Assembly (NCBI GenBank): GCA_018645405.1
Contig: JABGOQ010000044.1
Span: 1 to 64,000, forward strand
From: Anaerolineae bacterium
GTDB lineage: Bacteria > Chloroflexota > Anaerolineae > Anaerolineales > Villigracilaceae
Direction: 5' to 3'
Length of the DNA stretch: 64,000 nt
A program made the position numbers and the translations under genes. Within the stretch, counting starts at the first letter, position 1; the number at the start of each line of letters is the position of its first letter. The notes beneath the pieces were generated by a model. It searched no databases. It saw only the letters and a program-made list of their open reading frames with translations, and was not told the origin of the DNA. Shown one piece after another: positions 1 to 64,000 of the stretch.

Positions 1-344
1 TGCTCCTGTTTCGCTTTGTTCCTATCGCTGACGATAAACTGTCAGGTGACTAGATAAAAACCTTTTTAGCTAATATTCCACTTAATCAATCACTAAAATC
101 AGTATAGTTTGGTTTAGTTGCCAAATAATATTTCTTGGTAGACTAAATAAATTTTAATTCCTCTGCAGTAGCCGATGTTTTTTGTATACATCTATCTCAA
201 TAACGTCAAAGAAATTTGACTTTTTGATGATAGCGAAAATTCTCTTTTGCAGTAATGAAAAAAGGAGGTGGTTTGCAAAGAAACTCTAGTGTATTGAACG
301 CTCAGTTAGTATTCACATTCAACGTATATAAGGAGTAAAAGAGT
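1..344. other. Upstream leader region without a recognised gene
   Basis: No convincing coding sequence is visible here. A short open frame from base 3 to a TAG at 51-53 could be the tail of a gene lying upstream of the window, but it is too short to judge. The rest is AT-rich and presumably carries the promoter of the transporter operon that starts at 345. A clear ribosome binding site (AAGGAG at 330-335) precedes that start. Confidence 0.4.
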
Positions 345-2429
345 ATGTTAAAGAAATCTGGACTATGGATTATCACTTTGATGATTCTTGCGTCAATGAT
401 ATTGAGTGCTTGTGGTGGTGCCCCTGCAGAAGAACCCGCAGCCCCCGCAGAAGAAGCCCCCGCAGAAGAAGCCCCTGCAGAAGAAGCTCCTGCAGAGGAA
501 CCTGCTGAAGATGGAAGTTGTGCTGGCACTATCCTTGCCGATGGTGAGAATCGTGTCTATGAACTGGCCGATTATGAAGCTATGGCTGGTTGTACCATGA
601 CTTTCTCTGGGAACCCGGACATGGCAGACCTCAATGCTCAAATCACCAATAACCCTGAGTTGCCCGCTGTAGAAGAACGTGTCCCGGCTGAACCAATGGT
701 TGTTGCGCCTTACGAAGCAATCGGTCAATATGGCGGTACATTCCATGCCCTTTCAAACGCAACTGAGTCTGGTACATCCGACTTTTTGGCAGTTCGCCAC
801 GTCAACCTTGTTCGTTTCGGTGATGATTACGTTTCCTTTGAACCCAACGTAGCCAAAAGCTGGGAGTGGAATGATGATTTTACAGAGATTACATTCTCCC
901 TGCGTGCAGGGCATAAGTGGTCTGATGGTGCTCCATTTACTACAGCAGACGTTGAGTTCTGGTTGAATGATATTGTGCTGAACCCTGAAGTTTACGAAAA
1001 CACACCTGGCTGGGTTACTTTTGGTGAAGCACAGATGGGTATTGAAGTAATTGATGAAACAACCTTCAAATTTACCTTTGATGCGCCAACCCCGGGTATT
1101 TTGAGCTTCTTTGCTACCAGCTATATCCAACCCTTCCAGCCCAAACACTTCTTTGATGCAAAAATTGCGGGTGGGATGACGATAGCAGAAGTAGCCGATG
1201 GTTACTACGGTAACAGCGACTGGACAGACACTCCCTCTCTATTGCTAGGCGGCAGCGCGGACGATGTGATCCCCACGCTTGAGTCTCATATCTTGGTTGA
1301 AGAAACCACCGAAGGACGTCGCTTGGTTGCAAACCCCTACTATTTCGCGGTTGACACAGCAGGAAATCAATTGCCCTATATTAACGAACAAAGCGAGTTG
1401 TACGTCCCCGAAGCAGAAGTTCGCAATTTGAAAATCACCAATGGTGAAGTCAGCTACAAAGTTCAGGCGATCGGTATCGAAGATTTCACGCTCTACAAAG
1501 AGCATGAAGCAGACGGTAACTACACCGTTGACCTAGGCGCAGGTGTTGGTCTTACCATTTTTTATGGTTTCAACTTGACTCACCCAGACGAAGGCTTGCG
1601 TGAAATTTTTAATGACCTTCGCTTCCGACAGGCTATGTCTTTAGCCATAAATCGGGATGAGATCGTCGAATTGATTTATCTTGGTCAGGCTAGCCCAGTC
1701 CAAGCCACCCCCGCAGATCCAAATACCGTTAATTTCGTCACAGAGGCGCAAAAAACAGCTTTCATCGACTATGATGTTGATGCTGCCAACGTTCTCCTCG
1801 ACGAGATGGGCTTGGTTGATGTTGACGGCGACGGCTTCCGTGATCGTTTGGATGGATCAAATCTTACCCTTGATCTTCAATTCTCCAATCAAGGTGGTCC
1901 CGCTGCTATGCACGAGTTGGTCAATAGTTATTGGGCTGCTGTTGGCGTTGCCAGCAATGTTAAAGAAGTCTCCTCTGACGAATATCGTGAGCGAGCCAAT
2001 GCAAATCTGGCTGATGTTCTCACCTGGAAATTTGATGGCACATCTGGTGTAACCATCATAGCTAACGACGAGATGCTGGTGCCGCCCTTTGGCGAACCAT
2101 TTAATCCTGGTGTGGCTTACCTGTGGGCAGAATGGGTAGAATCGGACGGCGCTTCAGGCGTTGAGCCGCCAGCCGATGCCCTCGAACTCTATGATCTTTC
2201 TGCAAAATTCCAGCAACACCCCCTCGGTTCAGCGGAAAACAGTGCCGTAGGTGCACAGATTGTTGATATTCATGTTGATAATATGTGGAAGATCGGGATT
2301 GCCGGTGATATTAAGGCACCGATTATCCATCACAATACTTTGGGCAATTGGGGCCCTTATACGATAGTGAGCTATGATTACTATCGTCCTTACCCCATGA
2401 TCCCCGCTCAGTGGTACTTTACTGAGTAA
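345..2429 (+). CDS. ABC transporter substrate-binding lipoprotein, family 5 (peptide/oligopeptide type)
   Basis: Extracytoplasmic binding protein of a peptide-type ABC importer, 694 residues. The N terminus is a lipoprotein signal with lipobox LSAC and Cys23 as the lipid anchor. Residues about 26-55 are a low-complexity acidic linker of tandem APAEE units. The rest has the SBP_bac_5 fold: a conserved hydrated-ligand region with WSDGAPFTTADVEF, and the late motif FRQAMSLAINRDEIV. The length exceeds the usual 500-600 residues, as is common in Chloroflexota homologues. The start is set by AAGGAG ten bases upstream. Two permeases and two ATPases follow on the same strand, so this is the ligand-binding part of a complete importer. 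The substrate cannot be told from sequence; family members bind peptides, nickel, sugars or opines. Confidence 0.9.
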   Translation: MLKKSGLWIITLMILASMILSACGGAPAEEPAAPAEEAPAEEAPAEEAPAEEPAEDGSCAGTILADGENRVYELADYEAMAGCTMTFSGNPDMADLNAQITNNPELPAVEERVPAEPMVVAPYEAIGQYGGTFHALSNATESGTSDFLAVRHVNLVRFGDDYVSFEPNVAKSWEWNDDFTEITFSLRAGHKWSDGAPFTTADVEFWLNDIVLNPEVYENTPGWVTFGEAQMGIEVIDETTFKFTFDAPTPGILSFFATSYIQPFQPKHFFDAKIAGGMTIAEVADGYYGNSDWTDTPSLLLGGSADDVIPTLESHILVEETTEGRRLVANPYYFAVDTAGNQLPYINEQSELYVPEAEVRNLKITNGEVSYKVQAIGIEDFTLYKEHEADGNYTVDLGAGVGLTIFYGFNLTHPDEGLREIFNDLRFRQAMSLAINRDEIVELIYLGQASPVQATPADPNTVNFVTEAQKTAFIDYDVDAANVLLDEMGLVDVDGDGFRDRLDGSNLTLDLQFSNQGGPAAMHELVNSYWAAVGVASNVKEVSSDEYRERANANLADVLTWKFDGTSGVTIIANDEMLVPPFGEPFNPGVAYLWAEWVESDGASGVEPPADALELYDLSAKFQQHPLGSAENSAVGAQIVDIHVDNMWKIGIAGDIKAPIIHHNTLGNWGPYTIVSYDYYRPYPMIPAQWYFTE

Positions 2430-2441
2430 TAGATTTAGATT

Positions 2442-2476
2442 AAACCTGACAGGTCTCAAAGACCTGTCAGGTTTTT
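2442..2476 (+). terminator. Strong hairpin with T-run after the binding-protein gene
   Basis: Arms AAACCTGACAGGTC and GACCTGTCAGGTTT form a perfect 14-bp stem with a 5-base loop, followed by a T-run. It lies 12 bases after the stop codon. It would act as a terminator or attenuator that lets the binding protein be made in excess over the permeases. The same arm sequence recurs at 24460-24494. Confidence 0.75.
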
Positions 2477-2499
2477 TGGATATTTAGGGATGCTTCTCT

Positions 2500-2660
2500 T
2501 GGATTTTGGACACCCGCGTCGTCCACGTTTTGGGCTGGGGTGCTGAATTCCAAACAGATTCGCGACGTGAAGGGAAAAATATCTACGTTAAGAAAATATT
2601 GACATACGGCAAGCAAGCTAAAACCACGCACGACTCGGCTTTTCATCCCATAACAAATTT
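2500..2660 (-). repeat. Dispersed degenerate intergenic repeat, copy 1 (reverse orientation)
   Basis: Read on the minus strand this stretch shares ordered blocks with copies at 11830-12010, 24365-24455, 28200-28380 and 32434-32575: ATGGGATGAAAAGCCG, then TGTCAATATTTTCTT, then CGCGAATCTG, then CCCAAA. It fills the gap between the binding-protein and permease genes. A short open frame inside it is not a credible gene. Confidence 0.65.
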
Positions 2661-2704
2661 AGCGTTTTTCACACCCCCACGTTCGTAGTAAGGGAGAAGA
2701 AAAT

Positions 2705-3700
2705 ATGATCAAATTTCTAGTTCAACGTACCATTGGCATGGCTGTAACCATGTTTTTCGTATCGATCATGGTATTTATTATCATGGAGCTTCCTCCTGGC
2801 GACTATGCTGAGCGATGGGCTTTCCGTAAATTTTCGGGGACAGGAACCCAGATCACCGAAGCAGACATCGATAATATTCGTGCAGACTTCGGGCTTGATC
2901 GTCCAGCTCCGGAACGCTATTTTAAATGGATTAGCGATATTGTCCTGCACGGCGATTTTGGTGAAGCCTTTGCCTTTCAAACCTCGGTCAACGTTGTCAT
3001 TGGGCAAAAAATCTGGCTAACTCTCGCAATTCTTTTTTCCACATTGATTATTACTTATCTGGTTGCTATACCGGTTGGTATTTACGCCGCCGTCAGGCGA
3101 AATTCGGTTGAAGATTATGCGTTGACTGTGTTTAGCTATTTGGGCTTTGCTCTGCCCAACTTTTTGCTGGCTCTGATTTTATTATATGTTTCAATTACTT
3201 TTTTCGACTCCACTGTTGGCGGTCTTTTTTCACCTGAATATGCTGATGCCCCTTGGAGTGTTGAGAAAGCGTTAGACCTTCTCAGCCATCTTGTCATTCC
3301 GGCGATTGTCCTGGCTTGGTCTGCTACCGCCTTTCAACTACAAACAGTACGAGCCACCATGCTTGATGAGCTTAATACCCTCTCTGTCACTGCGGCTCGT
3401 GCCCGCGGTGTCCCCGAGTGGAAACTGCTGCTCAAATACCCGGCTCGTCTGGCAGTCAATCCTGTGGTTAGTACGATGAGCTTTGACGCAAATCGTATCT
3501 TCTCGGAACTACCGATTGTAGCTCTTGTTTTAGGGCTACCAGAACTGGGAGAACTCTTGCTTAAATCATATCTTGATCTGGATATGTTTGTAGCAGGTGC
3601 AATTTTGCTCATTTTGACCTTTATGATTGTCTTTATGAATTTTCTTGCCGATATTGCACTCTCGATTCTTGACCCACGCGTCAAGCTAATAGAAGGTTAG
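2705..3700 (+). CDS. ABC transporter permease, OppB/DppB type
   Basis: First membrane subunit of the peptide-type importer, 331 residues, a normal length. A membrane segment at about 9-28 is followed by the typical extracytoplasmic region (GLDRPAPERYFKWI) and five more hydrophobic segments from about residue 102. The cytoplasmic coupling loop (EAA region) is visible around 230-250 with ARARGVPEWKLLLKYPAR; the conserved downstream G of this loop is partly replaced. AGGGAGAAG supplies the ribosome binding site. The second permease starts four bases after the stop, so the two are cotranscribed. Confidence 0.9.
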   Translation: MIKFLVQRTIGMAVTMFFVSIMVFIIMELPPGDYAERWAFRKFSGTGTQITEADIDNIRADFGLDRPAPERYFKWISDIVLHGDFGEAFAFQTSVNVVIGQKIWLTLAILFSTLIITYLVAIPVGIYAAVRRNSVEDYALTVFSYLGFALPNFLLALILLYVSITFFDSTVGGLFSPEYADAPWSVEKALDLLSHLVIPAIVLAWSATAFQLQTVRATMLDELNTLSVTAARARGVPEWKLLLKYPARLAVNPVVSTMSFDANRIFSELPIVALVLGLPELGELLLKSYLDLDMFVAGAILLILTFMIVFMNFLADIALSILDPRVKLIEG

Positions 3701-3704
3701 GGAA

Positions 3705-4859
3705 ATGACAACTACTAAATTATCCCCAATTGAAACTCAGTCCCCTGCTGTTACTAAAGAATCAGAAGAGGTACTGCGTTATTACTCAGCCACCCAATTT
3801 CAACTCATTTGGTGGCGTTTTCAAAAACACACTGTCGCTAAAATAGGTGCTCTTATTCTGATTACGATGGCATTGATGGGACTTTTTGCCGAATTTTTTG
3901 GACCCTATACCGGGATAACCCGAGACTCCGAAGCTGTCTTGGTAAGTCCGCAAGCCCCTCGTTTTTGTAATGATGATGGCTGTAGCTTACGCCCTTTCCT
4001 GCCCGGTGTTACATCAGAACGTAACCCAGAGACCTTGCGAATGGAAATTAAGATTGATCCATCCATTCGGCGGGATATTCTCTTTTTTGTTGAAGGTGAA
4101 CCCTATAAGTTACTGGGAATTTTTGAGATGAACACACATCTCTTTGGTGTAGAAGAAGGCTCTGTTCATCTCTTTGGAACGGATAGTCTGGGAAGAGATG
4201 TTTTTACTCGTGTTCTTCTCGCTACTCGAACATCCTTATCTATTGGTGTGATTGGCGTTATCATCGCCTTTTTCTTGGCTTTGATTATCGGTGGCGCGGC
4301 AGGTTATTTTGGCGGTGCGCTTGACTATGGCATTCAACGTCTGACCGAAATTGTACGTGTTATTCCTGTAATTCCACTGTACATGGGTTTGGCGGCAGCC
4401 TTCCCCGTCGAATGGTCATCTTCTCAAGTCTATTTTGCGATGACGTTGATTTTAGCACTCGTCGGCTGGCCCACCCTGGCCCGCCGTATTCGCGGAAAAT
4501 TATTAAGCCTACGTGGCGAAGATTATGTTGTTGCCGCGAGTTTGTCTGGGGCTAGTCCCAGCCGAATTATTGGGCGACATCTTCTCCCTGCTTTCACCAG
4601 CTATATCATCGTAGATCTGGTTATATCCTTCCCCTATATGCTTTTGAGCGAAACTGCGCTAAGTTTTGTAGGCTTGGGATTGCGCCCACCAAGCATTAGC
4701 TGGGGTGTTCTTTTACAAGATGCACAAACAGTTCGCGCTATAGAGCAAGCTCCTTGGCTCTTTATTCCAGCGGCCTTTGTTGTTGTTGCTGTTTTATCCT
4801 TTACCGTCCTTGGCGATGGTTTGCGCGATGCCGCAGATCCTTACCAAGTGAGTGGATAA
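3705..4859 (+). CDS. ABC transporter permease, OppC/DppC type
   Basis: Second membrane subunit, 384 residues against about 300 usual. The extra length is mostly an extracytoplasmic insert at about residues 66-155 between the first membrane segment and the conserved HLFGTDSLGRDVFTRV motif. The insert contains a Cys pair (FCNDDGC). Membrane segments then continue from about 175, with the EAA coupling loop near 276-296 (AASLSGASPSRIIGRHLLP). It lies directly behind the first permease and should pair with it. The long insert may interact with the lipoprotein binding protein, which is an inference. Confidence 0.9.
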   Translation: MTTTKLSPIETQSPAVTKESEEVLRYYSATQFQLIWWRFQKHTVAKIGALILITMALMGLFAEFFGPYTGITRDSEAVLVSPQAPRFCNDDGCSLRPFLPGVTSERNPETLRMEIKIDPSIRRDILFFVEGEPYKLLGIFEMNTHLFGVEEGSVHLFGTDSLGRDVFTRVLLATRTSLSIGVIGVIIAFFLALIIGGAAGYFGGALDYGIQRLTEIVRVIPVIPLYMGLAAAFPVEWSSSQVYFAMTLILALVGWPTLARRIRGKLLSLRGEDYVVAASLSGASPSRIIGRHLLPAFTSYIIVDLVISFPYMLLSETALSFVGLGLRPPSISWGVLLQDAQTVRAIEQAPWLFIPAAFVVVAVLSFTVLGDGLRDAADPYQVSG

Positions 4860-4884
4860 CGATGCTTTGTGAAGAATGAGGCAA

Positions 4885-4909
4885 AATCTTCCCCTATAGG
4901 GCGAAGATT
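4885..4909 (+). other. Intercistronic nested palindrome
   Basis: AATCTTC and GAAGATT flank an inner palindrome CCCTATAGGG. The structure lies between the second permease and the first ATPase. It has no T-run, so it is more likely an RNA processing or stability element than a terminator. Confidence 0.4.
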
Positions 4910-4953
4910 AAAGAGGGGGGCGGACGCGAATAATTGCATTTGGAGATAATTTC

Positions 4954-5979
4954 ATGGAAAAAAGAAAAGAAGGCTCTCAAGATAATCTCTTAGAAGTAAA
5001 AAACCTTAAGATCTCTTTTAAAACAGATGAAGGGATTGTCACCGCCGTTGACGGGATTGATTTCTCTGTCAAACATGGGCAAACATTAGGCATTGTAGGT
5101 GAAAGCGGATCGGGCAAAAGCGTAAGTACTTGGTCTATTATGCGCCTTTTACCAAAAAATTCGATTATAGATAAAGGTTCTTCCATTCGATTCCAACGCA
5201 AAAGTGGGAAGACTGTTGAAATTACCAAACTCAAGGCAAATAGCCGTGAATTGCGTAAAATTCGGGGTGGAGAAGTTGCACTCATTTTCCAGGAACCGAT
5301 GAGCTCTTTCTCCCCTGTCTATACCATCGGCAACCAAATTATGGAGGCAGTTCTTCATCATCGAGATGTAACAAAAGAAGAAGCCGAAGAAATTGCCGTT
5401 GATATGCTAGACCGTGTGGGTATCTCAAATCCACGCCAGCGTTTTAAGCAATATCCATTTGAACTCTCCGGCGGGATGCGGCAACGAGCGATGATTGCGG
5501 TAGCTTTATCCATGAATCCCTCTCTGCTGATAGCCGATGAGCCAACCACATCGCTGGATGTGACCATTCAGGCGCAAATTTTGGAGTTGATGAATGAACT
5601 CCAGGAAGATTTGGGAATGTCAATCATCTTCATCACCCATAACTTAGGCGTAATTGCCCAAGTAGCTGATGAAATCGAAGTAATGTATTTAGGGAAAATT
5701 TTGGAACGTGGTACAACCAAAGATATTATTAAACAGCCAGAGCATCCCTATACTCAAGCTTTATTAAAAGCCATTCCGCGTCTTGACCATCTAGGTGAGC
5801 GATTAACCGCAATTCAGGGCGATATTCCTAGCCCTCTCTCTCGACCCGTTGGCTGCCCCTTCTATACCCGTTGCGATGATGTGATCTCTGGCGTATGTGA
5901 TGTAAAAATGCCAGAACCTACTCAGCTCAGCGATACCCATACCGTATATTGCTTCTTACACGAGGAAAAAGATGACTGA
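4954..5979 (+). CDS. Oligopeptide-type ABC transporter ATP-binding protein, OppD/DppD type
   Basis: First ATPase of the importer, 341 residues. Walker A GESGSGKS is at 49-56, the Q-loop is in [10 protein letters not shown], the signature is [12 protein letters not shown], and Walker B is [12 protein letters not shown] with the switch His in FITHNLG. The C-terminal extension has the family cysteine pattern [15 protein letters not shown], which in relatives of this subfamily is linked to an iron-sulfur-like site. The gene overlaps the next one by 8 bases, showing translational coupling. Confidence 0.92.
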
Positions 5980-7003
5980 TACCTTATTAGAAATTAAGGA
6001 CTTAAAAGTCCATTTCCCTATTCGTAGCAACCAGTTATTTGGCGGGGTTACAAAATATGTAAAAGCTGTTGATGGTGTCAGCTTCCATATTGAAAAAGGT
6101 GAAACTTTAGGTCTTGTTGGTGAAAGTGGCTCAGGAAAAACCACAGTGGGGCGTTCTATTCTGCGCGCCATTGAACCGACAGATGGAAAAGTTACCTTTA
6201 ATGTAGACGATGAAAGTTTCGATTTATCTCAACTTACCGATAAAGAGATGCGGGTATTTCGTAAACATATGCAACTCATTTTTCAAGACCCCTACTCTTC
6301 GCTAAACCCACGCATGACGGTGCGCGATATTATCGCCGAACCCCTCGTTGCCCAAAACTTAGCTACAGGTAAAGAAGTTGACGAACGTGTTCGTGAAGCC
6401 GCCGGTCTTTGCAAGCTCAACCTTGAATACCTGCGCCGTTTTCCGCACGCTTTTAGTGGTGGGCAACGACAGCGTATTGGCATTGCTCGCGCGCTTGTTT
6501 CTAACCCGCAGTTTATCGTTTGCGATGAATCTGTCTCTGCTCTTGATGTGTCCATTCAGGCAGAAATTCTTAACCTGTTGATGGATTTGCAAGAAAAACT
6601 TGGCTTCACCTATCTTTTTATTGCTCACGATTTAAGCGTTGTGGCACATATTTCAAAGCGTGTAGCCGTTATGTATTTGGGGCAATTTGTTGAATTAGCA
6701 CCTACCGAAACTCTTTTTTACGCACCAAAGCACCCCTATACGGAAGCCCTGATGTCTGCCATCCCAGAAGTAGACCCAGATATAGAAATGGCACCTGTGC
6801 ATTTGGCAGGTGAAATCCCAAGCCCCATTAATCCCCCCTCTGGTTGCCGCTTCCACACCCGTTGCCCTTATGTTAAAGATGTTTGCAAGACCGATGTGCC
6901 AAAATGGGAAGAAATTGAAGACAATCATTTTGTTGCCTGTCATTTTGCAGATACGCTCACGCTAAAGGGCGCAGAGATGCCAAATTCGGTTGATGCTGAT
7001 TAA
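5972..7003 (+). CDS. Oligopeptide-type ABC transporter ATP-binding protein, OppF/DppF type
   Basis: Second ATPase, 343 residues, partner of the one ending at 5979. It has Walker [10 protein letters not shown], signature [15 protein letters not shown], and Walker [13 protein letters not shown] with switch His in FIAHDLS. The C-terminal oligopeptide-transporter extension carries [14 protein letters not shown]. Together with the upstream genes it completes an importer of one binding protein, two permeases and two ATPases. The substrate remains unknown. Confidence 0.92.
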
Positions 7004-7035
7004 ACGGTCAGCAAGCCAAAAAGGAGAGCGTCCCG

Positions 7036-7539
7036 ATGACAAAAAAAATTCTAATCCCTCTAACAAAGTCGCTATTCAGCCATAAAATACTGACAGAAAT
7101 CGAGAAGTTTTGTCAGCCCGAAAAGAGCAAGCTAATTCTGTATTATATAACCAGACCGCCGAAAGGCTCGGGGTTTGCCGCAACCGATTATCGCTCTGGC
7201 TATGCACTTGAAGCTGATGGTGAACCAATGGGGCCAAAGGCGCATCCTGTTTTTGCCAGTCAGGAAGAAGATAGCATTCAATCTGAAGTTGAGGTTGCTC
7301 TGCTTTCGGTGACGAATAGCTTGAAAGAAAAAGGATTTGATGTATCCATCCAGATTTGCTTTGTGAACGAGATTGTCAGTGAGATGGTACGCATTGTTAA
7401 ACGTGACAAAATTAACCTGATTGCCATGTCCACACGAGCGCGCACAGGAGTACAACATTTCTTTTTCTCGAATATTGCGGAGAAAGTTCTCGAGCGGGTG
7501 GATATTCCTGTGTTGCTGATTCACCCCAAAGATAAATAG
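7036..7539 (+). CDS. Universal stress protein (UspA family)
   Basis: Single Usp domain of 167 residues, starting KKILIPLTKSLFSHKIL and ending IPVLLIHPK, both typical of the family. The ATP-binding G-x2-G-x9-G-S/T signature is degraded: the region reads STRARTGVQHFFFSNIAEKVL, lacking the first Gly and the final GS. A nucleotide-free Usp or one with changed binding is therefore likely. It lies 33 bases behind the transporter operon with its own AAGGAGAG site. Its role is unknown; Usp genes next to transporters are common. Confidence 0.85.
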   Translation: MTKKILIPLTKSLFSHKILTEIEKFCQPEKSKLILYYITRPPKGSGFAATDYRSGYALEADGEPMGPKAHPVFASQEEDSIQSEVEVALLSVTNSLKEKGFDVSIQICFVNEIVSEMVRIVKRDKINLIAMSTRARTGVQHFFFSNIAEKVLERVDIPVLLIHPKDK

Positions 7540-7661
7540 GATTAGGAGACACGCCCCCAAATTTTGGCTTGCTTCCGTTTAGTTACGATAGTTGGGAGAT
7601 GTGCATTGCGTGTGTTTCACATTGAGTTTAGCACTCCCCATGAACATGACCAACCTGTCAT

Positions 7662-8714
7662 ATGCACTCTAGTCTGTCGGACCAATTTTCACTGCTTTTG
7701 AACATCAATTTACCAAAAACCGATGGCATAGTTTTTGATGCAGTAAATGCACGCAAATTATGTGATCGTATTGATGGTATTCGGTTGCATGCTCATACTT
7801 ATTCATTTATCCACAATCTGACGCATGGTTCGTTCAAACCAGCAGATGCGCTTGAGTTTGCATATCAGCATGAATTGCATGGTCTCAATATCCATGTGGA
7901 CGATGGGGGAGAACATAGTCTTGCCAATAAGACACCAAAAGAATTAACCCAGTTTAAATCTTATGCCCAGGAGCTTAAGGTAGCCGTTCATTTGGAAACA
8001 AGTAGCACCCAGAAAAGGGAAATTGACAAGGTTATTCATATAGCACGAGCTCTAGAAGTGAAAAATATTCGGGTCTATTCACGCTATGAGGGGACTTTGG
8101 TTAGTGTCATGGCACAGACAGTTGCCGACTTGGTTTATATGGCGGAACAGGCAGATATGTACGATTTGTTCTTTGATTTTGAACAGCACGAAGAGTTCAA
8201 ATCTATCGAAATCGTAGAGATGCTAAAAGAAGTTAATCATCTCCGTATCAATGCTTTGTTCGATTTCACGAATATGCTCAACGCTTATGAAAAACCCTTG
8301 CCCGCCTTGAAATCAATGGCTCCCTTTATCCGTCAGGTGCATCTAAAAGGTGCGAGAATAATCCAAGAAGACAAAGGTTACGGGCAAAGGGGGGTTGTGC
8401 AGGGTGCACCTGAAGACGAAATGCCCTATGCACGTATGCTATATGAATTGCTGATGTTGGGGGAGGTAGAACCGCAAGTGATTTCTTTCGCGTTGGAGCA
8501 AGAGGTAAGTTACTACGCACCAGCTTATCGTCATGCAGATGAGGGCGACAATCCCTTTATCCCGTTTAAAGACCCAAGCGAAACCCCTTTTGATAAAGCG
8601 GGTGCTGATAGGATATTGCTGGATGAAAGACGTTGGGCGAGCAACCAAGTATATTTTATCAGGAGCTTGCTAGCGAAAATGCGCTGGCTAGCAGTTTCGT
8701 ATTTAGAAAACTGA
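7662..8714 (+). CDS. Sugar-phosphate isomerase/epimerase-like TIM-barrel protein
   Basis: A 350-residue protein resembling the xylose-isomerase-like/AP-endonuclease-2 TIM-barrel superfamily. Alternating strand-helix pattern is seen in GLNIHVDDGG, VAVHLETSS, IRVYSRYEG, DLFFDFEQHE, ALFDFTNML and IRQVHLKG; the acidic residues and His in these strands are placed like the metal ligands of the superfamily. No close enzyme is recognised, and the metal site is not proven. The start is uncertain because no good ribosome binding site precedes 7662. The phosphodiesterase gene follows after 24 bases, so they probably share a transcript and pathway. Confidence 0.65.
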   Translation: MHSSLSDQFSLLLNINLPKTDGIVFDAVNARKLCDRIDGIRLHAHTYSFIHNLTHGSFKPADALEFAYQHELHGLNIHVDDGGEHSLANKTPKELTQFKSYAQELKVAVHLETSSTQKREIDKVIHIARALEVKNIRVYSRYEGTLVSVMAQTVADLVYMAEQADMYDLFFDFEQHEEFKSIEIVEMLKEVNHLRINALFDFTNMLNAYEKPLPALKSMAPFIRQVHLKGARIIQEDKGYGQRGVVQGAPEDEMPYARMLYELLMLGEVEPQVISFALEQEVSYYAPAYRHADEGDNPFIPFKDPSETPFDKAGADRILLDERRWASNQVYFIRSLLAKMRWLAVSYLEN

Positions 8715-8738
8715 AAACAGAGAATAAAAGGCTAAATA

Positions 8739-9548
8739 ATGAACAAAGTTATTTTAGTGTTATCTGATGGTTTGCGATATGACACCGCAATTGAACAGAT
8801 GGGTTTCTTGGGGCATCTTGTCGAACAGAAACTTGCCAGCCTTTATAAAGTAATTGGCGAGTTACCTACCATGTCGCGCCCGATGTACGAAACGGTGCAT
8901 ACAGGAGTGCCTGTTATAGAACATGGCATAGTCTCCAATCGGGTCGTCCGCCGCTCCAAAATGCCGAATATCTTTCAATCTGCGGTAGATGCGGGAAAAA
9001 TTACTGCCGCATCAGCCGCTTTTTGGTTTTCAGAACTTTATAATCGTGTGCCTTACGATATGCTAGATGACCGAGAAGTGGACGATGATTCCCTGTCCAT
9101 TCAGCACGGGCGTTTTTATTATAACGATGCCATCCCCGACGTTGAAGTCTTCACTGCTGCCGGGATGCTGGTACATAAATTCAGCCCCGATTATTTGCTC
9201 ATTCACCCAATGGGTATGGATGATATCGGGCATAAATACGGGTCTGATTCTGCTGAATATCGCGGCCATGCCATTCACCAAGATGTGATACTCGCAAATC
9301 TAATTCCCGAATGGATGGAACGCGGTTATAGCATCCTTGTTACCGGTGATCATGGTATGAATGTGGATAAGAATCACGGAGGTACTACACCGGAAGTGCG
9401 TGAAGTCCCGCTATTTTTCATTCGACCTGGAGTGTCGGGGGAAGGAGATGCAGGAGAAGTACTTTCTCAACTTCAAATTGCGCCTACCGTGTGTAAGCTA
9501 TTAGATATCCCCATTCCCAAAACAATGAAATCCCCCTCTGTTATTTAA
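8739..9548 (+). CDS. Alkaline-phosphatase superfamily phosphodiesterase/nucleotide pyrophosphatase
   Basis: 269 residues with the metal-binding pattern of type I phosphodiesterases: LSDGLRYD near the N terminus, a candidate Thr/Ser nucleophile region PTMSRPMYETVHTG at about 47-60, HPMGMDDIGHKYG with an Asp and His pair, and the last ligands in TGDHGMN and NHGG. There is no signal peptide, so it is cytoplasmic, unlike many family members. It is shorter than typical (about 400). Its placement between the isomerase-like gene and a small-molecule kinase suggests a metabolic phosphoester substrate, which is an inference. Confidence 0.75.
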   Translation: MNKVILVLSDGLRYDTAIEQMGFLGHLVEQKLASLYKVIGELPTMSRPMYETVHTGVPVIEHGIVSNRVVRRSKMPNIFQSAVDAGKITAASAAFWFSELYNRVPYDMLDDREVDDDSLSIQHGRFYYNDAIPDVEVFTAAGMLVHKFSPDYLLIHPMGMDDIGHKYGSDSAEYRGHAIHQDVILANLIPEWMERGYSILVTGDHGMNVDKNHGGTTPEVREVPLFFIRPGVSGEGDAGEVLSQLQIAPTVCKLLDIPIPKTMKSPSVI

Positions 9549-9601
9549 AAAAACAAGGCAAAAATTGTTTATCTGCAAACTTATCATTTAAGGAGAATAC
9601 T

Positions 9602-10537
9602 ATGTCAAAAGGATCAGCTTTTGGAAAATCTATTTTAATCGGTGACCAATTCGTGCTTGAAGAAGTCCCCGCAATTGTCTCGGCAATCCCCTTCGAAACT
9701 GAAGTAGAGGTGGAGAGAATTGAAGGTGAAGGCTGGGTCTTGGAAGATAATCGCACCGAAGTCCCGGGCTATAAAAACAAGAAAAAAGACCAACAGGTTG
9801 TTTCTATCAACAGAATTCTTGAAGTCATGGGAGTTGATGCCAAGAAAACGCCGCTCAAAATCATTTATGGTGGTGACTTATTGGCAGGGAGCGGAGTTGG
9901 TGCCAGCGCGGCGAGTTGTGTTTCCCTAGCCAGAGCATTGAGCGATGAATTTGACTTGGGCTACTCCATCGAGCAAATCAACCATGTCGGCTGGGAGGGC
10001 GAATTTGCCTATCACGGCATCCCCAGCGGCGTAGATAATACCGCTTCGACCTACGGCGGGCTGATCCGTTATTGGATTAAAGATGGCGAAAAGCATTTCG
10101 AGCAAATTGATGTTAAAAAACCGCTTCATATTGTTTTAGGTAATAGTGGCATCACCGCAAATACGGCGTTGCTGGATGACTATATAGATGAATTAAAAGC
10201 AGAAGGCCCTGCCCTTTTCAAATCTCGCATGAATGCCATCACGGCCCAAGTAGAAGAGATGAAACCCGCCCTTGAAACTGGCGACCTTGAAAAAGTAGGT
10301 GCCATCATGACTGCTAATCACAAAATACTCATCGATATGAAACTTTCCCATGAGATTTTGATTGAATTATGTGATATGGCAATTGAGATGGGCGCACTCG
10401 GCGCAAAAGTTACCGGTGGTGGTAGAGGTGGCTATATGAATGCCCTAACTCCCAGCAAAGAAGTGCAGAAAGAAATTGCAGAGGCTATGGAAGCTAAGGG
10501 ATACAAAGTGATTACGACCACAATAGGCAAAAAATAA
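9602..10537 (+). CDS. GHMP-family kinase, mevalonate-kinase-like
   Basis: Cytoplasmic ATP-dependent small-molecule kinase, 311 residues. The phosphate-binding motif LLAGSGVGASAASCVSLARA (about 101-120) matches the GHMP P-G-L-G-S-S-A-A loop. HGIPSGVDNTASTYGG is the mevalonate-kinase-type motif with the Asp base, and KVTGGGRGGYMNAL is the C-terminal glycine motif. Overall it is closest to mevalonate kinases, but no other mevalonate-pathway gene is nearby, so the substrate could be a sugar or another alcohol. AAGGAGAATACT precedes the start. A terminator follows. Confidence 0.75.
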   Translation: MSKGSAFGKSILIGDQFVLEEVPAIVSAIPFETEVEVERIEGEGWVLEDNRTEVPGYKNKKKDQQVVSINRILEVMGVDAKKTPLKIIYGGDLLAGSGVGASAASCVSLARALSDEFDLGYSIEQINHVGWEGEFAYHGIPSGVDNTASTYGGLIRYWIKDGEKHFEQIDVKKPLHIVLGNSGITANTALLDDYIDELKAEGPALFKSRMNAITAQVEEMKPALETGDLEKVGAIMTANHKILIDMKLSHEILIELCDMAIEMGALGAKVTGGGRGGYMNALTPSKEVQKEIAEAMEAKGYKVITTTIGKK

Positions 10538-10539
10538 AT

Positions 10540-10579
10540 AAAAAGTGATGCGTAAGTTTTTTTTCACGCATCACTTTTT
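10540..10579 (+). terminator. Rho-independent terminator after the GHMP kinase
   Basis: Arms AAAAAGTGATGCGT and ACGCATCACTTTTT form a 14-bp stem around a T-rich loop. The stem's own A/T ends make it work in either direction. Confidence 0.75.
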
Positions 10580-10597
10580 ACGCTTTACGGAGAAATA

Positions 10598-11824
10598 ATG
10601 AGCAAAGAAAACTTCCTTAAAGAAATTCGCAAAGGTATCGATCGCATCCGTGCCGCTGGTTCAGAAATTACCCTTGTTCATCACAACGATGCCGATGGGT
10701 TGACCTCTGCGGCTGTACTAGAAACTGCCCTCACACGAGCAAATTTTTCTGTTCAGCGAATTTGCATCGAGCGCGTGCATCCGCCTACGATTACCCGAAT
10801 CCATGATGACTTTACCACCCCCATCCTTTATGTAGATTTGGGCGCGCAGGCGGCGCCTGAAATTTCGGTAGCCAATCAGGGTAGGCGCACCACGCTCATT
10901 CTCGACCATCATCATCCGAACGAGCCTACTGACCCGAAAGTGCTTAATATCGCCACAGAAAACTTTGGCTTATCTGGCGATATGGATATCTCCGCTTCCA
11001 CCGCCGCCTATTTCTTTGCTCTTGAATTGGATGCTAAAAATCAAGATTTGGCGTATATCGGCGTGCTTGGCGCGGTAGGCGATGAGCATGATAGAGAAGG
11101 CGCGCTTATCAAAGAAAACCGCGATGCCCTCATGGATGCTGTAGAGCAGGGGCATGTGAAAATTGAAGTAAATGCAGATGGAAAAGAAGAATATTCACTG
11201 ACACGTTTTGGCGATCCAATCCCGATGGCACCTTTGGCAATCTCTATCACAACGCTGGGTGGCGTCGGCTATTATTCTGATGGTCCCGATTTAGGCGTGC
11301 GTGTTTGCCTCGAAGGGCTTTTCCCCGAAGCGCAAAAAAGACTAGAAGAACTTCGCAAAATTCAGCAAAAAGCCTATGAAGAAACGACCGAGCGACTGAA
11401 ACGAGATGGATTCTACGAGACAAAACATATTCAATGGTTCACAGTCGGAGAAGATTTCTCTCCGATGGGGGTCAAAATTATCGGCGAATATTGTTGGGAT
11501 ATCCGCAACGAAGATTTTATTGACCCCGAAAAATATATCGTTGGCTTCCAAAATATGTCTCCGAAAATTCCGAACTTGGGCACCTTCGATTGGTCGCAAA
11601 CCAAAGTTTCCATGCGCCTTCCCACGCCCTTGGAGCAGAAAATTCTCGTTGATAAAACCATGCCGGGCTTGTCCTATCTCGTCCCCGAAGCCGCGCGGCA
11701 GGTGGGCGGATCTATTGATGCCTGCCATGATTACACCGCCGCCACCATTGTGGATATTGGAAAGGAAGAAGCATTGATTTCGGCAATGGATAAGTTGATC
11801 CAAGAGGAATTAGAGAAAAAATAA
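10598..11824 (+). CDS. DHH-family phosphoesterase (RecJ-like)
   Basis: 408 residues. The DHH domain has motif I in TLVHHNDADGLTSAA (about 23-37), motif II in ILYVDLGAQ and the name-giving DHHHP in LILDHHHPNE. A later HDREGAL stretch contributes further. The C-terminal DHHA1-like part includes GGSIDACHDYTAATI. The family hydrolyses phosphodiesters of short or single-stranded nucleic acids or nucleotides, using Mn. It lacks the OB-fold features of full RecJ and of nanoRNase are not clear, so the substrate is open. Independent expression is likely, since terminators or repeats lie on both sides. Confidence 0.8.
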   Translation: MSKENFLKEIRKGIDRIRAAGSEITLVHHNDADGLTSAAVLETALTRANFSVQRICIERVHPPTITRIHDDFTTPILYVDLGAQAAPEISVANQGRRTTLILDHHHPNEPTDPKVLNIATENFGLSGDMDISASTAAYFFALELDAKNQDLAYIGVLGAVGDEHDREGALIKENRDALMDAVEQGHVKIEVNADGKEEYSLTRFGDPIPMAPLAISITTLGGVGYYSDGPDLGVRVCLEGLFPEAQKRLEELRKIQQKAYEETTERLKRDGFYETKHIQWFTVGEDFSPMGVKIIGEYCWDIRNEDFIDPEKYIVGFQNMSPKIPNLGTFDWSQTKVSMRLPTPLEQKILVDKTMPGLSYLVPEAARQVGGSIDACHDYTAATIVDIGKEEALISAMDKLIQEELEKK

Positions 11825-11829
11825 TAGCT

Positions 11830-12010
11830 CTTGGATGTGATACCGCGACGTGCGTGCCCTAAATTTGCGTGCCGTAAATCAACATCTTCTCGGCATGAAC
11901 ATTTTCTGCTTAGGTCGCGAATCTGCTTGGGTACGGTACCCAAACCCAAATCACGTGCGTCGCGGCGCGAAGCGTGTCCCGCAATCGCCCTCACAGATGC
12001 ATCTATCTGA
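11830..12010 (+). repeat. Dispersed degenerate intergenic repeat, copy 2
   Basis: Shares CGCGAATCTGCTTGGGT, a GGTACC-centred pair and ACCCAAATCACG with the copies at 2500-2660, 28200-28380 and 32434-32575, in the same order. It fills the 225-bp gap between the DHH and URO-D-like genes. Short open frames here are not credible genes. Confidence 0.6.
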
Positions 12011-12049
12011 GATGAAATCCCTGGTTTTATCTGGGAGAAGGTAAAAAAA

Positions 12050-13141
12050 ATGACTATAGTAGATTTCAAAAAAGACTATTCCAGCTTTCAGGAAGGTGCG
12101 AAACGATTGGATGAGGCCATGAAAGGCGTTCCTGACCGAGTGCCAGTTTATGCCCAAATGCACGAATTTGCGATGGGCGAACTGGGCTTTCAGGCAAATA
12201 CCTTCTATACTATGCCCAAAATCCTTGTCCCCGCCATCCTGGAGATCGCAAAACGATATGGGATTGATGTTGGTCTTGTAGATTATGATGTTTATAATAT
12301 CGAGGTGGAAGCACTGGGGCAAAAAGTGATCTATTTCGAGAATGATATTCCTGATGTTGACCGCAGCGTTCCCTTGATCACAGGCCCCGCTGATCTGAAA
12401 AAAATACGCACGCCAGACTTTGAGACTGCCGGGCGTTTTACAAAAATTATAGAGATGCACTCCATCTTTGAAAAAATGACCGGTGTAACACCCTCGCTTC
12501 AATTTTGTGCGCCATTTAGTTTGGCTGCTAATATTCGGGGAATTGAGAATTTGATTCGAGATATTCTTCTGGCACCAGACTTTGCCCGAGGTCTTTTTGA
12601 TGCGATCGTTGAAGAAGTACTCGCACCCTGGATTTTGTATCAGAAAAAGTATTTCCCGCATGTAAAGAGTATTGGAGGTTCTGATGCATTTGCTTCACTA
12701 CCGATCATAAATATGAAAATTTTTGAAGAATGGGTACTTCCTTATATCCTGCGTTTGCGAGAAATCTGTGGCCCAGAAGTATATGTGCCTAATTGGGTGG
12801 GAGAAAAACGCCTCAAGAAACCAGAGGATATGTTGGCTCTCAAATTACAAGTTTCCCCAAGTTTTCTGGAGGGACAAGACCCCGATGTCGCTGCTCTTGG
12901 ACCAGAGTTCTACAAAGCTTATGCTGAAAAAAATGATATCCCATTGGTCTTGGGTGTGGGTGCCAGCTTTATGGACACCAGTACAGCAGAAGAAGTTTAT
13001 CAGCGGGTGAAGCATTATGTTGAAGTTGGAAAAAAGAAGGGACGTTTTGCACTTTATCTTTGCAATCTGAGTGCTGAAACCCCACCAGAAAATGTCAGAG
13101 CGGCTATTAAAGCTATTCACAAATATGGACAATACGAATGA
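12050..13141 (+). CDS. Uroporphyrinogen decarboxylase (URO-D)-like protein
   Basis: 363 residues of the URO-D/MtaA/CmuA superfamily, TIM-barrel proteins that include haem enzymes and corrinoid-dependent methyltransferases. Visible family features are RVPVYAQMHEFAMGELG near the N terminus, a long helix-rich middle (FCAPFSLAANIRGIENL), and GGSDAFASLPIINMKIFEEWVLP. The Zn-ligating His-x-Cys motif of methyltransferase members is not obvious. It is probably not the haem-pathway HemE, because no haem gene is adjacent. The HAD phosphatase overlaps its stop by 4 bases (ATGA), so they are translationally coupled. Confidence 0.75.
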   Translation: MTIVDFKKDYSSFQEGAKRLDEAMKGVPDRVPVYAQMHEFAMGELGFQANTFYTMPKILVPAILEIAKRYGIDVGLVDYDVYNIEVEALGQKVIYFENDIPDVDRSVPLITGPADLKKIRTPDFETAGRFTKIIEMHSIFEKMTGVTPSLQFCAPFSLAANIRGIENLIRDILLAPDFARGLFDAIVEEVLAPWILYQKKYFPHVKSIGGSDAFASLPIINMKIFEEWVLPYILRLREICGPEVYVPNWVGEKRLKKPEDMLALKLQVSPSFLEGQDPDVAALGPEFYKAYAEKNDIPLVLGVGASFMDTSTAEEVYQRVKHYVEVGKKKGRFALYLCNLSAETPPENVRAAIKAIHKYGQYE

Positions 13142-13923
13142 GTAAAAATAATTATTATCGTGGCTATATCTTCGATCTGGATGGTACCATTTATCTGGGA
13201 GAAGAGGCTATTCCCGGTGCGCCGAAAACAATTGCCAAGTTAAGAGAAGAGGGTTGCGGTGTGATTTTCCTTTCCAATAAACCCTTAGAGCCGCGTGAAA
13301 ACTATGCAAAAAAACTAACAAAACTGGGCATCCTGACGCCTACAGAAGATGTAATTAATTCATCTCAGGTCATGATCCAATACCTTCTCAAAGAGATGCC
13401 TACTGCCACAGTTTTTCCAATTGGAGAAAAACCCTTATGGGATGAATTCTCCGCTGCGGGTGTGTCCTTAAGCGAGAACCCGGCAGAAATAGATGTCGTT
13501 ATCGCTAGTTTCGACCGCACCTTTGAATATCGAAAACTGGATATAGGTTATCAGTCACTTCGCTTGGGCGCGCGCTTTTTCGCAACCAACGCTGACCGCA
13601 CTTGTCCTGTAGCTGGGGGAGAAATTCCAGATGCTGCCGCTGTGATTGGCGCATTGGAAGGGTGTAGCGGGCGAAAGCTGGAGTTGGTCGCGGGGAAACC
13701 CTCGCCTTTGATGGTAGAAACGGTTCTCGAAGGTCTCGGTCTAAAAGCGGAAGATTGTCTGATGGTCGGAGATCGCCTTGAGACCGATATGCTGATGGGG
13801 GTAGAAGCAGGCATGGCAACTGCGCTGGTGCTCACTGGAGTTACCAAGCGAGAAGATATTCCCCAGTCAAGTGTTCAACCAGACTTTATCTTGGAAAGTG
13901 TTGTGGATATACTGAATCTGTAA
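13138..13923 (+). CDS. HAD-superfamily phosphatase, subclass IIA (NagD-like)
   Basis: 261 residues. Motif I is FDLDGTIYLGEEAIPGA (about 11-27), motif II is VIFLSNK, the cap is the IIA type, the Lys of motif III lies in VAGKPSPLM, and motif IV is MVGDRLETDMLMGVEAGM. Members dephosphorylate nucleotides, sugar phosphates or phosphoglycolate. Coupling to the URO-D-like gene by a 4-base overlap suggests a shared pathway, of unknown nature. Confidence 0.85.
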   Translation: MSKNNYYRGYIFDLDGTIYLGEEAIPGAPKTIAKLREEGCGVIFLSNKPLEPRENYAKKLTKLGILTPTEDVINSSQVMIQYLLKEMPTATVFPIGEKPLWDEFSAAGVSLSENPAEIDVVIASFDRTFEYRKLDIGYQSLRLGARFFATNADRTCPVAGGEIPDAAAVIGALEGCSGRKLELVAGKPSPLMVETVLEGLGLKAEDCLMVGDRLETDMLMGVEAGMATALVLTGVTKREDIPQSSVQPDFILESVVDILNL

Positions 13924-13941
13924 AAAAAACAGAGATACTAG

Positions 13942-13978
13942 AACAGCTCCTGCGATATTCAGCAGGAGCTGTTTTTTT
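13942..13978 (+). terminator. Terminator after the HAD phosphatase
   Basis: AACAGCTCCTGC and GCAGGAGCTGTT form a perfect 12-bp stem with an 8-base loop, followed by a run of T. It separates the plus-strand set from the convergent minus-strand gene ending at 14000. Confidence 0.85.
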
Positions 13979-13999
13979 GTTCTTATTTCAAGCAAAAGA

Positions 14000-15253
14000 C
14001 TAATGTGCAAATCGATCTACATCAAACGCGGCTAAATCAAGCATTGGCTTTTCTTCGCTCACAATCTGAGCAACCAACTTACCGGTAACTGGTCCCATAG
14101 AAAGCCCTAGGGTCGCGTGACCAGTCGCTACAATTACATTGTTGATTGTGCGAGAGCGACCGATATAAGGCAAGCTATCCGCTGAGGTAGGTCGCAGCCC
14201 ACTCCATATTTCGGGGGCATCGTTAGCTGTAAATTCACTTAAATAGTTTCCCCCCGCTCGCAAGATGGCATTGACGCGCCGCTGATTAACGGACAAATCT
14301 AGCCCGGTCAATTCCAATGTTCCCGCAATACGCAAATCTGAACCCATTGGTGTTACTGCTACTTTGGCTTCACCGAGATAAAGATACCTTTTTGGCATCT
14401 TGGCATGTTTTTTCATCGTGATGCTATATCCCTTTGCTGGCTGCATCAGGAATTTAATCCCTAATTCTTGGGCGATAGGCGATGACCATGCTCCAGCAGC
14501 CAAAACTATTTCTTTAGGATGGAAAGTACCGCGCGTGGTGTGGACAGTTGCTACGTGTGCCCCAACAGTTTCGAGTCCTAAAACTTCTGTTTGCGTAAAT
14601 AGTTCAGCACCGTATGTTTGCGCTGCTTCTGCCAAACCATCAACAAATAAAGCTGGATTAATATGAGCATCTTCCTGATAATAGATTCCCCCAATAATAT
14701 CTGGATGGACAAGTGGTTCCAATTCTCGGACAGCATCCCCATTCAGAAGCTCCATCTCCAAGCCAAAATCTTGCATCTCCTCGACTTCATCTTGCCCATG
14801 AGCGAAGCCGCGCTCCGTTCTGAATAAAGCCAGACCACCCGCTTGCTCAAAATCGCAAGATATTTTCTCCTGCTCAATTAAATCACGAAATAATTGCAAG
14901 CTACTTCGCTGCATGTCGCGCAGTATAGGAGTTGCTCGCTGAACAAATGCTTTGTTGCTATGCGCCTGAAAATGCCATAGCCAGCGAAGCAAATCTGGGT
15001 CTAGACGAGGTTTGATATAGAATGGGCTTTCCGGGTTGAGCAACCATTTTAATCCTTGCGTTAGGACACCGGGTGCAGGCATGGGCGTTGAGAGACAAGG
15101 GCATATCAACCCGGCGTTCCCATAGGAACTACCCGCACAAATATCTCCTTTTTCTATTAGCGTTACTTTTACTCCCTGTTGGGATAAAAAATAGGCTGCG
15201 GAGACCCCGATAATACCGCCACCAATAATCAGAACATCATTGTCGTTATTCAT
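14000..15253 (-). CDS. FAD-dependent oxidoreductase, D-amino-acid dehydrogenase-like (DAO family)
   Basis: About 417 residues from the chosen start. The N-terminal dinucleotide fold VLIIGGGIIGVSAAYFLSQ is followed by the FAD motif around VTLIEKGDICAGSSYGNAG, typical of DadA/hydroxyproline-betaine-type dehydrogenases. The C terminus has GLRPTSADSLPYIG and ATGHATLGLSMGP, the second FAD contact. The enzyme oxidatively deaminates D-amino or secondary amino acids at the membrane in relatives. The start at 15253 is preferred over longer forms because it overlaps the stop of the YitT-like gene by 8 bases; an upstream alternative at 15265 gives four more residues. Confidence 0.8.
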   Translation of the reverse strand: MNNDNDVLIIGGGIIGVSAAYFLSQQGVKVTLIEKGDICAGSSYGNAGLICPCLSTPMPAPGVLTQGLKWLLNPESPFYIKPRLDPDLLRWLWHFQAHSNKAFVQRATPILRDMQRSSLQLFRDLIEQEKISCDFEQAGGLALFRTERGFAHGQDEVEEMQDFGLEMELLNGDAVRELEPLVHPDIIGGIYYQEDAHINPALFVDGLAEAAQTYGAELFTQTEVLGLETVGAHVATVHTTRGTFHPKEIVLAAGAWSSPIAQELGIKFLMQPAKGYSITMKKHAKMPKRYLYLGEAKVAVTPMGSDLRIAGTLELTGLDLSVNQRRVNAILRAGGNYLSEFTANDAPEIWSGLRPTSADSLPYIGRSRTINNVIVATGHATLGLSMGPVTGKLVAQIVSEEKPMLDLAAFDVDRFAH

Positions 15254-16175
15254 CTCTAATGCCATTTTCCTTATCGCTTGAGATTTTTCGAAGCATACCG
15301 CCTCTGGCTTGATGTCCTTGGCCAATAACAATAAAGGCATCTGCATCAATATCAGAAATGATGCTTTTTAATGTATTTGCATCGGAGCGGATGACTGTAC
15401 AAAATAAAATTGAGCGCTCATCTTTAGTGAACATTCCTTGTGCAGACCAGGACGTAACACCCACGCCGAGACGGGTGAACAGTCCTTGGGAAATAGCCTC
15501 CGGCGAATTTGTAACGATGAAAACTGTCCGAATTACACTGGGACCTTCGAGAACATAATCTGTTGCCAAGCCAAAGATGAATAATGACAAGAGAGAATAG
15601 AGTGCTCTGTCCCAGCCGAAAATTTGACCAAAGAGTAGCAAGACCGCGCCATCTGTGAGAATATAAACTTGGCTAATGGGAATGCCTGTTTTTAATTGCA
15701 AAACACGCGAAGCAACGCCTAGCCCTGCCGTTGTACTGCGCCCCCGAAAAATCAGCCCTGTGCCTACCCCGCCAAGAATGCCGCCATATAAAGCGTTGAG
15801 CAGTAAATCATCGGTGATGCCTGTGGGGAGGATGCTGGCAAAAAAATCTACGCCCAGATTGTAGATTAGCACAGTATAGAGTGTCCGAACAAGAAAGTTG
15901 AAACGTCCTAAAGAATAAAATCCTAGAATAAGCATGGGAATATTCAAAATAAGCATGAGCAAGCCAATCGACCACCCCGTAAACTCATTGATGATGATCG
16001 CCGAGCCTGTCACCCCGCCGCCTGGCGAGATTTTCGAGGGCACGAAAAAGACGTCAATGCTGACGATCAATGCAAGCGCGCCGATGGTGATAATCAGATA
16101 TTCTTTGAGAATCTTTTTCCAATCGGCCCCCGTGATGCGTGTTTTTATTTTTTCTACCATTTCATAGCCTTTCAT
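15246..16175 (-). CDS. YitT-family membrane protein with DUF2179 domain
   Basis: 309 residues. Five or so hydrophobic segments from about residue 20 to 185 carry the YitT motifs (SPGGGVTGSAIIINEFTGWSIG and GGILGGVGTGLIFRGRSTTAG). A C-terminal soluble DUF2179 domain (about 220-300) follows, including FCTVIRSDANTLKSIISDIDADAFI. Family members are membrane proteins of unknown transport function. It is translationally coupled to the flavoprotein gene, so both may handle the same amino compound, which is an inference. Confidence 0.85.
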   Translation of the reverse strand: MKGYEMVEKIKTRITGADWKKILKEYLIITIGALALIVSIDVFFVPSKISPGGGVTGSAIIINEFTGWSIGLLMLILNIPMLILGFYSLGRFNFLVRTLYTVLIYNLGVDFFASILPTGITDDLLLNALYGGILGGVGTGLIFRGRSTTAGLGVASRVLQLKTGIPISQVYILTDGAVLLLFGQIFGWDRALYSLLSLFIFGLATDYVLEGPSVIRTVFIVTNSPEAISQGLFTRLGVGVTSWSAQGMFTKDERSILFCTVIRSDANTLKSIISDIDADAFIVIGQGHQARGGMLRKISSDKENGIRDE

Positions 16176-16375
16176 ATTCTAGCCTGTTAGCCGAGCATTA
16201 TATCACTCATAAAATGGAATCCCTATATTTTTAAAATTTATGGGAGTGCACGAAAATAATAGTGTCTTTGGTTTTTTTAACGTGAATGACACGAATAAAA
16301 TCTTTTTAATCATTCGCGAAATTTGCTCATTAGCTTTTATCGTAGCGGCATTCGCGTTGAGAAAGAATCTGACGA

Positions 16376-17068
16376 CTACACCAAATCAAGCAAGGCTTTG
16401 AGACTGGTTATCGTCAGGACTGTCGTTTCCATTGAATGCCAATTACGGGATATCGAATGGTGCTTGAGCCATACAGGTTTTATCCCTACCGCTTTTGCAC
16501 CGAGAATGTCGTTTTTAAAATCGTCCCCAACGTAAACGGCTTCGGATGCTTTGATTTCTAGATTTTCTAAACAGGTGAGGAAAGGCTTTGGGTCTGGTTT
16601 AGGAGGGATGTCATTCTCCCCAGCTACGATGATGACTTCAAAAAGACTTTCAAGGTCTGGAAAGCGACTAATGCGATATCTCCCCGATTTTTTTTGCCTA
16701 TGATTATTGGTAATGAGAGCCAGCCGATATTTAAGAGATAGTTGCGCCAAAACTTCCTTAGTTTCCGGGAAAATTTTGGTATTGGCAATAATCGTTTCCC
16801 AATAATTATTTTCTTCGCTTGAGATGAGGTTTTCGTTCGGCTCTTGCTTATAATTCTGATAGATTGCTTCCCAAAGAGCCTTTCTGGAAAAATTAGCTTT
16901 TGCGTGAAAATCTTTACGCAGTCGGCGGTAATCTGTCATGAAATCTGACCAGGGTTTCAGCCCTAGATCATTGAAAATTTTGGTCTCAGCTTGTTTTTCT
17001 GCCAAGCGAAAACCCTCAGCCGAATCGACGAGGGTTTGGCTAAAATCGAAGAGGATTGCTTTTATCAT
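16376..17068 (-). CDS. HAD-superfamily hydrolase, subclass IA
   Basis: 230 residues. Motif I reads ILFDFSQTLVDSAEGF; note Ser in place of the usual Asp at the fourth position after the nucleophile region's F-D-x-D pattern, so the general acid Asp+2 of phosphatases is replaced (DFS). Motif II is ALITNN, motif III Lys in PPKPDPKPF, and motif IV is VYVGDDFKNDILGAKAVG. A substitution at Asp+2 is known in dehalogenase-type HADs, so a non-phosphatase activity is possible. A 28-bp copy of its first codons occurs again at 17707-17734. Confidence 0.8.
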   Translation of the reverse strand: MIKAILFDFSQTLVDSAEGFRLAEKQAETKIFNDLGLKPWSDFMTDYRRLRKDFHAKANFSRKALWEAIYQNYKQEPNENLISSEENNYWETIIANTKIFPETKEVLAQLSLKYRLALITNNHRQKKSGRYRISRFPDLESLFEVIIVAGENDIPPKPDPKPFLTCLENLEIKASEAVYVGDDFKNDILGAKAVGIKPVWLKHHSISRNWHSMETTVLTITSLKALLDLV

Positions 17069-17152
17069 TGTACTTTTTGCTCCGCGTACTCCAGATCCGG
17101 TTAACGCTGAGTTGAGAGGAAATGCTTTTGAGGCATATCTAATTATCTATCT

Positions 17153-17635
17153 TCACTCCAGCAGCAAGCCCATTAGATGCACATCCACATAATCAGCATC
17201 ATTTTTCCTTTTCATGTACTTTTGAAGCGTCCCTTCTGCTTCAAACCCCAACTTCTTGTAAAAGTGAATCGCCCTCTGATTATCTGCTTCAACTCTCAAC
17301 TCAATTCTTCTCACTCCGTCTGCTCGCAAATCTCTTATCAATTCCTGCATGATTTTTGTACCAATGCCCCTACCTTGATATTGTCGCTTTATGCCGAACG
17401 CTCCAATATATGCAAGATGTTTCAGGCGATGCTGAAAACGGCTTAGAACCAGCGCTGAAATTACTTCTCCTTCTAATTCATAAACCTGTAAACCACCGTA
17501 TTCGATCATCTCATTGTAGATTGGACGGAACGCTTCCTCGCTAATGATTTCAAAGTTGACGTATGGATTTACCGTTTCATCCATGTAAATCTCATAGACT
17601 TGATCGAAATCTTCCTTTCTTATCTCTCGGTGCAT
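17153..17635 (-). CDS. GNAT-family N-acetyltransferase
   Basis: 160 residues with a standard acetyl-CoA-binding core: LAYIGAFGIKRQYQGRGIG gives the Q/R-x-x-G-x-G/A motif, and the following helix is TKIMQELIRDL. The end has IELRVEADNQRAIHFYKKLGF, the conserved acceptor-side strand and helix. The acceptor cannot be predicted; similar proteins acetylate amino acids, peptides or small amines. It sits between a complete HAD gene and the duplicated first codons of a HAD gene. Confidence 0.85.
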   Translation of the reverse strand: MHREIRKEDFDQVYEIYMDETVNPYVNFEIISEEAFRPIYNEMIEYGGLQVYELEGEVISALVLSRFQHRLKHLAYIGAFGIKRQYQGRGIGTKIMQELIRDLRADGVRRIELRVEADNQRAIHFYKKLGFEAEGTLQKYMKRKNDADYVDVHLMGLLLE

Positions 17636-17650
17636 TCCTTTTCCTTTTAA

Positions 17651-17733
17651 ATCACTTTGCTTCTATTCTTCGGTGTCATCAGTTTATGTTTGTTTGGTTT
17701 TGGCCCAAAATCGAAGAGGATTGCTTTTATCAT
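17651..17733 (-). pseudogene. Remnant of a HAD gene start
   Basis: On the minus strand a start codon at 17733 opens MIKAILFDFG, the first residues of a HAD motif I, but the frame ends after 28 codons without further similarity. The 28 bases 17707-17734 are identical to 17042-17069, the start of the intact HAD gene. A past tandem duplication followed by loss is the simplest explanation. Confidence 0.6.
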
Positions 17734-17962
17734 TTTTCTGTCCATGCCAGCATTTCTTTCTCTTGCGGGATTCTCGGAGGTGGTGAGGGTTTAGGCAACC
17801 AAATTTTACCAGAAAGAAATTAAGCAAACATTGTTTTGCATACCAAACCCGAAGGCAGGGCGGCTTATCGTGAGGCAGGAGGCTTGACATATTTATCTTC
17901 CGTACGAAGTCATTATTCTTCTAGCTCTCAATATCCAGTACAAAAAACAATTAAATACCTCC

Positions 17963-18018
17963 TTGACAAATATATTTTCCTGCGATAATATCGCTTCTGG
18001 ATGTGAGTGAGTACTCAC
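17963..18018 (+). promoter_or_regulatory. Consensus promoter and palindromic operator of the tetR-exporter operon
   Basis: TTGACA at 17963-17968, a 17-base spacer and TAATAT at 17986-17991 form a near-perfect housekeeping promoter. The expected transcript start is followed at once by GTGAGTACTCAC (18007-18018), a perfect 12-bp palindrome inside a longer GTGAG repeat. TetR-family repressors often bind such sites near their own start, so autorepression of the operon is likely. Confidence 0.75.
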
Positions 18019-18038
18019 ACCCACACGGAGAAAAAATA

Positions 18039-18632
18039 ATGTCACCTACAACCAAAGAACAAACACGACAACATATCCTCGAAAAAGCCGCCTATCTTTT
18101 TAAGACGCAAGGTTATGCCCGAACGACCACGTACGAAATCGCAACGCAAGCTGGTGTCGCTGAAATGACACTTTTTCGGCATTTTGGGAATAAAGAAAAA
18201 CTTTTTCAGACTGTGGCGCAAGGACTTGGCGGCTCAGATATGCTGACAAGTATCGAAACTCAATTAAGCGGTGACTATCACGCAGATTTACTGCTCATTG
18301 GTCAACACGTTTTATCGGGATTAATTGCACAGCGCGAGACAATTCGCTTATTGATGTTTGAAGCCTCCCATTTCCCCGAAGTGCAAGAAGCGGTCACGAA
18401 AAGCCCGCGTGAGTTGCGCCAGACATTGAGCGAATACTTTCAAAAGCAGATAGAAGAAGGGAAAGTGCAAAATCTCAATCCCAAAGTGATGGCACGCGCT
18501 TTTTTTGCGATGCTCTTTGGCTACGCAATTGGGCTAGATACGCTCACCGAACCACTTTCTACAGAAATATCGCTCGATGAAATCGTAGAACAATTTATTC
18601 ACATTTTTGTAAAAGGAACGGTTAAATTATAA
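18039..18632 (+). CDS. TetR/AcrR-family transcriptional repressor
   Basis: 197 residues from the chosen ATG. The N-terminal helix-turn-helix reads TTYEIATQAGVAEMTLFRHFGNKEKLF, the classic TetR_N pattern. The ligand-binding C-terminal domain is divergent. The ATG at 18039 is preferred to an in-frame GTG at 18003 because GGAG lies just before it and because the GTG overlaps the operator palindrome. It leads an operon with an adaptor, ATPase and permease, so it most likely represses this exporter until an inducer binds. Confidence 0.88.
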   Translation: MSPTTKEQTRQHILEKAAYLFKTQGYARTTTYEIATQAGVAEMTLFRHFGNKEKLFQTVAQGLGGSDMLTSIETQLSGDYHADLLLIGQHVLSGLIAQRETIRLLMFEASHFPEVQEAVTKSPRELRQTLSEYFQKQIEEGKVQNLNPKVMARAFFAMLFGYAIGLDTLTEPLSTEISLDEIVEQFIHIFVKGTVKL

Positions 18633-18808
18633 GAATAAATGGAAATACTGTCTCTATCTAATGACTAAAATTAGACTGGCACTTGCCCCCTCTATCCCTT
18701 CCCCCCTCGGGAGAAGGTTAGAATGGGGGCTGGAGTGCAAGACGTAAAATTTCTGTATTGGTCAAAATTCACCACTACAAAAATCCCAACCCTATAAAAG
18801 AGGAAAAC

Positions 18809-19966
18809 ATGAATACTAAAAAAACACTTTATATCCTAATCATCATTTTCACCTTTGCGCTTAGTGCTTGTGGCGCAGAGGAAAAACCCACCCCTGAACC
18901 TGTCGAAACTGTGAGTACGAGTGCTGTTATCGCCGAGGGGCATATTTTCCCTGCACAAAATGTACAGCTCAACTTTACTGTACGCGGCAGAGTTGCCGAG
19001 ATTTTGGTAGCCGAAGGCGAGATGGTTGCCAAAGACACGGTCATCATTCGTCTTGCCGATTTTCAGCAAGCCGAAGCATCCCTCCGTGCCGCCGAGCTTG
19101 AGCTAATCACCGCCCAAGATAGCTACGATGAATTTCTACGCACAGGTGAGTTATCGCAAGCAAATGCGCGGAAAGCCTACCAAAACGCGCAAATTATTCG
19201 CGCTGAAGCCGAACGTGAATGGGAAAAAATTGACGAAGATAACCTCAAAGACGATATAGATGATGCCGAGTCTGAACTTCGTGATAAGCAGGAAGATTTG
19301 GACGACGCACAAGAAGAATTCGACAAATATGCCGATCTAGACGAAGATAATTCAAAACGTGAAGATGCCGAAAACGATCTCGAAGATGCCCAAGAAGATT
19401 TTAATGAAGCAAAACGCGATTTGGAAGAAACCATTCGTGAGTTGGATGATGCCCGCATTGAACTGGATGCCGCGCTTGGAACAGAGGCAGAAGCGAAATA
19501 CTTCTACGAAACACGCGTGGATGGTGGACTTGCTACTGACCAAAAAGCATTCTTTGAAAGTAGACTTTCCACTGCCAAAGCGCATCTTGCCGCGGCACAG
19601 AATGCTCTCGATGGCTACGAACTAAAAGCCCCCTTTGAAGGCACAGTAACTGATATTAATGTAGAAGTTGGTCAATTAGTAGGTGCTGAAAAATGGGTCG
19701 TTCAACTGGCCGATTTAAGCAAATTCCACGTTGAAACCAGCGACCTGACTGAGTTAGAAGTAGTCAAAATCAGTGAAGGTCAAATAGTAGAAATTGTCCC
19801 AGACGCATTACTCGATTTACTCTTGCTGGGGCGCGTTACAAATATTTCCCAATCCTTCCAGACCCAAGCAGGAGATGTTGTTTATGCCGTAACCATTGAT
19901 TTGGTAGAGACTGATCCCAACTTAATGTGGGGCATGACGGTAGAAGCTATGTTCTTGGGTGAGTAG
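18809..19966 (+). CDS. Membrane-fusion/periplasmic adaptor lipoprotein (HlyD/MacA type)
   Basis: 385 residues from the ATG preceded by AGGAAAAC. The signal peptide ends in lipobox LSAC with Cys20. A biotinyl-lipoyl-like half motif (FTVRGRVAEILVAEGEMV) is followed by a very long acidic coiled coil from about residue 85 to 250, rich in DD and ED pairs. The second half of the lipoyl domain is LKAPFEGTVTDINVEVGQLV, and a beta-barrel domain follows. Such adaptors couple an ABC permease to the outside. The double ATPase and the FtsX permease follow. An upstream in-frame start at 18758 is less likely. Confidence 0.85.
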   Translation: MNTKKTLYILIIIFTFALSACGAEEKPTPEPVETVSTSAVIAEGHIFPAQNVQLNFTVRGRVAEILVAEGEMVAKDTVIIRLADFQQAEASLRAAELELITAQDSYDEFLRTGELSQANARKAYQNAQIIRAEAEREWEKIDEDNLKDDIDDAESELRDKQEDLDDAQEEFDKYADLDEDNSKREDAENDLEDAQEDFNEAKRDLEETIRELDDARIELDAALGTEAEAKYFYETRVDGGLATDQKAFFESRLSTAKAHLAAAQNALDGYELKAPFEGTVTDINVEVGQLVGAEKWVVQLADLSKFHVETSDLTELEVVKISEGQIVEIVPDALLDLLLLGRVTNISQSFQTQAGDVVYAVTIDLVETDPNLMWGMTVEAMFLGE

Positions 19967-20008
19967 GGTAAAAAACAGTCAATCAGGAATCAGGTGATTA
20001 GGAAAAGA

Positions 20009-20054
20009 GGGAGTAGAGAGTAGTGAATTAGGGCGGAGCTACTCTCCTACTCCC
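20009..20054. repeat. Imperfect inverted repeat before the tandem ATPase gene
   Basis: GGGAGTAGAGAGTAGT and TACTCTCCTACTCCC can pair across a 15-base loop, in the gap between the adaptor and ATPase genes. No T-run follows, so it is probably an intercistronic RNA element or a mobile palindrome. Confidence 0.4.
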
Positions 20055-20078
20055 TTACTCCCTACTCCATAAAAAAAA

Positions 20079-21938
20079 ATGAATACAACTAAAAATATCA
20101 TCCATCTACAAGATATTACAAAAACCTTTAACACAGGCGAAGTTCCCTTTACTGCGCTTAAAAATATCACTCTGGATATTCAAAAAGGCGAGTTTCTTGG
20201 CATCACGGGCAAATCGGGCGCGGGGAAGACGACTTTGCTGAATATGATCGCGGGGGTGGACAACGCGACTTCTGGGGAGATTCTCTTTCAATCATCAGAA
20301 TCTTCTCTCCCCATTCATGCGCTCAGCGAAGATCAGCTTGCACAATGGCGAGGCGAAAATATCGGCATTATCTATCAATCCTTTGAATTGATGCCGACTC
20401 TTAATCTGGTCAAAAATGTGATGTTGCCCCCCGACTTCTTAGGCACCTATCGTCCCACCACCAGCAAAAAACACGCGCTCGAATTATTGGATTTGGTCGA
20501 GATTGCAGACCATGCGTATAAAATCCCCGCGCATATTTCTGGCGGGCAGAAGCAACGCGTGGCGATAGCGCGTGCGCTGGTTAACGACCCTCAGATTATT
20601 ATCGCCGATGAGCCAACGGGTAATTTAGATAGCGTCACCGCTGAAACCATTTTCCAGATTTTCGAGAAGTTGGTAGCGCAGGGGAAAACAGTCGTTATGG
20701 TTACGCACGATGAAAGTTTTGCGCCACGATTTTCTCGCCATTTAAGAATTACAGACGGCGTTGTCAGTGAAGCAAAAGGCACAAAAATAACAAAAGTGAC
20801 CGATGAAGTATTGGGGACGGAGAAAAAAGGAAGAAAAGCCAAAGAAGGCGAAACACCGGCTGTTATTCTGCGCGGCGTGGATAAAGTTTACGAAACGCCA
20901 GCGGGGGATTTTGTGGCGTTGGAATCGGTTGATTTGCAATTGGATTATGGACAGTTCATCTCCATCGTGGGTAAATCGGGATGTGGAAAATCTACCTTGC
21001 TGAATATGATTACAGGCATTGACCATCCCACCGGCGGAGAGGTGCTTGTAGATAATAAAGATATTTACAGCATGAAAAAAAGCGAGCGCGCTCTTTGGCG
21101 AGGAAATAACTTGGGCGTTGTTTTTCAGTTTTTTCAATTATTACCAACCCTGACTTTGCTGGAAAATATCATGCTCCCGATGGATTATTGTAATCTTTAT
21201 TCTTCTAAGGAGCGACCCAAGCGAGCGATGGAATTGCTCACAATGGTTGGTCTGGAAGAACAAGCGGATAAATTCCCGACTGCTGTTTCTAGCGGTCAAC
21301 AACAGGGAGCCGCAATTGCACGAGCTTTGGCAACAGACCCTTCTATTATTGTGGCAGATGAGCCGACTGGCAATTTGGATTCTAAATCGGCAAATAATAT
21401 CCTTAATTTATTCGAGCGTTTGGCAGAGGAAGGCAAGACAGTTATTATCGTTACGCATGATTCATCCATAACGCGGCGAACAGATCAGACAATTATTCTC
21501 TCTGATGGGGAGATTATAAACCAAGCTATAGCACGCGCGCTCCCGCTCCTGTCCCACACACAAATGATGATTGCCACGCACCAAGCCGAACACAAGAGCG
21601 TCTCGGCGGATTCCGTCATCCTAGAAAAAGGCAAAGAAGTGGAACATTTCTTTATGATTAAGTCGGGTGCGGTGGATATCATCGTCAAAGAAAAGCGAGG
21701 TAAAGAGGTGCCATTGGCACAGTTGGGCGCGGGGCAGTTTTTTGGTGAAACAGAACTAACGCTAGGCGGGGGGGCAATTGCGGAGGTGCGGGGTGCGAGC
21801 GAGGGGGCTGAGTTGGCGTTGTTGCCCAAGAAGATTTTTAATGAGTTGATTAATGACTCTTCGCTGACCAGAAGCTCTCTTGAAGAAGTTGCAAATAGCC
21901 GTAAATCTGAAAATAAAAAAAGGAAAACTGACCGATGA
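20079..21938 (+). CDS. Tandem ABC ATPase fused to a cyclic-nucleotide-binding domain
   Basis: 619 residues holding two MacB/LolD-type nucleotide-binding domains and a C-terminal cNMP-binding domain. Domain 1 (about 5-235): Walker A GKSGAGKT at 44-51, signature [14 protein letters not shown], Walker [12 protein letters not shown]. Domain 2 (about 262-480): Walker A GKSGCGKST and Walker [13 protein letters not shown], but the signature is SSGQQQGAAIARAL, with the first conserved Gly and the Arg-Val lost. The last part (about 500-595) has the Crp-type jelly-roll pattern (LEKGKEVEHFFMIKSGAVDII, GAGQFFGETEL). ATP hydrolysis may thus be asymmetric and ligand-gated. The gene overlaps the permease by 4 bases. 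Confidence 0.88.
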   Translation: MNTTKNIIHLQDITKTFNTGEVPFTALKNITLDIQKGEFLGITGKSGAGKTTLLNMIAGVDNATSGEILFQSSESSLPIHALSEDQLAQWRGENIGIIYQSFELMPTLNLVKNVMLPPDFLGTYRPTTSKKHALELLDLVEIADHAYKIPAHISGGQKQRVAIARALVNDPQIIIADEPTGNLDSVTAETIFQIFEKLVAQGKTVVMVTHDESFAPRFSRHLRITDGVVSEAKGTKITKVTDEVLGTEKKGRKAKEGETPAVILRGVDKVYETPAGDFVALESVDLQLDYGQFISIVGKSGCGKSTLLNMITGIDHPTGGEVLVDNKDIYSMKKSERALWRGNNLGVVFQFFQLLPTLTLLENIMLPMDYCNLYSSKERPKRAMELLTMVGLEEQADKFPTAVSSGQQQGAAIARALATDPSIIVADEPTGNLDSKSANNILNLFERLAEEGKTVIIVTHDSSITRRTDQTIILSDGEIINQAIARALPLLSHTQMMIATHQAEHKSVSADSVILEKGKEVEHFFMIKSGAVDIIVKEKRGKEVPLAQLGAGQFFGETELTLGGGAIAEVRGASEGAELALLPKKIFNELINDSSLTRSSLEEVANSRKSENKKRKTDR

Positions 21939-24346
21939 GTACTAAAGCCGATAAACTAAAACCACGCTTGAGTAAGATTTTTTCTGATTTATGGGATGAT
22001 AAGATGCGTACCACTTTGGTGGTGGCTTCGATTTCGGTGGGCGTTTTTGCTCTGGGGATGGTGATTAGCGCGTATTCCATCTTGGACACAGATGTTGGCC
22101 ATAGCTACGCTTCGATAAACCCACCAAATATCGAAATTTGGACAGACCCCTTTGACGATAATCTTGTGCATAGTTTGGAGAAAACAGAGGGGGTGGAAGA
22201 TGTGGTTGCGCATCGCTTAATGATTGTGCGTGCCAGCATTGGTGATGAAGCTCCACAAAGTCTACAGCTTTTAGGCATGTCTGAATTTAATAGTGATGTC
22301 AATCTTTTGAGACCTATCGAAGGGACGCAATATGCCAAAGAGGGTGAGGTTGTTCTCAGTGAAGATAGGATGCACAGCAGTGGCTATCATCCTGGCGATA
22401 TAATCAAGGTTGAATTTCCGGATAAAAAAATACGGGAATTGAAAGTGGTTGGGCTTGTTACCGACCAAATCACCTCACAGCCTACACCGGGGCAGTTGGT
22501 TTATGCTTATGTGTCAATGAAGACCCTCGATTCTTTTGGCATAGATTATAGTTATAACCATTTTTATATTACTGTTACTGGTGATGGCACAGATGTTGAT
22601 TTTATTACCGAAGTTGCTGATGCTGTGGAAGAACAAGTAGAACGTAGTGGTCGCTATGTCCGCAAAATAAATGAGGGGATGCTTTCTAACGAACATCCTA
22701 TGAACGATAATATCTTGGCTATTATTGGCCTACTCGGTATATTAGGTGTTTTGCTTGCTGTCTTGAGTTCTTCGCTGATTATTAATACGCTTAACGCGCT
22801 TATGGCGCAACAATTACGCCAAATTGGGATCATGAAATTAATCGGTGGGCGCAGTAAACAGATTTTAGGCATGTATTTGAAATTAATTGTCTTTTATAGT
22901 GTGATTGCGCTAATTTTTGCAGTGCCTTTGGGCGCGGCGGCGGGATATGGGTTGTCTTTGGTTATCTCAACAATCTTGGGTGCGGTTTTGCAAGGATTTC
23001 GCTTTGTGCCAGCGGCGATTATTACACAGGTTGTGATTGCATTTGCAATTCCTTTGGTGTCTGGATATTTGCCCGTCAATAGTGGTGCGAAAACCAGCGT
23101 AGTACGCGCGATCAGCGATTTAACACCCGGGGCTACTCCTAAAAAGAAATCATTTTTGAGTGCCAATGCCAAGTGGATGAGAAATTTTTCACGCCCCGTT
23201 CTGCTCTCCATTCGTAATACTTTCCGTAAAAAGGGGCGTTTGCTTTTGACAATTTTCACGCTCACTATGGCGGGGGCGGTCTTCATTGGCGTTTTCAATG
23301 TGCGTGCGTCAATGGATAGTCTAATGGATAATCTTCTGGCTCACTTTTTAAGCGATGTAACGGTTAATTTCACCCACCCTTATCGAGTTAACGAAGTAGA
23401 ACAAGCTCTGCTGGAAATTCCCGGTGTAGAAGCACTGGAAGCCTGGGGTGGGGCGGCAGGCGAGATTGTGGATGAAAATGGCGAAGTGGTTTCTGACCTT
23501 GGACTTTCTGCGCCACCCTACGATACCCAATTGCTTTCTCCCGAATTCTTGGCAGGGCGTTGGCTTTTGCCTGGTGAAGAAAAGAAGCTGGTCGTTGCAG
23601 ACACGATTTATAACTTTTATCCTGATATTGAGCCGGGCGATACCCTTAGGCTCGAACTCAATGGAGGGCGTGCCGAAGAATGGGAGGTTGTGGGTATCTT
23701 CCGTTTTGTGGATATGCTCGGCGACCCAATAGGCTATGCCAACTTTGATTTTATTGCTCAAAAAACCCATTTGCCCGCGCAGGCAAGTTCATTTCGCATT
23801 GTCACGACTGAGCATGATATAGAATCGCAAGCTAAAATAGCCGAACGCGTAGACAAAGCATTAAATGAGCTTAATTTTGATGTGCTGAGCATTCAAACGG
23901 GAGCTGAATTACGGGAAAGTGCTTCTATAGGTGTGAATGTGATCATCATGTTTTTACTTGTGATGGCAATCCTAACCGCAATTGTAGGAAGCATCGGACT
24001 GATGGGCACGATGAGTATGAATGTTTTGGAACGCACGCGTGAAATCGGCGTGATGCGCACCATCGGCGCGGTAGATAACGTTGTCATGCTCTCGGTCATC
24101 ATCGAGGGGCAGGTTATCGCGCTAATTACTTGGGTGCTGGCAATCGTCTTATCCTTCCCCATTAGCACCGTTCTACTCAAAATCATCGGTGAAACAATGA
24201 TGGGCTCAGAAATGACGGCAGAATTCACTCCCTTCGGTATCTTTCTCTGGCTGGGTATCGTGATTATTCTCTCGATTATCGCCAGCATCATGCCCGCTAG
24301 AAACGCGGCGAAGTTGACGATTAATGAGGTCTTGGCTTATGAATAG
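21935..24346 (+). CDS. ABC transporter permease, FtsX/MacB family, two-module form
   Basis: 803 residues. An N-terminal membrane helix (about 25-48) is followed by a MacB-like periplasmic domain, three membrane helices with an FtsX domain near 270-395, a second helix plus periplasmic domain, and a C-terminal FtsX domain near 680-800. It thus carries both halves of a transporter in one chain, matching the two ATPase domains of its partner. EAA-like regions include GIMKLIGGRSKQI and GVMRTIGAVDNVV. Together with the adaptor it probably forms an exporter or a mechanotransducing complex; the substrate is unknown. Confidence 0.88.
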   Translation: MSTKADKLKPRLSKIFSDLWDDKMRTTLVVASISVGVFALGMVISAYSILDTDVGHSYASINPPNIEIWTDPFDDNLVHSLEKTEGVEDVVAHRLMIVRASIGDEAPQSLQLLGMSEFNSDVNLLRPIEGTQYAKEGEVVLSEDRMHSSGYHPGDIIKVEFPDKKIRELKVVGLVTDQITSQPTPGQLVYAYVSMKTLDSFGIDYSYNHFYITVTGDGTDVDFITEVADAVEEQVERSGRYVRKINEGMLSNEHPMNDNILAIIGLLGILGVLLAVLSSSLIINTLNALMAQQLRQIGIMKLIGGRSKQILGMYLKLIVFYSVIALIFAVPLGAAAGYGLSLVISTILGAVLQGFRFVPAAIITQVVIAFAIPLVSGYLPVNSGAKTSVVRAISDLTPGATPKKKSFLSANAKWMRNFSRPVLLSIRNTFRKKGRLLLTIFTLTMAGAVFIGVFNVRASMDSLMDNLLAHFLSDVTVNFTHPYRVNEVEQALLEIPGVEALEAWGGAAGEIVDENGEVVSDLGLSAPPYDTQLLSPEFLAGRWLLPGEEKKLVVADTIYNFYPDIEPGDTLRLELNGGRAEEWEVVGIFRFVDMLGDPIGYANFDFIAQKTHLPAQASSFRIVTTEHDIESQAKIAERVDKALNELNFDVLSIQTGAELRESASIGVNVIIMFLLVMAILTAIVGSIGLMGTMSMNVLERTREIGVMRTIGAVDNVVMLSVIIEGQVIALITWVLAIVLSFPISTVLLKIIGETMMGSEMTAEFTPFGIFLWLGIVIILSIIASIMPARNAAKLTINEVLAYE

Positions 24347-24364
24347 ATGATAATGAGCAGCGCG

Positions 24365-24455
24365 AGTAGAAAGGAAGATGTCTACGCCAGCGACAATGTT
24401 GACCGAAGGCACGCAAGCCAAAATCACGCGCTACGCGGCACTTCATCCCATTAAA
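24365..24455 (-). repeat. Dispersed degenerate intergenic repeat, copy 3 (partial, reverse)
   Basis: On the minus strand it begins ATGGGATGAAGTGCCGCGT, continues with TTGCGTGCC and a degenerate TCAACATTGTCGCTGGCGT, and stops there. This is the first half of the family seen at 2500-2660 and 28200-28380. It lies at the convergent end of the exporter and catabolic clusters. Confidence 0.55.
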
Positions 24456-24459
24456 TATA

Positions 24460-24497
24460 AATACCTGACAGGTCTTAAAGACCTGTCAGGTATTTTC
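24460..24497. terminator. Bidirectional hairpin between convergent operons
   Basis: Arms ACCTGACAGGTC and GACCTGTCAGGT plus A/T ends form a long perfect stem with a 5-base TTAAA loop. It is the same palindrome as at 2442-2476. Its position between two convergent stop codons fits a two-way terminator. Confidence 0.7.
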
Positions 24498-24504
24498 TCA
24501 AATT

Positions 24505-25923
24505 CTATTCTTTGCCCCATTTGGCGAAATAATCGCCAAAGAGGTCTTCATCGGTGGGGACGTATTCGGGGAAGGGTAATGAGAGCCAAGTGTAGTTCAT
24601 AAAGTGTTTGTAGTTGACGTTTTCGCTGGTCATATTGCCTGCCCAACTGCCGCCACCGAGGGTGTCGGTGAAGGGGTTGGCGTTGAACCAAGAGCCGCTA
24701 TTTGCCATGGCGTGGGGCATATTGCAATTGACCCTGCCGACATTGGCTTTGATGGCGAGTTCGATTTTGCGGTCATCACGCTCGGAGTGGATGGAGGCAG
24801 AGTGACCTTCGCCGGAGAAGCGGTGCATTTCTTTCATGCGTTCGACCATCTCGCTGAAATCATCCCATTTCCAGACGGTGAGTACGGGGGAGATTTTCTC
24901 GCCAGAGAAGCGATCTTCGGAACCGGCTTTTGTGCCCAATACCATCAGGAAGCGGGTATCTTCGGGGACATCTAGGCCTGCCAGTTCTGCGATATGGGTA
25001 GCGGTGCGGGCAACGATTTTTCGATTTAGCATTTCACCATCGGGCCACATGAGTGTGCGTAGTTTTTCGCGCTCTTCTGTATTGCACATATAGCCGCCTT
25101 CGGATTTTAGGGCATCGAGCATTTCATCGAAGATGCTGGCTTCGAGCGCGACTGCGTTTTCGGATGAACAGGATGCAGAGTTATTCGCCACTTTTGAGCG
25201 GACAATTTTATCGGCGACAGCTTTGAAATCGGCTGTTTCGTCAATGATGGAAATTACATTTCCTGAACTGACGGTGTGGGCTGGTTTTCCGGCAGCATAA
25301 ACGACCTGCACCAATGCCGCACCACCTGTTGCGACTACAAAGTCGCATTTGGACATTAATTCGCGGGCTTTGAGACGGCTGGTATTTTTCATGCAGAGCA
25401 TTAAATCTTCTGGTGCACCAATTTTACGCAGTGCTTTGCGACCATATTCGACCGTCAGCGCAGAGCTGCCCTGCGTGCTGGGATGGGGTGAAACGATCAT
25501 GGAGTTGCGAGTTTTCAGGAGACTCAAGCCGATACAAGAAACCGTAGACTCAGGATTTGTGGAGGGCACCACGTTGGCGACTACGCCCATTGGCTTGGCG
25601 TAGATTCGCAGACCGCGTTCTTTATCTTCTTCAACCAGACCGCAGGTGGCGACATCTTTCATATCCCAGAGTGTGCCTTTGGTTTTACTTTGAATTTTGG
25701 CAACTTTATCTTCATATATGCCAATCCCTGATTCGTCTACAGCGAGACGAGCGAGTTCACGAGCGACTTCTGGTTTTTGCCACTCCCAACCTACAGCGGC
25801 GACCATCTCGTCTACTTTTTCTTGGGGCCAGAATTCGATTTCTTCAAAAGCTTTTCGTGAACGTTGATAGAGTTCTTCTACTTCTTGCATTTCTGCGGGG
25901 GTTAGTTCTTTTGATTTTGACAT
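24505..25923 (-). CDS. Acylating aldehyde dehydrogenase (sulfoacetaldehyde/acetaldehyde dehydrogenase-like)
   Basis: 472 residues of the CoA-acylating aldehyde dehydrogenase group (EutE/PduP/SauS relatives). The catalytic Cys is probably Cys252 in NNSASCSSENAVALE. NAD-binding strands include GVVANVVPSTNPEST and VVATGGAALVQVVYAAGKPA; no Glu general base typical of non-acylating enzymes is apparent. The reaction is aldehyde + CoA + NAD(P)+ to acyl-CoA. Its cluster contains aminotransferases that make C2 sulfonate or phosphonate aldehydes, so sulfoacetaldehyde or phosphonoacetaldehyde is a plausible substrate. That choice is inference; plain acetaldehyde cannot be excluded. It is the last gene of the minus-strand cluster. 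Confidence 0.78.
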   Translation of the reverse strand: MSKSKELTPAEMQEVEELYQRSRKAFEEIEFWPQEKVDEMVAAVGWEWQKPEVARELARLAVDESGIGIYEDKVAKIQSKTKGTLWDMKDVATCGLVEEDKERGLRIYAKPMGVVANVVPSTNPESTVSCIGLSLLKTRNSMIVSPHPSTQGSSALTVEYGRKALRKIGAPEDLMLCMKNTSRLKARELMSKCDFVVATGGAALVQVVYAAGKPAHTVSSGNVISIIDETADFKAVADKIVRSKVANNSASCSSENAVALEASIFDEMLDALKSEGGYMCNTEEREKLRTLMWPDGEMLNRKIVARTATHIAELAGLDVPEDTRFLMVLGTKAGSEDRFSGEKISPVLTVWKWDDFSEMVERMKEMHRFSGEGHSASIHSERDDRKIELAIKANVGRVNCNMPHAMANSGSWFNANPFTDTLGGGSWAGNMTSENVNYKHFMNYTWLSLPFPEYVPTDEDLFGDYFAKWGKE

Positions 25924-25944
25924 TTTTTTCCTTTATATTAGTTT

Positions 25945-26217
25945 TTTACCACTAAGGAGCACGAAGGAGTTGTATTGAATAACTCGTCCATTTCAAAGCT
26001 AGGCGATAGCGGAGGTTGAGTAGAATGACAGCACTACCGTCATTCGTATCGAAACTGGAGCGGGTTAGCAAAAGAGTATTCTTCCCATAAATCCGCTATG
26101 GTTTCGATACGCTACGCACGGAAATGCTGCGCCTTCGCCACTCAACCGCCGCTATCATAATGAATAAATGTACAAATTTTTCCTTTGTGTCTCTTTGTGT
26201 TCTTCGTGGTGAATGAA
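25945..26217. repeat. MITE-like element with nested inverted repeats
   Basis: The ends ACCACTAAGGAGCACGAAGG (25949-25968) and, inverted, CTTTGTGTTCTTCGTGGT pair imperfectly. Inside, GATAGCGGAGGTTGAGT pairs with ACTCAACCGCCGCTATC, and GTATCGAAAC with GGTTTCGATAC. The whole 270-bp gap between the dehydrogenase and citrate-synthase-like genes is thus one large imperfect hairpin without a gene. Confidence 0.6.
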
Positions 26218-26239
26218 TTTTTTTATGACCAAACCTAGG

Positions 26240-27259
26240 TTAAGTTTTCTCGCTGGGGTCATCAACTTCTTCGGCAATAGCAAAGCCACTGCCATGCAAT
26301 TTCATTCGTTCTTCAAACGCCTTTTTCCACTCAGCGATATTGAAAGTCTGCGCGGTCTTGGCATTTTTATCTCTATCTGCCAAGGAGGGAACGGCGCGGT
26401 CTTCGGGTCCATCGTAGAAATCTTTGGATGTGAGTTCTTGACTCATCGCTGTCATTTCTTCGCGTTCGACTTCTTCGATATAGTGTGCGCCAGCCCCAAA
26501 GGAACGTGTGATTGCCAAAATCGCCCAAGTTGCTTCGGGCGTAAATCCGAGATCCATCATGGTGGCACCGATTGCGCCAAGCATATCCAAATCTACGGGT
26601 TCATCGCTGAGTTTTTGTGCCGCTTTGACGATTTCTTTCATAAAAGCAATATGCTTCCCAGATACACCAAGTTTCTCGGCGCGCGCCAACATGCGTTTGG
26701 CGGCAGGGTCTTTGAGCATCAAACCAGAAACGCCCAGCGCGGGATCGCCGAGATATTCTTTGGCGTATTCCATCGCTACTTTTTCCATGGGCACGCCATC
26801 TTGCTCAACTTCGTCCAGTGCATCAATCAGCATATTCCCAAAGGCTGAATACGCACCATATGCATGACCGAAAGCCAAAATGGATGCGCCGCACGCTTGC
26901 GTCAAAAAGGTCTTCGAGCGAGCAACGGTTCGGGATAAGATAGCGGGCAGGGATAATCCATCTTCCAGAGAGAGAATCATGATGTAATTCAACATCTTTT
27001 CTTCTTCGATCAATGGGATTCTGGATTGAAAATCAATGAAAAGCAAATCTACGAGTCCGTAGCCTTCTTCCATTAATTCGGTTGTGTCGTATCCACGCGC
27101 TACAATACGATGTTTGTTTTTATAAGCCACTTCCGATAGCCATTGAAAACCCGGGCGGCTTGTATCTTTGGGCACGGTGCCGTAGGGTCTGTTCATATAA
27201 TCGTAAGGCAATTTGGGATCGCCTAAATTGCCAATCACCTTCTTCTTTAGATCACCCAT
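26240..27259 (-). CDS. Citrate-synthase-family protein B (divergent; catalytic residues altered)
   Basis: 339 residues, resembling the citryl-CoA-lyase/citrate-synthase family. Conserved framework: VARGYDTTELMEEGYGLVDLLF near the N terminus and MMDLGFTPEATWAILAITRSFGAGAHYIEE near the C terminus, with Asp236 in the place of the catalytic Asp. The usual G-x-x-H-G-G motif is reshaped to FGHAYGAYSA (His132 shifted), and the second His motif (normally G-F-G-H-P) reads LGVSGLMLKDP, with no His. A classical condensation is therefore doubtful. It overlaps its partner by 13 bases, with AAGGAG inside that gene's end, which points to a heteromeric pair. Role unknown. Confidence 0.72.
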   Translation of the reverse strand: MGDLKKKVIGNLGDPKLPYDYMNRPYGTVPKDTSRPGFQWLSEVAYKNKHRIVARGYDTTELMEEGYGLVDLLFIDFQSRIPLIEEEKMLNYIMILSLEDGLSLPAILSRTVARSKTFLTQACGASILAFGHAYGAYSAFGNMLIDALDEVEQDGVPMEKVAMEYAKEYLGDPALGVSGLMLKDPAAKRMLARAEKLGVSGKHIAFMKEIVKAAQKLSDEPVDLDMLGAIGATMMDLGFTPEATWAILAITRSFGAGAHYIEEVEREEMTAMSQELTSKDFYDGPEDRAVPSLADRDKNAKTAQTFNIAEWKKAFEERMKLHGSGFAIAEEVDDPSEKT

Positions 27260-28143
27260 TTTTTATATTCTCCTTCGTCTTTTTGTGCCTGTGCATATTC
27301 CTGACGTTCTTCTTGGCTAGGAACTTCTCTATCATCGGGTCCGATATATTTAATCATCGAAAGGTCTAACATCTGTACCATCGGCTCGTTTTTGGATGCC
27401 GCCCAGGCACGTCCCTTTTTCATATTATAAAGAGCATGTGCGGCACAACTATAGCCGCGGCTAACGCTCCCGATGCACCATCCCGCATTGGGTGAAAAAC
27501 CGATGTCCATCAGCGCGGTATTCCCTGCTCCAACGACATTCACGCCCACATAACGCCGCCCATCCTTTGCGCGTCTCTCATGGAAGTGTTTTTCGACTGA
27601 ACGCTGAAGTTTAAGATAAACACCGTCAATCTCTAGCTCCTCCTGTTTGAGATGCGTAGGTTCTGCGCGAGGGTCGCCATCGGTGTGCTGTGGTTGCCCC
27701 ATCCCCATCACTTTCTCGCCAGCGTCCATATAATCGTCTACTAGCTTTTTGCCCATTTCTTCGGGGGTTTTGTCCTCTTCTAGCCCTTGCTCCAGATATT
27801 TATTCATCATATATCCGTGCGCCGCGCCGGGTCCATGCACGCCACCAAAAGTCATGATAGATGCTGCCACAGCAACGGGTAAATTCGGTCTGCCCGCAAT
27901 CACAGAAATAGCCGAAGCCGCAGACGGAGACATGGAATGTTCCATAAATTCACCCATCTCATACTTCAACATTTTCTCTTCTGGTGGAGAAGGAATTCTC
28001 CCCTGAAATAAAATGAACATTGCATCAAAGAAGGAATATCCCTCCTCGGCGAGTTCACTTAAATCGTAGCCTCGCAAAACGGTCTTTTCTTCTGTTTTAT
28101 ATGCGATAGCTGTTTTTCGTTCAAATAGTGGTTTTCTTTGCAT
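27247..28143 (-). CDS. Citrate-synthase-family protein A (second active-site His replaced by Gln)
   Basis: 298 residues from the ATG at 28143, which has AAGGAGA upstream (a TTG two codons earlier is less likely). It keeps the first active-site His (His103 in FGGVHGPGAAHG) and the Asp (Asp213 in NTALMDIGF). The second His is changed: MGMGQPQHTDGDPRA has Gln150 where citrate synthases have His in G-x-G-H-P. It lacks the small N-terminal extension of protein B. The pairing with protein B and the acylating dehydrogenase suggests chemistry on an acyl-CoA, perhaps C-C bond making or breaking or CoA ester hydrolysis. That is inference only. Confidence 0.74.
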   Translation of the reverse strand: MQRKPLFERKTAIAYKTEEKTVLRGYDLSELAEEGYSFFDAMFILFQGRIPSPPEEKMLKYEMGEFMEHSMSPSAASAISVIAGRPNLPVAVAASIMTFGGVHGPGAAHGYMMNKYLEQGLEEDKTPEEMGKKLVDDYMDAGEKVMGMGQPQHTDGDPRAEPTHLKQEELEIDGVYLKLQRSVEKHFHERRAKDGRRYVGVNVVGAGNTALMDIGFSPNAGWCIGSVSRGYSCAAHALYNMKKGRAWAASKNEPMVQMLDLSMIKYIGPDDREVPSQEERQEYAQAQKDEGEYKKWVI

Positions 28144-28199
28144 AATCAAAATCTCCTTTTTTTAGAACTGAATTCAGCAAGATAAATCTTGCGTTACAA

Positions 28200-28380
28200 C
28201 CGTGGCGCGACATTTGTGTCGCTTTTTAATGGGATGAAGAGCCGCGTCGCTCTCAGCCTCAACTTGCTACTATTTGTCAATATTTTCTTGGCGTGGGCAG
28301 AATACCGTTTACGCCGCGAATCTGCTAGGGTGTGGTACTCAAGCCCAAATCAAGAGCGATGCGAATCTACAACTCAACTT
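28200..28380 (+). repeat. Dispersed degenerate intergenic repeat, copy 4
   Basis: Contains the ordered family blocks ATGGGATGAAGAGCCGCGT (28229-28247), TGTCAATATTTTCTTGGCGT (28276-28295), CGCGAATCTGCTAGGGT and CCCAAATCA. It runs into the last codons of the aminotransferase gene that ends at 28367, suggesting that the repeat provides its stop region. Confidence 0.65.
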
Positions 28381-29497
28381 CCATCTCAACCAGCACCTCC
28401 CGAATAGCCGCCAACAAAGCCATCATATCCGCCGGAAGAATACGCCCGATACTGCCAATCCGAAAACAATCCGCTTCGCTAACTTTGCCCGGGTAGATGA
28501 CATAATCCCGCTCATTTAACGCCCGATAGAATTCTTCAAAATCAAAGTTCGGATGTTTGGGGTAGGGGAAGGAAGTGATAATGAAGCCCTGATCTTCGGC
28601 GGCGAGATATTCTTTGAAGCCCATCTCGCGCATACCAGCGACGAGCGTATCGTAATTGGCTTTATAACGAGCGGCTCTGCCTTCAACACCGCCTTCCATC
28701 TCCAACTCGACGAGAGCTTGATGATAGGCGAGCAGGGAATGGGTTGGCGGCGTAAAGCGGAATTGACCGTCTATATCGAAGCGTTGTAATTGAGCGAGCA
28801 AATCTAGGCTAAAGGTGCGGGCGTAAGCTTCGGTTTTCAGGAGTGTTTCGCGTTTTGCCAAAATAATGCCAAAGCCTGGAATGCCTTCGATACATTTATT
28901 GGCTGAAGAGACCATATAGTCGATTTCACATTCGGCCAGATTGAAGGGAACACCGCCAAAACTGCTCATGGCATCCACAAAATAATCTTTGCCAAAACGC
29001 TTGACGATGGCTCCAATTTCTTTGATGGGATTCATGATTCCTGTTGTGGTTTCGCAGTGGATCACTGCCACGCTGGTGATGGCATCATCAGCTTCGAGCG
29101 CGGCTTCAATCTCTGCTAAATCGGGTTTGCTATTTTCGGGATAAATCAGCGGCACAACAGCTATATGATGCGCTTCTGCGATTTGGGCAACGCGCCGCCC
29201 ATAAGCCCCGTTGATGATTACTAAGAACTTCCCATCAGCCGGGATCGTGGACGAGATGACAGATTCCATGCTGAAAGTGCCACTGCCTTGCATGATGATC
29301 GCTTCGTATCCGCTATCCGCGACTCCGCCGGCATCCAATAATCGCTTACGGATATCGGTCACGAGACTGTTGAATTCATAATCACGCGAACCCAAGTCGC
29401 GTAGCAGGGATTGCTTGACTGTTCTGCTGGTGGTCAATGGTCCCGGGGTGAAGAGAATTTTGTCTTTCCAGTTTGGTAATGCTGAATTAATTGCCAT
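28367..29497 (-). CDS. phnW: 2-aminoethylphosphonate--pyruvate aminotransferase (PhnW-like)
   Basis: PLP enzyme of the class V fold, 376 residues. It has the PhnW opening KILFTPGPLTTSRTVK and LLRDLGSRDYEFN, the PLP phosphate region MQGSGTFSMESVI, the Asp-containing VDAMSSFGGVPF, and the Schiff-base Lys in SSANKCIEGIPGFG. The known reaction transfers the amino group of 2-aminoethylphosphonate to pyruvate, giving phosphonoacetaldehyde and alanine. AAGGAGAAAT precedes the start. Normally phnX or phnY/phnA accompany it; none is seen here, so the aldehyde may be used by the acylating dehydrogenase at 24505. Alanine-glyoxylate type transaminase is an alternative, but the motifs favour PhnW. Confidence 0.8.
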   Translation of the reverse strand: MAINSALPNWKDKILFTPGPLTTSRTVKQSLLRDLGSRDYEFNSLVTDIRKRLLDAGGVADSGYEAIIMQGSGTFSMESVISSTIPADGKFLVIINGAYGRRVAQIAEAHHIAVVPLIYPENSKPDLAEIEAALEADDAITSVAVIHCETTTGIMNPIKEIGAIVKRFGKDYFVDAMSSFGGVPFNLAECEIDYMVSSANKCIEGIPGFGIILAKRETLLKTEAYARTFSLDLLAQLQRFDIDGQFRFTPPTHSLLAYHQALVELEMEGGVEGRAARYKANYDTLVAGMREMGFKEYLAAEDQGFIITSFPYPKHPNFDFEEFYRALNERDYVIYPGKVSEADCFRIGSIGRILPADMMALLAAIREVLVEMEVEL

Positions 29498-29527
29498 ATT
29501 TCTCCTTATACTTGTACAAAAAAAGAA

Positions 29528-29616
29528 AATTTAAACACTATGGTCACGAAGCAAGCACAAAGGGATTTTTTTTGTTTTTCTTAGAGAACCTTTGTGTGCT
29601 TTGTGTTTAAAATGTT
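29528..29616. repeat. Palindromic intergenic repeat
   Basis: TTTAAACAC with AAGCAAGCACAAAGG on the left can pair with CCTTTGTGTGCTTTGTG followed by TTTAAA on the right. It fills the gap between two aminotransferase genes and resembles the ends of the element at 25945-26217. Confidence 0.5.
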
Positions 29617-31005
29617 TTAAGTCTTATGATTCAACGTATCTTGCACTTCTGTCAAACTTTCTTCAAGAATATCTAAGGCTTTATTCATCTCAGCGCGTGT
29701 GATTGTCAGCGGCGGCGTGAGCGTTAGGATATTACCCATGGTTGTCTTGAAGCTTAAACCTTTGCTCAACGCGCTGTACATAACCGCTTCGGCTTCATCT
29801 GTGGCGCGTTCGCGGGTAGTTCGATCTTGAACAAGCTCCATACCCATCAATAAACCTAATCCTCGTACATCACCGATGAGGGAATGATTCTCCATCATCG
29901 CTTTCATCCGTTCCTTTGCATAGAGACCCAATTCTTTGGCATGTTCTGCGAGCTTATTTTCTTCAATATAGGCAATCGTTGCCAATGCGGCTGCACAGGC
30001 GGCGGGGCTTTTCTCGTGAGTGTAATGCCCCAGAGCAATATCGGGGGCTATGTCCAGACTTTCACGGGCAATGACTGCTGCTAAAGGAAATACTCCGCCG
30101 CCCAGCCCCTTGCCGATGACTAGAATATCAGGAACCACCCCAAAATTCTCGCAGGTGAACATTTCGCCAGTCCGACCTAGCGCATGGGGAATTTCATCGA
30201 AAATCAACAGCGCACCATGACGGTCACAAGCCTCCCGAACTTTTTTCCAATATGCAGGCTGCGGAACATAAGGGGTACTACGAACTGGCTCCGCAATCAC
30301 AGCGGCAACATCACCTTCTTTCTCAAGCACATATTCGATATAGTCAGCGCAGATCTGATCGCAACCCTCACATTTATCCCTGCCCCACATGCAGCGGTAC
30401 TCATCTGGTGGCGGGACGTGTTCTGTACCGGGGAGCAAAGGTCCAATCCCCTGCCGAAAGAGAGATTCTCCCCCAACAGAAATCGCATCTAATGAAGCCC
30501 CATGGAAAGAATCCCACATTGAGATCGTTTTATGCCGTCCGGTCGCTAATCGTGCCAACTTGAGCGCGATTCCTATCGCCTCAGTGCCGCCGGGGCAGAA
30601 AAGCACTTTGTTCAAGTCATCGGGAGCTAGTTCTGCCAACTTCTTCGCCAAATCTACAGCCACGCGATTGGTATAACGCCGAGGACTAAAAGATAACTCG
30701 TCGAGTTGTGCTTTAATGGCATCAATGACCGCCGGATTTGAAAAGCCAACCTGATGTACATTATTCCCATGAAAGTCCATATATCGGCGACCTTGCAAGT
30801 CTTCGATATAAATTCCTTCACAGGCTTGCAGAGCGTTGAGACAAGGTGTAGAGAGCGACTGATGCAAAAAGTAGCGTGCATCTTCATCGAGTAGGGCGCG
30901 GGTTTCAGCGTTAATATTGGCGGCTTGCCACTCATCTCGACGAGGCGAGAGATTAACATCACCTTCAGATTGTGGTCGAGATTCTTTCTGTGTATCTTGT
31001 TTCAT
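29617..31005 (-). CDS. Class III PLP enzyme, aminotransferase or PbfA-like ammonia-lyase
   Basis: 462 residues of the class III aminotransferase fold. The N-terminal part has YMDFHGNNVHQVGFSNP, the PLP phosphate loop is CPGGTEAIGIALKLARL, the Asp is in LIFDEIPHALGRTG, and the Schiff-base Lys is in ILVIGKGLGGGVFPLAA. A Cys-rich stretch MWGRDKCEGCDQIC is unusual but shared with the downstream paralogue in form. Next to PhnW it resembles the (R)-1-hydroxy-2-aminoethylphosphonate ammonia-lyases (PbfA), which make phosphonoacetaldehyde; a plain transaminase is the alternative. It starts two bases after the stop of the next class III gene. Confidence 0.72.
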   Translation of the reverse strand: MKQDTQKESRPQSEGDVNLSPRRDEWQAANINAETRALLDEDARYFLHQSLSTPCLNALQACEGIYIEDLQGRRYMDFHGNNVHQVGFSNPAVIDAIKAQLDELSFSPRRYTNRVAVDLAKKLAELAPDDLNKVLFCPGGTEAIGIALKLARLATGRHKTISMWDSFHGASLDAISVGGESLFRQGIGPLLPGTEHVPPPDEYRCMWGRDKCEGCDQICADYIEYVLEKEGDVAAVIAEPVRSTPYVPQPAYWKKVREACDRHGALLIFDEIPHALGRTGEMFTCENFGVVPDILVIGKGLGGGVFPLAAVIARESLDIAPDIALGHYTHEKSPAACAAALATIAYIEENKLAEHAKELGLYAKERMKAMMENHSLIGDVRGLGLLMGMELVQDRTTRERATDEAEAVMYSALSKGLSFKTTMGNILTLTPPLTITRAEMNKALDILEESLTEVQDTLNHKT

Positions 31006-31007
31006 GC

Positions 31008-32414
31008 TTAATTTACCTCGTTATCTGCAATGACTAATGCTTCATCTATCGCGTCCACTAGAAAATCTATCTCTTCTTGAGTGACGATTAATGGGGGCAC
31101 AACCCAGATTCCAAATTTATCTGCGGGGATATATATATTCTTTTCCCGCAATAGATATTCGGCTATTTTGCTCACAACTGTATAACTATATTTCTCAGTA
31201 GCTCGGCGCAAAGGTTCTTTTGTGCCCTTGTCCTTTATGAGTTCAATCGTCCAGAAAAGTCCAATTCCGCGAACGTCTCCGACAGAAGAATGTTTTTCAG
31301 CGAGAGCGGCCAACTTATGACCTAAATACTCTCCCATCTCTCTAGCATGATCTACAATCCCATCTTCTTGCAAGATTTTTATGCCAGCCAAAGCGGCGGC
31401 ACATGCCAGCGCATGCCCTGAATAACTCTGCCCATGGCCGAATAAATTCTCATCAAAGGATTTCGCAACCTTATGACTAAATATCGCAGCCGTAAGGGGA
31501 ACATACACGCCCAAGGCTTTGCCCACCACCATGATGTCGGGGACGATGTCGTAGTGTTCGGTTGCAAAGAATTTCCCCGTTCGCCCGAAGCCGGTCATCG
31601 TTTCGTCAATAATTAACAAAATATCCCACTTATCACAAATCTCTCGCAATCTGGGGAGATAGCCTGGTGGCGGTGGGATGATGCCGTTGGATCCCACGAT
31701 AGGTTCGATAATTACAGCGGCAACTTTTGCCGAGCCGCCTTCCAACTCGATCATCTGGTCAATATAGTCCGCACAGGCAAGGTCGCAATCAGGAAATGTG
31801 TGATTGAATGGGCAGCGATAACAATATGCGTCTGGTGCGTGAACAACTCCGGGTACAACAAATGGTTCTTGTAACCAACGCCGCGGATCACCGCTGACAC
31901 TCATCGCACCTGCAGTAGCTCCGTGATATGACCTGTAGCGGGAAATGATTTTGTATGGATAGGGGTATAGGTGGGGCTCAGATGTAGTCGATAATCCTTT
32001 TTTAACCATCTGATTATATTTATAAAAACGGGCTGCTTTAATCGCGGCTTCGACCGCCGCCGCGCCACTTTGCGCAAACCAAACGCGTTTATTTGGGTCG
32101 CCGGGCGTAATTTCTGCTAGGGTTTTGGCTAATTTGGCTGTTGGCTCGGTTGCAAAATCATCTGTAACGTAAACCACCTTTTCCATTTGCTCGCGCATGG
32201 CTTGCAAAACCTTCGGGTGGTTAAATCCCAAGTTGATACATTCATGCGCGCTGCGAAGGTCGAAAATTTTTCTCCCCTCAGCGGTGTGAATCCAGCATCC
32301 CTCAGTTTTTTCTACCGCAATTGGCTCATAACTCCCCTGAGCACTCCAACACTGCATCAGGTGTTTCTGTTGTGATTTACTGAAATCTTCAGGATTGTTT
32401 TCTGCTGTATTCAT
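31008..32414 (-). CDS. Class III aminotransferase, taurine-pyruvate-aminotransferase-like
   Basis: 468 residues. AEGRKIFDLRSAHECINLGFNHP, the loop FAQSGAAAVEAAIKAARFYK, Asp in LLIIDETMTGFGRTGK, and the Schiff-base Lys in IMVVGKALGVYVPL are all in place. A Cys cluster (YCYRCPFNHTFPDCDLAC) lies near 195-212, comparable to the Cys stretch of the gene at 29617. The reaction would remove the amino group of a short omega-amino acid or amino-sulfonate such as taurine, with pyruvate as acceptor, giving sulfoacetaldehyde. Substrate choice is inferred from the acylating dehydrogenase in the same cluster. Confidence 0.75.
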   Translation of the reverse strand: MNTAENNPEDFSKSQQKHLMQCWSAQGSYEPIAVEKTEGCWIHTAEGRKIFDLRSAHECINLGFNHPKVLQAMREQMEKVVYVTDDFATEPTAKLAKTLAEITPGDPNKRVWFAQSGAAAVEAAIKAARFYKYNQMVKKGLSTTSEPHLYPYPYKIISRYRSYHGATAGAMSVSGDPRRWLQEPFVVPGVVHAPDAYCYRCPFNHTFPDCDLACADYIDQMIELEGGSAKVAAVIIEPIVGSNGIIPPPPGYLPRLREICDKWDILLIIDETMTGFGRTGKFFATEHYDIVPDIMVVGKALGVYVPLTAAIFSHKVAKSFDENLFGHGQSYSGHALACAAALAGIKILQEDGIVDHAREMGEYLGHKLAALAEKHSSVGDVRGIGLFWTIELIKDKGTKEPLRRATEKYSYTVVSKIAEYLLREKNIYIPADKFGIWVVPPLIVTQEEIDFLVDAIDEALVIADNEVN

Positions 32415-32433
32415 GTTTTTTCTCTATATATAG

Positions 32434-32575
32434 GATGAAAAGCCGAGAGCGCACTTGTTTTCAACTTGGGTGAGATTAATCACCATTTTCTTGGCGTGAG
32501 CGTTCTCCTGCTCACGCCAAGAATCTGCTGGGGTGCGACACCCAAGTCAAAATCAAGCGCGGAGCGGAATCTCCT
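32434..32575 (+). repeat. Dispersed degenerate intergenic repeat, copy 5, with perfect hairpin
   Basis: Begins GGATGAAAAGCCGAG, then ATTTTCTTGGCGT, AATCTGCTGGGGT and CCAAGTCAAAATCAAG. Within it, TTCTTGGCGTGAGC (32488-32501) and GCTCACGCCAAGAA (32510-32523) form a perfect 14-bp stem with an 8-base loop. It lies between the class III aminotransferase and the flavoprotein genes and could reduce or process the common transcript. Confidence 0.65.
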
Positions 32576-35019
32576 TATCCACGCAGACGTGCGCTTGTGG
32601 GGTCATATAAAGCATCTTCAGCAACATCTGCTTGGAAATACTCACCAAATATCTCTATTTCTACCGAAGTTCCTTGAACTGCCAAATCGAGCGGCAGATA
32701 AGATATTGCTATATTTTTGCCAACCGTGTATCCAAAGCCACCGCTAGTCACACGCCCTACGAGTTTATCTTTGCAATAAACCGCTTCTCCGCCGTAAATG
32801 ACACAACTCTTGTCATCCAGCGTCAGGGTGCATAATCGCCGTTGGATACCTTCTTCTTTGACTTTTAGTAGAGCCTGACGACCGATAAAATCACCACCCG
32901 ATTTCATCCGCACAACAAAACCCATCCCAGCTTCGTAAGAATTTTCACTTGGGGTGATATCAGCACTCCAGTAGCGGTAGCCCTTTTCCAAACGCAATGA
33001 ATCCAATGCTTTGTAGCCGACAGGCTGAATGCCGAATTCCTGACCAGCTTCCATCAGCGTATCCCAAGCACTCACGGCTTGCTCTGGGGCTATATACATT
33101 TCCCAGCCCAACTCACCAGCGTAACTGACTCGTTGCGCCCACACATCTACATCACCTATCTTAATTGCCTGAGCAGTCATATAGGGGAAGGCTTCATTTG
33201 AAACATTATTTTCAGTGACAGTTTGCAACACATCACGAGCGCGTGGTCCCCACATGCTCAGAACAACCCAATCGTTACTGACATCTTTTATCTCAACCGA
33301 TCCATCTTCGGGCATATGTAATCTGATCCATCCAAAATCACTGGTTGCAAAAGAAGTACCAGTAACTACTCGAAAATGCTCTTTGCCCAGCCGAGCGATG
33401 GTCAAATCGCTCTCAATACCACCGCGCTCATTGAGGAATTGAGTATAAGTTAGGCTGCCCACTGGCTTATCGATGTTATTGCAAGCCAATCGCTGGAGTA
33501 AATCCAATGCGCCAGAACCGCGTACTTCAATTTTTCCAAAGGAGGTCATATCCAGCAAACCGACTCGCTCGCGCACAGCCTTATGTTCCTCTCCTATTAG
33601 ATCGAAATGGGGAGGGTGTCCCCAACCCCATTTTCGCTGTTCAGCACCTGCGCTTCGCCAAGATTTATCTAATTCGAAATAATTAGCTCGCTCCCAACCA
33701 TTTTTCACACCAAAGACCGCACCTAATTCCTGTAAGCGGGGATAGAGCGCACCAAGACGCTTGGGTCGCCCCCACTCACCTTCATCATTTGGATAATGCA
33801 AATAGTAATAATGTTTGTAAACTTCACGAGCGCGTTCAGCAGTGTAGCGAAGGTCTGAATAATAAGAGCCAAAACGCCGAACATTCATCTCGTGAACATC
33901 AATTGAGGGATAGCCATCAATAATCCACTCAGCCATGATTTTGCCCACGCCCCCCGCGCCAGCAATCCCGTTAAGGGACATGCCGGCTGCCACATAAAAG
34001 CCTCGTATGTCGGGCAGTGGTCCCAAACAGTATTGCCCATCTGGGGTGACAGCATCTGGTCCGTTGATTAATCCGATAACTTCTGATTTCTCAAGAATAG
34101 GAACTCGGCGCATCGCACCTTCCATCAATGAGTCAAATAAATCCCATTCTGGGGCTAAGAGACTCTGAGTAAACTCCCAGGGAACGCCATCAACTTCCCA
34201 AGCTTTGGGATTAAGCTCAAAACCACCAACAAGAAATCCGCGTACTTCTTCACGAATATAGACTAAATTATCTGGATCACGCACAACGGGGGTTTCTAAA
34301 GGTAACTCATACCCCGGAATGGGTTTAGTTGTCAGGAATTGGTGCATAATCGCAGTCATGGGAATAGTTGCCCCAACCATCTCACCGATACGTGGAGCCC
34401 ATTCTCCAGCAGCGTTCACGATAATCTGCGTCTTGATAGACCCATACGTGGTGTTCACTTGGCTAACTTCACCTTTTGGAGATAAATCAATTCCCGTTAC
34501 ACGTACTCCCGTGTGAATCTGCACCCCCATCTTTTTTGCCCGCCGAGCAAACTCGTAAGTAATCCCATTTGGGTCGAGATAGCCATCATCTGGAATATAG
34601 ACAGCCCCGTAGAGGCTTTTATCGGTCATTGGCGGGAAGATACGGAGTGCCTCAGCCGGGGAAATGATGCCCGCATCCAAACCAAGTGCTTTAGTTTGAC
34701 TAACATTACGTTGTAATGCCTTGAGTTGGTCTGGGCTGGAAGCCAAGCGCAAACTTCCCACTTGGTGCCATCCTAATGTTTTTCCAACCTCTGCTTTAAA
34801 CTGATTATATAGTTGAATACTGTAATTCATCAGCAGCATTTGCGCTGGCGATGTCCGAAACTGGCTCACCAAGCCAACAGAGTGAAAGGTAGTGCCGCTG
34901 GTTAATTCCCCTTTGTCCAAGAGCACTACATCTGTCCAGCCCATTTCAGCCAGATGATAGGCAATACTGCACCCTGTGATGCCGCCACCGATGACAACAA
35001 CTTGCGCTTGATTCTTCAC
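32575..35019 (-). CDS. Dimethylglycine/sarcosine dehydrogenase-like flavoprotein with folate-binding domain
   Basis: 814 residues. The N-terminal FAD-binding amine oxidoreductase (about 5-370) starts VVVIGGGITGCSIAYHL and has GELTSGTTFHSVGLV, where the His aligns with the covalent FAD His of dimethylglycine dehydrogenases. An FAO_M linker follows, then a GcvT-type folate-binding domain (about 440-705; VGLLDMTSFGKIEVRG) and a GcvT C-terminal barrel (about 715-805). Such enzymes demethylate secondary or tertiary N-methyl amines and pass formaldehyde to tetrahydrofolate. Beside aminotransferases for C2 amines it may demethylate N-methyltaurine or N-methyl-aminoethylphosphonate; dimethylglycine is equally possible. 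It overlaps the gntR stop by 4 bases. Confidence 0.85.
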   Translation of the reverse strand: MKNQAQVVVIGGGITGCSIAYHLAEMGWTDVVLLDKGELTSGTTFHSVGLVSQFRTSPAQMLLMNYSIQLYNQFKAEVGKTLGWHQVGSLRLASSPDQLKALQRNVSQTKALGLDAGIISPAEALRIFPPMTDKSLYGAVYIPDDGYLDPNGITYEFARRAKKMGVQIHTGVRVTGIDLSPKGEVSQVNTTYGSIKTQIIVNAAGEWAPRIGEMVGATIPMTAIMHQFLTTKPIPGYELPLETPVVRDPDNLVYIREEVRGFLVGGFELNPKAWEVDGVPWEFTQSLLAPEWDLFDSLMEGAMRRVPILEKSEVIGLINGPDAVTPDGQYCLGPLPDIRGFYVAAGMSLNGIAGAGGVGKIMAEWIIDGYPSIDVHEMNVRRFGSYYSDLRYTAERAREVYKHYYYLHYPNDEGEWGRPKRLGALYPRLQELGAVFGVKNGWERANYFELDKSWRSAGAEQRKWGWGHPPHFDLIGEEHKAVRERVGLLDMTSFGKIEVRGSGALDLLQRLACNNIDKPVGSLTYTQFLNERGGIESDLTIARLGKEHFRVVTGTSFATSDFGWIRLHMPEDGSVEIKDVSNDWVVLSMWGPRARDVLQTVTENNVSNEAFPYMTAQAIKIGDVDVWAQRVSYAGELGWEMYIAPEQAVSAWDTLMEAGQEFGIQPVGYKALDSLRLEKGYRYWSADITPSENSYEAGMGFVVRMKSGGDFIGRQALLKVKEEGIQRRLCTLTLDDKSCVIYGGEAVYCKDKLVGRVTSGGFGYTVGKNIAISYLPLDLAVQGTSVEIEIFGEYFQADVAEDALYDPTSARLRG

Positions 35020-35741
35020 AATAAATTCTCCTTTGGAGCAATTTCCGTGATGAAACGAAAACGATCTCCCCTATATAAGTCTTGTCCATATTCTATAGGG
35101 TGACTATCTAAGTCAAAAGCTTGGCGACGCTCTAACATTAGAGGCGCGCCCAAAAGAACTTTTAACAACTCTGCTTCAAATTCTGTAGCCGATACAGCTT
35201 CTAAGCTTTGTTGCGCTTGATATATTCGGATGCCATATTCATTTTCCGCTATTTCGTAAAATGAACGTATCTCTAAATCGTATCTTTCAAGATTAGGAAA
35301 ACGATAAATAGGCACAATGAATTCCTCTAGCATTACGGGGTCTTTTTTGATAAAACGTAAACGTTGAATATGATAAACAGGTGTTGAAATGGCGATTTTT
35401 AACTGGCTCGCAGCTGACTTCTTAGCCTCCCGTTCTTCAAATGCAATGATTTTTGCGCCCGTTTGGTAACCGCGAAGGTGCATGCCTTCTGTGAAGGGAA
35501 CTAGTTTTCCCGCCTGTCGTTCGATCTTGGGTTGAGCAATATAGGTTCCATCCCCTGGGCGTCGAATCAGCAGACCTTTATTATCAAGTACGCGCAAAGC
35601 TGCCCGCAATGTCATTCTACTGACCTTTAGTGTTTTGCTTAACTCTCGTTCGGAAGGCAAACGTTCGTTGGGTGATAAATCACCTGTTGTAATCCTCTCG
35701 AGCAAATTCTCTGCGATTTGGATATAAGCGGGAATAGTCAT
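35016..35741 (-). CDS. GntR/HutC-family transcriptional regulator
   Basis: 241 residues. The winged helix (about 8-70) reads LSPNERLPSERELSKTLKVSRMTLRAALRVLDNKGLL, the signature of GntR proteins. The C-terminal UTRA domain (about 90-235) binds the effector. It is the first gene of the minus-strand catabolic cluster, coupled to the flavoprotein gene by a 4-base overlap. Two palindromic operators lie on its own promoter, so it should repress the cluster until an effector such as the substrate or an intermediate binds. Confidence 0.88.
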   Translation of the reverse strand: MTIPAYIQIAENLLERITTGDLSPNERLPSERELSKTLKVSRMTLRAALRVLDNKGLLIRRPGDGTYIAQPKIERQAGKLVPFTEGMHLRGYQTGAKIIAFEEREAKKSAASQLKIAISTPVYHIQRLRFIKKDPVMLEEFIVPIYRFPNLERYDLEIRSFYEIAENEYGIRIYQAQQSLEAVSATEFEAELLKVLLGAPLMLERRQAFDLDSHPIEYGQDLYRGDRFRFITEIAPKENLL

Positions 35742-35779
35742 TTTGGGCTCTTAGAGTTGCTTTGTCGCTAACAAAAAAC

Positions 35780-35833
35780 GGTCTAGACCGAATTGGTCTA
35801 GACCAAGATAACATAGAGATATAGGCTTGTCAA
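35780..35833 (-). promoter_or_regulatory. Promoter with two GGTCTAGACC operators
   Basis: On the minus strand TTGACA (35828-35833) and TATCTT (35805-35810) are separated by 17 bases. Directly downstream are two perfect GGTCTAGACC palindromes at 35795-35804 and 35780-35789, 15 bp centre to centre. This sequence matches the known core of HutC-type GntR sites such as those of DasR/NagR. Both would sit on the transcript start and block transcription. Confidence 0.8.
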
Positions 35834-35858
35834 GCGATTGTGTTAGCGTGAGTTTTAG

Positions 35859-35884
35859 CCCCCTATTTCACATGAAATAGGGGG
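35859..35884. repeat. 12-bp perfect inverted repeat
   Basis: CCCCCTATTTCA and TGAAATAGGGGG are separated by two bases. It lies upstream of the gntR promoter in a 400-bp gap without genes. The following bases up to 36138 hold a short stretch (GCAAGCCCAAATCACGGGTG, 35999-36018) that resembles a fragment of the dispersed repeat family. Confidence 0.5.
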
Positions 35885-36138
35885 ATGAGGACCCCCAATC
35901 CATTCATTTGGCGGAGGCGTTACACAGTCTATGTGGGTAGAAGGGGTGATGTTTTAACGGTAAAGAATTTGGGGAGAAATGATGCTGGAAAATGGCAGGC
36001 AAGCCCAAATCACGGGTGATTCACAATTCCGATTAATCTAAAATTAGTGCTTACTGTTAAGGGCAGGGTATACTAAACTTCTAATAATGAGTTTCTTTTC
36101 ATGTTTTCTGTGTGGTAATTAGAATTGGAGAAAATATT

Positions 36139-37317
36139 ATGAACTTTGACAAATATATTGACCGAAACGAATACCCAACCATGAAGTGGAGCAAGGATTT
36201 CTTGACAGAACATTTTGGTAATGCAGATGCGATCCCTATGTCGGTGGCGGATATGGATTTCAAGGCACCTGCGACTGTGATAGAAAGCCTGAAAAAGCGC
36301 GTTGAGCATGGCATTTACGGTTACGAAGGGAAACCAGAGAGTTATTTCACCGCCTTAGAAGAATGGTATCAAAATCGGCACGGATGGAGAATTGCTCGAG
36401 AGCATATTGAACCGTGCCCGTCTATTTTGAATGCTGTTTCGATTTTGATCAATCAACATTCAGAGGAAGGTGATGGTGTTATTTTACAATCTCCAGTTTT
36501 CTTTGAATTCCGTATGGTGGTCAAAAGTAACGATAGGGTAGTGGCGAAGAATCCTCTTAAGTTAGTTGATGGAAAATATCAAATTGATTTTGATGATTTA
36601 GAAGCCAAAGCTACCGACCCCAAGAATAAAGTGCTGATTTTATGTAACCCGCATAATCCTGTTGGCAGAGTTTGGACAAAAGCTGAACTGGAAGAAATCG
36701 CAGAAATTTGCAAATGCCATAATGTTTTTGTGATAGCCGATGAAATCCATGGTGATTTTGCTCTGCCTCCTTATCGCTATACGCCCTATCTGACTATTTC
36801 TGAAAACGCAGCCCAGAATTCTGCTGCTTGTCTTTCACCAGCAAAGACATTCAATATCGCTGGGGCGGTGGATGCAATCACGATTATCCCTAATGAAACA
36901 CATCGCCATAATTTCCACAATTTTGCACATCGTTACCAGATTAACAAAGTTAATGTATTTGCTTCGGCTGCAATCGAGTCGGCCTATATAGAAGGAGGCG
37001 ATTGGTTGGACGCCTTGTTGGTTTACCTACAAGGAAATATTGATTTGATTCAAAACTTTTTAGAAAGCAACGATATTGATATCTCGTTGATCAAGCCTGA
37101 AGGATCATTTTTAGTCTGGCTGGATTTCAGAGAGCTAGGTTTGGATGTCAAAGAACTGCAGAAATTCCTTGCCCAAGAAGCCCAAATTGCCCTTTCCCCG
37201 GGATACTGGTTTGGACGAGAAGGAGCAGGCTTTGCGCGCATGACAATTGCTTGCCCACGAGAAATACTTCAGCGTGCGCTTGATAATTTGGCAGAGGCTG
37301 TCAAAAAGCTTTCTTAA
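36139..37317 (+). CDS. Class I/II aminotransferase, PatB/MalY (cystathionine beta-lyase-like)
   Basis: 392 residues from the ATG at 36139, preceded by GGAG; an in-frame start at 36112 is less likely. Features of the MalY/PatB group are MSVADMDFKAP, the Tyr-rich YGYEGKPESYF, ILCNPHNPVGRVWT, Asp in IADEIHGDFAL, and Schiff-base Lys in SPAKTFNIAG. The C-terminal Arg is in FARMTIACPR. The likely reaction is a PLP-dependent C-S beta-lyase or a transaminase. It is flanked by a strong terminator and is probably monocistronic. Confidence 0.85.
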   Translation: MNFDKYIDRNEYPTMKWSKDFLTEHFGNADAIPMSVADMDFKAPATVIESLKKRVEHGIYGYEGKPESYFTALEEWYQNRHGWRIAREHIEPCPSILNAVSILINQHSEEGDGVILQSPVFFEFRMVVKSNDRVVAKNPLKLVDGKYQIDFDDLEAKATDPKNKVLILCNPHNPVGRVWTKAELEEIAEICKCHNVFVIADEIHGDFALPPYRYTPYLTISENAAQNSAACLSPAKTFNIAGAVDAITIIPNETHRHNFHNFAHRYQINKVNVFASAAIESAYIEGGDWLDALLVYLQGNIDLIQNFLESNDIDISLIKPEGSFLVWLDFRELGLDVKELQKFLAQEAQIALSPGYWFGREGAGFARMTIACPREILQRALDNLAEAVKKLS

Positions 37318-37335
37318 ACTCCTTCATGAAGCAAA

Positions 37336-37369
37336 AAACACTTCCTGTTTTGCAGGAAGTGTTTTTTTG
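37336..37369 (+). terminator. Terminator after the PatB-like gene
   Basis: ACACTTCCTG and CAGGAAGTGT form a 10-bp stem, extended by A-T pairs, followed by a run of T. Confidence 0.8.
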
Positions 37370-37413
37370 TATTTATATATGATGCTTTAGGCTACTACTG
37401 ATACACGTGGTCT

Positions 37414-37527
37414 AAATTTATACCCGTATATTTGATTTATACCGCGCTAGGCAGGTAACTGTGATGGTGTAAGGAAAAAAACCGCGCCCCAATCTTTCAT
37501 ATTGGCGATGTAATCACAAGGGAACCC
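37414..37527. repeat. Two-part dispersed repeat, copy 1
   Basis: A 58-base block starting AAATTTATACCCGTATATTT and a 27-base block ATATTGGCGATGTAATCACA plus GGGAAC recur almost unchanged at 46452-46578, with one mismatch. The spacer between blocks differs in length and sequence. It may be a remnant of a mobile element, since no gene is seen inside. Confidence 0.7.
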
Positions 37528-37574
37528 TTTCTTAGCTTTGCCTCGACAAGTGTATGTTCGCAATTCAGGCGTCT

Positions 37575-37646
37575 TGCCATAAAATGGCCAACATTAATTC
37601 GACTTATCTGTCCCAGATCAAAGATCGCACTCCGAGTGGGCAAAGG
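37575..37646 (-). pseudogene. Fragment of a second NAD(P)-binding protein gene
   Basis: These 72 bases align with 38212-38283 in the intact gene at roughly 56 positions. Minus-strand translation gives SAIFDLGQISRINVGHFMA, matching SAVFDPGQTSRINVGHFMA near the C terminus of that gene. Nothing else of the copy remains. Confidence 0.75.
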
Positions 37647-37672
37647 ATTCTCTTCATAATGACACCTCTATC

Positions 37673-38059
37673 CTAGCCTTCAGTATTACGCCATTTCCAC
37701 GCAATCCCGATGATGAGCAGCAGGCATAGAACTTCTATAGTCGCGATGAAAATATAGTGCGGATATGGTGAGCCGCCGCCTACAACAAATAAAATAGTCA
37801 TTATGCCTACGATGATATTAGCCCAGCGATTTGCTTTATATTTCAATATTCCTGATAGGAAAATCATAATAATCGAAATTTCCATCATAATTGCACCGCC
37901 CAACATAAGTTGAGTGATGGGTGTCTCTCCTGCAAATTTCGCCAATTCATCTAAGGTGCCGGGGATATATAGTGAAAGAATATCTGCCTTCAGCATATTG
38001 ATCATCACAACAATCCATAATGTGGAAAGTAAAGTTTTTGTGTCTTTCATGGTCTTCAT
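37673..38059 (-). CDS. Small four-helix membrane protein (DUF6326-like)
   Basis: 128 residues with four hydrophobic segments at about 11-31, 48-68, 76-95 and 100-121. The start region KTLLSTLWIVVMINMLKADILSLYIPG and the middle MMEISIIMIFLSGILKYKANRW are typical of a small uncharacterised membrane family. It is followed by the NAD(P)-binding protein gene on the same strand upstream. No function can be assigned. Confidence 0.65.
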   Translation of the reverse strand: MKTMKDTKTLLSTLWIVVMINMLKADILSLYIPGTLDELAKFAGETPITQLMLGGAIMMEISIIMIFLSGILKYKANRWANIIVGIMTILFVVGGGSPYPHYIFIATIEVLCLLLIIGIAWKWRNTEG

Positions 38060-38134
38060 TTTGTTTCGCCTTTTTTGAATAATATAGTAAGTTTTATTGA
38101 ACAGTCTCTAGAGCATAGATGGGGACAACTGTGA

Positions 38135-38863
38135 TTACTCCGAAACCTTGTTATAGATGACAGGCATTTGTCCCTTCCACTTTTGCCAAATACTATCCTC
38201 GGTGATCAAGTCTGCCATAAAGTGACCAACATTAATTCGACTGGTCTGTCCTGGGTCAAAGACAGCGCTGCGAATAGGTGAGGGGTGTACGTCATATGCA
38301 GTGACTTCGGTCTCATCAATCAAACCATCAGGGCGAACAGCAACCCACTCAACCAAATGATCTTTTGAACCAATTTGGGTTCTCAGGTAGTCCGCAGCCT
38401 GCTCATTGTCTACATGAGGGGGCAATAGAAGGCGTATCAGTCCAATAACACATTTTTGAGCAAAGGAAACTGGTTCATTGAGATCACGGTTGCTGTTCGC
38501 CGTGGTATTCATAAGCACAAATTTAATCGACTCGTGAGGAGTATTTGCCTTGATAGCGCCACATAATCGGCGAGCCACATCGGTTACAAGTTTTCGTGGG
38601 TGACCAAACATTCCCTTAAAGTCTATGTTATGCCCTAGACATGACGCCACCGCATTACATCCCTGAACGTGCTGGGCTAATTCAGCATCACTTAGATCCA
38701 GGATACTGGCATGAATCACAGACAAGTTCTCATGATTCCTGATGGCTGCGGGCAACTTTTTAGGTGATCGCACGATCACCTTCACACTTTGTCCGCGATT
38801 AAGAAGTTCTTCTGTAAGCAAGCGGCCAGTTGCTCCACTTGCTCCAACGATAAGTATATTCAT
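38135..38863 (-). CDS. NAD(P)-binding oxidoreductase-like protein (atypical SDR/NmrA)
   Basis: 242 residues. The N-terminal Rossmann motif ILIVGASGATGRLLTEELL has the GASGATG loop of atypical short-chain dehydrogenases, followed by VKVIVRSPKKLP, which favours NADP. A Ser-Tyr-Lys triad is not apparent, as in NmrA-type sensors and flavin-reductase-like members. A decayed C-terminal copy lies at 37575-37646. Its partner genes are small membrane proteins; the role is unknown. Confidence 0.75.
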   Translation of the reverse strand: MNILIVGASGATGRLLTEELLNRGQSVKVIVRSPKKLPAAIRNHENLSVIHASILDLSDAELAQHVQGCNAVASCLGHNIDFKGMFGHPRKLVTDVARRLCGAIKANTPHESIKFVLMNTTANSNRDLNEPVSFAQKCVIGLIRLLLPPHVDNEQAADYLRTQIGSKDHLVEWVAVRPDGLIDETEVTAYDVHPSPIRSAVFDPGQTSRINVGHFMADLITEDSIWQKWKGQMPVIYNKVSE

Positions 38864-38890
38864 TTTTTTCCTCTATTTGATTTAATTAGT

Positions 38891-39829
38891 TTAGGCAGAT
38901 TCAAGCGTACGTTTATTCCGCGCTTCGACATTTACACCCATAATCAAAAGCCACAAAGTAAGTCCAAATTCTGCAATAAATCCAAGCGGATAGCTCACGT
39001 AGGTTATTGCGTTGAAGCCCGGGAAAAGGAAGAACTGAAGAGAAGTCATCAGCCAGGTAACGCAATGAACCATCAGTACGATGCCCAAAACTTTGGGAAG
39101 GAAGCCCGACTTGAAAACCAAATAACCAAGCGGAAAGAGCCAGGCTCCATAAAATATCTGGGCGATCATGAACCCATTTTTGTATAAATTTAGAAATAAC
39201 ATTGCCAGGGCTTGCAGTTGATCAGTCTGGAACACTTTCAAGTAATCAGTGCCATTCAAAAGCAGTTGGCTGGCAAAGAGAAAAAGATCACTGAAAGATT
39301 GGATAGCAACACCACCCAGATTTAATAACAAGAAGAGCAAAGCAAGGTCTTTATTAACCGGTTTTAACAACCCATATAAAGCCCAAGCCGTCAAAAAAAA
39401 CAGCACAGCCGCGAGCAGATCGCTCATAATACCGATACGAAATTGCCACTCAGAAGCCATAATATTTTGGGCTGTTGCTGCGGCATCTCCGAATATAATA
39501 ATTTTAGAACGACCAAATACATCTGCGAAGATGTGAATTACGAAGTAAATAAGATACAGGAATCCAGCCGTTCTTGCAGTTTTTTTAATTTCTTTGGTTT
39601 TCAAGGTGTTTTCTCCTTTTTCTTGTGGGTTGACCGAAATGATGGTCAATCCCAGATTGCGAATCTTTTGAAACACACCATGCAACGCTGCCTGATCTAC
39701 AATGACACCACTCAAAATGGTGTTGCTATCATCAGTCTGAGTGATGGTTAAACCATCAAACCAATCTTGCCAGCGGTTATCTAAATGCCCCTTGATCTTG
39801 ATGTGGTAGTGAGTGCCTTCGTTCGTCAT
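38891..39829 (-). CDS. DUF4386 membrane protein fused to an N-terminal small domain
   Basis: 312 residues from the ATG at 39829; a TTG 10 codons upstream is less likely. Residues 1-70 form a soluble beta-alpha domain (HYHIKIKGHLDNRWQDWFDG, LSGVIVDQAALHGVF, IRNLGLTIISVN) that resembles a widespread stand-alone small protein. Residues about 85-300 are a DUF4386 membrane region of six or seven helices, including AGFLYLIYFVIHIFADVFG. The fusion suggests that the small domain acts together with the membrane protein. A MalT-like regulator lies upstream. Confidence 0.7.
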   Translation of the reverse strand: MTNEGTHYHIKIKGHLDNRWQDWFDGLTITQTDDSNTILSGVIVDQAALHGVFQKIRNLGLTIISVNPQEKGENTLKTKEIKKTARTAGFLYLIYFVIHIFADVFGRSKIIIFGDAAATAQNIMASEWQFRIGIMSDLLAAVLFFLTAWALYGLLKPVNKDLALLFLLLNLGGVAIQSFSDLFLFASQLLLNGTDYLKVFQTDQLQALAMLFLNLYKNGFMIAQIFYGAWLFPLGYLVFKSGFLPKVLGIVLMVHCVTWLMTSLQFFLFPGFNAITYVSYPLGFIAEFGLTLWLLIMGVNVEARNKRTLESA

Positions 39830-39926
39830 GCCTATAATATAGACGAATAGGCGCGACAAAACCCCACATGAAATTGTGGTTAAAGGGATAAAAAGATGTA
39901 GTTTAGGAGGGGGAATTGCAGGAATT

Positions 39927-42542
39927 CTAAATCAGATTGATTTCTTTTGCTTTGGCGATAGCCAGCGTGCGTTTATTAACCTCTAGTTTTCTGTAAATAT
40001 TTTTAGTGTGGTATAGCGCAGTGTTAAGACTAATAACTAACTGCTCGGCAATCTCTTTATTTTTCAAGCCAGCAGCGATGAGAGTCAAAACTTCTAGTTC
40101 GCGCTTGCTGAGGGGATCAACTAATTCTTGTGATGGGGGTGGCTCAGAAATCTCAAATGCAGCCAGCAACTTTCTTGCATAGTCAGGCATAATCCCCTGA
40201 GCAGCTACTTCGGATAATAATTGCACCATCGGTAATCCTTCATCAACAAAAACACGGATGAAACCGTTCGGTTCTGCCAATTCCATTGCTTTTTCTAGGA
40301 GTTGGATTGCCTCATCTGTTTTGCCACACTCATGATGGGCGACCGCCTGTAGAATTATAACCTTGAGATATTTATCCGCTTCGCTCTTGATTTCAACTTG
40401 CTTGCCCAGTGGACGCAACACTGCCAGAGCAGCAGACGCCTCTCCTCGTGCCAAATATACCTGTGCTTGGCTGACAGGAAGTTCGTGCTTCTCAGCCAGA
40501 TCAGCAGCTTCCGGTAGATTACCCTGCTTAAGCAAGGTAATCACTTGAGTGGTAATAACCTCAGACATCTGGTACACAAAATTATGCTGCCGCACAGACT
40601 GATAGGCTTTGGCTAAAATCGCAGTCGCACTGGCGACATCTCCTTGACTAAGTTTCAGGCGAGCAAGAAATACCTCAATGGCAACGGCTCTGTCGATATT
40701 TTCTAATTGCTGCGCCAGTTGGAGACCCTTGTGTGCATATTTTTGTGCGGCATCTGTATCGTTCCATTCGTAGAATATACGGGCTAAGCCAAGATGCGCT
40801 TCGCAGGCAGAGGGTTGCAGCTGATCACCTACCAGCTGTAGCACGCGACGGTAGGTCTGGGATGCCAAGTGGAGCTGATTTTCTGTTTCCTGTACTTGCC
40901 CCAAGCCAATTGAAGCTGATATGTTGACGATGGTATTCCCTGATGCTTGGCTGATAGAAATGGCTTCGGTATAGGCACGGCTGGCTGCAGCACGATCTCC
41001 CTGAAGCTGATAGGCAAGCCCCAGTTTCCAGATAGTAGCAGTGCGGACAGGCAGGTTGTCGGGGTGTAGATACTCCAGAGCGCGCTGTGACTGTGTAATA
41101 ATGGTTTCTATCTGACGTTGGGCAGCAGCCAACAAGGCTCGTATGGCTGCAATATGACCTATCGTATTTCGGGCTATATCGTCTTGCTCGGCACTTTGTA
41201 GGGCTATTTCAGCAGCTTGCAATTTCTCTTCGACGCCGGACATTTGGCCTGTCATGGACAGTGCCGAGGCATACATCACCCATAACGATGGCTTGGCATC
41301 CAGTACCCTTGTTGGTAGTGACTCCAGCCAGCTCAATACAGGGGTGACTGCGCCACGAAAGTGCAGAGGCATTCCGCCTCCTTCCATTAAGCGTGTGGCG
41401 TGCTTAATATCATTGGAGGCAACAGCATGGTGAAAAGCTTCAATCTCCAGACCATTCTCTTCATACCATGCGCTGGCACGTAAGTGCAATTCGTCCACAC
41501 TCGTCCCGTCACCCCCCGTAGGCGGGGAGGCACTCTGGTGCAGGCGTTGACGCAGCAAATCAGCAAAAAGATGATGATAACGATACCAACGCCGCTCGTT
41601 GTCTAGAGGAATAATGAAGAGATTTGTCCGTTCAAGATACGCCAGGGTTTCTTGTCCTGAAATCTCGGAATCAAGCAAAAGTGCATCGCAAAGCGGAGCG
41701 CATAAGCGGTCGAGAATAGATGTGCGTAATAGAAAGTCCTGTATATATTCAGGCTGTTGTTGCAGAACTTCTTCAATCAGATAGTCCAGCACAAAACGGT
41801 GACTGCCTGTAAAAGATTGAATGAAGTTGGTGGCATCTTGCCCCTGCATGGATATTGCTGCCAACTGCAAACCGGCAATCCAACCCTCGGTGCGGGTTTC
41901 CAAGGCGATAATATCTTCTTCTGAGAGATTTAATCCCATTTCCTCGAGAAATGCGGCAGCTTCGGGAGGGGTAAAACGTAAGTCGGTAGTGCGTAATTCG
42001 GTCAATTCGCCTCGGACACGGTACCGAGCTAAAGGTAGAGGGGGATCTTCGCGGGTGATGATGACGAGGTGCATCTGCTTGGGTAGGTGCTCAAGTAGAA
42101 AGGCGAGCGCATCGTCCACTGCTTTGGCATCAACAACATGATAATCATCAAGGACAAGGGTGAAATTGTCCGAGACAGTGGCTATTTCATTGAGCAGGGT
42201 CGTCAGAATTGATTCTGTTGATGATGGTTGAGGGGATTGAAGCATACCCAGTGCCCCTTCTCCAATACTCGGTGCAAGCGTCTGCAAAGCAGCGACGAGG
42301 TAAGTTAGAAAACGCGTGGGGTCGCTATCCCCCTTGTCTAGCGAAAACCAGGCGGCTGGTCGCTCACAGGCAGCAATCCATTCGCTGACCAGCGTGGTTT
42401 TACCAAAGCCTGCCGAGGCGGAGATAAGAGTCAACTTGCGTGCCAACCCAACATTTACTTTTTCAATCAGACGCGGGCGGGTAACAATACCTGAGCGAGG
42501 CAGAGGGATGTAAAGTTTGGTGGCGAGGAGAGGGGTGGGCAT
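39927..42542 (-). CDS. MalT-like LuxR-family transcriptional activator (STAND-type ATPase)
   Basis: 871 residues. It starts with the standard MPTPLLATKLYIPLPRSG; the ORF could begin six codons upstream, but this start is typical. An AAA/STAND ATPase follows with Walker A SASAGFGKTT (about 40-49) and Walker B TLVLDDYHVVD, then winged-helix and TPR-like helical repeats from about 420 to 790. The C-terminal LuxR helix-turn-helix is LSKRELEVLTLIAAGLKNKEIAEQL. Family members are activated by a ligand plus ATP. The inducer and targets are unknown; the minus-strand neighbours downstream (DUF4386, SDR-like) are candidates. Confidence 0.9.
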   Translation of the reverse strand: MPTPLLATKLYIPLPRSGIVTRPRLIEKVNVGLARKLTLISASAGFGKTTLVSEWIAACERPAAWFSLDKGDSDPTRFLTYLVAALQTLAPSIGEGALGMLQSPQPSSTESILTTLLNEIATVSDNFTLVLDDYHVVDAKAVDDALAFLLEHLPKQMHLVIITREDPPLPLARYRVRGELTELRTTDLRFTPPEAAAFLEEMGLNLSEEDIIALETRTEGWIAGLQLAAISMQGQDATNFIQSFTGSHRFVLDYLIEEVLQQQPEYIQDFLLRTSILDRLCAPLCDALLLDSEISGQETLAYLERTNLFIIPLDNERRWYRYHHLFADLLRQRLHQSASPPTGGDGTSVDELHLRASAWYEENGLEIEAFHHAVASNDIKHATRLMEGGGMPLHFRGAVTPVLSWLESLPTRVLDAKPSLWVMYASALSMTGQMSGVEEKLQAAEIALQSAEQDDIARNTIGHIAAIRALLAAAQRQIETIITQSQRALEYLHPDNLPVRTATIWKLGLAYQLQGDRAAASRAYTEAISISQASGNTIVNISASIGLGQVQETENQLHLASQTYRRVLQLVGDQLQPSACEAHLGLARIFYEWNDTDAAQKYAHKGLQLAQQLENIDRAVAIEVFLARLKLSQGDVASATAILAKAYQSVRQHNFVYQMSEVITTQVITLLKQGNLPEAADLAEKHELPVSQAQVYLARGEASAALAVLRPLGKQVEIKSEADKYLKVIILQAVAHHECGKTDEAIQLLEKAMELAEPNGFIRVFVDEGLPMVQLLSEVAAQGIMPDYARKLLAAFEISEPPPSQELVDPLSKRELEVLTLIAAGLKNKEIAEQLVISLNTALYHTKNIYRKLEVNKRTLAIAKAKEINLI

Positions 42543-42769
42543 GCGGATATTATAGTGCAATTGCTTATTATCGTTCCAATACCGATACCCGTCTCACTCG
42601 CTCAACACAGCTTTACGAATATCTGTTTGGGAACACACTTCTGTTTGTCTTTCAAAGGAGATATATATACAGAATTTAATCCTCAAACTGGGTCATCCTA
42701 TTTTAGGAGTTAGCATGCCCCTTCAAAAAATATTCGATGGAATCAAAGGGCTCTACTCGGTAAAAATAG

Positions 42770-42829
42770 TTGACAGAAAATTTGTAATAGTATAGTATTA
42801 GACCGCTCAGTCGAACCATTCGGTCTAAT
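42770..42829 (+). promoter_or_regulatory. Promoter and TetR-type operator of the second exporter
   Basis: TTGACA (42770-42775), a 17-base spacer and TAGTAT (42793-42798) are followed by ATTAGACCG (42797-42805) and CGGTCTAAT (42821-42829), a perfect 9-bp inverted repeat with 15 bases between. The arms start on the -10 element, so repressor binding would block the promoter. Confidence 0.75.
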
Positions 42830-42854
42830 GCTGTAATAAAACAAGGAAAAAGTT

Positions 42855-43472
42855 ATGCCGCGACCACGATTTAAGAAATTATCTCCTGAAAAGCGCGAAC
42901 AGATACTGGAAACGGCTGCTAAAGAATTTGCCGCTCACGGTTACAAAGAGGCTTCCCTCAACAATATTCTGGCAAAAGCGGGAATCAGTAAAGGTGCAGC
43001 TTACTATTATTTTGATAATAAAACAGACTTGTACGTGACAACCGTCACCCGTTACGCCACCGAGCTAATAGAGAGCTTGAATGTTGATTTTGAAGGGTTA
43101 ACAGCCCTTACCTTCTGGCCAGCTCTGCAAACTCTATACGAACAACAATTCACCCAGTTCGCAGAACGCCCGTGGGTCTTTGGCGTTGTCAAATCCGATA
43201 GACCGATAGACAGGGATGCTCTCTCTAATACGCAACTAGGCGACTATTCGCAAGACGCGGAAGGTATGCTTGAAAGTATTTTGCATCAAGGCATGGCATT
43301 GGGCGTTGTACGTACCGATTTACCAGATGAACTACTATTCAGTTTGGTAGTGGCACTGGATGATGCCCATGATAAATGGTTGCTCAACCAGATGCCAACC
43401 ATGACAGAAAAAGCACTGCAAGCGGCCGCAGGGCAAATGATCAACCTGTTACAAAGCCTATTATCCCCTTAA
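42855..43472 (+). CDS. TetR/AcrR-family transcriptional repressor
   Basis: 205 residues. The N-terminal helix-turn-helix (about 10-57) reads KEFAAHGYKEASLNNILAKA and GISKGAAYYYFDNKTDLY, a textbook TetR_N domain. The start at 42855 has AAGGAAAAAG upstream. It precedes an ATPase and two permease genes, whose transcription it probably controls through the operator at 42797-42829. Confidence 0.88.
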   Translation: MPRPRFKKLSPEKREQILETAAKEFAAHGYKEASLNNILAKAGISKGAAYYYFDNKTDLYVTTVTRYATELIESLNVDFEGLTALTFWPALQTLYEQQFTQFAERPWVFGVVKSDRPIDRDALSNTQLGDYSQDAEGMLESILHQGMALGVVRTDLPDELLFSLVVALDDAHDKWLLNQMPTMTEKALQAAAGQMINLLQSLLSP

Positions 43473-43484
43473 TTCATCATACAA

Positions 43485-43526
43485 ACAGAAGATCGCTGAA
43501 GGGGAACCTTCTGTCAGTTTTTTTTG
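43485..43526 (+). terminator. Possible attenuator between tetR and the ATPase gene
   Basis: ACAGAAG and CTTCTGT can pair around a 16-base loop, and a run of eight or more T follows after three bases. The stem is short, so partial termination is more likely than full. Confidence 0.5.
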
Positions 43527-43550
43527 TTTCTACATCGAAGTGAAAATCTA

Positions 43551-44408
43551 ATGATTACCGTCGAAAATTTGCAGTACACCTACACGCGGGCAACCATTCC
43601 CGCCGTCAAAAATCTAAACTTCACCATAGAACAGGGCGAGATATTTGGCTTCCTTGGTCCTAGCGGCGCAGGTAAATCCACCACGCAAAAGCTCCTCATC
43701 CGCATGTTGACAGGGTACGAAGGTAAAGCCTCTGTTTTTGGCAAGGATTTAGACCGCTGGGGAAGCGATTATTATGAGCGAATCGGCGTTTCGTTTGAAT
43801 TGCCCAATCATTTTTTGAAATTAACGGCCATTGAAAACCTCGCCTACTTTGGCAGCTTGTACAAGCGTGCTTCTCATTCGCCTCAAGAACTATTAAAAAT
43901 GGTTGGTTTGAGCAATGATGGTGATTTACTGGTTTCGCAATACTCCAAAGGCATGAAAAATCGTCTCACCGTTGCCCGCGCGTTGACCCACAGCCCGGAA
44001 CTGCTCTTTCTCGATGAGCCAACAGCCGGTCTTGATCCCATGAATGCACGACGCATTAAAGAGTTAATCAAAGCGCAGCAAAACGCTGGCAAAACCATCT
44101 TCCTCACCACCCACGATATGACTGTAGCCGATGCGCTCTGTGACCGCGTCGCCTTCATCGTTGATGGTGAAATCAAACTTATCGACGCGCCCAAGCGACT
44201 GAAACTGCAACACGGCTCTCCCACTGTTCGGGTGGAATATCTACACAATGGCGATTCTCGCCCCGTAGAACAGGAGTTTGCGCTGCCCGATTTAGGGCAG
44301 AATGGTTTCGTTAATCTGATACGGCTGCATCCAGTACAAACTATCCATACGCAAGAAGCCACACTGGAAGATGTTTTTATCCAAATCACGGGTAGGAGCT
44401 TGTCATGA
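43551..44408 (+). CDS. ABC exporter ATP-binding protein
   Basis: 285 residues from the ATG at 43551 (a start nine codons upstream has no ribosome binding site). Walker A is GPSGAGKST, the Q-loop is near FELPNHF, the signature is YSKGMKNRLTVARAL, and Walker B is LLFLDEPTAGLD with switch His in LTTHDMT. The C terminus (about 215-285) is the typical DrrA-like accessory domain. The gene overlaps the first permease by 4 bases. Together with its neighbours it resembles fluoroquinolone or antibiotic exporters with one ATPase and two small permeases. Confidence 0.88.
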   Translation: MITVENLQYTYTRATIPAVKNLNFTIEQGEIFGFLGPSGAGKSTTQKLLIRMLTGYEGKASVFGKDLDRWGSDYYERIGVSFELPNHFLKLTAIENLAYFGSLYKRASHSPQELLKMVGLSNDGDLLVSQYSKGMKNRLTVARALTHSPELLFLDEPTAGLDPMNARRIKELIKAQQNAGKTIFLTTHDMTVADALCDRVAFIVDGEIKLIDAPKRLKLQHGSPTVRVEYLHNGDSRPVEQEFALPDLGQNGFVNLIRLHPVQTIHTQEATLEDVFIQITGRSLS

Positions 44409-45097
44409 CTCGACTTATATCAACCATGCGATGGGATATGCGCCTGCAATGGCGCAATGGTTTTTACTACGCCGCCATCGCCATCGTGGTAATGTACTTG
44501 CTCATTTTTAGCCAAATCCCTAAAGATAATCTAACTTGGCTGTTGCCGCTCATGCTCATAGGCAATATGATTATTGGTACATTTTATTTCATAGGCGGGT
44601 TGGTTTTATTGGAAAGAGGCGAAGGTTCTCTGGAAGCCCGCGTCATTACTCCGTTGCGACCAATCGAATATATTATTTCTAAAGTAGCGACGCTTTCTGG
44701 GCTGGCCCTTCTGGAAAGCGGTCTGATTATTATCATTTCATACGGGTTGGATGTGAACTGGCTCGCTTTGTTGGCTGGTGTGGTGGAAATAGCCGTTTTC
44801 TTTTGTCTAGTCGGCTTCATCATTGTGGTACGGTACGATTCCATTAACGAATATCTGCTGCCGTCTATTCTTTACACCATGCTCATTTGCCTACCTCTGG
44901 TGTCGTATCTGGCTGGATGGGAGCATTGGCTGCTCTATCTACATCCCACGCAAGCAACGTTAATGCTACTCAAAGGCGCGTGGCAACCCCTGCTCTGGTG
45001 GAAAACAGCTTACGCTCTCATCTATCCTGGCCTCTGGATAGCGTGGCTTATCCGCCTTAGCCTACGCGCTTTTCATCGCTTTGTTATCACGAAGTAA
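44405..45097 (+). CDS. ABC exporter permease 1
   Basis: 230 residues with six hydrophobic segments from about residue 18 to 220 (for example FYYAAIAIVVMYLLIF and LLPLMLIGNMIIGTFYFIGG). The sequence LLERGEGSLEARVITPLRPIEYIISK is the conserved coupling region of fluoroquinolone-export-type permeases. It is translationally coupled to the ATPase gene and 37 bases from the second permease. It should form a heterodimer with that permease. Confidence 0.85.
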   Translation: MTRLISTMRWDMRLQWRNGFYYAAIAIVVMYLLIFSQIPKDNLTWLLPLMLIGNMIIGTFYFIGGLVLLERGEGSLEARVITPLRPIEYIISKVATLSGLALLESGLIIIISYGLDVNWLALLAGVVEIAVFFCLVGFIIVVRYDSINEYLLPSILYTMLICLPLVSYLAGWEHWLLYLHPTQATLMLLKGAWQPLLWWKTAYALIYPGLWIAWLIRLSLRAFHRFVITK

Positions 45098-45133
45098 GGC
45101 ATCAGTTGATTGGTTATTTTGGAGTAAACGAAT

Positions 45134-45874
45134 ATGAGTATTCTAACGATTTTGCAAACACTTGCCCCGATTGATGCCAAGAATATTCGCCGCGACAATC
45201 TGCTACGCTGGATTATCGTAGCACCAGTAGCGATGGCATTGGCAATTCGCTGGCTTATCTCCTTGTTATTAGGCCGTTTAGAAGAAATCCTGCGTATAGA
45301 TTTGATGGAGCATTACGATCCTTTTAGCTCTTTTATGCTCATTCTGTTGGTACCCTACCTGGCAGGAATGGTTATTGGGTTTTTGTTGCTGGATCAACGC
45401 GACGACGGCACGCTGATCGCACTGCAAGTCACGCCACTGTCGCTAAATGGGTATTTAATCTATCGTTTGACGATACCGATGCTGGTGAGCATTGTGATGA
45501 CATTGGTGGCTTCTTCATTGTCAGGGGTGGTCAATATAGGGATTGTGCAATTGCTGATAACGGCTGTTTGCGCGGCCCCTCTTGCCCCCATCTTTGCCCT
45601 TCTACTAGCTAGTCTGGCTCAGAATAAAGTACAGGGACTTGTCATTACTAAAGTGTCGGGCATAATGCTCATTCCTCCTATAATCGCCTACTTTGTCGAT
45701 GCTCCCTGGCAAATTCTGTTTGGTATCTTCCCCACTTTTTGGCCAGCGATGGCTCTTTGGAATGCCCAAGCTGGTAACGCCGGTCTCTGGTTTTATGGGG
45801 GTATTGGTCTTGTCTTTGAGCTGTTTATATTGGCTTTGCTTACACGCCGCTTCAACCACATCATGCAGCGATGA
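45134..45874 (+). CDS. ABC exporter permease 2
   Basis: 246 residues with six hydrophobic segments. The coupling region is LLLDQRDDGTLIALQVTPLSLNGYL, parallel to LLERGEGSLEARVITPL of permease 1, so the two are paralogues. It ends the operon. A GGAG-like site precedes the start. Substrate unknown. Confidence 0.85.
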   Translation: MSILTILQTLAPIDAKNIRRDNLLRWIIVAPVAMALAIRWLISLLLGRLEEILRIDLMEHYDPFSSFMLILLVPYLAGMVIGFLLLDQRDDGTLIALQVTPLSLNGYLIYRLTIPMLVSIVMTLVASSLSGVVNIGIVQLLITAVCAAPLAPIFALLLASLAQNKVQGLVITKVSGIMLIPPIIAYFVDAPWQILFGIFPTFWPAMALWNAQAGNAGLWFYGGIGLVFELFILALLTRRFNHIMQR

Positions 45875-45892
45875 GCCAAAATTTGACAGGAG

Positions 45893-46052
45893 AATCCCTC
45901 ACATCGTGGTCGCCGATAAGCTGAGCAGAAATCTCGACTTGCAAACCATCGACGACATTTTGATACTTTTCCAGCAACTTTCTACTAATGGGAAAACTGT
46001 GGCAATGATTACACTCGAACGAGATATTATGGGGGAGTCGTCTCGGCTATGA
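45893..46052 (+). pseudogene. C-terminal remnant of an ABC ATPase gene
   Basis: The plus-strand frame reads HIVVADKLSRNLDLQTIDD, LILFQQLSTNGKTVAMITLE and RD, which aligns with the Walker B to H-loop region of MacB/LolD-type ATPases (usually [12 protein letters not shown] and MVTHERD). The catalytic Glu is Lys and the switch His is Leu, and the N-terminal two thirds are missing. It is not functional. Confidence 0.7.
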
Positions 46053-46229
46053 GTACGCAAATATTAATACCACAATTCCCCCTTCATAGAGTCCGATACA
46101 ATGACGGCAGTTTTAATCCTTGTAGCAATATTTTGAGGAAGAAAGCGGTTTGGAACAGATCTGCTTCCTTGCTTTCACAGGGGAACTAACCTAGATTTTT
46201 ACTTGGTTCTACATGTCAAAATAGCTTAA

Positions 46230-46266
46230 CCTAAAAAGTCTTGCTGAAAAGCAAGACTTTTTAGGT
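46230..46266. terminator. Hairpin terminator
   Basis: CCTAAAAAGTCTTGCT pairs with AGCAAGACTTTTTAGG around a 4-base loop. It ends in A/T, so it could act on either strand. Confidence 0.7.
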
Positions 46267-46451
46267 TTTATGAAGAGATTGCCTTGGAAACGATTCCAAT
46301 CTCTATCTCTACATATTAATTCATCAGCGATTTTCTCAAGAAGAACAGACTAGACTAAAATTAACGCTTCTTATTAGGCACAACTCGATTGAAAATCCCT
46401 ATCAAAATATTTCTTTTTTGCCGCCTACGTTGCCGCCTACGCTTGAGGACG

Positions 46452-46578
46452 AAATTTATACCCGTATATTTGATTTATACCGCGCTAAGCAGGTAACTGT
46501 GATGGTGTAGATGAATTCGAGGAGTCTCGCGAGACCTTCCCCAGTCTTTTATATTGGCGATGTAATCACAAGGGAACA
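46452..46578. repeat. Two-part dispersed repeat, copy 2
   Basis: The first block AAATTTATACCCGTATATTT onward and the last block ATATTGGCGATGTAATCACA plus GGGAAC match 37414-37527. The spacer here is longer and contains GAGTCTCGCGAGAC, a palindrome absent from the other copy. Confidence 0.7.
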
Positions 46579-46640
46579 CAATGTATGGTGAAAGTAAGGC
46601 TGGTTGTTCCTATAAATGGGTGAAGAATCAATGATTTACA

Positions 46641-46679
46641 CAAAAGAGCGTGCTGGTCAGTGACCAGCACGCTCTTTTG
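46641..46679. terminator. Perfect bidirectional terminator
   Basis: CAAAAGAGCGTGCTGGTCA and TGACCAGCACGCTCTTTTG form a 19-bp perfect stem around one base. It lies downstream of the copper ATPase gene (minus strand). Confidence 0.85.
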
Positions 46680-46829
46680 TTATAGCACAACAATGTTTAT
46701 GCTGGTACAAAAACCGTAGCTTTTCATTTCAATTTTGGTTATGATTTTGTTGAATTTGCACCTCGCTGGTCAAGTTCTAATTTCTCTGTAGATGCTGAGA
46801 GGTTCGGGACACATTTTATAAGTAAAACT

Positions 46830-48971
46830 TTACGCCAACAAACTACTCCGCCGCAGGAATTGTGCGTTGACCGCCACAACCACTGTACTCAACGACATCA
46901 GTACCGCGCCAACCGCTGGTGAGAGCAGTATCCCCCAAGGCGTCAGGACGCCCGCTGCAAGCGGCAACGCGACGATATTATATCCCGCCGCCCACCACAG
47001 ATTTTGGATCATCTTGCTATAACTGGCACGGCTGAGGGCAAAAATCTTGACCACGTCCAGCGGGTTGCTCCTGACAAGAATGATTCCCGCCGACTCAATT
47101 GCCACGTCCGTGCCGCCACCGATAGCAATGCCCACATCCGCGCGGGTCAGGGCGGGCGCGTCGTTCACGCCGTCGCCAACCATCGCAACCTTACGTCCCT
47201 GCGCTTGCAACTCAGCCACTTTCTGGTCTTTATCTTCTGGCAACACTTCTGCAAAAACCTGGTCAATGCCCAGTTCATCTGCAACAGTTTGCGCCACCGC
47301 TCGGCTATCACCCGTCAGCATGGCGACCTGAATATTCATCGCATGCAATTTAGCGACCGCCTCCTTACTCTCTGGGCGGATCACATCCGCCAAGGCAAAA
47401 GCGGCAATAGCTTTTTCATTTTGGAATAGATAGACACTACTCTGCCCTCGAGTGGAGGTGCGTTTTTCAAATTCATCCAGGCTAACAGGGAGTTCCGTGC
47501 GTAACATCTCCAGCAGACGCGGGCCTCCGATATGGACGCTTTCTCCACCGCTGAGAGCTTTTACGCCGCGCCCCTTGATAGCTTCAAAATCACTCACTTT
47601 CGGGAGTGTCAACCCGCGCACTTCGGCTGTGCGACGAATGCCGCGCGCGATGGTATGTTCCGAGTCTCCTTCGATGGCGGCGGCAAGGGCTAAGACATCG
47701 CTTTCGTTCCAACCATCCGCTGTAGCAATTTCGACTACGCCGAACTCGCCCAGTGTTAGTGTGCCGGTTTTGTCAAAGATAACGGTGTTAATCTCGCGGG
47801 CGGTTTCCAATGCCAGACGGTCGCGGACGAGAATCCCGTTTTCTGCGCCCATCGAGGTGGTAATTGCCACAACCAGCGGAACAGCCAATCCCAAGGCATG
47901 GGGGCATGCAATAACCAGCACTGTTGCCACTCGAGCAACCACTTCCACGCTAAAGCCCACACCAATCGTCCAGAGAACAGCCGTCAGAGCAGCGACGCCC
48001 AGCGCAACATAGAAGAGCCAGCCCGCGGCTTTGTCTGCCAAAATCTGCGTATCTGATTTGCTCTGCTGGGCTTGCTCAACGAGACGCATTATGCCCGCCA
48101 GCGCGGTCTCATCTCCAAGTGCGTTGACGCGCACCCGCAGACTGCCGTCTCCGTTGATCGTTCCGGCGATGACTTGGTCGCCTTGCCTCTTTGAAACGGG
48201 CAGCGACTCGCCGGTAATCATCGATTCGTTGACGTCAGATTGCCCCTCAACGACTTCGCCATCAGCGGGAGCACTGGCTCCGGGGCGGACGAGGAGCAAG
48301 TCATTTTTCCGCAGAGATGCTACGGGAACTTCGCGCACGCGTCCATCCGGTTCGATCCGTTCGGCAGTGTCTGGGAGCAGTTTGGCTAAAGCGTCCAACG
48401 CGCCAGAAGCCTGCCGCACGGAACGCATCTCTATCCAATGTCCCAAAAGCATAATGTCAATCAGTGTGACCAATTCCCAGAAAAATCCGCTTTCGGTGGG
48501 GAGAAAGAGCGCAACGATGCTGTAAATAAAGGCGACCCCAATTGCTAGTGAGATGAGGGTCATCATGCCCGGTTTGCGATTATTAATTTCAGGGACTGCC
48601 ATTTTCAGGAAGGGCAGTCCGCCGTAGAAGAAAATGATGACGGCGAGAAGGGGCGTGATCAAATCGCTGCCGGGGAAGATGGGCATGGAGAAACCCAGCC
48701 AGTTTTGAATGGAAGGGCTGTATAGCAAAACCGGAATGGAAATCAGGGAACTGATCCAAAAACGCTGGCGGAACATCTGCTCGTGGCCGCCATGGTCGGT
48801 ATGACCGGCATGTTCGTCTTGACCTTCTTTGTGGCTGCTTTGGTCAGCATGATTCTGATGGCCTTCATGCCCTCCGTGCACCTGATGGTCTTCGTGCTGA
48901 TCGTGTTCCTGATGCGCAGCATACTCATTTGTCTCTTCTCGCGTATCGTGGTGTTTGTGTTTATCGTCCAT
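46830..48971 (-). CDS. copB: Heavy-metal P1B-type ATPase with CPH motif (CopB-like copper ATPase)
   Basis: 713 residues. The first 66 residues are extremely rich in His ([19 protein letters not shown]), a metal-binding N terminus. Eight membrane helices include the CPH motif ([14 protein letters not shown]), typical of CopB-type copper or silver exporters rather than CPC-type CopA. The phosphorylated Asp is in [12 protein letters not shown] and the ATP hinge in [11 protein letters not shown]. It pumps copper ions out at the cost of ATP. It is downstream of the shared TAGGCA palindrome (49065-49080), with 94 bases between site and start. A multicopper oxidase lies close by, in keeping with copper homeostasis. 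Confidence 0.92.
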
Positions 48972-49064
48972 AATTCTTTCCTTTAGGTAAGTTCTCAGGT
49001 TTTGCGATAAAGAGTATAGAGGCTATCTAGAGTTTGCAACAGCGTTATTCGGCGGGGCAAAAAA

Positions 49065-49080
49065 TAGGCATTTTGGCTTA
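49065..49080 (-). promoter_or_regulatory. Shared palindrome site A (copper ATPase)
   Basis: TAGGCA-TTTT-GGCTTA is one of six related 16-bp palindromes. The block GCGTTATTCGGCG lies 23 bases in front of it, as in sites B, C and F. It is 94 bases upstream of the copper ATPase start. Confidence 0.65.
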
Positions 49081-49168
49081 TAAAAACCAGGGATAAATAG
49101 GATGAGCAGAGATGATTGGGGTATCTTCGTTCATCCCTAGTTCTTTTTGAGAAGATTGGCGGTAAACA

Positions 49169-49203
49169 AAGACACCGAGTGTTTCTAAAACACTCGGTGT
49201 CTT
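49169..49203. terminator. Hairpin terminator below the SHOCT gene
   Basis: AGACACCGAGTGTT and AACACTCGGTGTCT form a stable stem of about 14 bp with a short loop. It lies just after the stop of the SHOCT gene (minus strand). Confidence 0.75.
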
Positions 49204-49225
49204 CTGAAAGAGGAGAAGAACTTAT

Positions 49226-49462
49226 TTACTGCAAATCTTGTTTCATCGCGTCGTATTCTTCGCGGTCAAGTTCACCGCGTGCGTAGCGTTGATCAATTAT
49301 CTCTTGGGCATTTGCCCCGCCTTGCACCAGCATTGGGAACTGGGCATTTGAGCCGCCTACAGTTCTGACTAACCAGACGATCCCAGCAATCACGGCGACC
49401 CAGAAGAGAATCATACCGATTATTCCGATGCCGCCAAATCCCATACCAAATCCTGTCATCAT
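49226..49462 (-). CDS. Small membrane protein with SHOCT domain
   Basis: 78 residues: Gly/Met-rich start (MMTGFGMGFGGIGIIG), one membrane helix at about 15-34, and the C-terminal SHOCT motif AQEIIDQRYARGELDREEYDAMKQDL. AAGGAG precedes the start. SHOCT proteins are often found near oligomerising or metal-linked membrane systems. Palindrome site B lies 151 bases upstream, suggesting coregulation with the copper ATPase and oxidase. Confidence 0.85.
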   Translation of the reverse strand: MMTGFGMGFGGIGIIGMILFWVAVIAGIVWLVRTVGGSNAQFPMLVQGGANAQEIIDQRYARGELDREEYDAMKQDLQ

Positions 49463-49612
49463 TTTGCTGCTCCTTTATCTAAAAACTTGGATATTATTTT
49501 TATGGACATCCTCACGATAGTTTTGCGTCATGTCCATACCTTTGTTTTCTTTACATACCAATAATAAAGGTGTCAATTTCTTTTGAATAGCGCATTCTTG
49601 CTCATTGTGATG

Positions 49613-49628
49613 TAGGCAGTTTTGCCTA
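49613..49628 (-). promoter_or_regulatory. Shared palindrome site B (SHOCT protein)
   Basis: TAGGCA-GTTT-TGCCTA is a perfect palindrome apart from its centre. The 70 bases ending in it align without gaps with the region of site C. It is 151 bases upstream of the SHOCT gene. The rest of the 381-bp gap between the oxidase and SHOCT genes holds no credible gene. Confidence 0.7.
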
Positions 49629-49843
49629 TATTTTGAAGATTTTTGGAAAAATAACCCCATACGTATGAAGAGTGTAGTAGATTTCTTATAATCTCGATTT
49701 TGTTTTATTACTTCTTTATTGACTTCTTGAAAACCCTTTCTAAATACTCAGAAATAGAGATAGAACGCGGATTTGCATCGACTTAGGTTGATTTTTGTCT
49801 CTATGAGAATCCTCCTAATTCGTTAAATCCGCGCTCCATCTTT

Positions 49844-51388
49844 CTACGCATCTACACGATAATTCCTCATCATGCCCATATCTTCATGTTCGAGATTGTG
49901 GCAGTGATAGAGATATAGCCCTGTGAAATCTTCAAATTTAAGCAGGATTTTCACTCGCTCACCGGGCATCACCAAAACCGTGTCATGCCAGCCTTCATCT
50001 ATAAAGCCATCCTTGAGCGTCTCCCACGCATCGCGCCCAGATGAGTCAACTTTCCGTTCGATAACCTGATATTGCAAACCATGCACATGCATCGGATGCG
50101 GCAAGCCTTCGCTCATCATGCCCATGCCCATTCCGCCGAGTTTGTTTTCAAATTCCCAGACTTCCAAATCGCCCAGTTTTACAATCTCATCTTTATCAAC
50201 AGACTCCATTTCAAAGGTGCGCCCGTTTAGCGTCCATTGCATCATCCCAGCCATTTGCATGACAATCGAACGCGGTGAACTCTGGTTGACCGCATCGTCT
50301 TCCCTATGCCATGTAATACTCGATAGCTTTTCAGGCAAAGGAGCAGAAACGCTCACTGCCTTCTCCACCTTCGCTGTAAAAATCGGATAAGTAATTACGC
50401 CACCATATGCAGCAAAAGGCAAGCTGACCAAGTTCTTTTCGCTGCCAACTTCGTCTTTGCTGAAATCGACCCATAGCTCAATCCGCTGTGCGGGGGCGAG
50501 TGTAATATAGTCCCGCGTGACAGGTTTTTCGAGCAGACCACCGTCTGTTCCCAGCACGGTGATCGGGGTACCGTCTTCCCACGCAAGTTTATAAATGCGA
50601 GAATTCGATCCGTTTAGCAGACGTAAACGATAAGGGCGCGTCTCTACAGGCAAAGAAAACTCCGCTTGCCCATTGATCAGAATCTGATTGCCCAGAAACC
50701 CCATCATCTGATCCATCATCCCATTACCGCCATAGACCAACTGGTTATTCTCATCAAAATTACGATCCTGAAGCACAATCGGCAGATCATAATCACCCGC
50801 AGGCAAACCCAGTCCCAGCTCATTTTCATCGTGGATGATAAAAAGCCCCGCCAGCCCCGCATAGGCCTGCACGCCCGTCCGCCCGTGCGGATGCGGATGA
50901 TACCAAAATGTCCCGGCGCGGTCGGCAACCGTGAAATCGTAGACGTAGGTTTCGCCCGTCTCGATCACCAAACGCGGATGCCCGTCTGCCTCGACGGGGA
51001 CATGCAATCCGTGCCAATGCACGATAGAGGGTTCAAGCAATTCGTTTGTGAAATGGACTCGGATTACTTGTCCCGTTTTGACATTGAAAATCGGACCCAA
51101 ATAAGTATTCGGGATGGCGATCAACGCATCCTCGGGACCGCTCATGACCTCACCTTGATACCGCCAAACGCGCGTTGCCTCGCCCTGAAAGATTTGTACC
51201 TCTCCCTCGATAGCCCTCAGCGCAATCTCAACATCTGGCGTTGCCCCCGAACTAGACGCGGGAATCGCAGTCACCGCCGCTGGAGCAGAAGAGATACTTT
51301 CGGGGAAGCAAGCGTTCAAAGCAAGGGCGGCACTGCCGATACCCATTAAACGTAAAAAATCACGGCGGGAGATATTTTGTGAGGACAT
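49844..51388 (-). CDS. Multicopper oxidase with Tat/lipoprotein signal
   Basis: 514 residues. A twin-arginine motif RRDFLRLMG is followed by a hydrophobic stretch and a possible lipobox LNAC (Cys27), so it is exported folded, with copper, and probably lipid anchored. Three cupredoxin domains carry the copper motifs HWHGLHVP, WYHPHPHG, HPMHVHGLQY and HCHNLEHEDMGMM. The last one contains the type 1 and type 3 ligands. A Met pair region (GGMGMGMMSEG) is like the CueO methionine region. Likely cuprous oxidase or laccase activity in copper tolerance. Upstream are two GTGAC-W-GTCAC palindromes and site C. Confidence 0.92.
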   Translation of the reverse strand: MSSQNISRRDFLRLMGIGSAALALNACFPESISSAPAAVTAIPASSSGATPDVEIALRAIEGEVQIFQGEATRVWRYQGEVMSGPEDALIAIPNTYLGPIFNVKTGQVIRVHFTNELLEPSIVHWHGLHVPVEADGHPRLVIETGETYVYDFTVADRAGTFWYHPHPHGRTGVQAYAGLAGLFIIHDENELGLGLPAGDYDLPIVLQDRNFDENNQLVYGGNGMMDQMMGFLGNQILINGQAEFSLPVETRPYRLRLLNGSNSRIYKLAWEDGTPITVLGTDGGLLEKPVTRDYITLAPAQRIELWVDFSKDEVGSEKNLVSLPFAAYGGVITYPIFTAKVEKAVSVSAPLPEKLSSITWHREDDAVNQSSPRSIVMQMAGMMQWTLNGRTFEMESVDKDEIVKLGDLEVWEFENKLGGMGMGMMSEGLPHPMHVHGLQYQVIERKVDSSGRDAWETLKDGFIDEGWHDTVLVMPGERVKILLKFEDFTGLYLYHCHNLEHEDMGMMRNYRVDA

Positions 51389-51417
51389 TTGTTGATTCCT
51401 GTATAAGATTAAGTCTT

Positions 51418-51513
51418 ATGTGACTGTCACCTATCCGATGCCTTTTGGACTAAAGCTTGTCCCTATATCAGAGGCATGATAGACATAGATGATTTTGGAG
51501 GTGACAGTCACAT
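51418..51513 (-). promoter_or_regulatory. Twin operator of the multicopper oxidase gene
   Basis: GTGACTGTCAC (51420-51430) and GTGACAGTCAC (51501-51511) are two copies of one palindrome, 81 bp apart, and they form a 15-bp perfect inverted pair (ATGTGACTGTCACCT and its complement). Two identical sites flanking the probable promoter fit repression by DNA looping. The protein is unknown. Confidence 0.6.
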
Positions 51514-51592
51514 TTAATTGAAATTCTTTTATCCCCTAGATAATAAGTCTTTCAATTCCCCTAGCCCAGCGCAATTTTGCTCTTTGTGGAGT

Positions 51593-51608
51593 AAGCAATA
51601 TTGCCTAT
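51593..51608 (-). promoter_or_regulatory. Shared palindrome site C (multicopper oxidase)
   Basis: TAAGCA-ATAT-TGCCTA, preceded by GCGCAATTTTGCTC at 23 bases. It lies 205 bases upstream of the oxidase gene, behind the twin operator. Confidence 0.65.
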
Positions 51609-51621
51609 AACAGCATTTTTG

Positions 51622-51688
51622 CCACTAATCACACAGATTTCACAGAAAAAGCTTTTAAAATCCGTGTAAATCTGTGTAATCAGTGGCT
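51622..51688. repeat. Long palindromic intergenic repeat
   Basis: GCCACTAATCACACAGATTT at the left pairs with AAATCTGTGTAATCAGTGGC at the right, with few mismatches. It lies just after the stop of the permease gene at 51706 (minus strand) and may act as a transcript end. Such GTGTGATTAGTGGC-type palindromes are widespread in environmental bacteria. Confidence 0.6.
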
Positions 51689-51705
51689 GTTTTTAGCATG
51701 ACAAA

Positions 51706-52923
51706 TCACTCCCTCAAAGCATCCGCCGGTTTCAGCTGTGCTGCGCGGCGAGCGGAGAACCAACTCGCCAAGCCTCCGCTGATGATAGCGGAAGCAGATG
51801 CAATCAGCACCGCATTCAACGGTAATTGCGCAGGTAAGGTAGCGGGAGAAGTTTCTGGTCCCGCCCCGAAATCGGGGGTGGTGCCTGCTAGGAGGGTCAT
51901 GTATATTGCCATTTGTCCCAGAATAAGCGTTGAGAGCCAGCCCAGTAAAATGCCAAGAAGTACGCCCAATAAGCTGAGAGCAATGCCTTCGGTGAGGAAT
52001 AATTTGACCACATCTCGGGTTTGCCAGCCGATGGCTTTCATCACGCCGATTTCTCTGGCGCGCAATTGAATTCCGGCGTCAAGCGTAACGCCTGTTAAGA
52101 GTAGCCCGCCTAAAAGCGCAACCAACGCGGCGACTCCGGCAAAGCGGTCGGAGACTTGAGCGATTCCGCCCATGACCTGCACAATGCTTTGCTCGGTGAG
52201 CGCGGAGATTTCTCCCAAACGGGTTTCACTCTCGGTGACGACGTTTTCAACACTTGTGGCTTCGTCCACACGGAGGTAGATTTGGTTGATTTCGTCAGCC
52301 GGTAAATTCGCAAGGGATTGGGCATCTGCCAGGGGGAGGTAGAAATTGGCAGAAGATGCTGAGTTTCCACCGGGAACGTCCACAACGCCGACCAAGTTGA
52401 ATTCACGTCCGCCAATGCTGATGGGGGCACCCGGTTTCAGCCCGTAAAATGCGGCGTAATGGCGATCCACAAGCGCAACGTCCCCTTCATCCGGCTCAAA
52501 AAAACGCCCTGAGACAATCCAATCTTTAACTTGCATAGGTCCAACGCCTTCCACCAAAAGATCGATGCCCAAGAGGGTCTGATAGCTGGCGGCGGCGAAA
52601 TCCCAGAGCAGAAGACCGCCGCTGACCGCGCCCACACCATCCAGATTGCCGAGAGAATTTGCCTCGGCGAGGGTGAGGGTGGCAAGCCCAAAAGGTTGGC
52701 GCACGCCGCGCGTGGTTTGGGCGGTTGCGCCAGACTGCGTTGTGGGGCGGCTGATGAGAATGTCGGCTCCGATGCCCGCGAGGGGCGCACGAGCGGCTTC
52801 ACGAAAAGCGTCTCCCGCCGCGATCAGGGCGATATAAAGTGCCACGCCGAGCGCAACGCCGGTGAGCGTGCCGAGCGCGCGCCCGATACGGTGGCGGAGT
52901 TCGGCGATGAGATGGGCAGTCAA
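51706..52923 (-). CDS. ABC transporter permease, FtsX/MacB family
   Basis: 405 residues from the TTG at 52923, which overlaps the upstream stop (AATTGACTG) and has GGAG seven bases before; the longer open frame runs into the previous gene. One membrane helix (about 15-37), a periplasmic MacB-type core (about 45-270), and three C-terminal helices with FtsX domain (GEIGVMKAIGWQTRDVVK is GVMKAIGWQ type coupling region). It pairs with the ATPase at 53540 and the second FtsX permease at 54192. Confidence 0.85.
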   Translation of the reverse strand: MTAHLIAELRHRIGRALGTLTGVALGVALYIALIAAGDAFREAARAPLAGIGADILISRPTTQSGATAQTTRGVRQPFGLATLTLAEANSLGNLDGVGAVSGGLLLWDFAAASYQTLLGIDLLVEGVGPMQVKDWIVSGRFFEPDEGDVALVDRHYAAFYGLKPGAPISIGGREFNLVGVVDVPGGNSASSANFYLPLADAQSLANLPADEINQIYLRVDEATSVENVVTESETRLGEISALTEQSIVQVMGGIAQVSDRFAGVAALVALLGGLLLTGVTLDAGIQLRAREIGVMKAIGWQTRDVVKLFLTEGIALSLLGVLLGILLGWLSTLILGQMAIYMTLLAGTTPDFGAGPETSPATLPAQLPLNAVLIASASAIISGGLASWFSARRAAQLKPADALRE

Positions 52924-53351
52924 TTTGTCTCCTGATCTAGCACGGTGCGAAGGTCGTCCATTGTCCACGTGCCGCTGGCAACGATGCCCGTGCCGCCGTC
53001 TTGCGGGAAGCTGTAAAATTTTGTCGCGACCCCGTCAATCTCAAATTCATCTTCGCCGTTGATGTAAATGGCAATGGGCGTGTGACCGTCAATCCCGTAT
53101 TTTTCAGCGAAGGCTACCCCCACGTCTGTGTCGAAATCGTAGCGCGTGTAGCCCACTTTTTCGCCGTATTCTGCCGCGAGAGCTTCCACTTCTTCGACCG
53201 CCGAGCGGATTGGCGCGTGGTTGAGCGCAATCACTTCGACTTGTACCGCCGCGTCTGGATATGTGGATGGCAAGGCTACGGGAGCACCGCCGCAGGCTGT
53301 GAGGGCGAGGGCGAGAAGGGTGAAGACGATAATTAATTTTGTGTTTTGCAT
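52920..53351 (-). CDS. Lipoprotein with thioredoxin-like fold lacking CxxC
   Basis: 143 residues from the ATG at 53351, which is preceded by AGGAGA. Lipobox LTAC gives Cys20. The mature part has a thioredoxin-like order: VEVIALNHAPIRSAVEEVEA, then VGYTRYDFDTDVGVAFAEKY and the cis-Pro-like GHTPIAIYI. The CxxC position is replaced by APIR, so it would be a redox-dead or binding module. It sits between permease and ATPase genes and may be a periplasmic subunit of the exporter. A longer in-frame start is rejected because the lipoprotein signal begins at 53351. Confidence 0.65.
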   Translation of the reverse strand: MQNTKLIIVFTLLALALTACGGAPVALPSTYPDAAVQVEVIALNHAPIRSAVEEVEALAAEYGEKVGYTRYDFDTDVGVAFAEKYGIDGHTPIAIYINGEDEFEIDGVATKFYSFPQDGGTGIVASGTWTMDDLRTVLDQETN

Positions 53352-53431
53352 GATTTTGTTCTCCTGAGTTTTTATTGGATGGAAGGCGGGACGTGCGTGG
53401 GGTGGGCTTGGTTCCGTTTGAGGGGCAAGAT

Positions 53432-53533
53432 GTGCGCTGCATCCGCTTTTGGATGCGTTGCACATCGGGTCTGGTAGAAGCGCGTGTTGGTTAGACCCGA
53501 ACTGCAACGCATCTGTCAGATGCAGTGCAGTTC
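53432..53533. repeat. BIME-like pair of inverted hairpins
   Basis: Hairpin 1 (53432-53463) pairs GTGC and TGCATCC with GGATGCG and GCAC. Hairpin 2 (53499-53533) pairs AACTGCA and GCATCTG with AGATGC and TGCAGTT. The two are related to each other in inverse orientation and are joined by TCGGGTCT and AGACCCGA. The element lies between the ATPase and lipoprotein genes of one operon, where it could protect the upstream mRNA segment. Confidence 0.65.
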
Positions 53534-53539
53534 TGACGT

Positions 53540-54199
53540 TTAGATAATCTTCCCATCCTTCATCCGAATAACGCGATCAGCGGTTTCAGCGACTTCATCA
53601 TCGTGGGTGACGATGAGAAAGGCAACGCCCGCTTCGTCGCGTAGACGGTGAAAGAGAGCCAGAATTTCTTTGCCCGTTTCACTGTCAAGATTGCCGGTAG
53701 GCTCATCGGCGAGAATTAGATCGGGGTCATTGATTAAGGCACGCGCAATCGCAACGCGTTGTTGTTCCCCACCAGAAAGGCGTGAGGGGCGATGCGTGGC
53801 ACGGTCTGCGAGACCGACCATCTCCAGCCGAGATTCGGCGCGCTTGGTGCGCTCCGTTACTGATATATCAGATGGATAGAGCGGAAAAGCGACATTTTCC
53901 AACGCGCTCAAGGTAGGGATCAGATGAAAAGATTGAAAAACCAGCCCGATATTTTCCCGTCGCCAAAGAGCGAGGGTATCTTCATCGAGACCAGAAAGTT
54001 CTTTGTCTTGATAGCGGACTTTACCAGATGTGGCTTGTTCTAATCCCGCCAAAAGGTGCATGGCGGTAGTTTTTCCGGAGCCGGAACGCCCCATCAGGGC
54101 AACGATCTCACCTGCGTTGATTTCAATATCCATGCCATCAACGGCAGTCACCGTTCCGAATGATTTGACCAAAGATTTGGCAGTTATGACTTTATTCAC
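53540..54199 (-). CDS. ABC transporter ATP-binding protein, MacB/LolD type
   Basis: 219 residues. Walker A is GRSGSGKTT, the signature [15 protein letters not shown], Walker [13 protein letters not shown] and switch His in [11 protein letters not shown]. The family couples ATP to FtsX-type permeases that move lipoproteins, peptides or antibiotics across the membrane or extract them from it. It overlaps the permease at 54192 by 8 bases. Downstream are the BIME-like element, the thioredoxin-like lipoprotein and a second permease. Confidence 0.9.
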
Positions 54200-55445
54200 T
54201 TCGTAATACCTCCGCAGGTTTTATATTTGCAATTCGACCGGGTAGCCATAATCCGACTAATGCGGCGGCTACCGCAGAAAGTCCGAGGGCGGCAAGTGCC
54301 AGTTCGAGGGTGATTTTGGCATTTAAGGGGACGACGACCGCGACTTCTTCTGCGCCGCCCGGTAAAAAATGCGGACTTGGACTAAGTTCCCAGGGAACAG
54401 GCACGGTGACGGTGGCTTGGCTCATCATCAGAGTCACGCCCCACGAAAGGAGCAAACCGACCAAACCGCCAACCAACGCGATGACCAAAGTCTCGCCGAG
54501 GAGTTGACGGACGATATTCTTCTTCTCCCAGCCGACAGCGCGCATCATGCCGACCTCACGTCTGCGCTCCCACACGCCCGCGGCAACTGCGCGGACAAGA
54601 ATCCCCGCCGCGAAGAGGAAGGCGACTAATCCGACCAAGACTCCAAAACGGTCGATTATGTCAAAGAGTGCGCCGAGTTGCTCACCAAAAGATTCGGCGG
54701 AGGAGACTAAAGCCTTCTTGCCCAGAATTGCTTCCGCACCGGCGACAACAGCTTCAGCTTGAGTCTGCTCGGATTTGATGAAAATCAGATTTGCATCGTC
54801 CGGGCGCATATCATGCACAGCCAGGACATTCGGCGCAATTGCCGACATTGCCTGAGCATCCGCGAGGGGCAGATAAAGATTGGCGTTCGCAATTTGCCCG
54901 GTGCGGGTGGTGTCTACGATGCCGACAATCTCAAAAGAATTGCCAATGATAATGACCATGTCTCCCAGAGAGAGCGCATTTTGGGTCGCGTAACTGGCAT
55001 CGACGAGGGTTACGCCGCTATCGTCCACGTCGAGGAAGCGACCTTCGATCAGTCCAGCGCGTAATCGCCCATGACCAAAGTCGGCGGCGGGATCAAATCC
55101 CAGCCCAGCGACGAAGCTGTCTTCTTCAAAAGACCAGAAGAAGAGGCTCTCGGTGATTCCTTCCACGCCGGGAAGTTCGGCAATCGCTTCGATTTCATCT
55201 CTGTGCAGGGGAGCAACCGAGTGTGGGAAAAGAATCCCTGTAAAGCCTTCCGGTACATCGCCCTGACGTTGGGCGGTAATATCTGCGCCCACTTCAGAGA
55301 GGGGTGCGCGGGCGGCTTCACGGTATCCGCCCGCATAGGCTTGGAGGCTGACGAAGAGGGTGATGCCAATCGCGACACTGAAAATAGCAGAGAGGGTGCG
55401 TGAGGAGCGGCGGGTTAGTTCCCTAAACAAGTAAGATACATTCAT
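54192..55445 (-). CDS. ABC transporter permease, FtsX/MacB family
   Basis: 417 residues from the ATG at 55445 (the open frame extends 13 codons further, without a ribosome binding site). A membrane helix at about 18-40 (AIFSVAIGITLFVSLQA) is followed by a periplasmic MacB-type domain (about 45-260) and three helices with GMMRAVGWEKKNIVR as coupling region. It is a paralogue of the permease at 51706: EAARAPLxEVGADITAQ-like start of the periplasmic part appears in both. The gene follows a sensor kinase gene after a short gap. Confidence 0.87.
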   Translation of the reverse strand: MNVSYLFRELTRRSSRTLSAIFSVAIGITLFVSLQAYAGGYREAARAPLSEVGADITAQRQGDVPEGFTGILFPHSVAPLHRDEIEAIAELPGVEGITESLFFWSFEEDSFVAGLGFDPAADFGHGRLRAGLIEGRFLDVDDSGVTLVDASYATQNALSLGDMVIIIGNSFEIVGIVDTTRTGQIANANLYLPLADAQAMSAIAPNVLAVHDMRPDDANLIFIKSEQTQAEAVVAGAEAILGKKALVSSAESFGEQLGALFDIIDRFGVLVGLVAFLFAAGILVRAVAAGVWERRREVGMMRAVGWEKKNIVRQLLGETLVIALVGGLVGLLLSWGVTLMMSQATVTVPVPWELSPSPHFLPGGAEEVAVVVPLNAKITLELALAALGLSAVAAALVGLWLPGRIANIKPAEVLRSE

Positions 55446-55527
55446 AGCCAAAAGTATCCCATTTCTTGCTTGGGGAAAGGTCAAGGATTTCTAAAGATTT
55501 GCTAAAGGTTTTTAGTGGTGGAGATAC

Positions 55528-56895
55528 TTAAAGAGGCAAACGGATAGTAAACTTGCTGCCCTTCCCCAGAATGCCGTCACTTTCAACATCTATTTCTCCC
55601 CCGTGTGCTCTGATAATGGCCTGGACAATGGCTAACCCCAGTCCTGACCCGCCCCGCTGGCGACTGCGGGCGTGGTCGGCGCGGTAGAAGCGTTCAAAAA
55701 TATGAGGCTGGTGTTCTTGCGGAACCCCTTCACCAGTGTCCTTTACTGTGAGTAGTAAATAGTGATCGGTATTCAGTTTTGTAGCAAACTGATTAATGCT
55801 CACTGATGATTGAATACTGATCACACCTCCAGCAGGTGTATGACGCACAGCATTTTCGAGTAAATTGAAGAGTGTCTGTTCAATACGCTCGGGGTCTACA
55901 TGGATTAGCGGCAAGTCGGGTGCACTGAGATTGCTCAGCGTAACATTTTTTGTCTTCGCCAGCGGAGCGACGCGGCTCAGAGCGTTTTCAGCTACCGACT
56001 CTATATTTACAGCACGACGTTCTAAAGGTAGCAGATCAGATTCCAATGCGGCAACCAGATTCAAATCATCTACAAGGCGTAACAGGCGTGCAGTCTCGCC
56101 GTGCATGGCGTCGAAAGCCATTTCAGCAGAACGCCGGTCAGCGATCTGCCCAGAGCGCAACCCTTCCAGATAGCCTCGAATGACGGTCAAGGGTGTGCGC
56201 AAATCGTGGGAGACATTGGCAAGCAAATCGCGCCGTAGTTGCTCAATATCATGGATGCCTGCCGCCATCTGATTAAAAGCCTGTGCCAAGGCGGTGACTT
56301 CATCACCCCCGCGCGGCGAGACACGCACAGCGTAGTTGCCGCTGGATATTTCTACTGCGGCGCGGCTCATTTCGTCCAATGGGCGGCTGATCGAACGTGC
56401 AAGCAAAGCACCTAATCCCATGGCAATCAATGCCACAAGCAGGCCGGCGGCAATCAGAGCGCGTGCCACGCTTGCCAGAAAAGTTTCATCTGCCCGCTGT
56501 TGTGCGAGGGTACGTCCGACGTAAACGGTGCCAATCGGTGTGCCTTTTTCACCCAAAACGGGGAAATCTTGTCCAAGATTCGGAATCTCTGTAGCTTGAC
56601 GACCGATCAAATCAGCTTGGACGGCCGCAACAATGCGCCCATCTGCATTGGCAAATGTGACCGGCGCACCGATAATCGAGCTGGCTTCATCAATATCAGT
56701 TTGGACTCCATCCCAAGTGCCTTGGGCGGTGTAGTAGCCTGTCAACATGACCGGGAGCATCTCGCTATGAATGCCAGATTGATCACTTAAGTAGCGCGTA
56801 AATGTCTGCGTAGTTGCTAACTGGACAGCCAATGCGAGCAACGCCACGGTCACGATAATAAGTGCAAGATAACTGAACAGTAAACGTCGAGCCAT
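55528..56895 (-). CDS. Sensor histidine kinase (HAMP-HisKA-HATPase)
   Basis: 455 residues. Helix 1 is about 5-25, an extracytoplasmic sensor part follows, helix 2 is about 148-172, then HAMP (about 175-225). The phosphorylated His is in NVSHDLRTPLTVIRGYLEGL, the N box is in NLLENAVRHTPAGG and the G boxes are in VKDTGEGVPQEHQPHIFERFYRADHA and GGSGLGLAIVQAI. It senses an extracytoplasmic signal, plausibly copper or redox stress in view of neighbours, which is an inference. Start and response-regulator stop overlap by one base (TGATG). Confidence 0.9.
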   Translation of the reverse strand: MARRLLFSYLALIIVTVALLALAVQLATTQTFTRYLSDQSGIHSEMLPVMLTGYYTAQGTWDGVQTDIDEASSIIGAPVTFANADGRIVAAVQADLIGRQATEIPNLGQDFPVLGEKGTPIGTVYVGRTLAQQRADETFLASVARALIAAGLLVALIAMGLGALLARSISRPLDEMSRAAVEISSGNYAVRVSPRGGDEVTALAQAFNQMAAGIHDIEQLRRDLLANVSHDLRTPLTVIRGYLEGLRSGQIADRRSAEMAFDAMHGETARLLRLVDDLNLVAALESDLLPLERRAVNIESVAENALSRVAPLAKTKNVTLSNLSAPDLPLIHVDPERIEQTLFNLLENAVRHTPAGGVISIQSSVSINQFATKLNTDHYLLLTVKDTGEGVPQEHQPHIFERFYRADHARSRQRGGSGLGLAIVQAIIRAHGGEIDVESDGILGKGSKFTIRLPL

Positions 56896-57584
56896 CAGTC
56901 ATTCTCCTGATAAGCATAGCCTACGCCGCGTTTCGTGCGAATTAACGTTGCGCTCGTCATTCCTAATTTTTGACGCAGGTTGCTGATATGGGCTGTGACG
57001 GTCTCTTCCCCAGCTTCATCGCTGTATCCCCAAACTTCTTCCAGCAAATGGCTGCGGGTAAATGCCCACCCCGGATTGCCCATCAAAATTTGCAAAAGAT
57101 TAAACTCGGTGGGAGTTAGCTCCATGATTTGTCCATCAAACTTGACTTCCCGCCGGTTGGTGTCCATTTTCAGGCGAGGCCCTCCCAGCGTAGCGGGCAC
57201 GAGCGGATCACTATAATGGTAGGCGCGGCGGAGGAGGGCTTTGACTCGGGCGATCAACTCTGTTGGGCTGAATGGCTTGGTCAAATAATCGTCGGCACCA
57301 ATTCCCAACCCGATGACTTTATCGGTGTCTTCAGCACGGGCGGTGAGCATAATAATCGGTACCGTGGAATTCTGTCGGATACGGCGGCAGAGTTCCAATC
57401 CATCGAAAGCACCGGGCAACATGATGTCCAAAATAGCTATATCGGGCTGCTGCTGTAGAAAGGTTTTTTCTCCTGCAGAACCGTCAATGGCTGTAAAAAG
57501 GGTGAAGTTCTCCCGTTCGAGATAGAATCGCACCATTTCTGCCGTTTTGGTTTCATCTTCTACCAGTAGAATTTTAAATGTCAT
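56895..57584 (-). CDS. OmpR/PhoB-family response regulator
   Basis: 229 residues from the ATG at 57584; the open frame begins 16 codons earlier without similarity. Receiver domain with acidic pair in VEDE, phosphorylated Asp in IAILDIMLPGAFDG (about 51), Thr in IIMLTARAEDT, Lys in YLTKPFSPTEL. Winged-helix output domain about 125-228 with LTPTEFNLLQILMGN. It forms a pair with the kinase at 55528. Palindrome site F lies 187 bases upstream of this start, with a block 23 bases before it, so it belongs to the shared regulon. Confidence 0.9.
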   Translation of the reverse strand: MTFKILLVEDETKTAEMVRFYLERENFTLFTAIDGSAGEKTFLQQQPDIAILDIMLPGAFDGLELCRRIRQNSTVPIIMLTARAEDTDKVIGLGIGADDYLTKPFSPTELIARVKALLRRAYHYSDPLVPATLGGPRLKMDTNRREVKFDGQIMELTPTEFNLLQILMGNPGWAFTRSHLLEEVWGYSDEAGEETVTAHISNLRQKLGMTSATLIRTKRGVGYAYQEND

Positions 57585-57770
57585 TATTTGGTCTCGTTCG
57601 CCCTGATGATCTTTACTCGACCGAAAACGCATTAGATTTATTTAGTAAAGATAAACTGGGATGAAATTTTAAACCGTGGCTTTATTGTACCTGTTTTGTT
57701 TTCTCCCACCATGAGGAGATTATAGAGAGAATGATAAGAAAAACACAGCGCGATTAGGCGTATCTTTTTC

Positions 57771-57786
57771 TAGGCAATTTGACGTA
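57771..57786 (-). promoter_or_regulatory. Shared palindrome site F (response regulator operon)
   Basis: TAGGCA-ATTT-GACGTA matches the left half of the consensus and part of the right, and GCGCGATTAGGCG lies 23 bases in front. It is upstream of the response-regulator gene (57584, minus strand). Confidence 0.5.
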
Positions 57787-57820
57787 TAAAAAAAGGGCAT
57801 GGAATTCAAGTTCCATACCC
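57787..57820 (-). terminator. Terminator (minus strand)
   Basis: GGGTATGGAA and TTCCATGCCC (minus strand) form a 10-bp stem with one wobble, followed by a run of seven T. It terminates transcripts coming from 58375 before the response regulator promoter. Confidence 0.8.
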
Positions 57821-57882
57821 TCTTCTTTGTTACAAAATTAGGGGAGTTATTTCACGCCCTCCAGATGCAATCCCGTTTGTTG

Positions 57883-57975
57883 CTAAGTATTCATCTTGAT
57901 TGATTTATGATAGCGAATCGTTTTCGCAGTTGTCCCAGTGCGAGTAGCAAGCTCCTGGATTTGCTTCAGAATCAT
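57883..57975 (-). pseudogene. Truncated MerR-family regulator
   Basis: From an ATG with GAAAGG upstream, 30 codons read MILKQIQELATRTGTTAKTI and RYHKSIK, the helix-turn-helix and start of the wing of MerR proteins (normally IGELAxRTGVTxxTIRYYExIGLL). The frame stops at TAG right in the wing, so the metal or ligand-binding part is missing. The gene is a remnant in a copper/redox region, where MerR proteins of the CueR type are expected. Confidence 0.7.
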
Positions 57976-58000
57976 CCTTTCGTAAAGGTCAAAATAAGAA

Positions 58001-58375
58001 TTATTCCTCCAGAAAAACACCTATCTTTTCTTGCATCGTTTCGCCTGGCTGTTCTCCCAAGCCTTGCCAAAGAACTTCGCCCTCTGGATTCAATAGTATA
58101 AAAGACGGATGCCCTTGAAGACCAAAATACTGAAAAACGGGTCTCCCTTCAGAGGAATTCGCATCAATCCGTCGAAATTCAATCTCATTGCCATATATTT
58201 CTTCAAGCCCGTTCACGACAGGCAGCATACGCACTCAAGGCACTCAACCATCGGTGTAGAAAAACAAAAATGTTGGACGATCTGGAGCCGGTGTAATCGG
58301 GAGAGCACCGCCTCCGCAGGCACTCAGCATAAATGCTGCAATGCCGAGAACTAAAATTAAAAACCGAGAACGCAT
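58001..58375 (-). CDS. Thioredoxin-like lipoprotein with UGA at both CxxC positions (candidate UxxU selenoprotein)
   Basis: A 124-residue frame on the minus strand, read through two in-frame TGA codons at 58244-58246 and 58235-58237. The N terminus is a lipoprotein signal with LSAC and Cys20. After FLFFYTDG comes U44-V-P-U47 and then VRMLPVVNGLEEIYG, the place and context of the catalytic CxxC and the conserved Pro of thioredoxins. RRIDANSSEG, the cis-Pro in GHPSFILL and a GEVLWQGLG strand complete the fold. Decay is possible, but two Cys-to-TGA changes exactly there and no other damage favour selenocysteine. It is preceded by site D and followed by a terminator. Confidence 0.7.
58207..58223 (-). 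other. Candidate bacterial SECIS hairpin
   Basis: On the mRNA, GCCUGU and ACGGGC pair in a 6-bp stem (one G-U) with loop CGUGA, which has the GU needed in the apical loop of bacterial SECIS elements. The loop GU lies 18 bases after the second UGA and 27 after the first, in the usual range. It was found by eye; folding tools should test it. Confidence 0.4.
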
Positions 58376-58460
58376 AGAGAATTCTTTCACTTTATTTATC
58401 TATCAAGCAATCGTATCTAGATTGCATTGGAATCCTAAGAGAAATTAGGCGTGAATACTA

Positions 58461-58476
58461 GGGGCAGAATCGCCTA
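58461..58476 (-). promoter_or_regulatory. Shared palindrome site D (UxxU thioredoxin)
   Basis: GGGGCA-GAAT-CGCCTA fits 11 of 16 positions of site B, and AATTAGGCG lies about two turns in front, matching site F. It is 86 bases upstream of the UxxU thioredoxin start. Confidence 0.55.
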
Positions 58477-58515
58477 TATCCCTAGATGTGTCCAGACATC
58501 AAATATCTATCAGTT

Positions 58516-60225
58516 TTATCTTTCCCTTAGAGGCAAAATCACCACCACTCTTGCCCCCTCCTCCGGTGCGGCGTGGATTTTCAGCCGCGCGCCAATCAAC
58601 TCGGCACGCTCGTAGAGTCCCAGCAAGCCAAAATGTCCGCCAGGAGCAAATTCGGCGGGGCTTTCGGGCGGCTCGAAGCCGCGCCCGTTATCGGAGATGG
58701 TTAATGTAATCTGTTCTGGCGCAAATTCAATTTTTAGCGTGGCTTGCGTTGCTTGTGCGTGACGTTGGATATTGTTTAAGGCTTCTTGCGCCATACGGTA
58801 GAACGCTAATTCCACATCGGGGGGGAGACGATGCTCAGGTCCCAGACGCTGAAAATTAACAGAAATTGCGGCAGTGTCCTGTGCCTCGTGGGTAAGCATA
58901 TCCAGCGCGGCGACCAAGCCTAAATCATCGAGGTAGAGCGGGCGCAAAGCGCGCGTCAGACGGCGCAAATCGTCAATCGTCTGTGTCGTCATCCGCTGGA
59001 TTTCATCCAATTGCTCCACCGCGCGCCCTTCCTCCACATTCATTTGAGCAAGTTGGACACGTTGATTGAGCGCGATCAAGTCTTGAATGGTTTCATCGTG
59101 CAGTTCGCGCGCCAAACGACGGCGTTCATCTTCCTGCCCAGTCGTGATCGCGCCAATATAGCTGCGCAACCCTTTCTGGGAAGCTTTGACTTTTTCTGTG
59201 AGATAGATAAGCGTGTTTTGGAGATGGGTGATTTCTTCGATGCCCCCAACCGATTCTTGAATGGTATTGAAATCTCCCCAAGCCAGCTCACGGGCACGGG
59301 TTTCGAGATTTTGGAGCGGTTGTACGATTTGACGTGCGCCAAACCAGAGCGCAACTAACGCCAGCAAAAGCACGGGCGCGAGTGTGAGGGGGGTGATGAG
59401 AGTGGTGGTGAGCGTGCGGTTTGCGACGGCTGCCCAAGGTTCTTCGAGAATAAGCATCCAGCCGAGCGGGGCGACGGGGGCATAGGCGATGACGTGTTCG
59501 CCGTCATCGCTTTGGATATAGGTTGAGCCACTTTCTCCGCGCAGAGCGGCATCTAAATAGGTGGGCGGTGTTTTTTCAACACCCGCCTGTGATATGAATA
59601 CAACTTGCCCATTTTGGTCGACAAGACTGATCGTAGCTTGCTCTTCTGCGCCAAAGGCTTCTTTTAGGGTATTGCTGGCTAAGTTGGACGGAGTAAATGC
59701 GCCAACGACAATCGGCGCATCAGGGCTAGTCGTAGCTGTGATGAAAATGATGCGCTCATCCGTTCTGGGGTTTATATATAACGAAGAGAAGGAGGGTTCT
59801 GCATTTGCTTGCTCTAAGGCTTCTTCAAGAACAGGATGAATAGATGTCGTAGTCCAATTGCTCTTTGCGAGTAATTTCCCTTCTGATGAAAAGACTGCCA
59901 AACCAGCATCAAAATCTGCGTTGAGTGCAGATGATGTTGCCAAAACATGTTTCGCTGGATGATCGTCCGATGTGCGCAAGGATAGTCCATAAATCGCAGA
60001 TGCGCGGCTGTTGAGCTGCTCACTTAACGCACTGGCGGCGGTGCGGACGGCGCGCTCGTCCAGCACACCGACCATTACTTTCATTTCTTGTTGGTGTAAT
60101 GCAAAGCTGCCGAAGGTCGCTATAAAGAGCAATAGAATGATGGGCAAAATTACCCACGCAAAAAGCTGCAAGGTTAATCCACGCCAACGGGAGCCGGGAA
60201 TAGGAAGATGCGGAGGTTTTGTCAT
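58516..60225 (-). CDS. Sensor histidine kinase, NarX/LiaS type (HisKA_3)
   Basis: 569 residues. Helix 1 is about 17-40, an extracytoplasmic double-Cache-like sensor (about 45-265) contains GKLLAKSNW and GQVVFISQ strands, helix 2 is about 275-297, then HAMP. The His is in RLARELHDETIQDLIALNQR, the HisKA_3 signature, and the ATPase has EALNNIQRHAQATQATL, SDNGRGFEPP and GHFGLLGLYERAEL. It phosphorylates the NarL-type regulator upstream, to which it is joined by a 4-base overlap. The Cache-like domain suggests a small-molecule signal. Confidence 0.9.
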   Translation of the reverse strand: MTKPPHLPIPGSRWRGLTLQLFAWVILPIILLLFIATFGSFALHQQEMKVMVGVLDERAVRTAASALSEQLNSRASAIYGLSLRTSDDHPAKHVLATSSALNADFDAGLAVFSSEGKLLAKSNWTTTSIHPVLEEALEQANAEPSFSSLYINPRTDERIIFITATTSPDAPIVVGAFTPSNLASNTLKEAFGAEEQATISLVDQNGQVVFISQAGVEKTPPTYLDAALRGESGSTYIQSDDGEHVIAYAPVAPLGWMLILEEPWAAVANRTLTTTLITPLTLAPVLLLALVALWFGARQIVQPLQNLETRARELAWGDFNTIQESVGGIEEITHLQNTLIYLTEKVKASQKGLRSYIGAITTGQEDERRRLARELHDETIQDLIALNQRVQLAQMNVEEGRAVEQLDEIQRMTTQTIDDLRRLTRALRPLYLDDLGLVAALDMLTHEAQDTAAISVNFQRLGPEHRLPPDVELAFYRMAQEALNNIQRHAQATQATLKIEFAPEQITLTISDNGRGFEPPESPAEFAPGGHFGLLGLYERAELIGARLKIHAAPEEGARVVVILPLRER

Positions 60226-60884
60226 ACTAAATCAGGCGACAACCAACCCAACGAGATCGCGTGCATCACCGCTTCGGTGCGGCTGGCGGCTTGGAGTTTG
60301 TTAAAAATATGCGCCAAATGCCCTTGCACCGTGCGGTCGCTGATACCAAGTTGCACGCCAATCGCCTTATTCGTAAAACCTTTTCCGACCAAGGTTAGCA
60401 CTTCCATCTCGCGCTTGGTTAGTTTTTCGGCGGGCAGAGTCTCTTTATCCTGCGCAATCTGTGTCATCATTTTTGCAAGAAGATTGGCATCCAATGCAGA
60501 ATTACCAGTATGGACATCTCGCACGGCACGAATAATTTCGCGCGGAGCGGCAGTTTTCAAGACATAGCCATTCGCCCCCGCCTGCAAAACCGCCGTCACA
60601 TAAGGCGCGTCATCATAAGCAGTTAAAACGAGCACCCCAACCTCGCGTTGATTGGCGCGCACCCAGCGCGTGACCTCGATACCTGTTGCTTTTGGCATTT
60701 GGATATCCAAAATGGCGACATCCGGCTGATGCTCAGCAATCAGCGTTTTTGCCATTTCGCCGTCATCCGCTTCGGCGATGACCTGAATATTCTCGGCTTG
60801 CTCCAAAAACTGACGGATGCCAGCCCGCACAACGGCATGGTCATCTGCTAACAAAACTCGGATAGAAGAAGTTTGTGTTTTCAT
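60222..60884 (-). CDS. NarL/FixJ-family response regulator
   Basis: 220 residues. Receiver with acidic pair in LLADDHAVVRAG, phosphorylated Asp in VAILDIQMPKATG (about 58), Thr in VLVLTAYDDAPYV and Lys in GYVLKTAAPREI. The LuxR-type helix-turn-helix is LTKREMEVLTLVGKGFTNKAIGVQL. Such regulators bind inverted 7-2-7 sites; the TAGGCA-N4-TGCCTA palindromes of this region have that geometry, so this protein is a candidate for their regulator. No such site is seen directly upstream of its own start. Confidence 0.9.
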   Translation of the reverse strand: MKTQTSSIRVLLADDHAVVRAGIRQFLEQAENIQVIAEADDGEMAKTLIAEHQPDVAILDIQMPKATGIEVTRWVRANQREVGVLVLTAYDDAPYVTAVLQAGANGYVLKTAAPREIIRAVRDVHTGNSALDANLLAKMMTQIAQDKETLPAEKLTKREMEVLTLVGKGFTNKAIGVQLGISDRTVQGHLAHIFNKLQAASRTEAVMHAISLGWLSPDLV

Positions 60885-60953
60885 AAAGTGATTTTACTAT
60901 ACAGAAATGCTAAAGAAACAATGAAACTACTCAAAAAATATTTATCGCTGACT

Positions 60954-61347
60954 TTATAACTTTTGCCCGAATTTCAAAGACAGCACGATGCGCTCCAAAC
61001 GGGTGCGCACTTCTGATACTATATCGGCATTGTCGGCAAGTCGCGGCATAGTCAACATCGCTTCCGGGTTGACAACTAAGATAAGCGCACCATCCTCAGC
61101 CTCTTTAACGGTGACATTGCAGAGCAGCAATAAGCCGCTCAGGAGGCCTGATGAGCCAAGGGAGGGTTGCAAGCACCCAGAATGATGTAGGGGCGAAAAT
61201 CGGCGTTGCTTTTTTCTTTGAGCGTAGCCTGCACATCAAGTGCGTCAGCACACCAAAACCTTCCTCTTTCAGTGCCGCAACAGTCTTCTCAATCGCCATT
61301 TCGTAAGCATCAGACAACGTAACCTGAAAAGTAAGTGGTTGTTTCAT
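60954..61347 (-). pseudogene. Frameshifted DUF302 gene
   Basis: The minus strand encodes a DUF302 protein in pieces: MKQPLTFQVTLSDAYEMAIE and EEGFGVLT in one frame; DVQATLKEKSNADFRPYIIL and GACNPPLAHQA in a second; and GLLLLCNVTVKEAEDGALIL to the C terminus in a third. The usual LxAEPEIG stretch between the second and third pieces is missing, so there is one frameshift and one small deletion. DUF302 proteins are small, often in redox or metal contexts. Site E lies 115 bases upstream, so its control region is still intact. Confidence 0.75.
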
Positions 61348-61461
61348 TAAGAATTCCTTTTTTGTTAGAGAATATCGCCGCTAAATAAGTAGTCTAAGAA
61401 TACTGGTTAGATTATGATAAAGGTCGTCGCTATTGAGAGGCGCAAAATGGCGGAGAGAATA

Positions 61462-61477
61462 TAGGCAAAATGGCCTA
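61462..61477 (-). promoter_or_regulatory. Shared palindrome site E (DUF302 / cytochrome c divergent region)
   Basis: TAGGCA-AAAT-GGCCTA, with GGCGCAAAATGGCG 22 bases in front. It lies 115 bases upstream of the broken DUF302 gene (minus strand) and 91 bases upstream of the cytochrome c gene (plus strand), so it could control both. Confidence 0.65.
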
Positions 61478-61567
61478 TTCAAAGATACGCAAAACAGCTC
61501 ATGGTAGAGGTTTTTCAATCAGCTACAGTAGCAAAAATCACACTTACCAAAATAAGGAAATAATTAT

Positions 61568-62206
61568 ATGAATAACAAACGTTGGTTTACTCTAATTGCC
61601 CTATCAGTGGTAGCTATCTTTTTGATCTCAGCATGCGGTAGCACTGCGAGTGAGGAAGTTCCTAAACCTGCTGAAGAAGAACATCTTGACGAAGAAAGCC
61701 ATGACGAGGATGCCCACATGGATACTCCTGCTGAATACGCGGATTTGACCAATCCCTTTGCAGGGGATCATGAAGCTGCTGAAGCGGGTGCGCTAATCTA
61801 CGAAGTAAACTGCGCCGCGTGTCATGGACCAGAAGGCTTAGGTGATGGACCTGCGGCTGAAGCCTTAGATCCCAAACCAGCTAGTCTGGCTGATGCCCAA
61901 ATGATGGAAGATATGACAGATGGAGCTCTGTTCTGGCGAGTCAGTGAAGGTGGTATTTTAGAACCCTTTAATTCTGCCATGCCTCCCTGGAAGGATGTTT
62001 TATCCGAAGATGAAACTTGGCAAGTAATCACTTTCTTGCGCGAATTCGCAGAAGAAGATCACGATTGGCTAACTATTCCATCAAAGCCCCAAAGCCCTAG
62101 AATATCATCATTTCTAGGGCTTTTTTGTTTTAGAACTCTAGGTGGCAAGCCTCTTTCGCTTTTCACCGCCGCTGCGGGTGGCGGGGAAGATGGGTTTATA
62201 AAGTGA
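61568..62206 (+). CDS. Lipoprotein cytochrome c with readthrough C terminus
   Basis: 212 residues. The signal peptide ends in lipobox ISAC (Cys20). A linker rich in Glu/His follows (EEEHLDEESHDEDAHMD), then a class I cytochrome c domain with haem motif CAACHG (about 78-83), distal-Met region NSAMPPWKDVL and TWQVITFLREFA. The domain should end near EEDHDW. The frame goes on through a hairpin terminator into unrelated sequence, so the original stop has probably been lost or shifted. It is expected to carry electrons on the outer face of the membrane. Confidence 0.82.
   Translation: MNNKRWFTLIALSVVAIFLISACGSTASEEVPKPAEEEHLDEESHDEDAHMDTPAEYADLTNPFAGDHEAAEAGALIYEVNCAACHGPEGLGDGPAAEALDPKPASLADAQMMEDMTDGALFWRVSEGGILEPFNSAMPPWKDVLSEDETWQVITFLREFAEEDHDWLTIPSKPQSPRISSFLGLFCFRTLGGKPLSLFTAAAGGGEDGFIK
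62091..62127 (+). terminator. Terminator lying inside the cytochrome c frame
   Basis: AAAGCCCTAGAA and TTCTAGGGCTTT form a 12-bp stem with a 9-base loop, followed by TTTTTTG. It lies before the stop of the open frame (62206), which indicates that the true gene end is upstream. Confidence 0.8.
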
Positions 62207-62224
62207 TTTTGCCATAGGGGGATA

Positions 62225-62716
62225 TTATTCATAAAAGCTGTTTTGAGTAGTGGAAATCCACCACTGAAAATCACGTTCTTCCGCTCCCCAAGATGTTTTG
62301 ATGAACGCCAGTACAGCATAGATATCCTCTTCACTCAGCGTTTCACTAAACGCAGGCATATTCCCATTTTCAGGCAACCCGCCATCAGAGATAATCTGGA
62401 GCAAGAGTGTGTCAGGGTGATGCCAAGTATGTCCGTTGCTGTCATGTGGTGGCGGGAGCAGTGTCCCGTCTGGTTGGGATATTTTCCAATTGGGAACGCC
62501 CTCTAAATCTGCGCCGTGACAAGAGACGCAGTATTGATTGTAGGTTACTTTGCCCTGAGCGATTTCCTCCGCGTCCAGCACAGGCACAGGTGGGACAGTT
62601 ATCCCGTTGATCGTCACCGCTTCGCTCTTAAGTGTGGCTTGCTTCTGCCAAAAGAGTATCCCCCCAACTGCAACAACGATGACTCCAAAAAAGATCAATC
62701 TAAGTCGTTTGTTCAT
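62225..62716 (-). CDS. Membrane-anchored cytochrome c
   Basis: 163 residues. A signal anchor at about 5-23 is followed by one cytochrome c domain with haem motif CVSCHGADL (about 63-71), a His-rich stretch NGHTWHHPDTLL, and distal Met in NGNMPAFSETLSEEDIYAVL. The C terminus WGAEERDFQWWIST is a short tail after the last helix. It is likely to be an electron carrier partner for oxidases or the DUF2085 protein gene next to it, from which it is 17 bases apart on the same strand. Confidence 0.87.
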   Translation of the reverse strand: MNKRLRLIFFGVIVVAVGGILFWQKQATLKSEAVTINGITVPPVPVLDAEEIAQGKVTYNQYCVSCHGADLEGVPNWKISQPDGTLLPPPHDSNGHTWHHPDTLLLQIISDGGLPENGNMPAFSETLSEEDIYAVLAFIKTSWGAEERDFQWWISTTQNSFYE

Positions 62717-62733
62717 ATAATTTCACCTTCTGC

Positions 62734-63465
62734 CTATTGGAATTTTGATTTCAACGCACACACAGTGTCAGTAGTGGCTTCTTCCAAATAAGGAAAGGCA
62801 AACCAGACAACTCCAAAATCGAAGAGACTTCCGCTAAGTAAGCGCATCCAGAAATTGAAGGAGCCAATAGCATCGCCTGCATAGAAGGTGGGCGCGAAAA
62901 TATTATTTGTCAATACAGCCAACCATTCGTTGGTATAACGGAATCCCTGCCCAATCCCGGCAAAATCGCTGATGAAATGGGTAATTCCATCAACGCCCAT
63001 TGGCAGGATGAAAAGAAAAAATCCCCATAACGGAAGCAACTTCACACGGCGGCGAAGCGGATACCAGATCCAGGCGAAAAAAAGGATACTGGTATACATC
63101 GAGACCATCCGATCTGACCACGCCACTTTCCATCCCAGTTCAGGTGTGCCGGTAAAACGTCTCAGAATCAGGATGTCAAAATTATGTGGAGAGACAGCTT
63201 GAATTTCGTTGAGTGAATACATTCCTTTTGTACCGAAAAGGAAGAAGGAGCGTTGTGCCATCTGGTGGCAGAGGAGAGAATAGAAAGCATGAATTGCACG
63301 CGCGGGGATTTCCCAGCCAAGTTTCATAAAGATGGGAGCCAGGAAGGGCATTCCGACATAGATGCCATAGAAGAGGCTGAAATAGAGCATCCAATGACGG
63401 CTAAAGCGATAGAGGATGCGTTCTGTCGTTGTTATGCTGATGGGATTGATGAGTGTTGAATTCAT
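62734..63465 (-). CDS. DUF2085 membrane protein
   Basis: 243 residues with five or six hydrophobic segments. The hallmark CHQMAQRSFFLFGTKGMYS (from FYSLLCHQM) is the DUF2085 motif. Further membrane helices include LWGFFLFILPMGVDGITHFI. DUF2085 proteins are small membrane proteins of unknown function, found in Chloroflexota and Firmicutes. It heads a minus-strand pair with a cytochrome c. Confidence 0.85.
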   Translation of the reverse strand: MNSTLINPISITTTERILYRFSRHWMLYFSLFYGIYVGMPFLAPIFMKLGWEIPARAIHAFYSLLCHQMAQRSFFLFGTKGMYSLNEIQAVSPHNFDILILRRFTGTPELGWKVAWSDRMVSMYTSILFFAWIWYPLRRRVKLLPLWGFFLFILPMGVDGITHFISDFAGIGQGFRYTNEWLAVLTNNIFAPTFYAGDAIGSFNFWMRLLSGSLFDFGVVWFAFPYLEEATTDTVCALKSKFQ

Positions 63466-63521
63466 GATGAGTTAAATACAGACTCACAAGAACCTCACTC
63501 TCTTACGAGCCTGCGTTTAGA

Positions 63522-64000
63522 TTATTCTGCGTTCGGTTCTGGGGCGCGGTTACGATTGACTTTGACAAATTGACTAGCCAGCCTCTCATCAAAGGTCTCG
63601 AAACGGAGTAATTGTCCCCAAGATGCCATCACGAGCGGCGCATCCAAAGAATCGCTGGGAAAGGCAATTACTTTGAAGCCACTGTATTTATCCATAACGC
63701 CCTGAATTTGGTCTTTAAGCGTTTCACAACCAGATTCATCTAATAAATCGCAGTTGTACCAAAAGATAACGTAGCCATGTTCCAGATTATGCCCAAGATA
63801 GCCTTCGGGATAGAGGGCCTGCGCTTGCTGTGAGTTCTCGTCATAAAAGCCGGCATCGTATTCTTGCCCATAATGTCGTCCCGAAGTTGGTGGGTTGGAA
63901 TTGAAGGGACCTGGATCGCTACCCGGTTCAACATGTTTGCCCGCATTCGCCATAATCGGGATTTTCTCTCCTATAGAGGGGCGTAGCGTGCTCCAACCGA
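63522..64000 (-). CDS. DUF3105 protein, truncated by the window edge
   Basis: The visible part has the DUF3105 pattern: HVEPGSDPGPFNSNPPTSGR followed by HYG, then LGHNLEHGYVIFWYNC. The frame stays open from 63953 up to the window edge (GEKIPIMANAG), where the family has its conserved N-terminal part, so the real start lies beyond 64000 and the ATG at 63953 is internal. Family members usually have a membrane anchor before this domain. Two Cys (in YNCDLLDESGC) are in the usual place. Its role is unknown, but it is found near membrane redox proteins. Confidence 0.8.
   Translation of the reverse strand, partial: GWSTLRPSIGEKIPIMANAGKHVEPGSDPGPFNSNPPTSGRHYGQEYDAGFYDENSQQAQALYPEGYLGHNLEHGYVIFWYNCDLLDESGCETLKDQIQGVMDKYSGFKVIAFPSDSLDAPLVMASWGQLLRFETFDERLASQFVKVNRNRAPEPNAE

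Follow-up and report, generated by a model that had tools for sequence, protein, structure and literature searches.

The window analysed here, a 64-kb stretch of DNA (64,000 nucleotides) from an Anaerolineae bacterium, contains a thioredoxin-like reading frame with UGA codons at both positions of its CxxC motif, which raises the question of whether this gene is broken or encodes a thioredoxin with a pair of selenocysteines (Sec, U). We consider it very likely, with a probability of about 0.93, that the product is a Sec-Sec thioredoxin, a real double selenoprotein, and that the gene is not broken. Insertion of Sec at the two sites is inferred; it has no experimental evidence, and no protein or selenium measurement is available. 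The features of the gene are as follows.

58001..58375, minus strand: UxxU thioredoxin lipoprotein gene, 124 residues via readthrough of two UGA codons (translation, Pfam, AlphaFold2 and 63 nonredundant UxxU homologues)
58316..58375, minus strand: N-terminal signal with a lipobox ending at Cys20 (LSAC) (sequence; Cys20 invariant in the 45-sequence alignment A2)
58244..58246, minus strand: first UGA codon, read as Sec44, first CxxC position (translation, homologue alignment)
58235..58237, minus strand: second UGA codon, read as Sec47, second CxxC position (translation, homologue alignment)
58106..58111, minus strand: thioredoxin-fold residues His89-cisPro90 (GHP; across A2, His89 does not vary and Pro90 hardly varies)

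Reading frame and fold

The minus-strand translation from 58375 to 58001 reads MRSRFLILVLGIAAFMLSACGGGALPITPAPDRPTFLFFYTDG, UGA, VP, UGA, VRMLPVVNGLEE, and continues through GHPSFILLN to a C-terminal FLEE and the stop codon. The lipobox signal is thus followed in order by FLFFYTDG, TGA, VP, TGA and VRMLPVVNGLEE; the thioredoxin domain is complete and has GHP as its cis-Pro site, and the translation revealed no further stop or frameshift in this frame beyond the two TGAs. Plain ORF calling returns just a 77-residue C-terminal piece (58001-58234) without the active site. The initial annotation, made from sequence alone, had described a thioredoxin-like lipoprotein in which TGA occupies both Cys positions of CxxC, with no other lesion, and of which usual gene callers would report only the C-terminal 77 residues, and both statements held.

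With TGA read as Cys, the Pfam families Thioredoxin_2 and Thioredoxin were matched above their cut-offs; apart from these, only TraF was matched, and no AhpC-TSA family. The AlphaFold2 model is a confident thioredoxin fold (pLDDT 94.4) whose best Foldseek matches are ordinary thioredoxins. The criteria for the thioredoxin fold (PF00085/PF13098) are therefore met by profile match, CxxC position at the helix N-terminus, cis-Pro and fold. Membership among the lipoproteins is likewise supported by the LSAC signal with its lipobox Cys, Cys20 being invariant in 45 sequences; lipidation itself is inferred from the sequence. Both UGAs align with the redox CxxC of homologues, which meets one criterion for a selenoprotein.

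When all six frames of the window were scanned for U..U flanked by 40 clean codons on the 5' side and 60 on the 3' side, one single place was identified, namely the UxxU gene. TGA terminates 11 of the 45 ORFs of at least 200 residues in the window; it is therefore an ordinary stop in this genome, and the code is not reassigned.

Two further frames nearby were recorded. Directly after the UxxU gene, 57883-57975 (minus strand) holds the 30-codon start of a MerR-type regulator (MILKQIQELATRTGTTAKTIRYHKSIKMNT, then a stop codon) that appears truncated. A thioredoxin-like lipoprotein without CxxC, a weak match (31%) to the UxxU protein, is encoded at 52920-53507 (minus strand) beside ABC transporter genes.

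Homologues, phylogeny and selection

Among 60 related genomes, three others have both TGAs at the same places (G006, 63% protein identity; G017, 43%; G044, 36%), and the G006 protein is identical in sequence to that of Candidatus Desulfolinea nitratireducens (L120). An order-wide profile search of 400 genomes gave 15 best matches that all contain two TGAs (E<=3.1e-36; the next match was at 1.4e-17), and the 48 best places of a class-wide search (396 genomes) were all two-TGA as well. The search profiles had Cys at both motif positions, so that Cys homologues were not disfavoured. Unlike these profile searches, a scan with the DNA pattern F-[FY]-T-D-x-UGA-x-P-UGA selects for UxxU; applied to one genome per GTDB species, it yielded 72 loci, of which 48 are family members, all from Chloroflexota (Anaerolineae, Ardenticatenales, Chloroflexales and unplaced MAGs). 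The remaining 24 loci, scattered across many phyla, were rejected as chance matches because they lack a thioredoxin frame. A further selenoprotein criterion, conservation of UGA across several species, is thereby met. Two loci, L070:1147-1878 and L149:4467-5198 (minus strand), encode a UxxU protein that is extended at the C-terminus to 244 residues. Two copies of the UxxU gene (L099 and L127) are present in Kouleothrix aurantiaca COM-B.

In a tree calculated after masking of the two motif columns, 67 UxxU sequences group together in a single clade (support 89/92), in which no Cys member was sampled; only 96 columns were available, and many inner forks are weak. The sister of this 67-row clade is a pair consisting of a CPFC protein and a UPVC protein (L188, L193). 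Two other UxxU proteins, L038 (G044:C128; WUPTU) and L086 (G070:C380; WUTTU), belong to a separate thioredoxin lineage outside the clade, and UxxU therefore arose at least twice. Across the 67-row clade the second UGA (UGA2) is never a Cys codon, though a single substitution would suffice for Cys. In the region 3' of the UGAs, dN/dS lies between 0.05 and 0.28 in nearly all computable pairs (0.54 for one very close pair; dS saturation left other pairs without a value), and this region is thus under purifying selection.

These results bear on the alternative that the gene is a pseudogene, i.e., an ordinary CxxC thioredoxin with two Cys-to-stop changes. A single gene taken alone, with two stops and no selB in the draft assembly, would be compatible with such decay. 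Against it, the same two TGAs recur without any other lesion in species whose proteins are as low as 26% identical, the sequence 3' of the stops is under purifying selection, and the hairpin described below is conserved and covarying. The pseudogene reading, which the initial annotation had kept as its alternative, failed on these points and is all but excluded.

A SECIS-like hairpin within the coding region

A short hairpin was identified downstream of both UGAs by folding, conservation and the bSECIS model.

58207..58223, minus strand: SECIS-like hairpin, arms 58223-58218 and 58212-58207, loop CGUGA at 58217-58213

The distance to the loop start is 17 nt from UGA2 and 26 nt from UGA1. The hairpin reads GCCUGUCGUGAACGGGC in the present gene, and the commonest versions in the family are GCCCAUCGUGAAUGGGC or close variants. 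The bSECIS model asks for a loop of 3-9 nt with G in the first two loop positions, a distance of 16-37 nt from the UGA, an upper stem of 4-16 bp and an MFE <= -7.5 kcal/mol (PMC13188914). With its 5-nt loop (G second), 6 bp and distances of 17 and 26 nt, the window hairpin meets the criteria, and its 21 nt fold at -8.1 kcal/mol; the energy limit is passed by 49 of the 63 family hairpins.

Conservation of the hairpin exceeds what the protein sequence would impose. Of 63 nonredundant genes, 60 contain its five-pair core, against 3.8 +/- 1.8 expected from synonymous codon resampling (z=31), and 61 use GTG for the Val in the loop, as opposed to 36% elsewhere. We counted 19 compensatory cells versus 4.3 in shuffles, three of the six pairs being changed on both sides, and pairing falls from 96% to 48% when the partner is slid by one base. 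The sequences are related by descent, and these counts are not independent trials. The wider 67-nt region is not more stable than its shuffles in thermodynamic folding (z=0.00), and the case for the hairpin therefore rests on conservation and synonymous resampling. An Rfam scan of 57500-59000 gave no match.

Of 28 UxxC relatives, 24 have the hairpin at the corresponding site, those of Chloroflexota at the same distance, compared with 3 of 17 CxxC relatives; the latter set contains a few distant thioredoxins as well as at least one frame that is a chance match. Most simply, and in our view probably, the hairpin was already present in a UxxC ancestor, and the second Sec codon arose later within the hairpin's working range.

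It might also be argued that in vivo Sec is inserted at only one UGA, with termination or Cys predominating at the other, so that the working protein would be largely UxxC- or CxxU-like. In favour of this, the UxxC relatives share the hairpin at the same distance from UGA1, and UGA1 alone may represent the older arrangement; UGA2 is also near the lower spacing limit (17 nt within a range of 16-37). Against it, both codons are inside the published range, and UGA2 has not changed to a Cys codon anywhere in the 67-row clade despite the one-base route. We consider this alternative very unlikely and retain the double-Sec reading.

The CPFC protein beside the UxxU clade (L188, genome G776) has kept a CGUGG loop and all hairpin pairs but one, and its genome contains SelB. 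It is possible that this gene is a Sec-to-Cys reversion with a SECIS remnant.

Selenocysteine machinery

The genome encodes selA (E=2.9e-131), tRNA-Sec (selC) with anticodon UCA, and selD, itself a selenoprotein gene with a UGA near the N-terminus. No selB was found in this draft assembly, yet it is present in 8 of 8 genomes of the same genus and in 51 of 60 relatives. Matches to TIGR00475 in the own genome were rejected as SelB, since the three examined resemble IF-2, TypA and LepA and the two best are EF-Tu-sized.

In G006, the gene order is an SRAP gene, selB, a coiled-coil gene and a Nuo-like gene. Contig C157 of the own genome starts inside the Nuo-like gene, two places upstream of selB in the Desulfolinea order, and contig C102 has other genes after SRAP, where selB would follow; the coiled-coil gene of the G006 neighbourhood has no match in the own genome either. 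Loss of selB through an assembly gap appears likely and is not proven.

A SelB wing domain was identified in 53 of 60 UxxU genomes, and three of the other seven have partial selB matches: G656 and G504 contain most of selB without the wing domain (the G656 copy lies at a contig edge), and G696 has only an 80%-identical edge fragment. In G706, a single contig of 5.6 Mb with the UxxU gene L171, no selB was found, and this remains unexplained. SelB is absent in 8 of 15 genomes chosen for TGA-free homologues.

The UGA codons could alternatively be decoded as another residue, by a reassigned code or a suppressor tRNA. UGA occurs only where relatives have Cys, as a code with UGA as Cys would also give. 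Against this, 11 of the 45 long ORFs in the window have TGA as their stop, SelA, SelD and tRNA-Sec(UCA) are present in the genome, and the hairpin tracks the UGA-containing relatives and is mostly missing in Cys relatives. This explanation is all but excluded, leaving Sec as the preferred residue at both codons.

The selenoprotein reading of the initial annotation is therefore supported, nearly every computational test named there favouring Sec. The check for selA, selB, selC and selD found all but selB, as set out above; the check for Cys/Sec replacement in homologues showed TGA kept at both positions; the SECIS check found a hairpin that is present and conserved; and a search for decay, in the form of close relatives with ordinary Cys codons, found none within the UxxU clade.

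Comparison with known selenoproteins

Like the UxxC selenoprotein thioredoxins and thiol:disulfide interchange proteins (PF00085, PF13098), the UxxU protein combines a thioredoxin fold with Sec at the first motif position; unlike them, its family has Sec at the second, resolving position too. The 2026 inventory lists the PF00085/PF13098 thioredoxin families as UxxC with one Sec (PMC13188914), and among its 119 prokaryotic selenoprotein families (May 2026), UxxU occurs only in Prx-like, NF041115 metal-binding and FmdB proteins (PMC13188914).

SelL contains two Sec two residues apart, with one SECIS serving both (PMC3316567), and UxxU was found in a bacterial Prx-like family in GOS data (PMC2398784). 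SelL and the bacterial Prx-like UxxU proteins (PF00578/Prx-like 2) share with the present family a Sec pair in UxxU spacing; they are peroxiredoxin-like, whereas the present family comprises lipoproteins of about 125 residues with thioredoxin matches and an in-coding hairpin. In Pfam, the UxxU protein has no AhpC-TSA domain, and Prx-like membership is not met. The comparison with SelL-type proteins made in the initial annotation thus held in part, as an analogy only, the present protein belonging to a separate family of thioredoxin lipoproteins. NF041115 metal-binding and FmdB-type proteins also have a bacterial UxxU motif with two Sec (PMC13188914); none of the NCBIfam selenoprotein models, NF041115 included, matched the UxxU family at E<=0.01.

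No paper linking Chloroflexota with such a UxxU thioredoxin was found in the open-access literature searched, and judged by this literature and the 2026 inventory the double-Sec thioredoxin is probably undescribed. Few natural proteins with a Sec pair are known, and the natural advantage of diselenide redox chemistry is an open question. Scores of species hold both Sec codons despite the single-base route to Cys, and because they do so in a small thioredoxin whose reference fold is well known, this question can be tested directly. The UxxU family is also a natural test of one bacterial SECIS serving two UGA codons. In a bolder joint reading, which we think likely, Chloroflexota widely possess obligate double-Sec thioredoxins that would use diselenide chemistry in the envelope, a single in-coding SECIS, probably from a one-UGA UxxC ancestor, now decodes two UGAs, and L038 and L086 represent independent UxxU proteins.

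Genomic neighbourhood and possible function

Upstream of the UxxU gene, the window contains the following genes.

58516..60225, minus strand: sensor histidine kinase, upstream of the UxxU gene on the same strand (Pfam)
60222..60884, minus strand: LuxR-type response regulator (Pfam, locus comparison)
62225..62716, minus strand: cytochrome c-type protein (Pfam)

Across 70 loci, the same kinase type is near the UxxU gene in 13, cytochrome c-type genes (relatives of the 62225..62716 protein) in 21 and a heavy-metal-type P-ATPase in 19; fewer loci have DsbA-like, DUF3105, rhodanese, DUF1573, PCYCGC or cupredoxin genes, and two-component regulators are also nearby. The counts cover about 6 kb around the gene; as the loci are cut unevenly, they are lower bounds, and no background rate stands behind them. 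The neighbourhood is varied, most loci lacking any one named partner. A TlpA/ResA-like membrane selenoprotein with H[ST]WUxxC (one UGA) is encoded near the UxxU gene in L034, L074, L075, L076 and L079. On the own contig beyond the window, a DsbA-like UPYC selenoprotein (L040:7721-8500) is followed by a CcdA-like (DsbD_TM) gene (L040:8494-9117), and a COX2-cytochrome c protein is encoded there as well.

The product is predicted to be an extracytoplasmic, lipid-anchored thioredoxin with the catalytic pair Sec-x-Pro-Sec. One in-coding SECIS in the usual range of both UGAs would allow SelB and Sec-tRNA(Sec) to decode two codons 9 nt apart, the efficiency for both being not known. The protein would then alternate between diselenol and intramolecular diselenide forms, serving as a rapid extracytoplasmic thiol/selenol oxidoreductase of low potential. 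Recharging would probably occur by a CcdA/DsbD-type membrane relay, and copper-handling or cytochrome-related Cys proteins may be the clients. Diselenide state, electron donor and clients are all inferred.

TlpA of Bradyrhizobium reduces ScoI and COX II (PMC6696091). Like TlpA, the UxxU protein is putatively a membrane-held extracytoplasmic thioredoxin, and UxxU genes are often near P-type ATPase and cytochrome genes; TlpA, by contrast, uses Cys and belongs to a different thioredoxin subfamily, and the clients of the UxxU protein are not known. From the neighbour genes and the TlpA precedent we therefore infer an envelope redox relay for copper or cytochrome proteins. The balance tips slightly against this copper/cytochrome (respiratory) role as things stand, and copper is its weakest step: copper as the P-ATPase cargo is a guess from a His-rich N-terminus and the neighbours.

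A rival to the functional part only is that the double selenoprotein scavenges peroxide or metal and does not reduce protein disulfides. Selenol pairs can bind metals and react with peroxides, and a heavy-metal-type P-ATPase, cupredoxins and PCYCGC proteins are among the neighbours. Against this, the protein has the CxxC position, the cis-Pro and the fold of a thioredoxin, and TlpA-like, DsbA-like and CcdA-like redox genes are nearby. Scavenging is thus unlikely, and a thiol/selenol oxidoreductase remains the preferred reading.

The own contig also encodes, beyond the window at L040:13285-13842, a DUF1573-like protein with a UGA right after Cys (GC-U-PP), which is likely a further selenoprotein.
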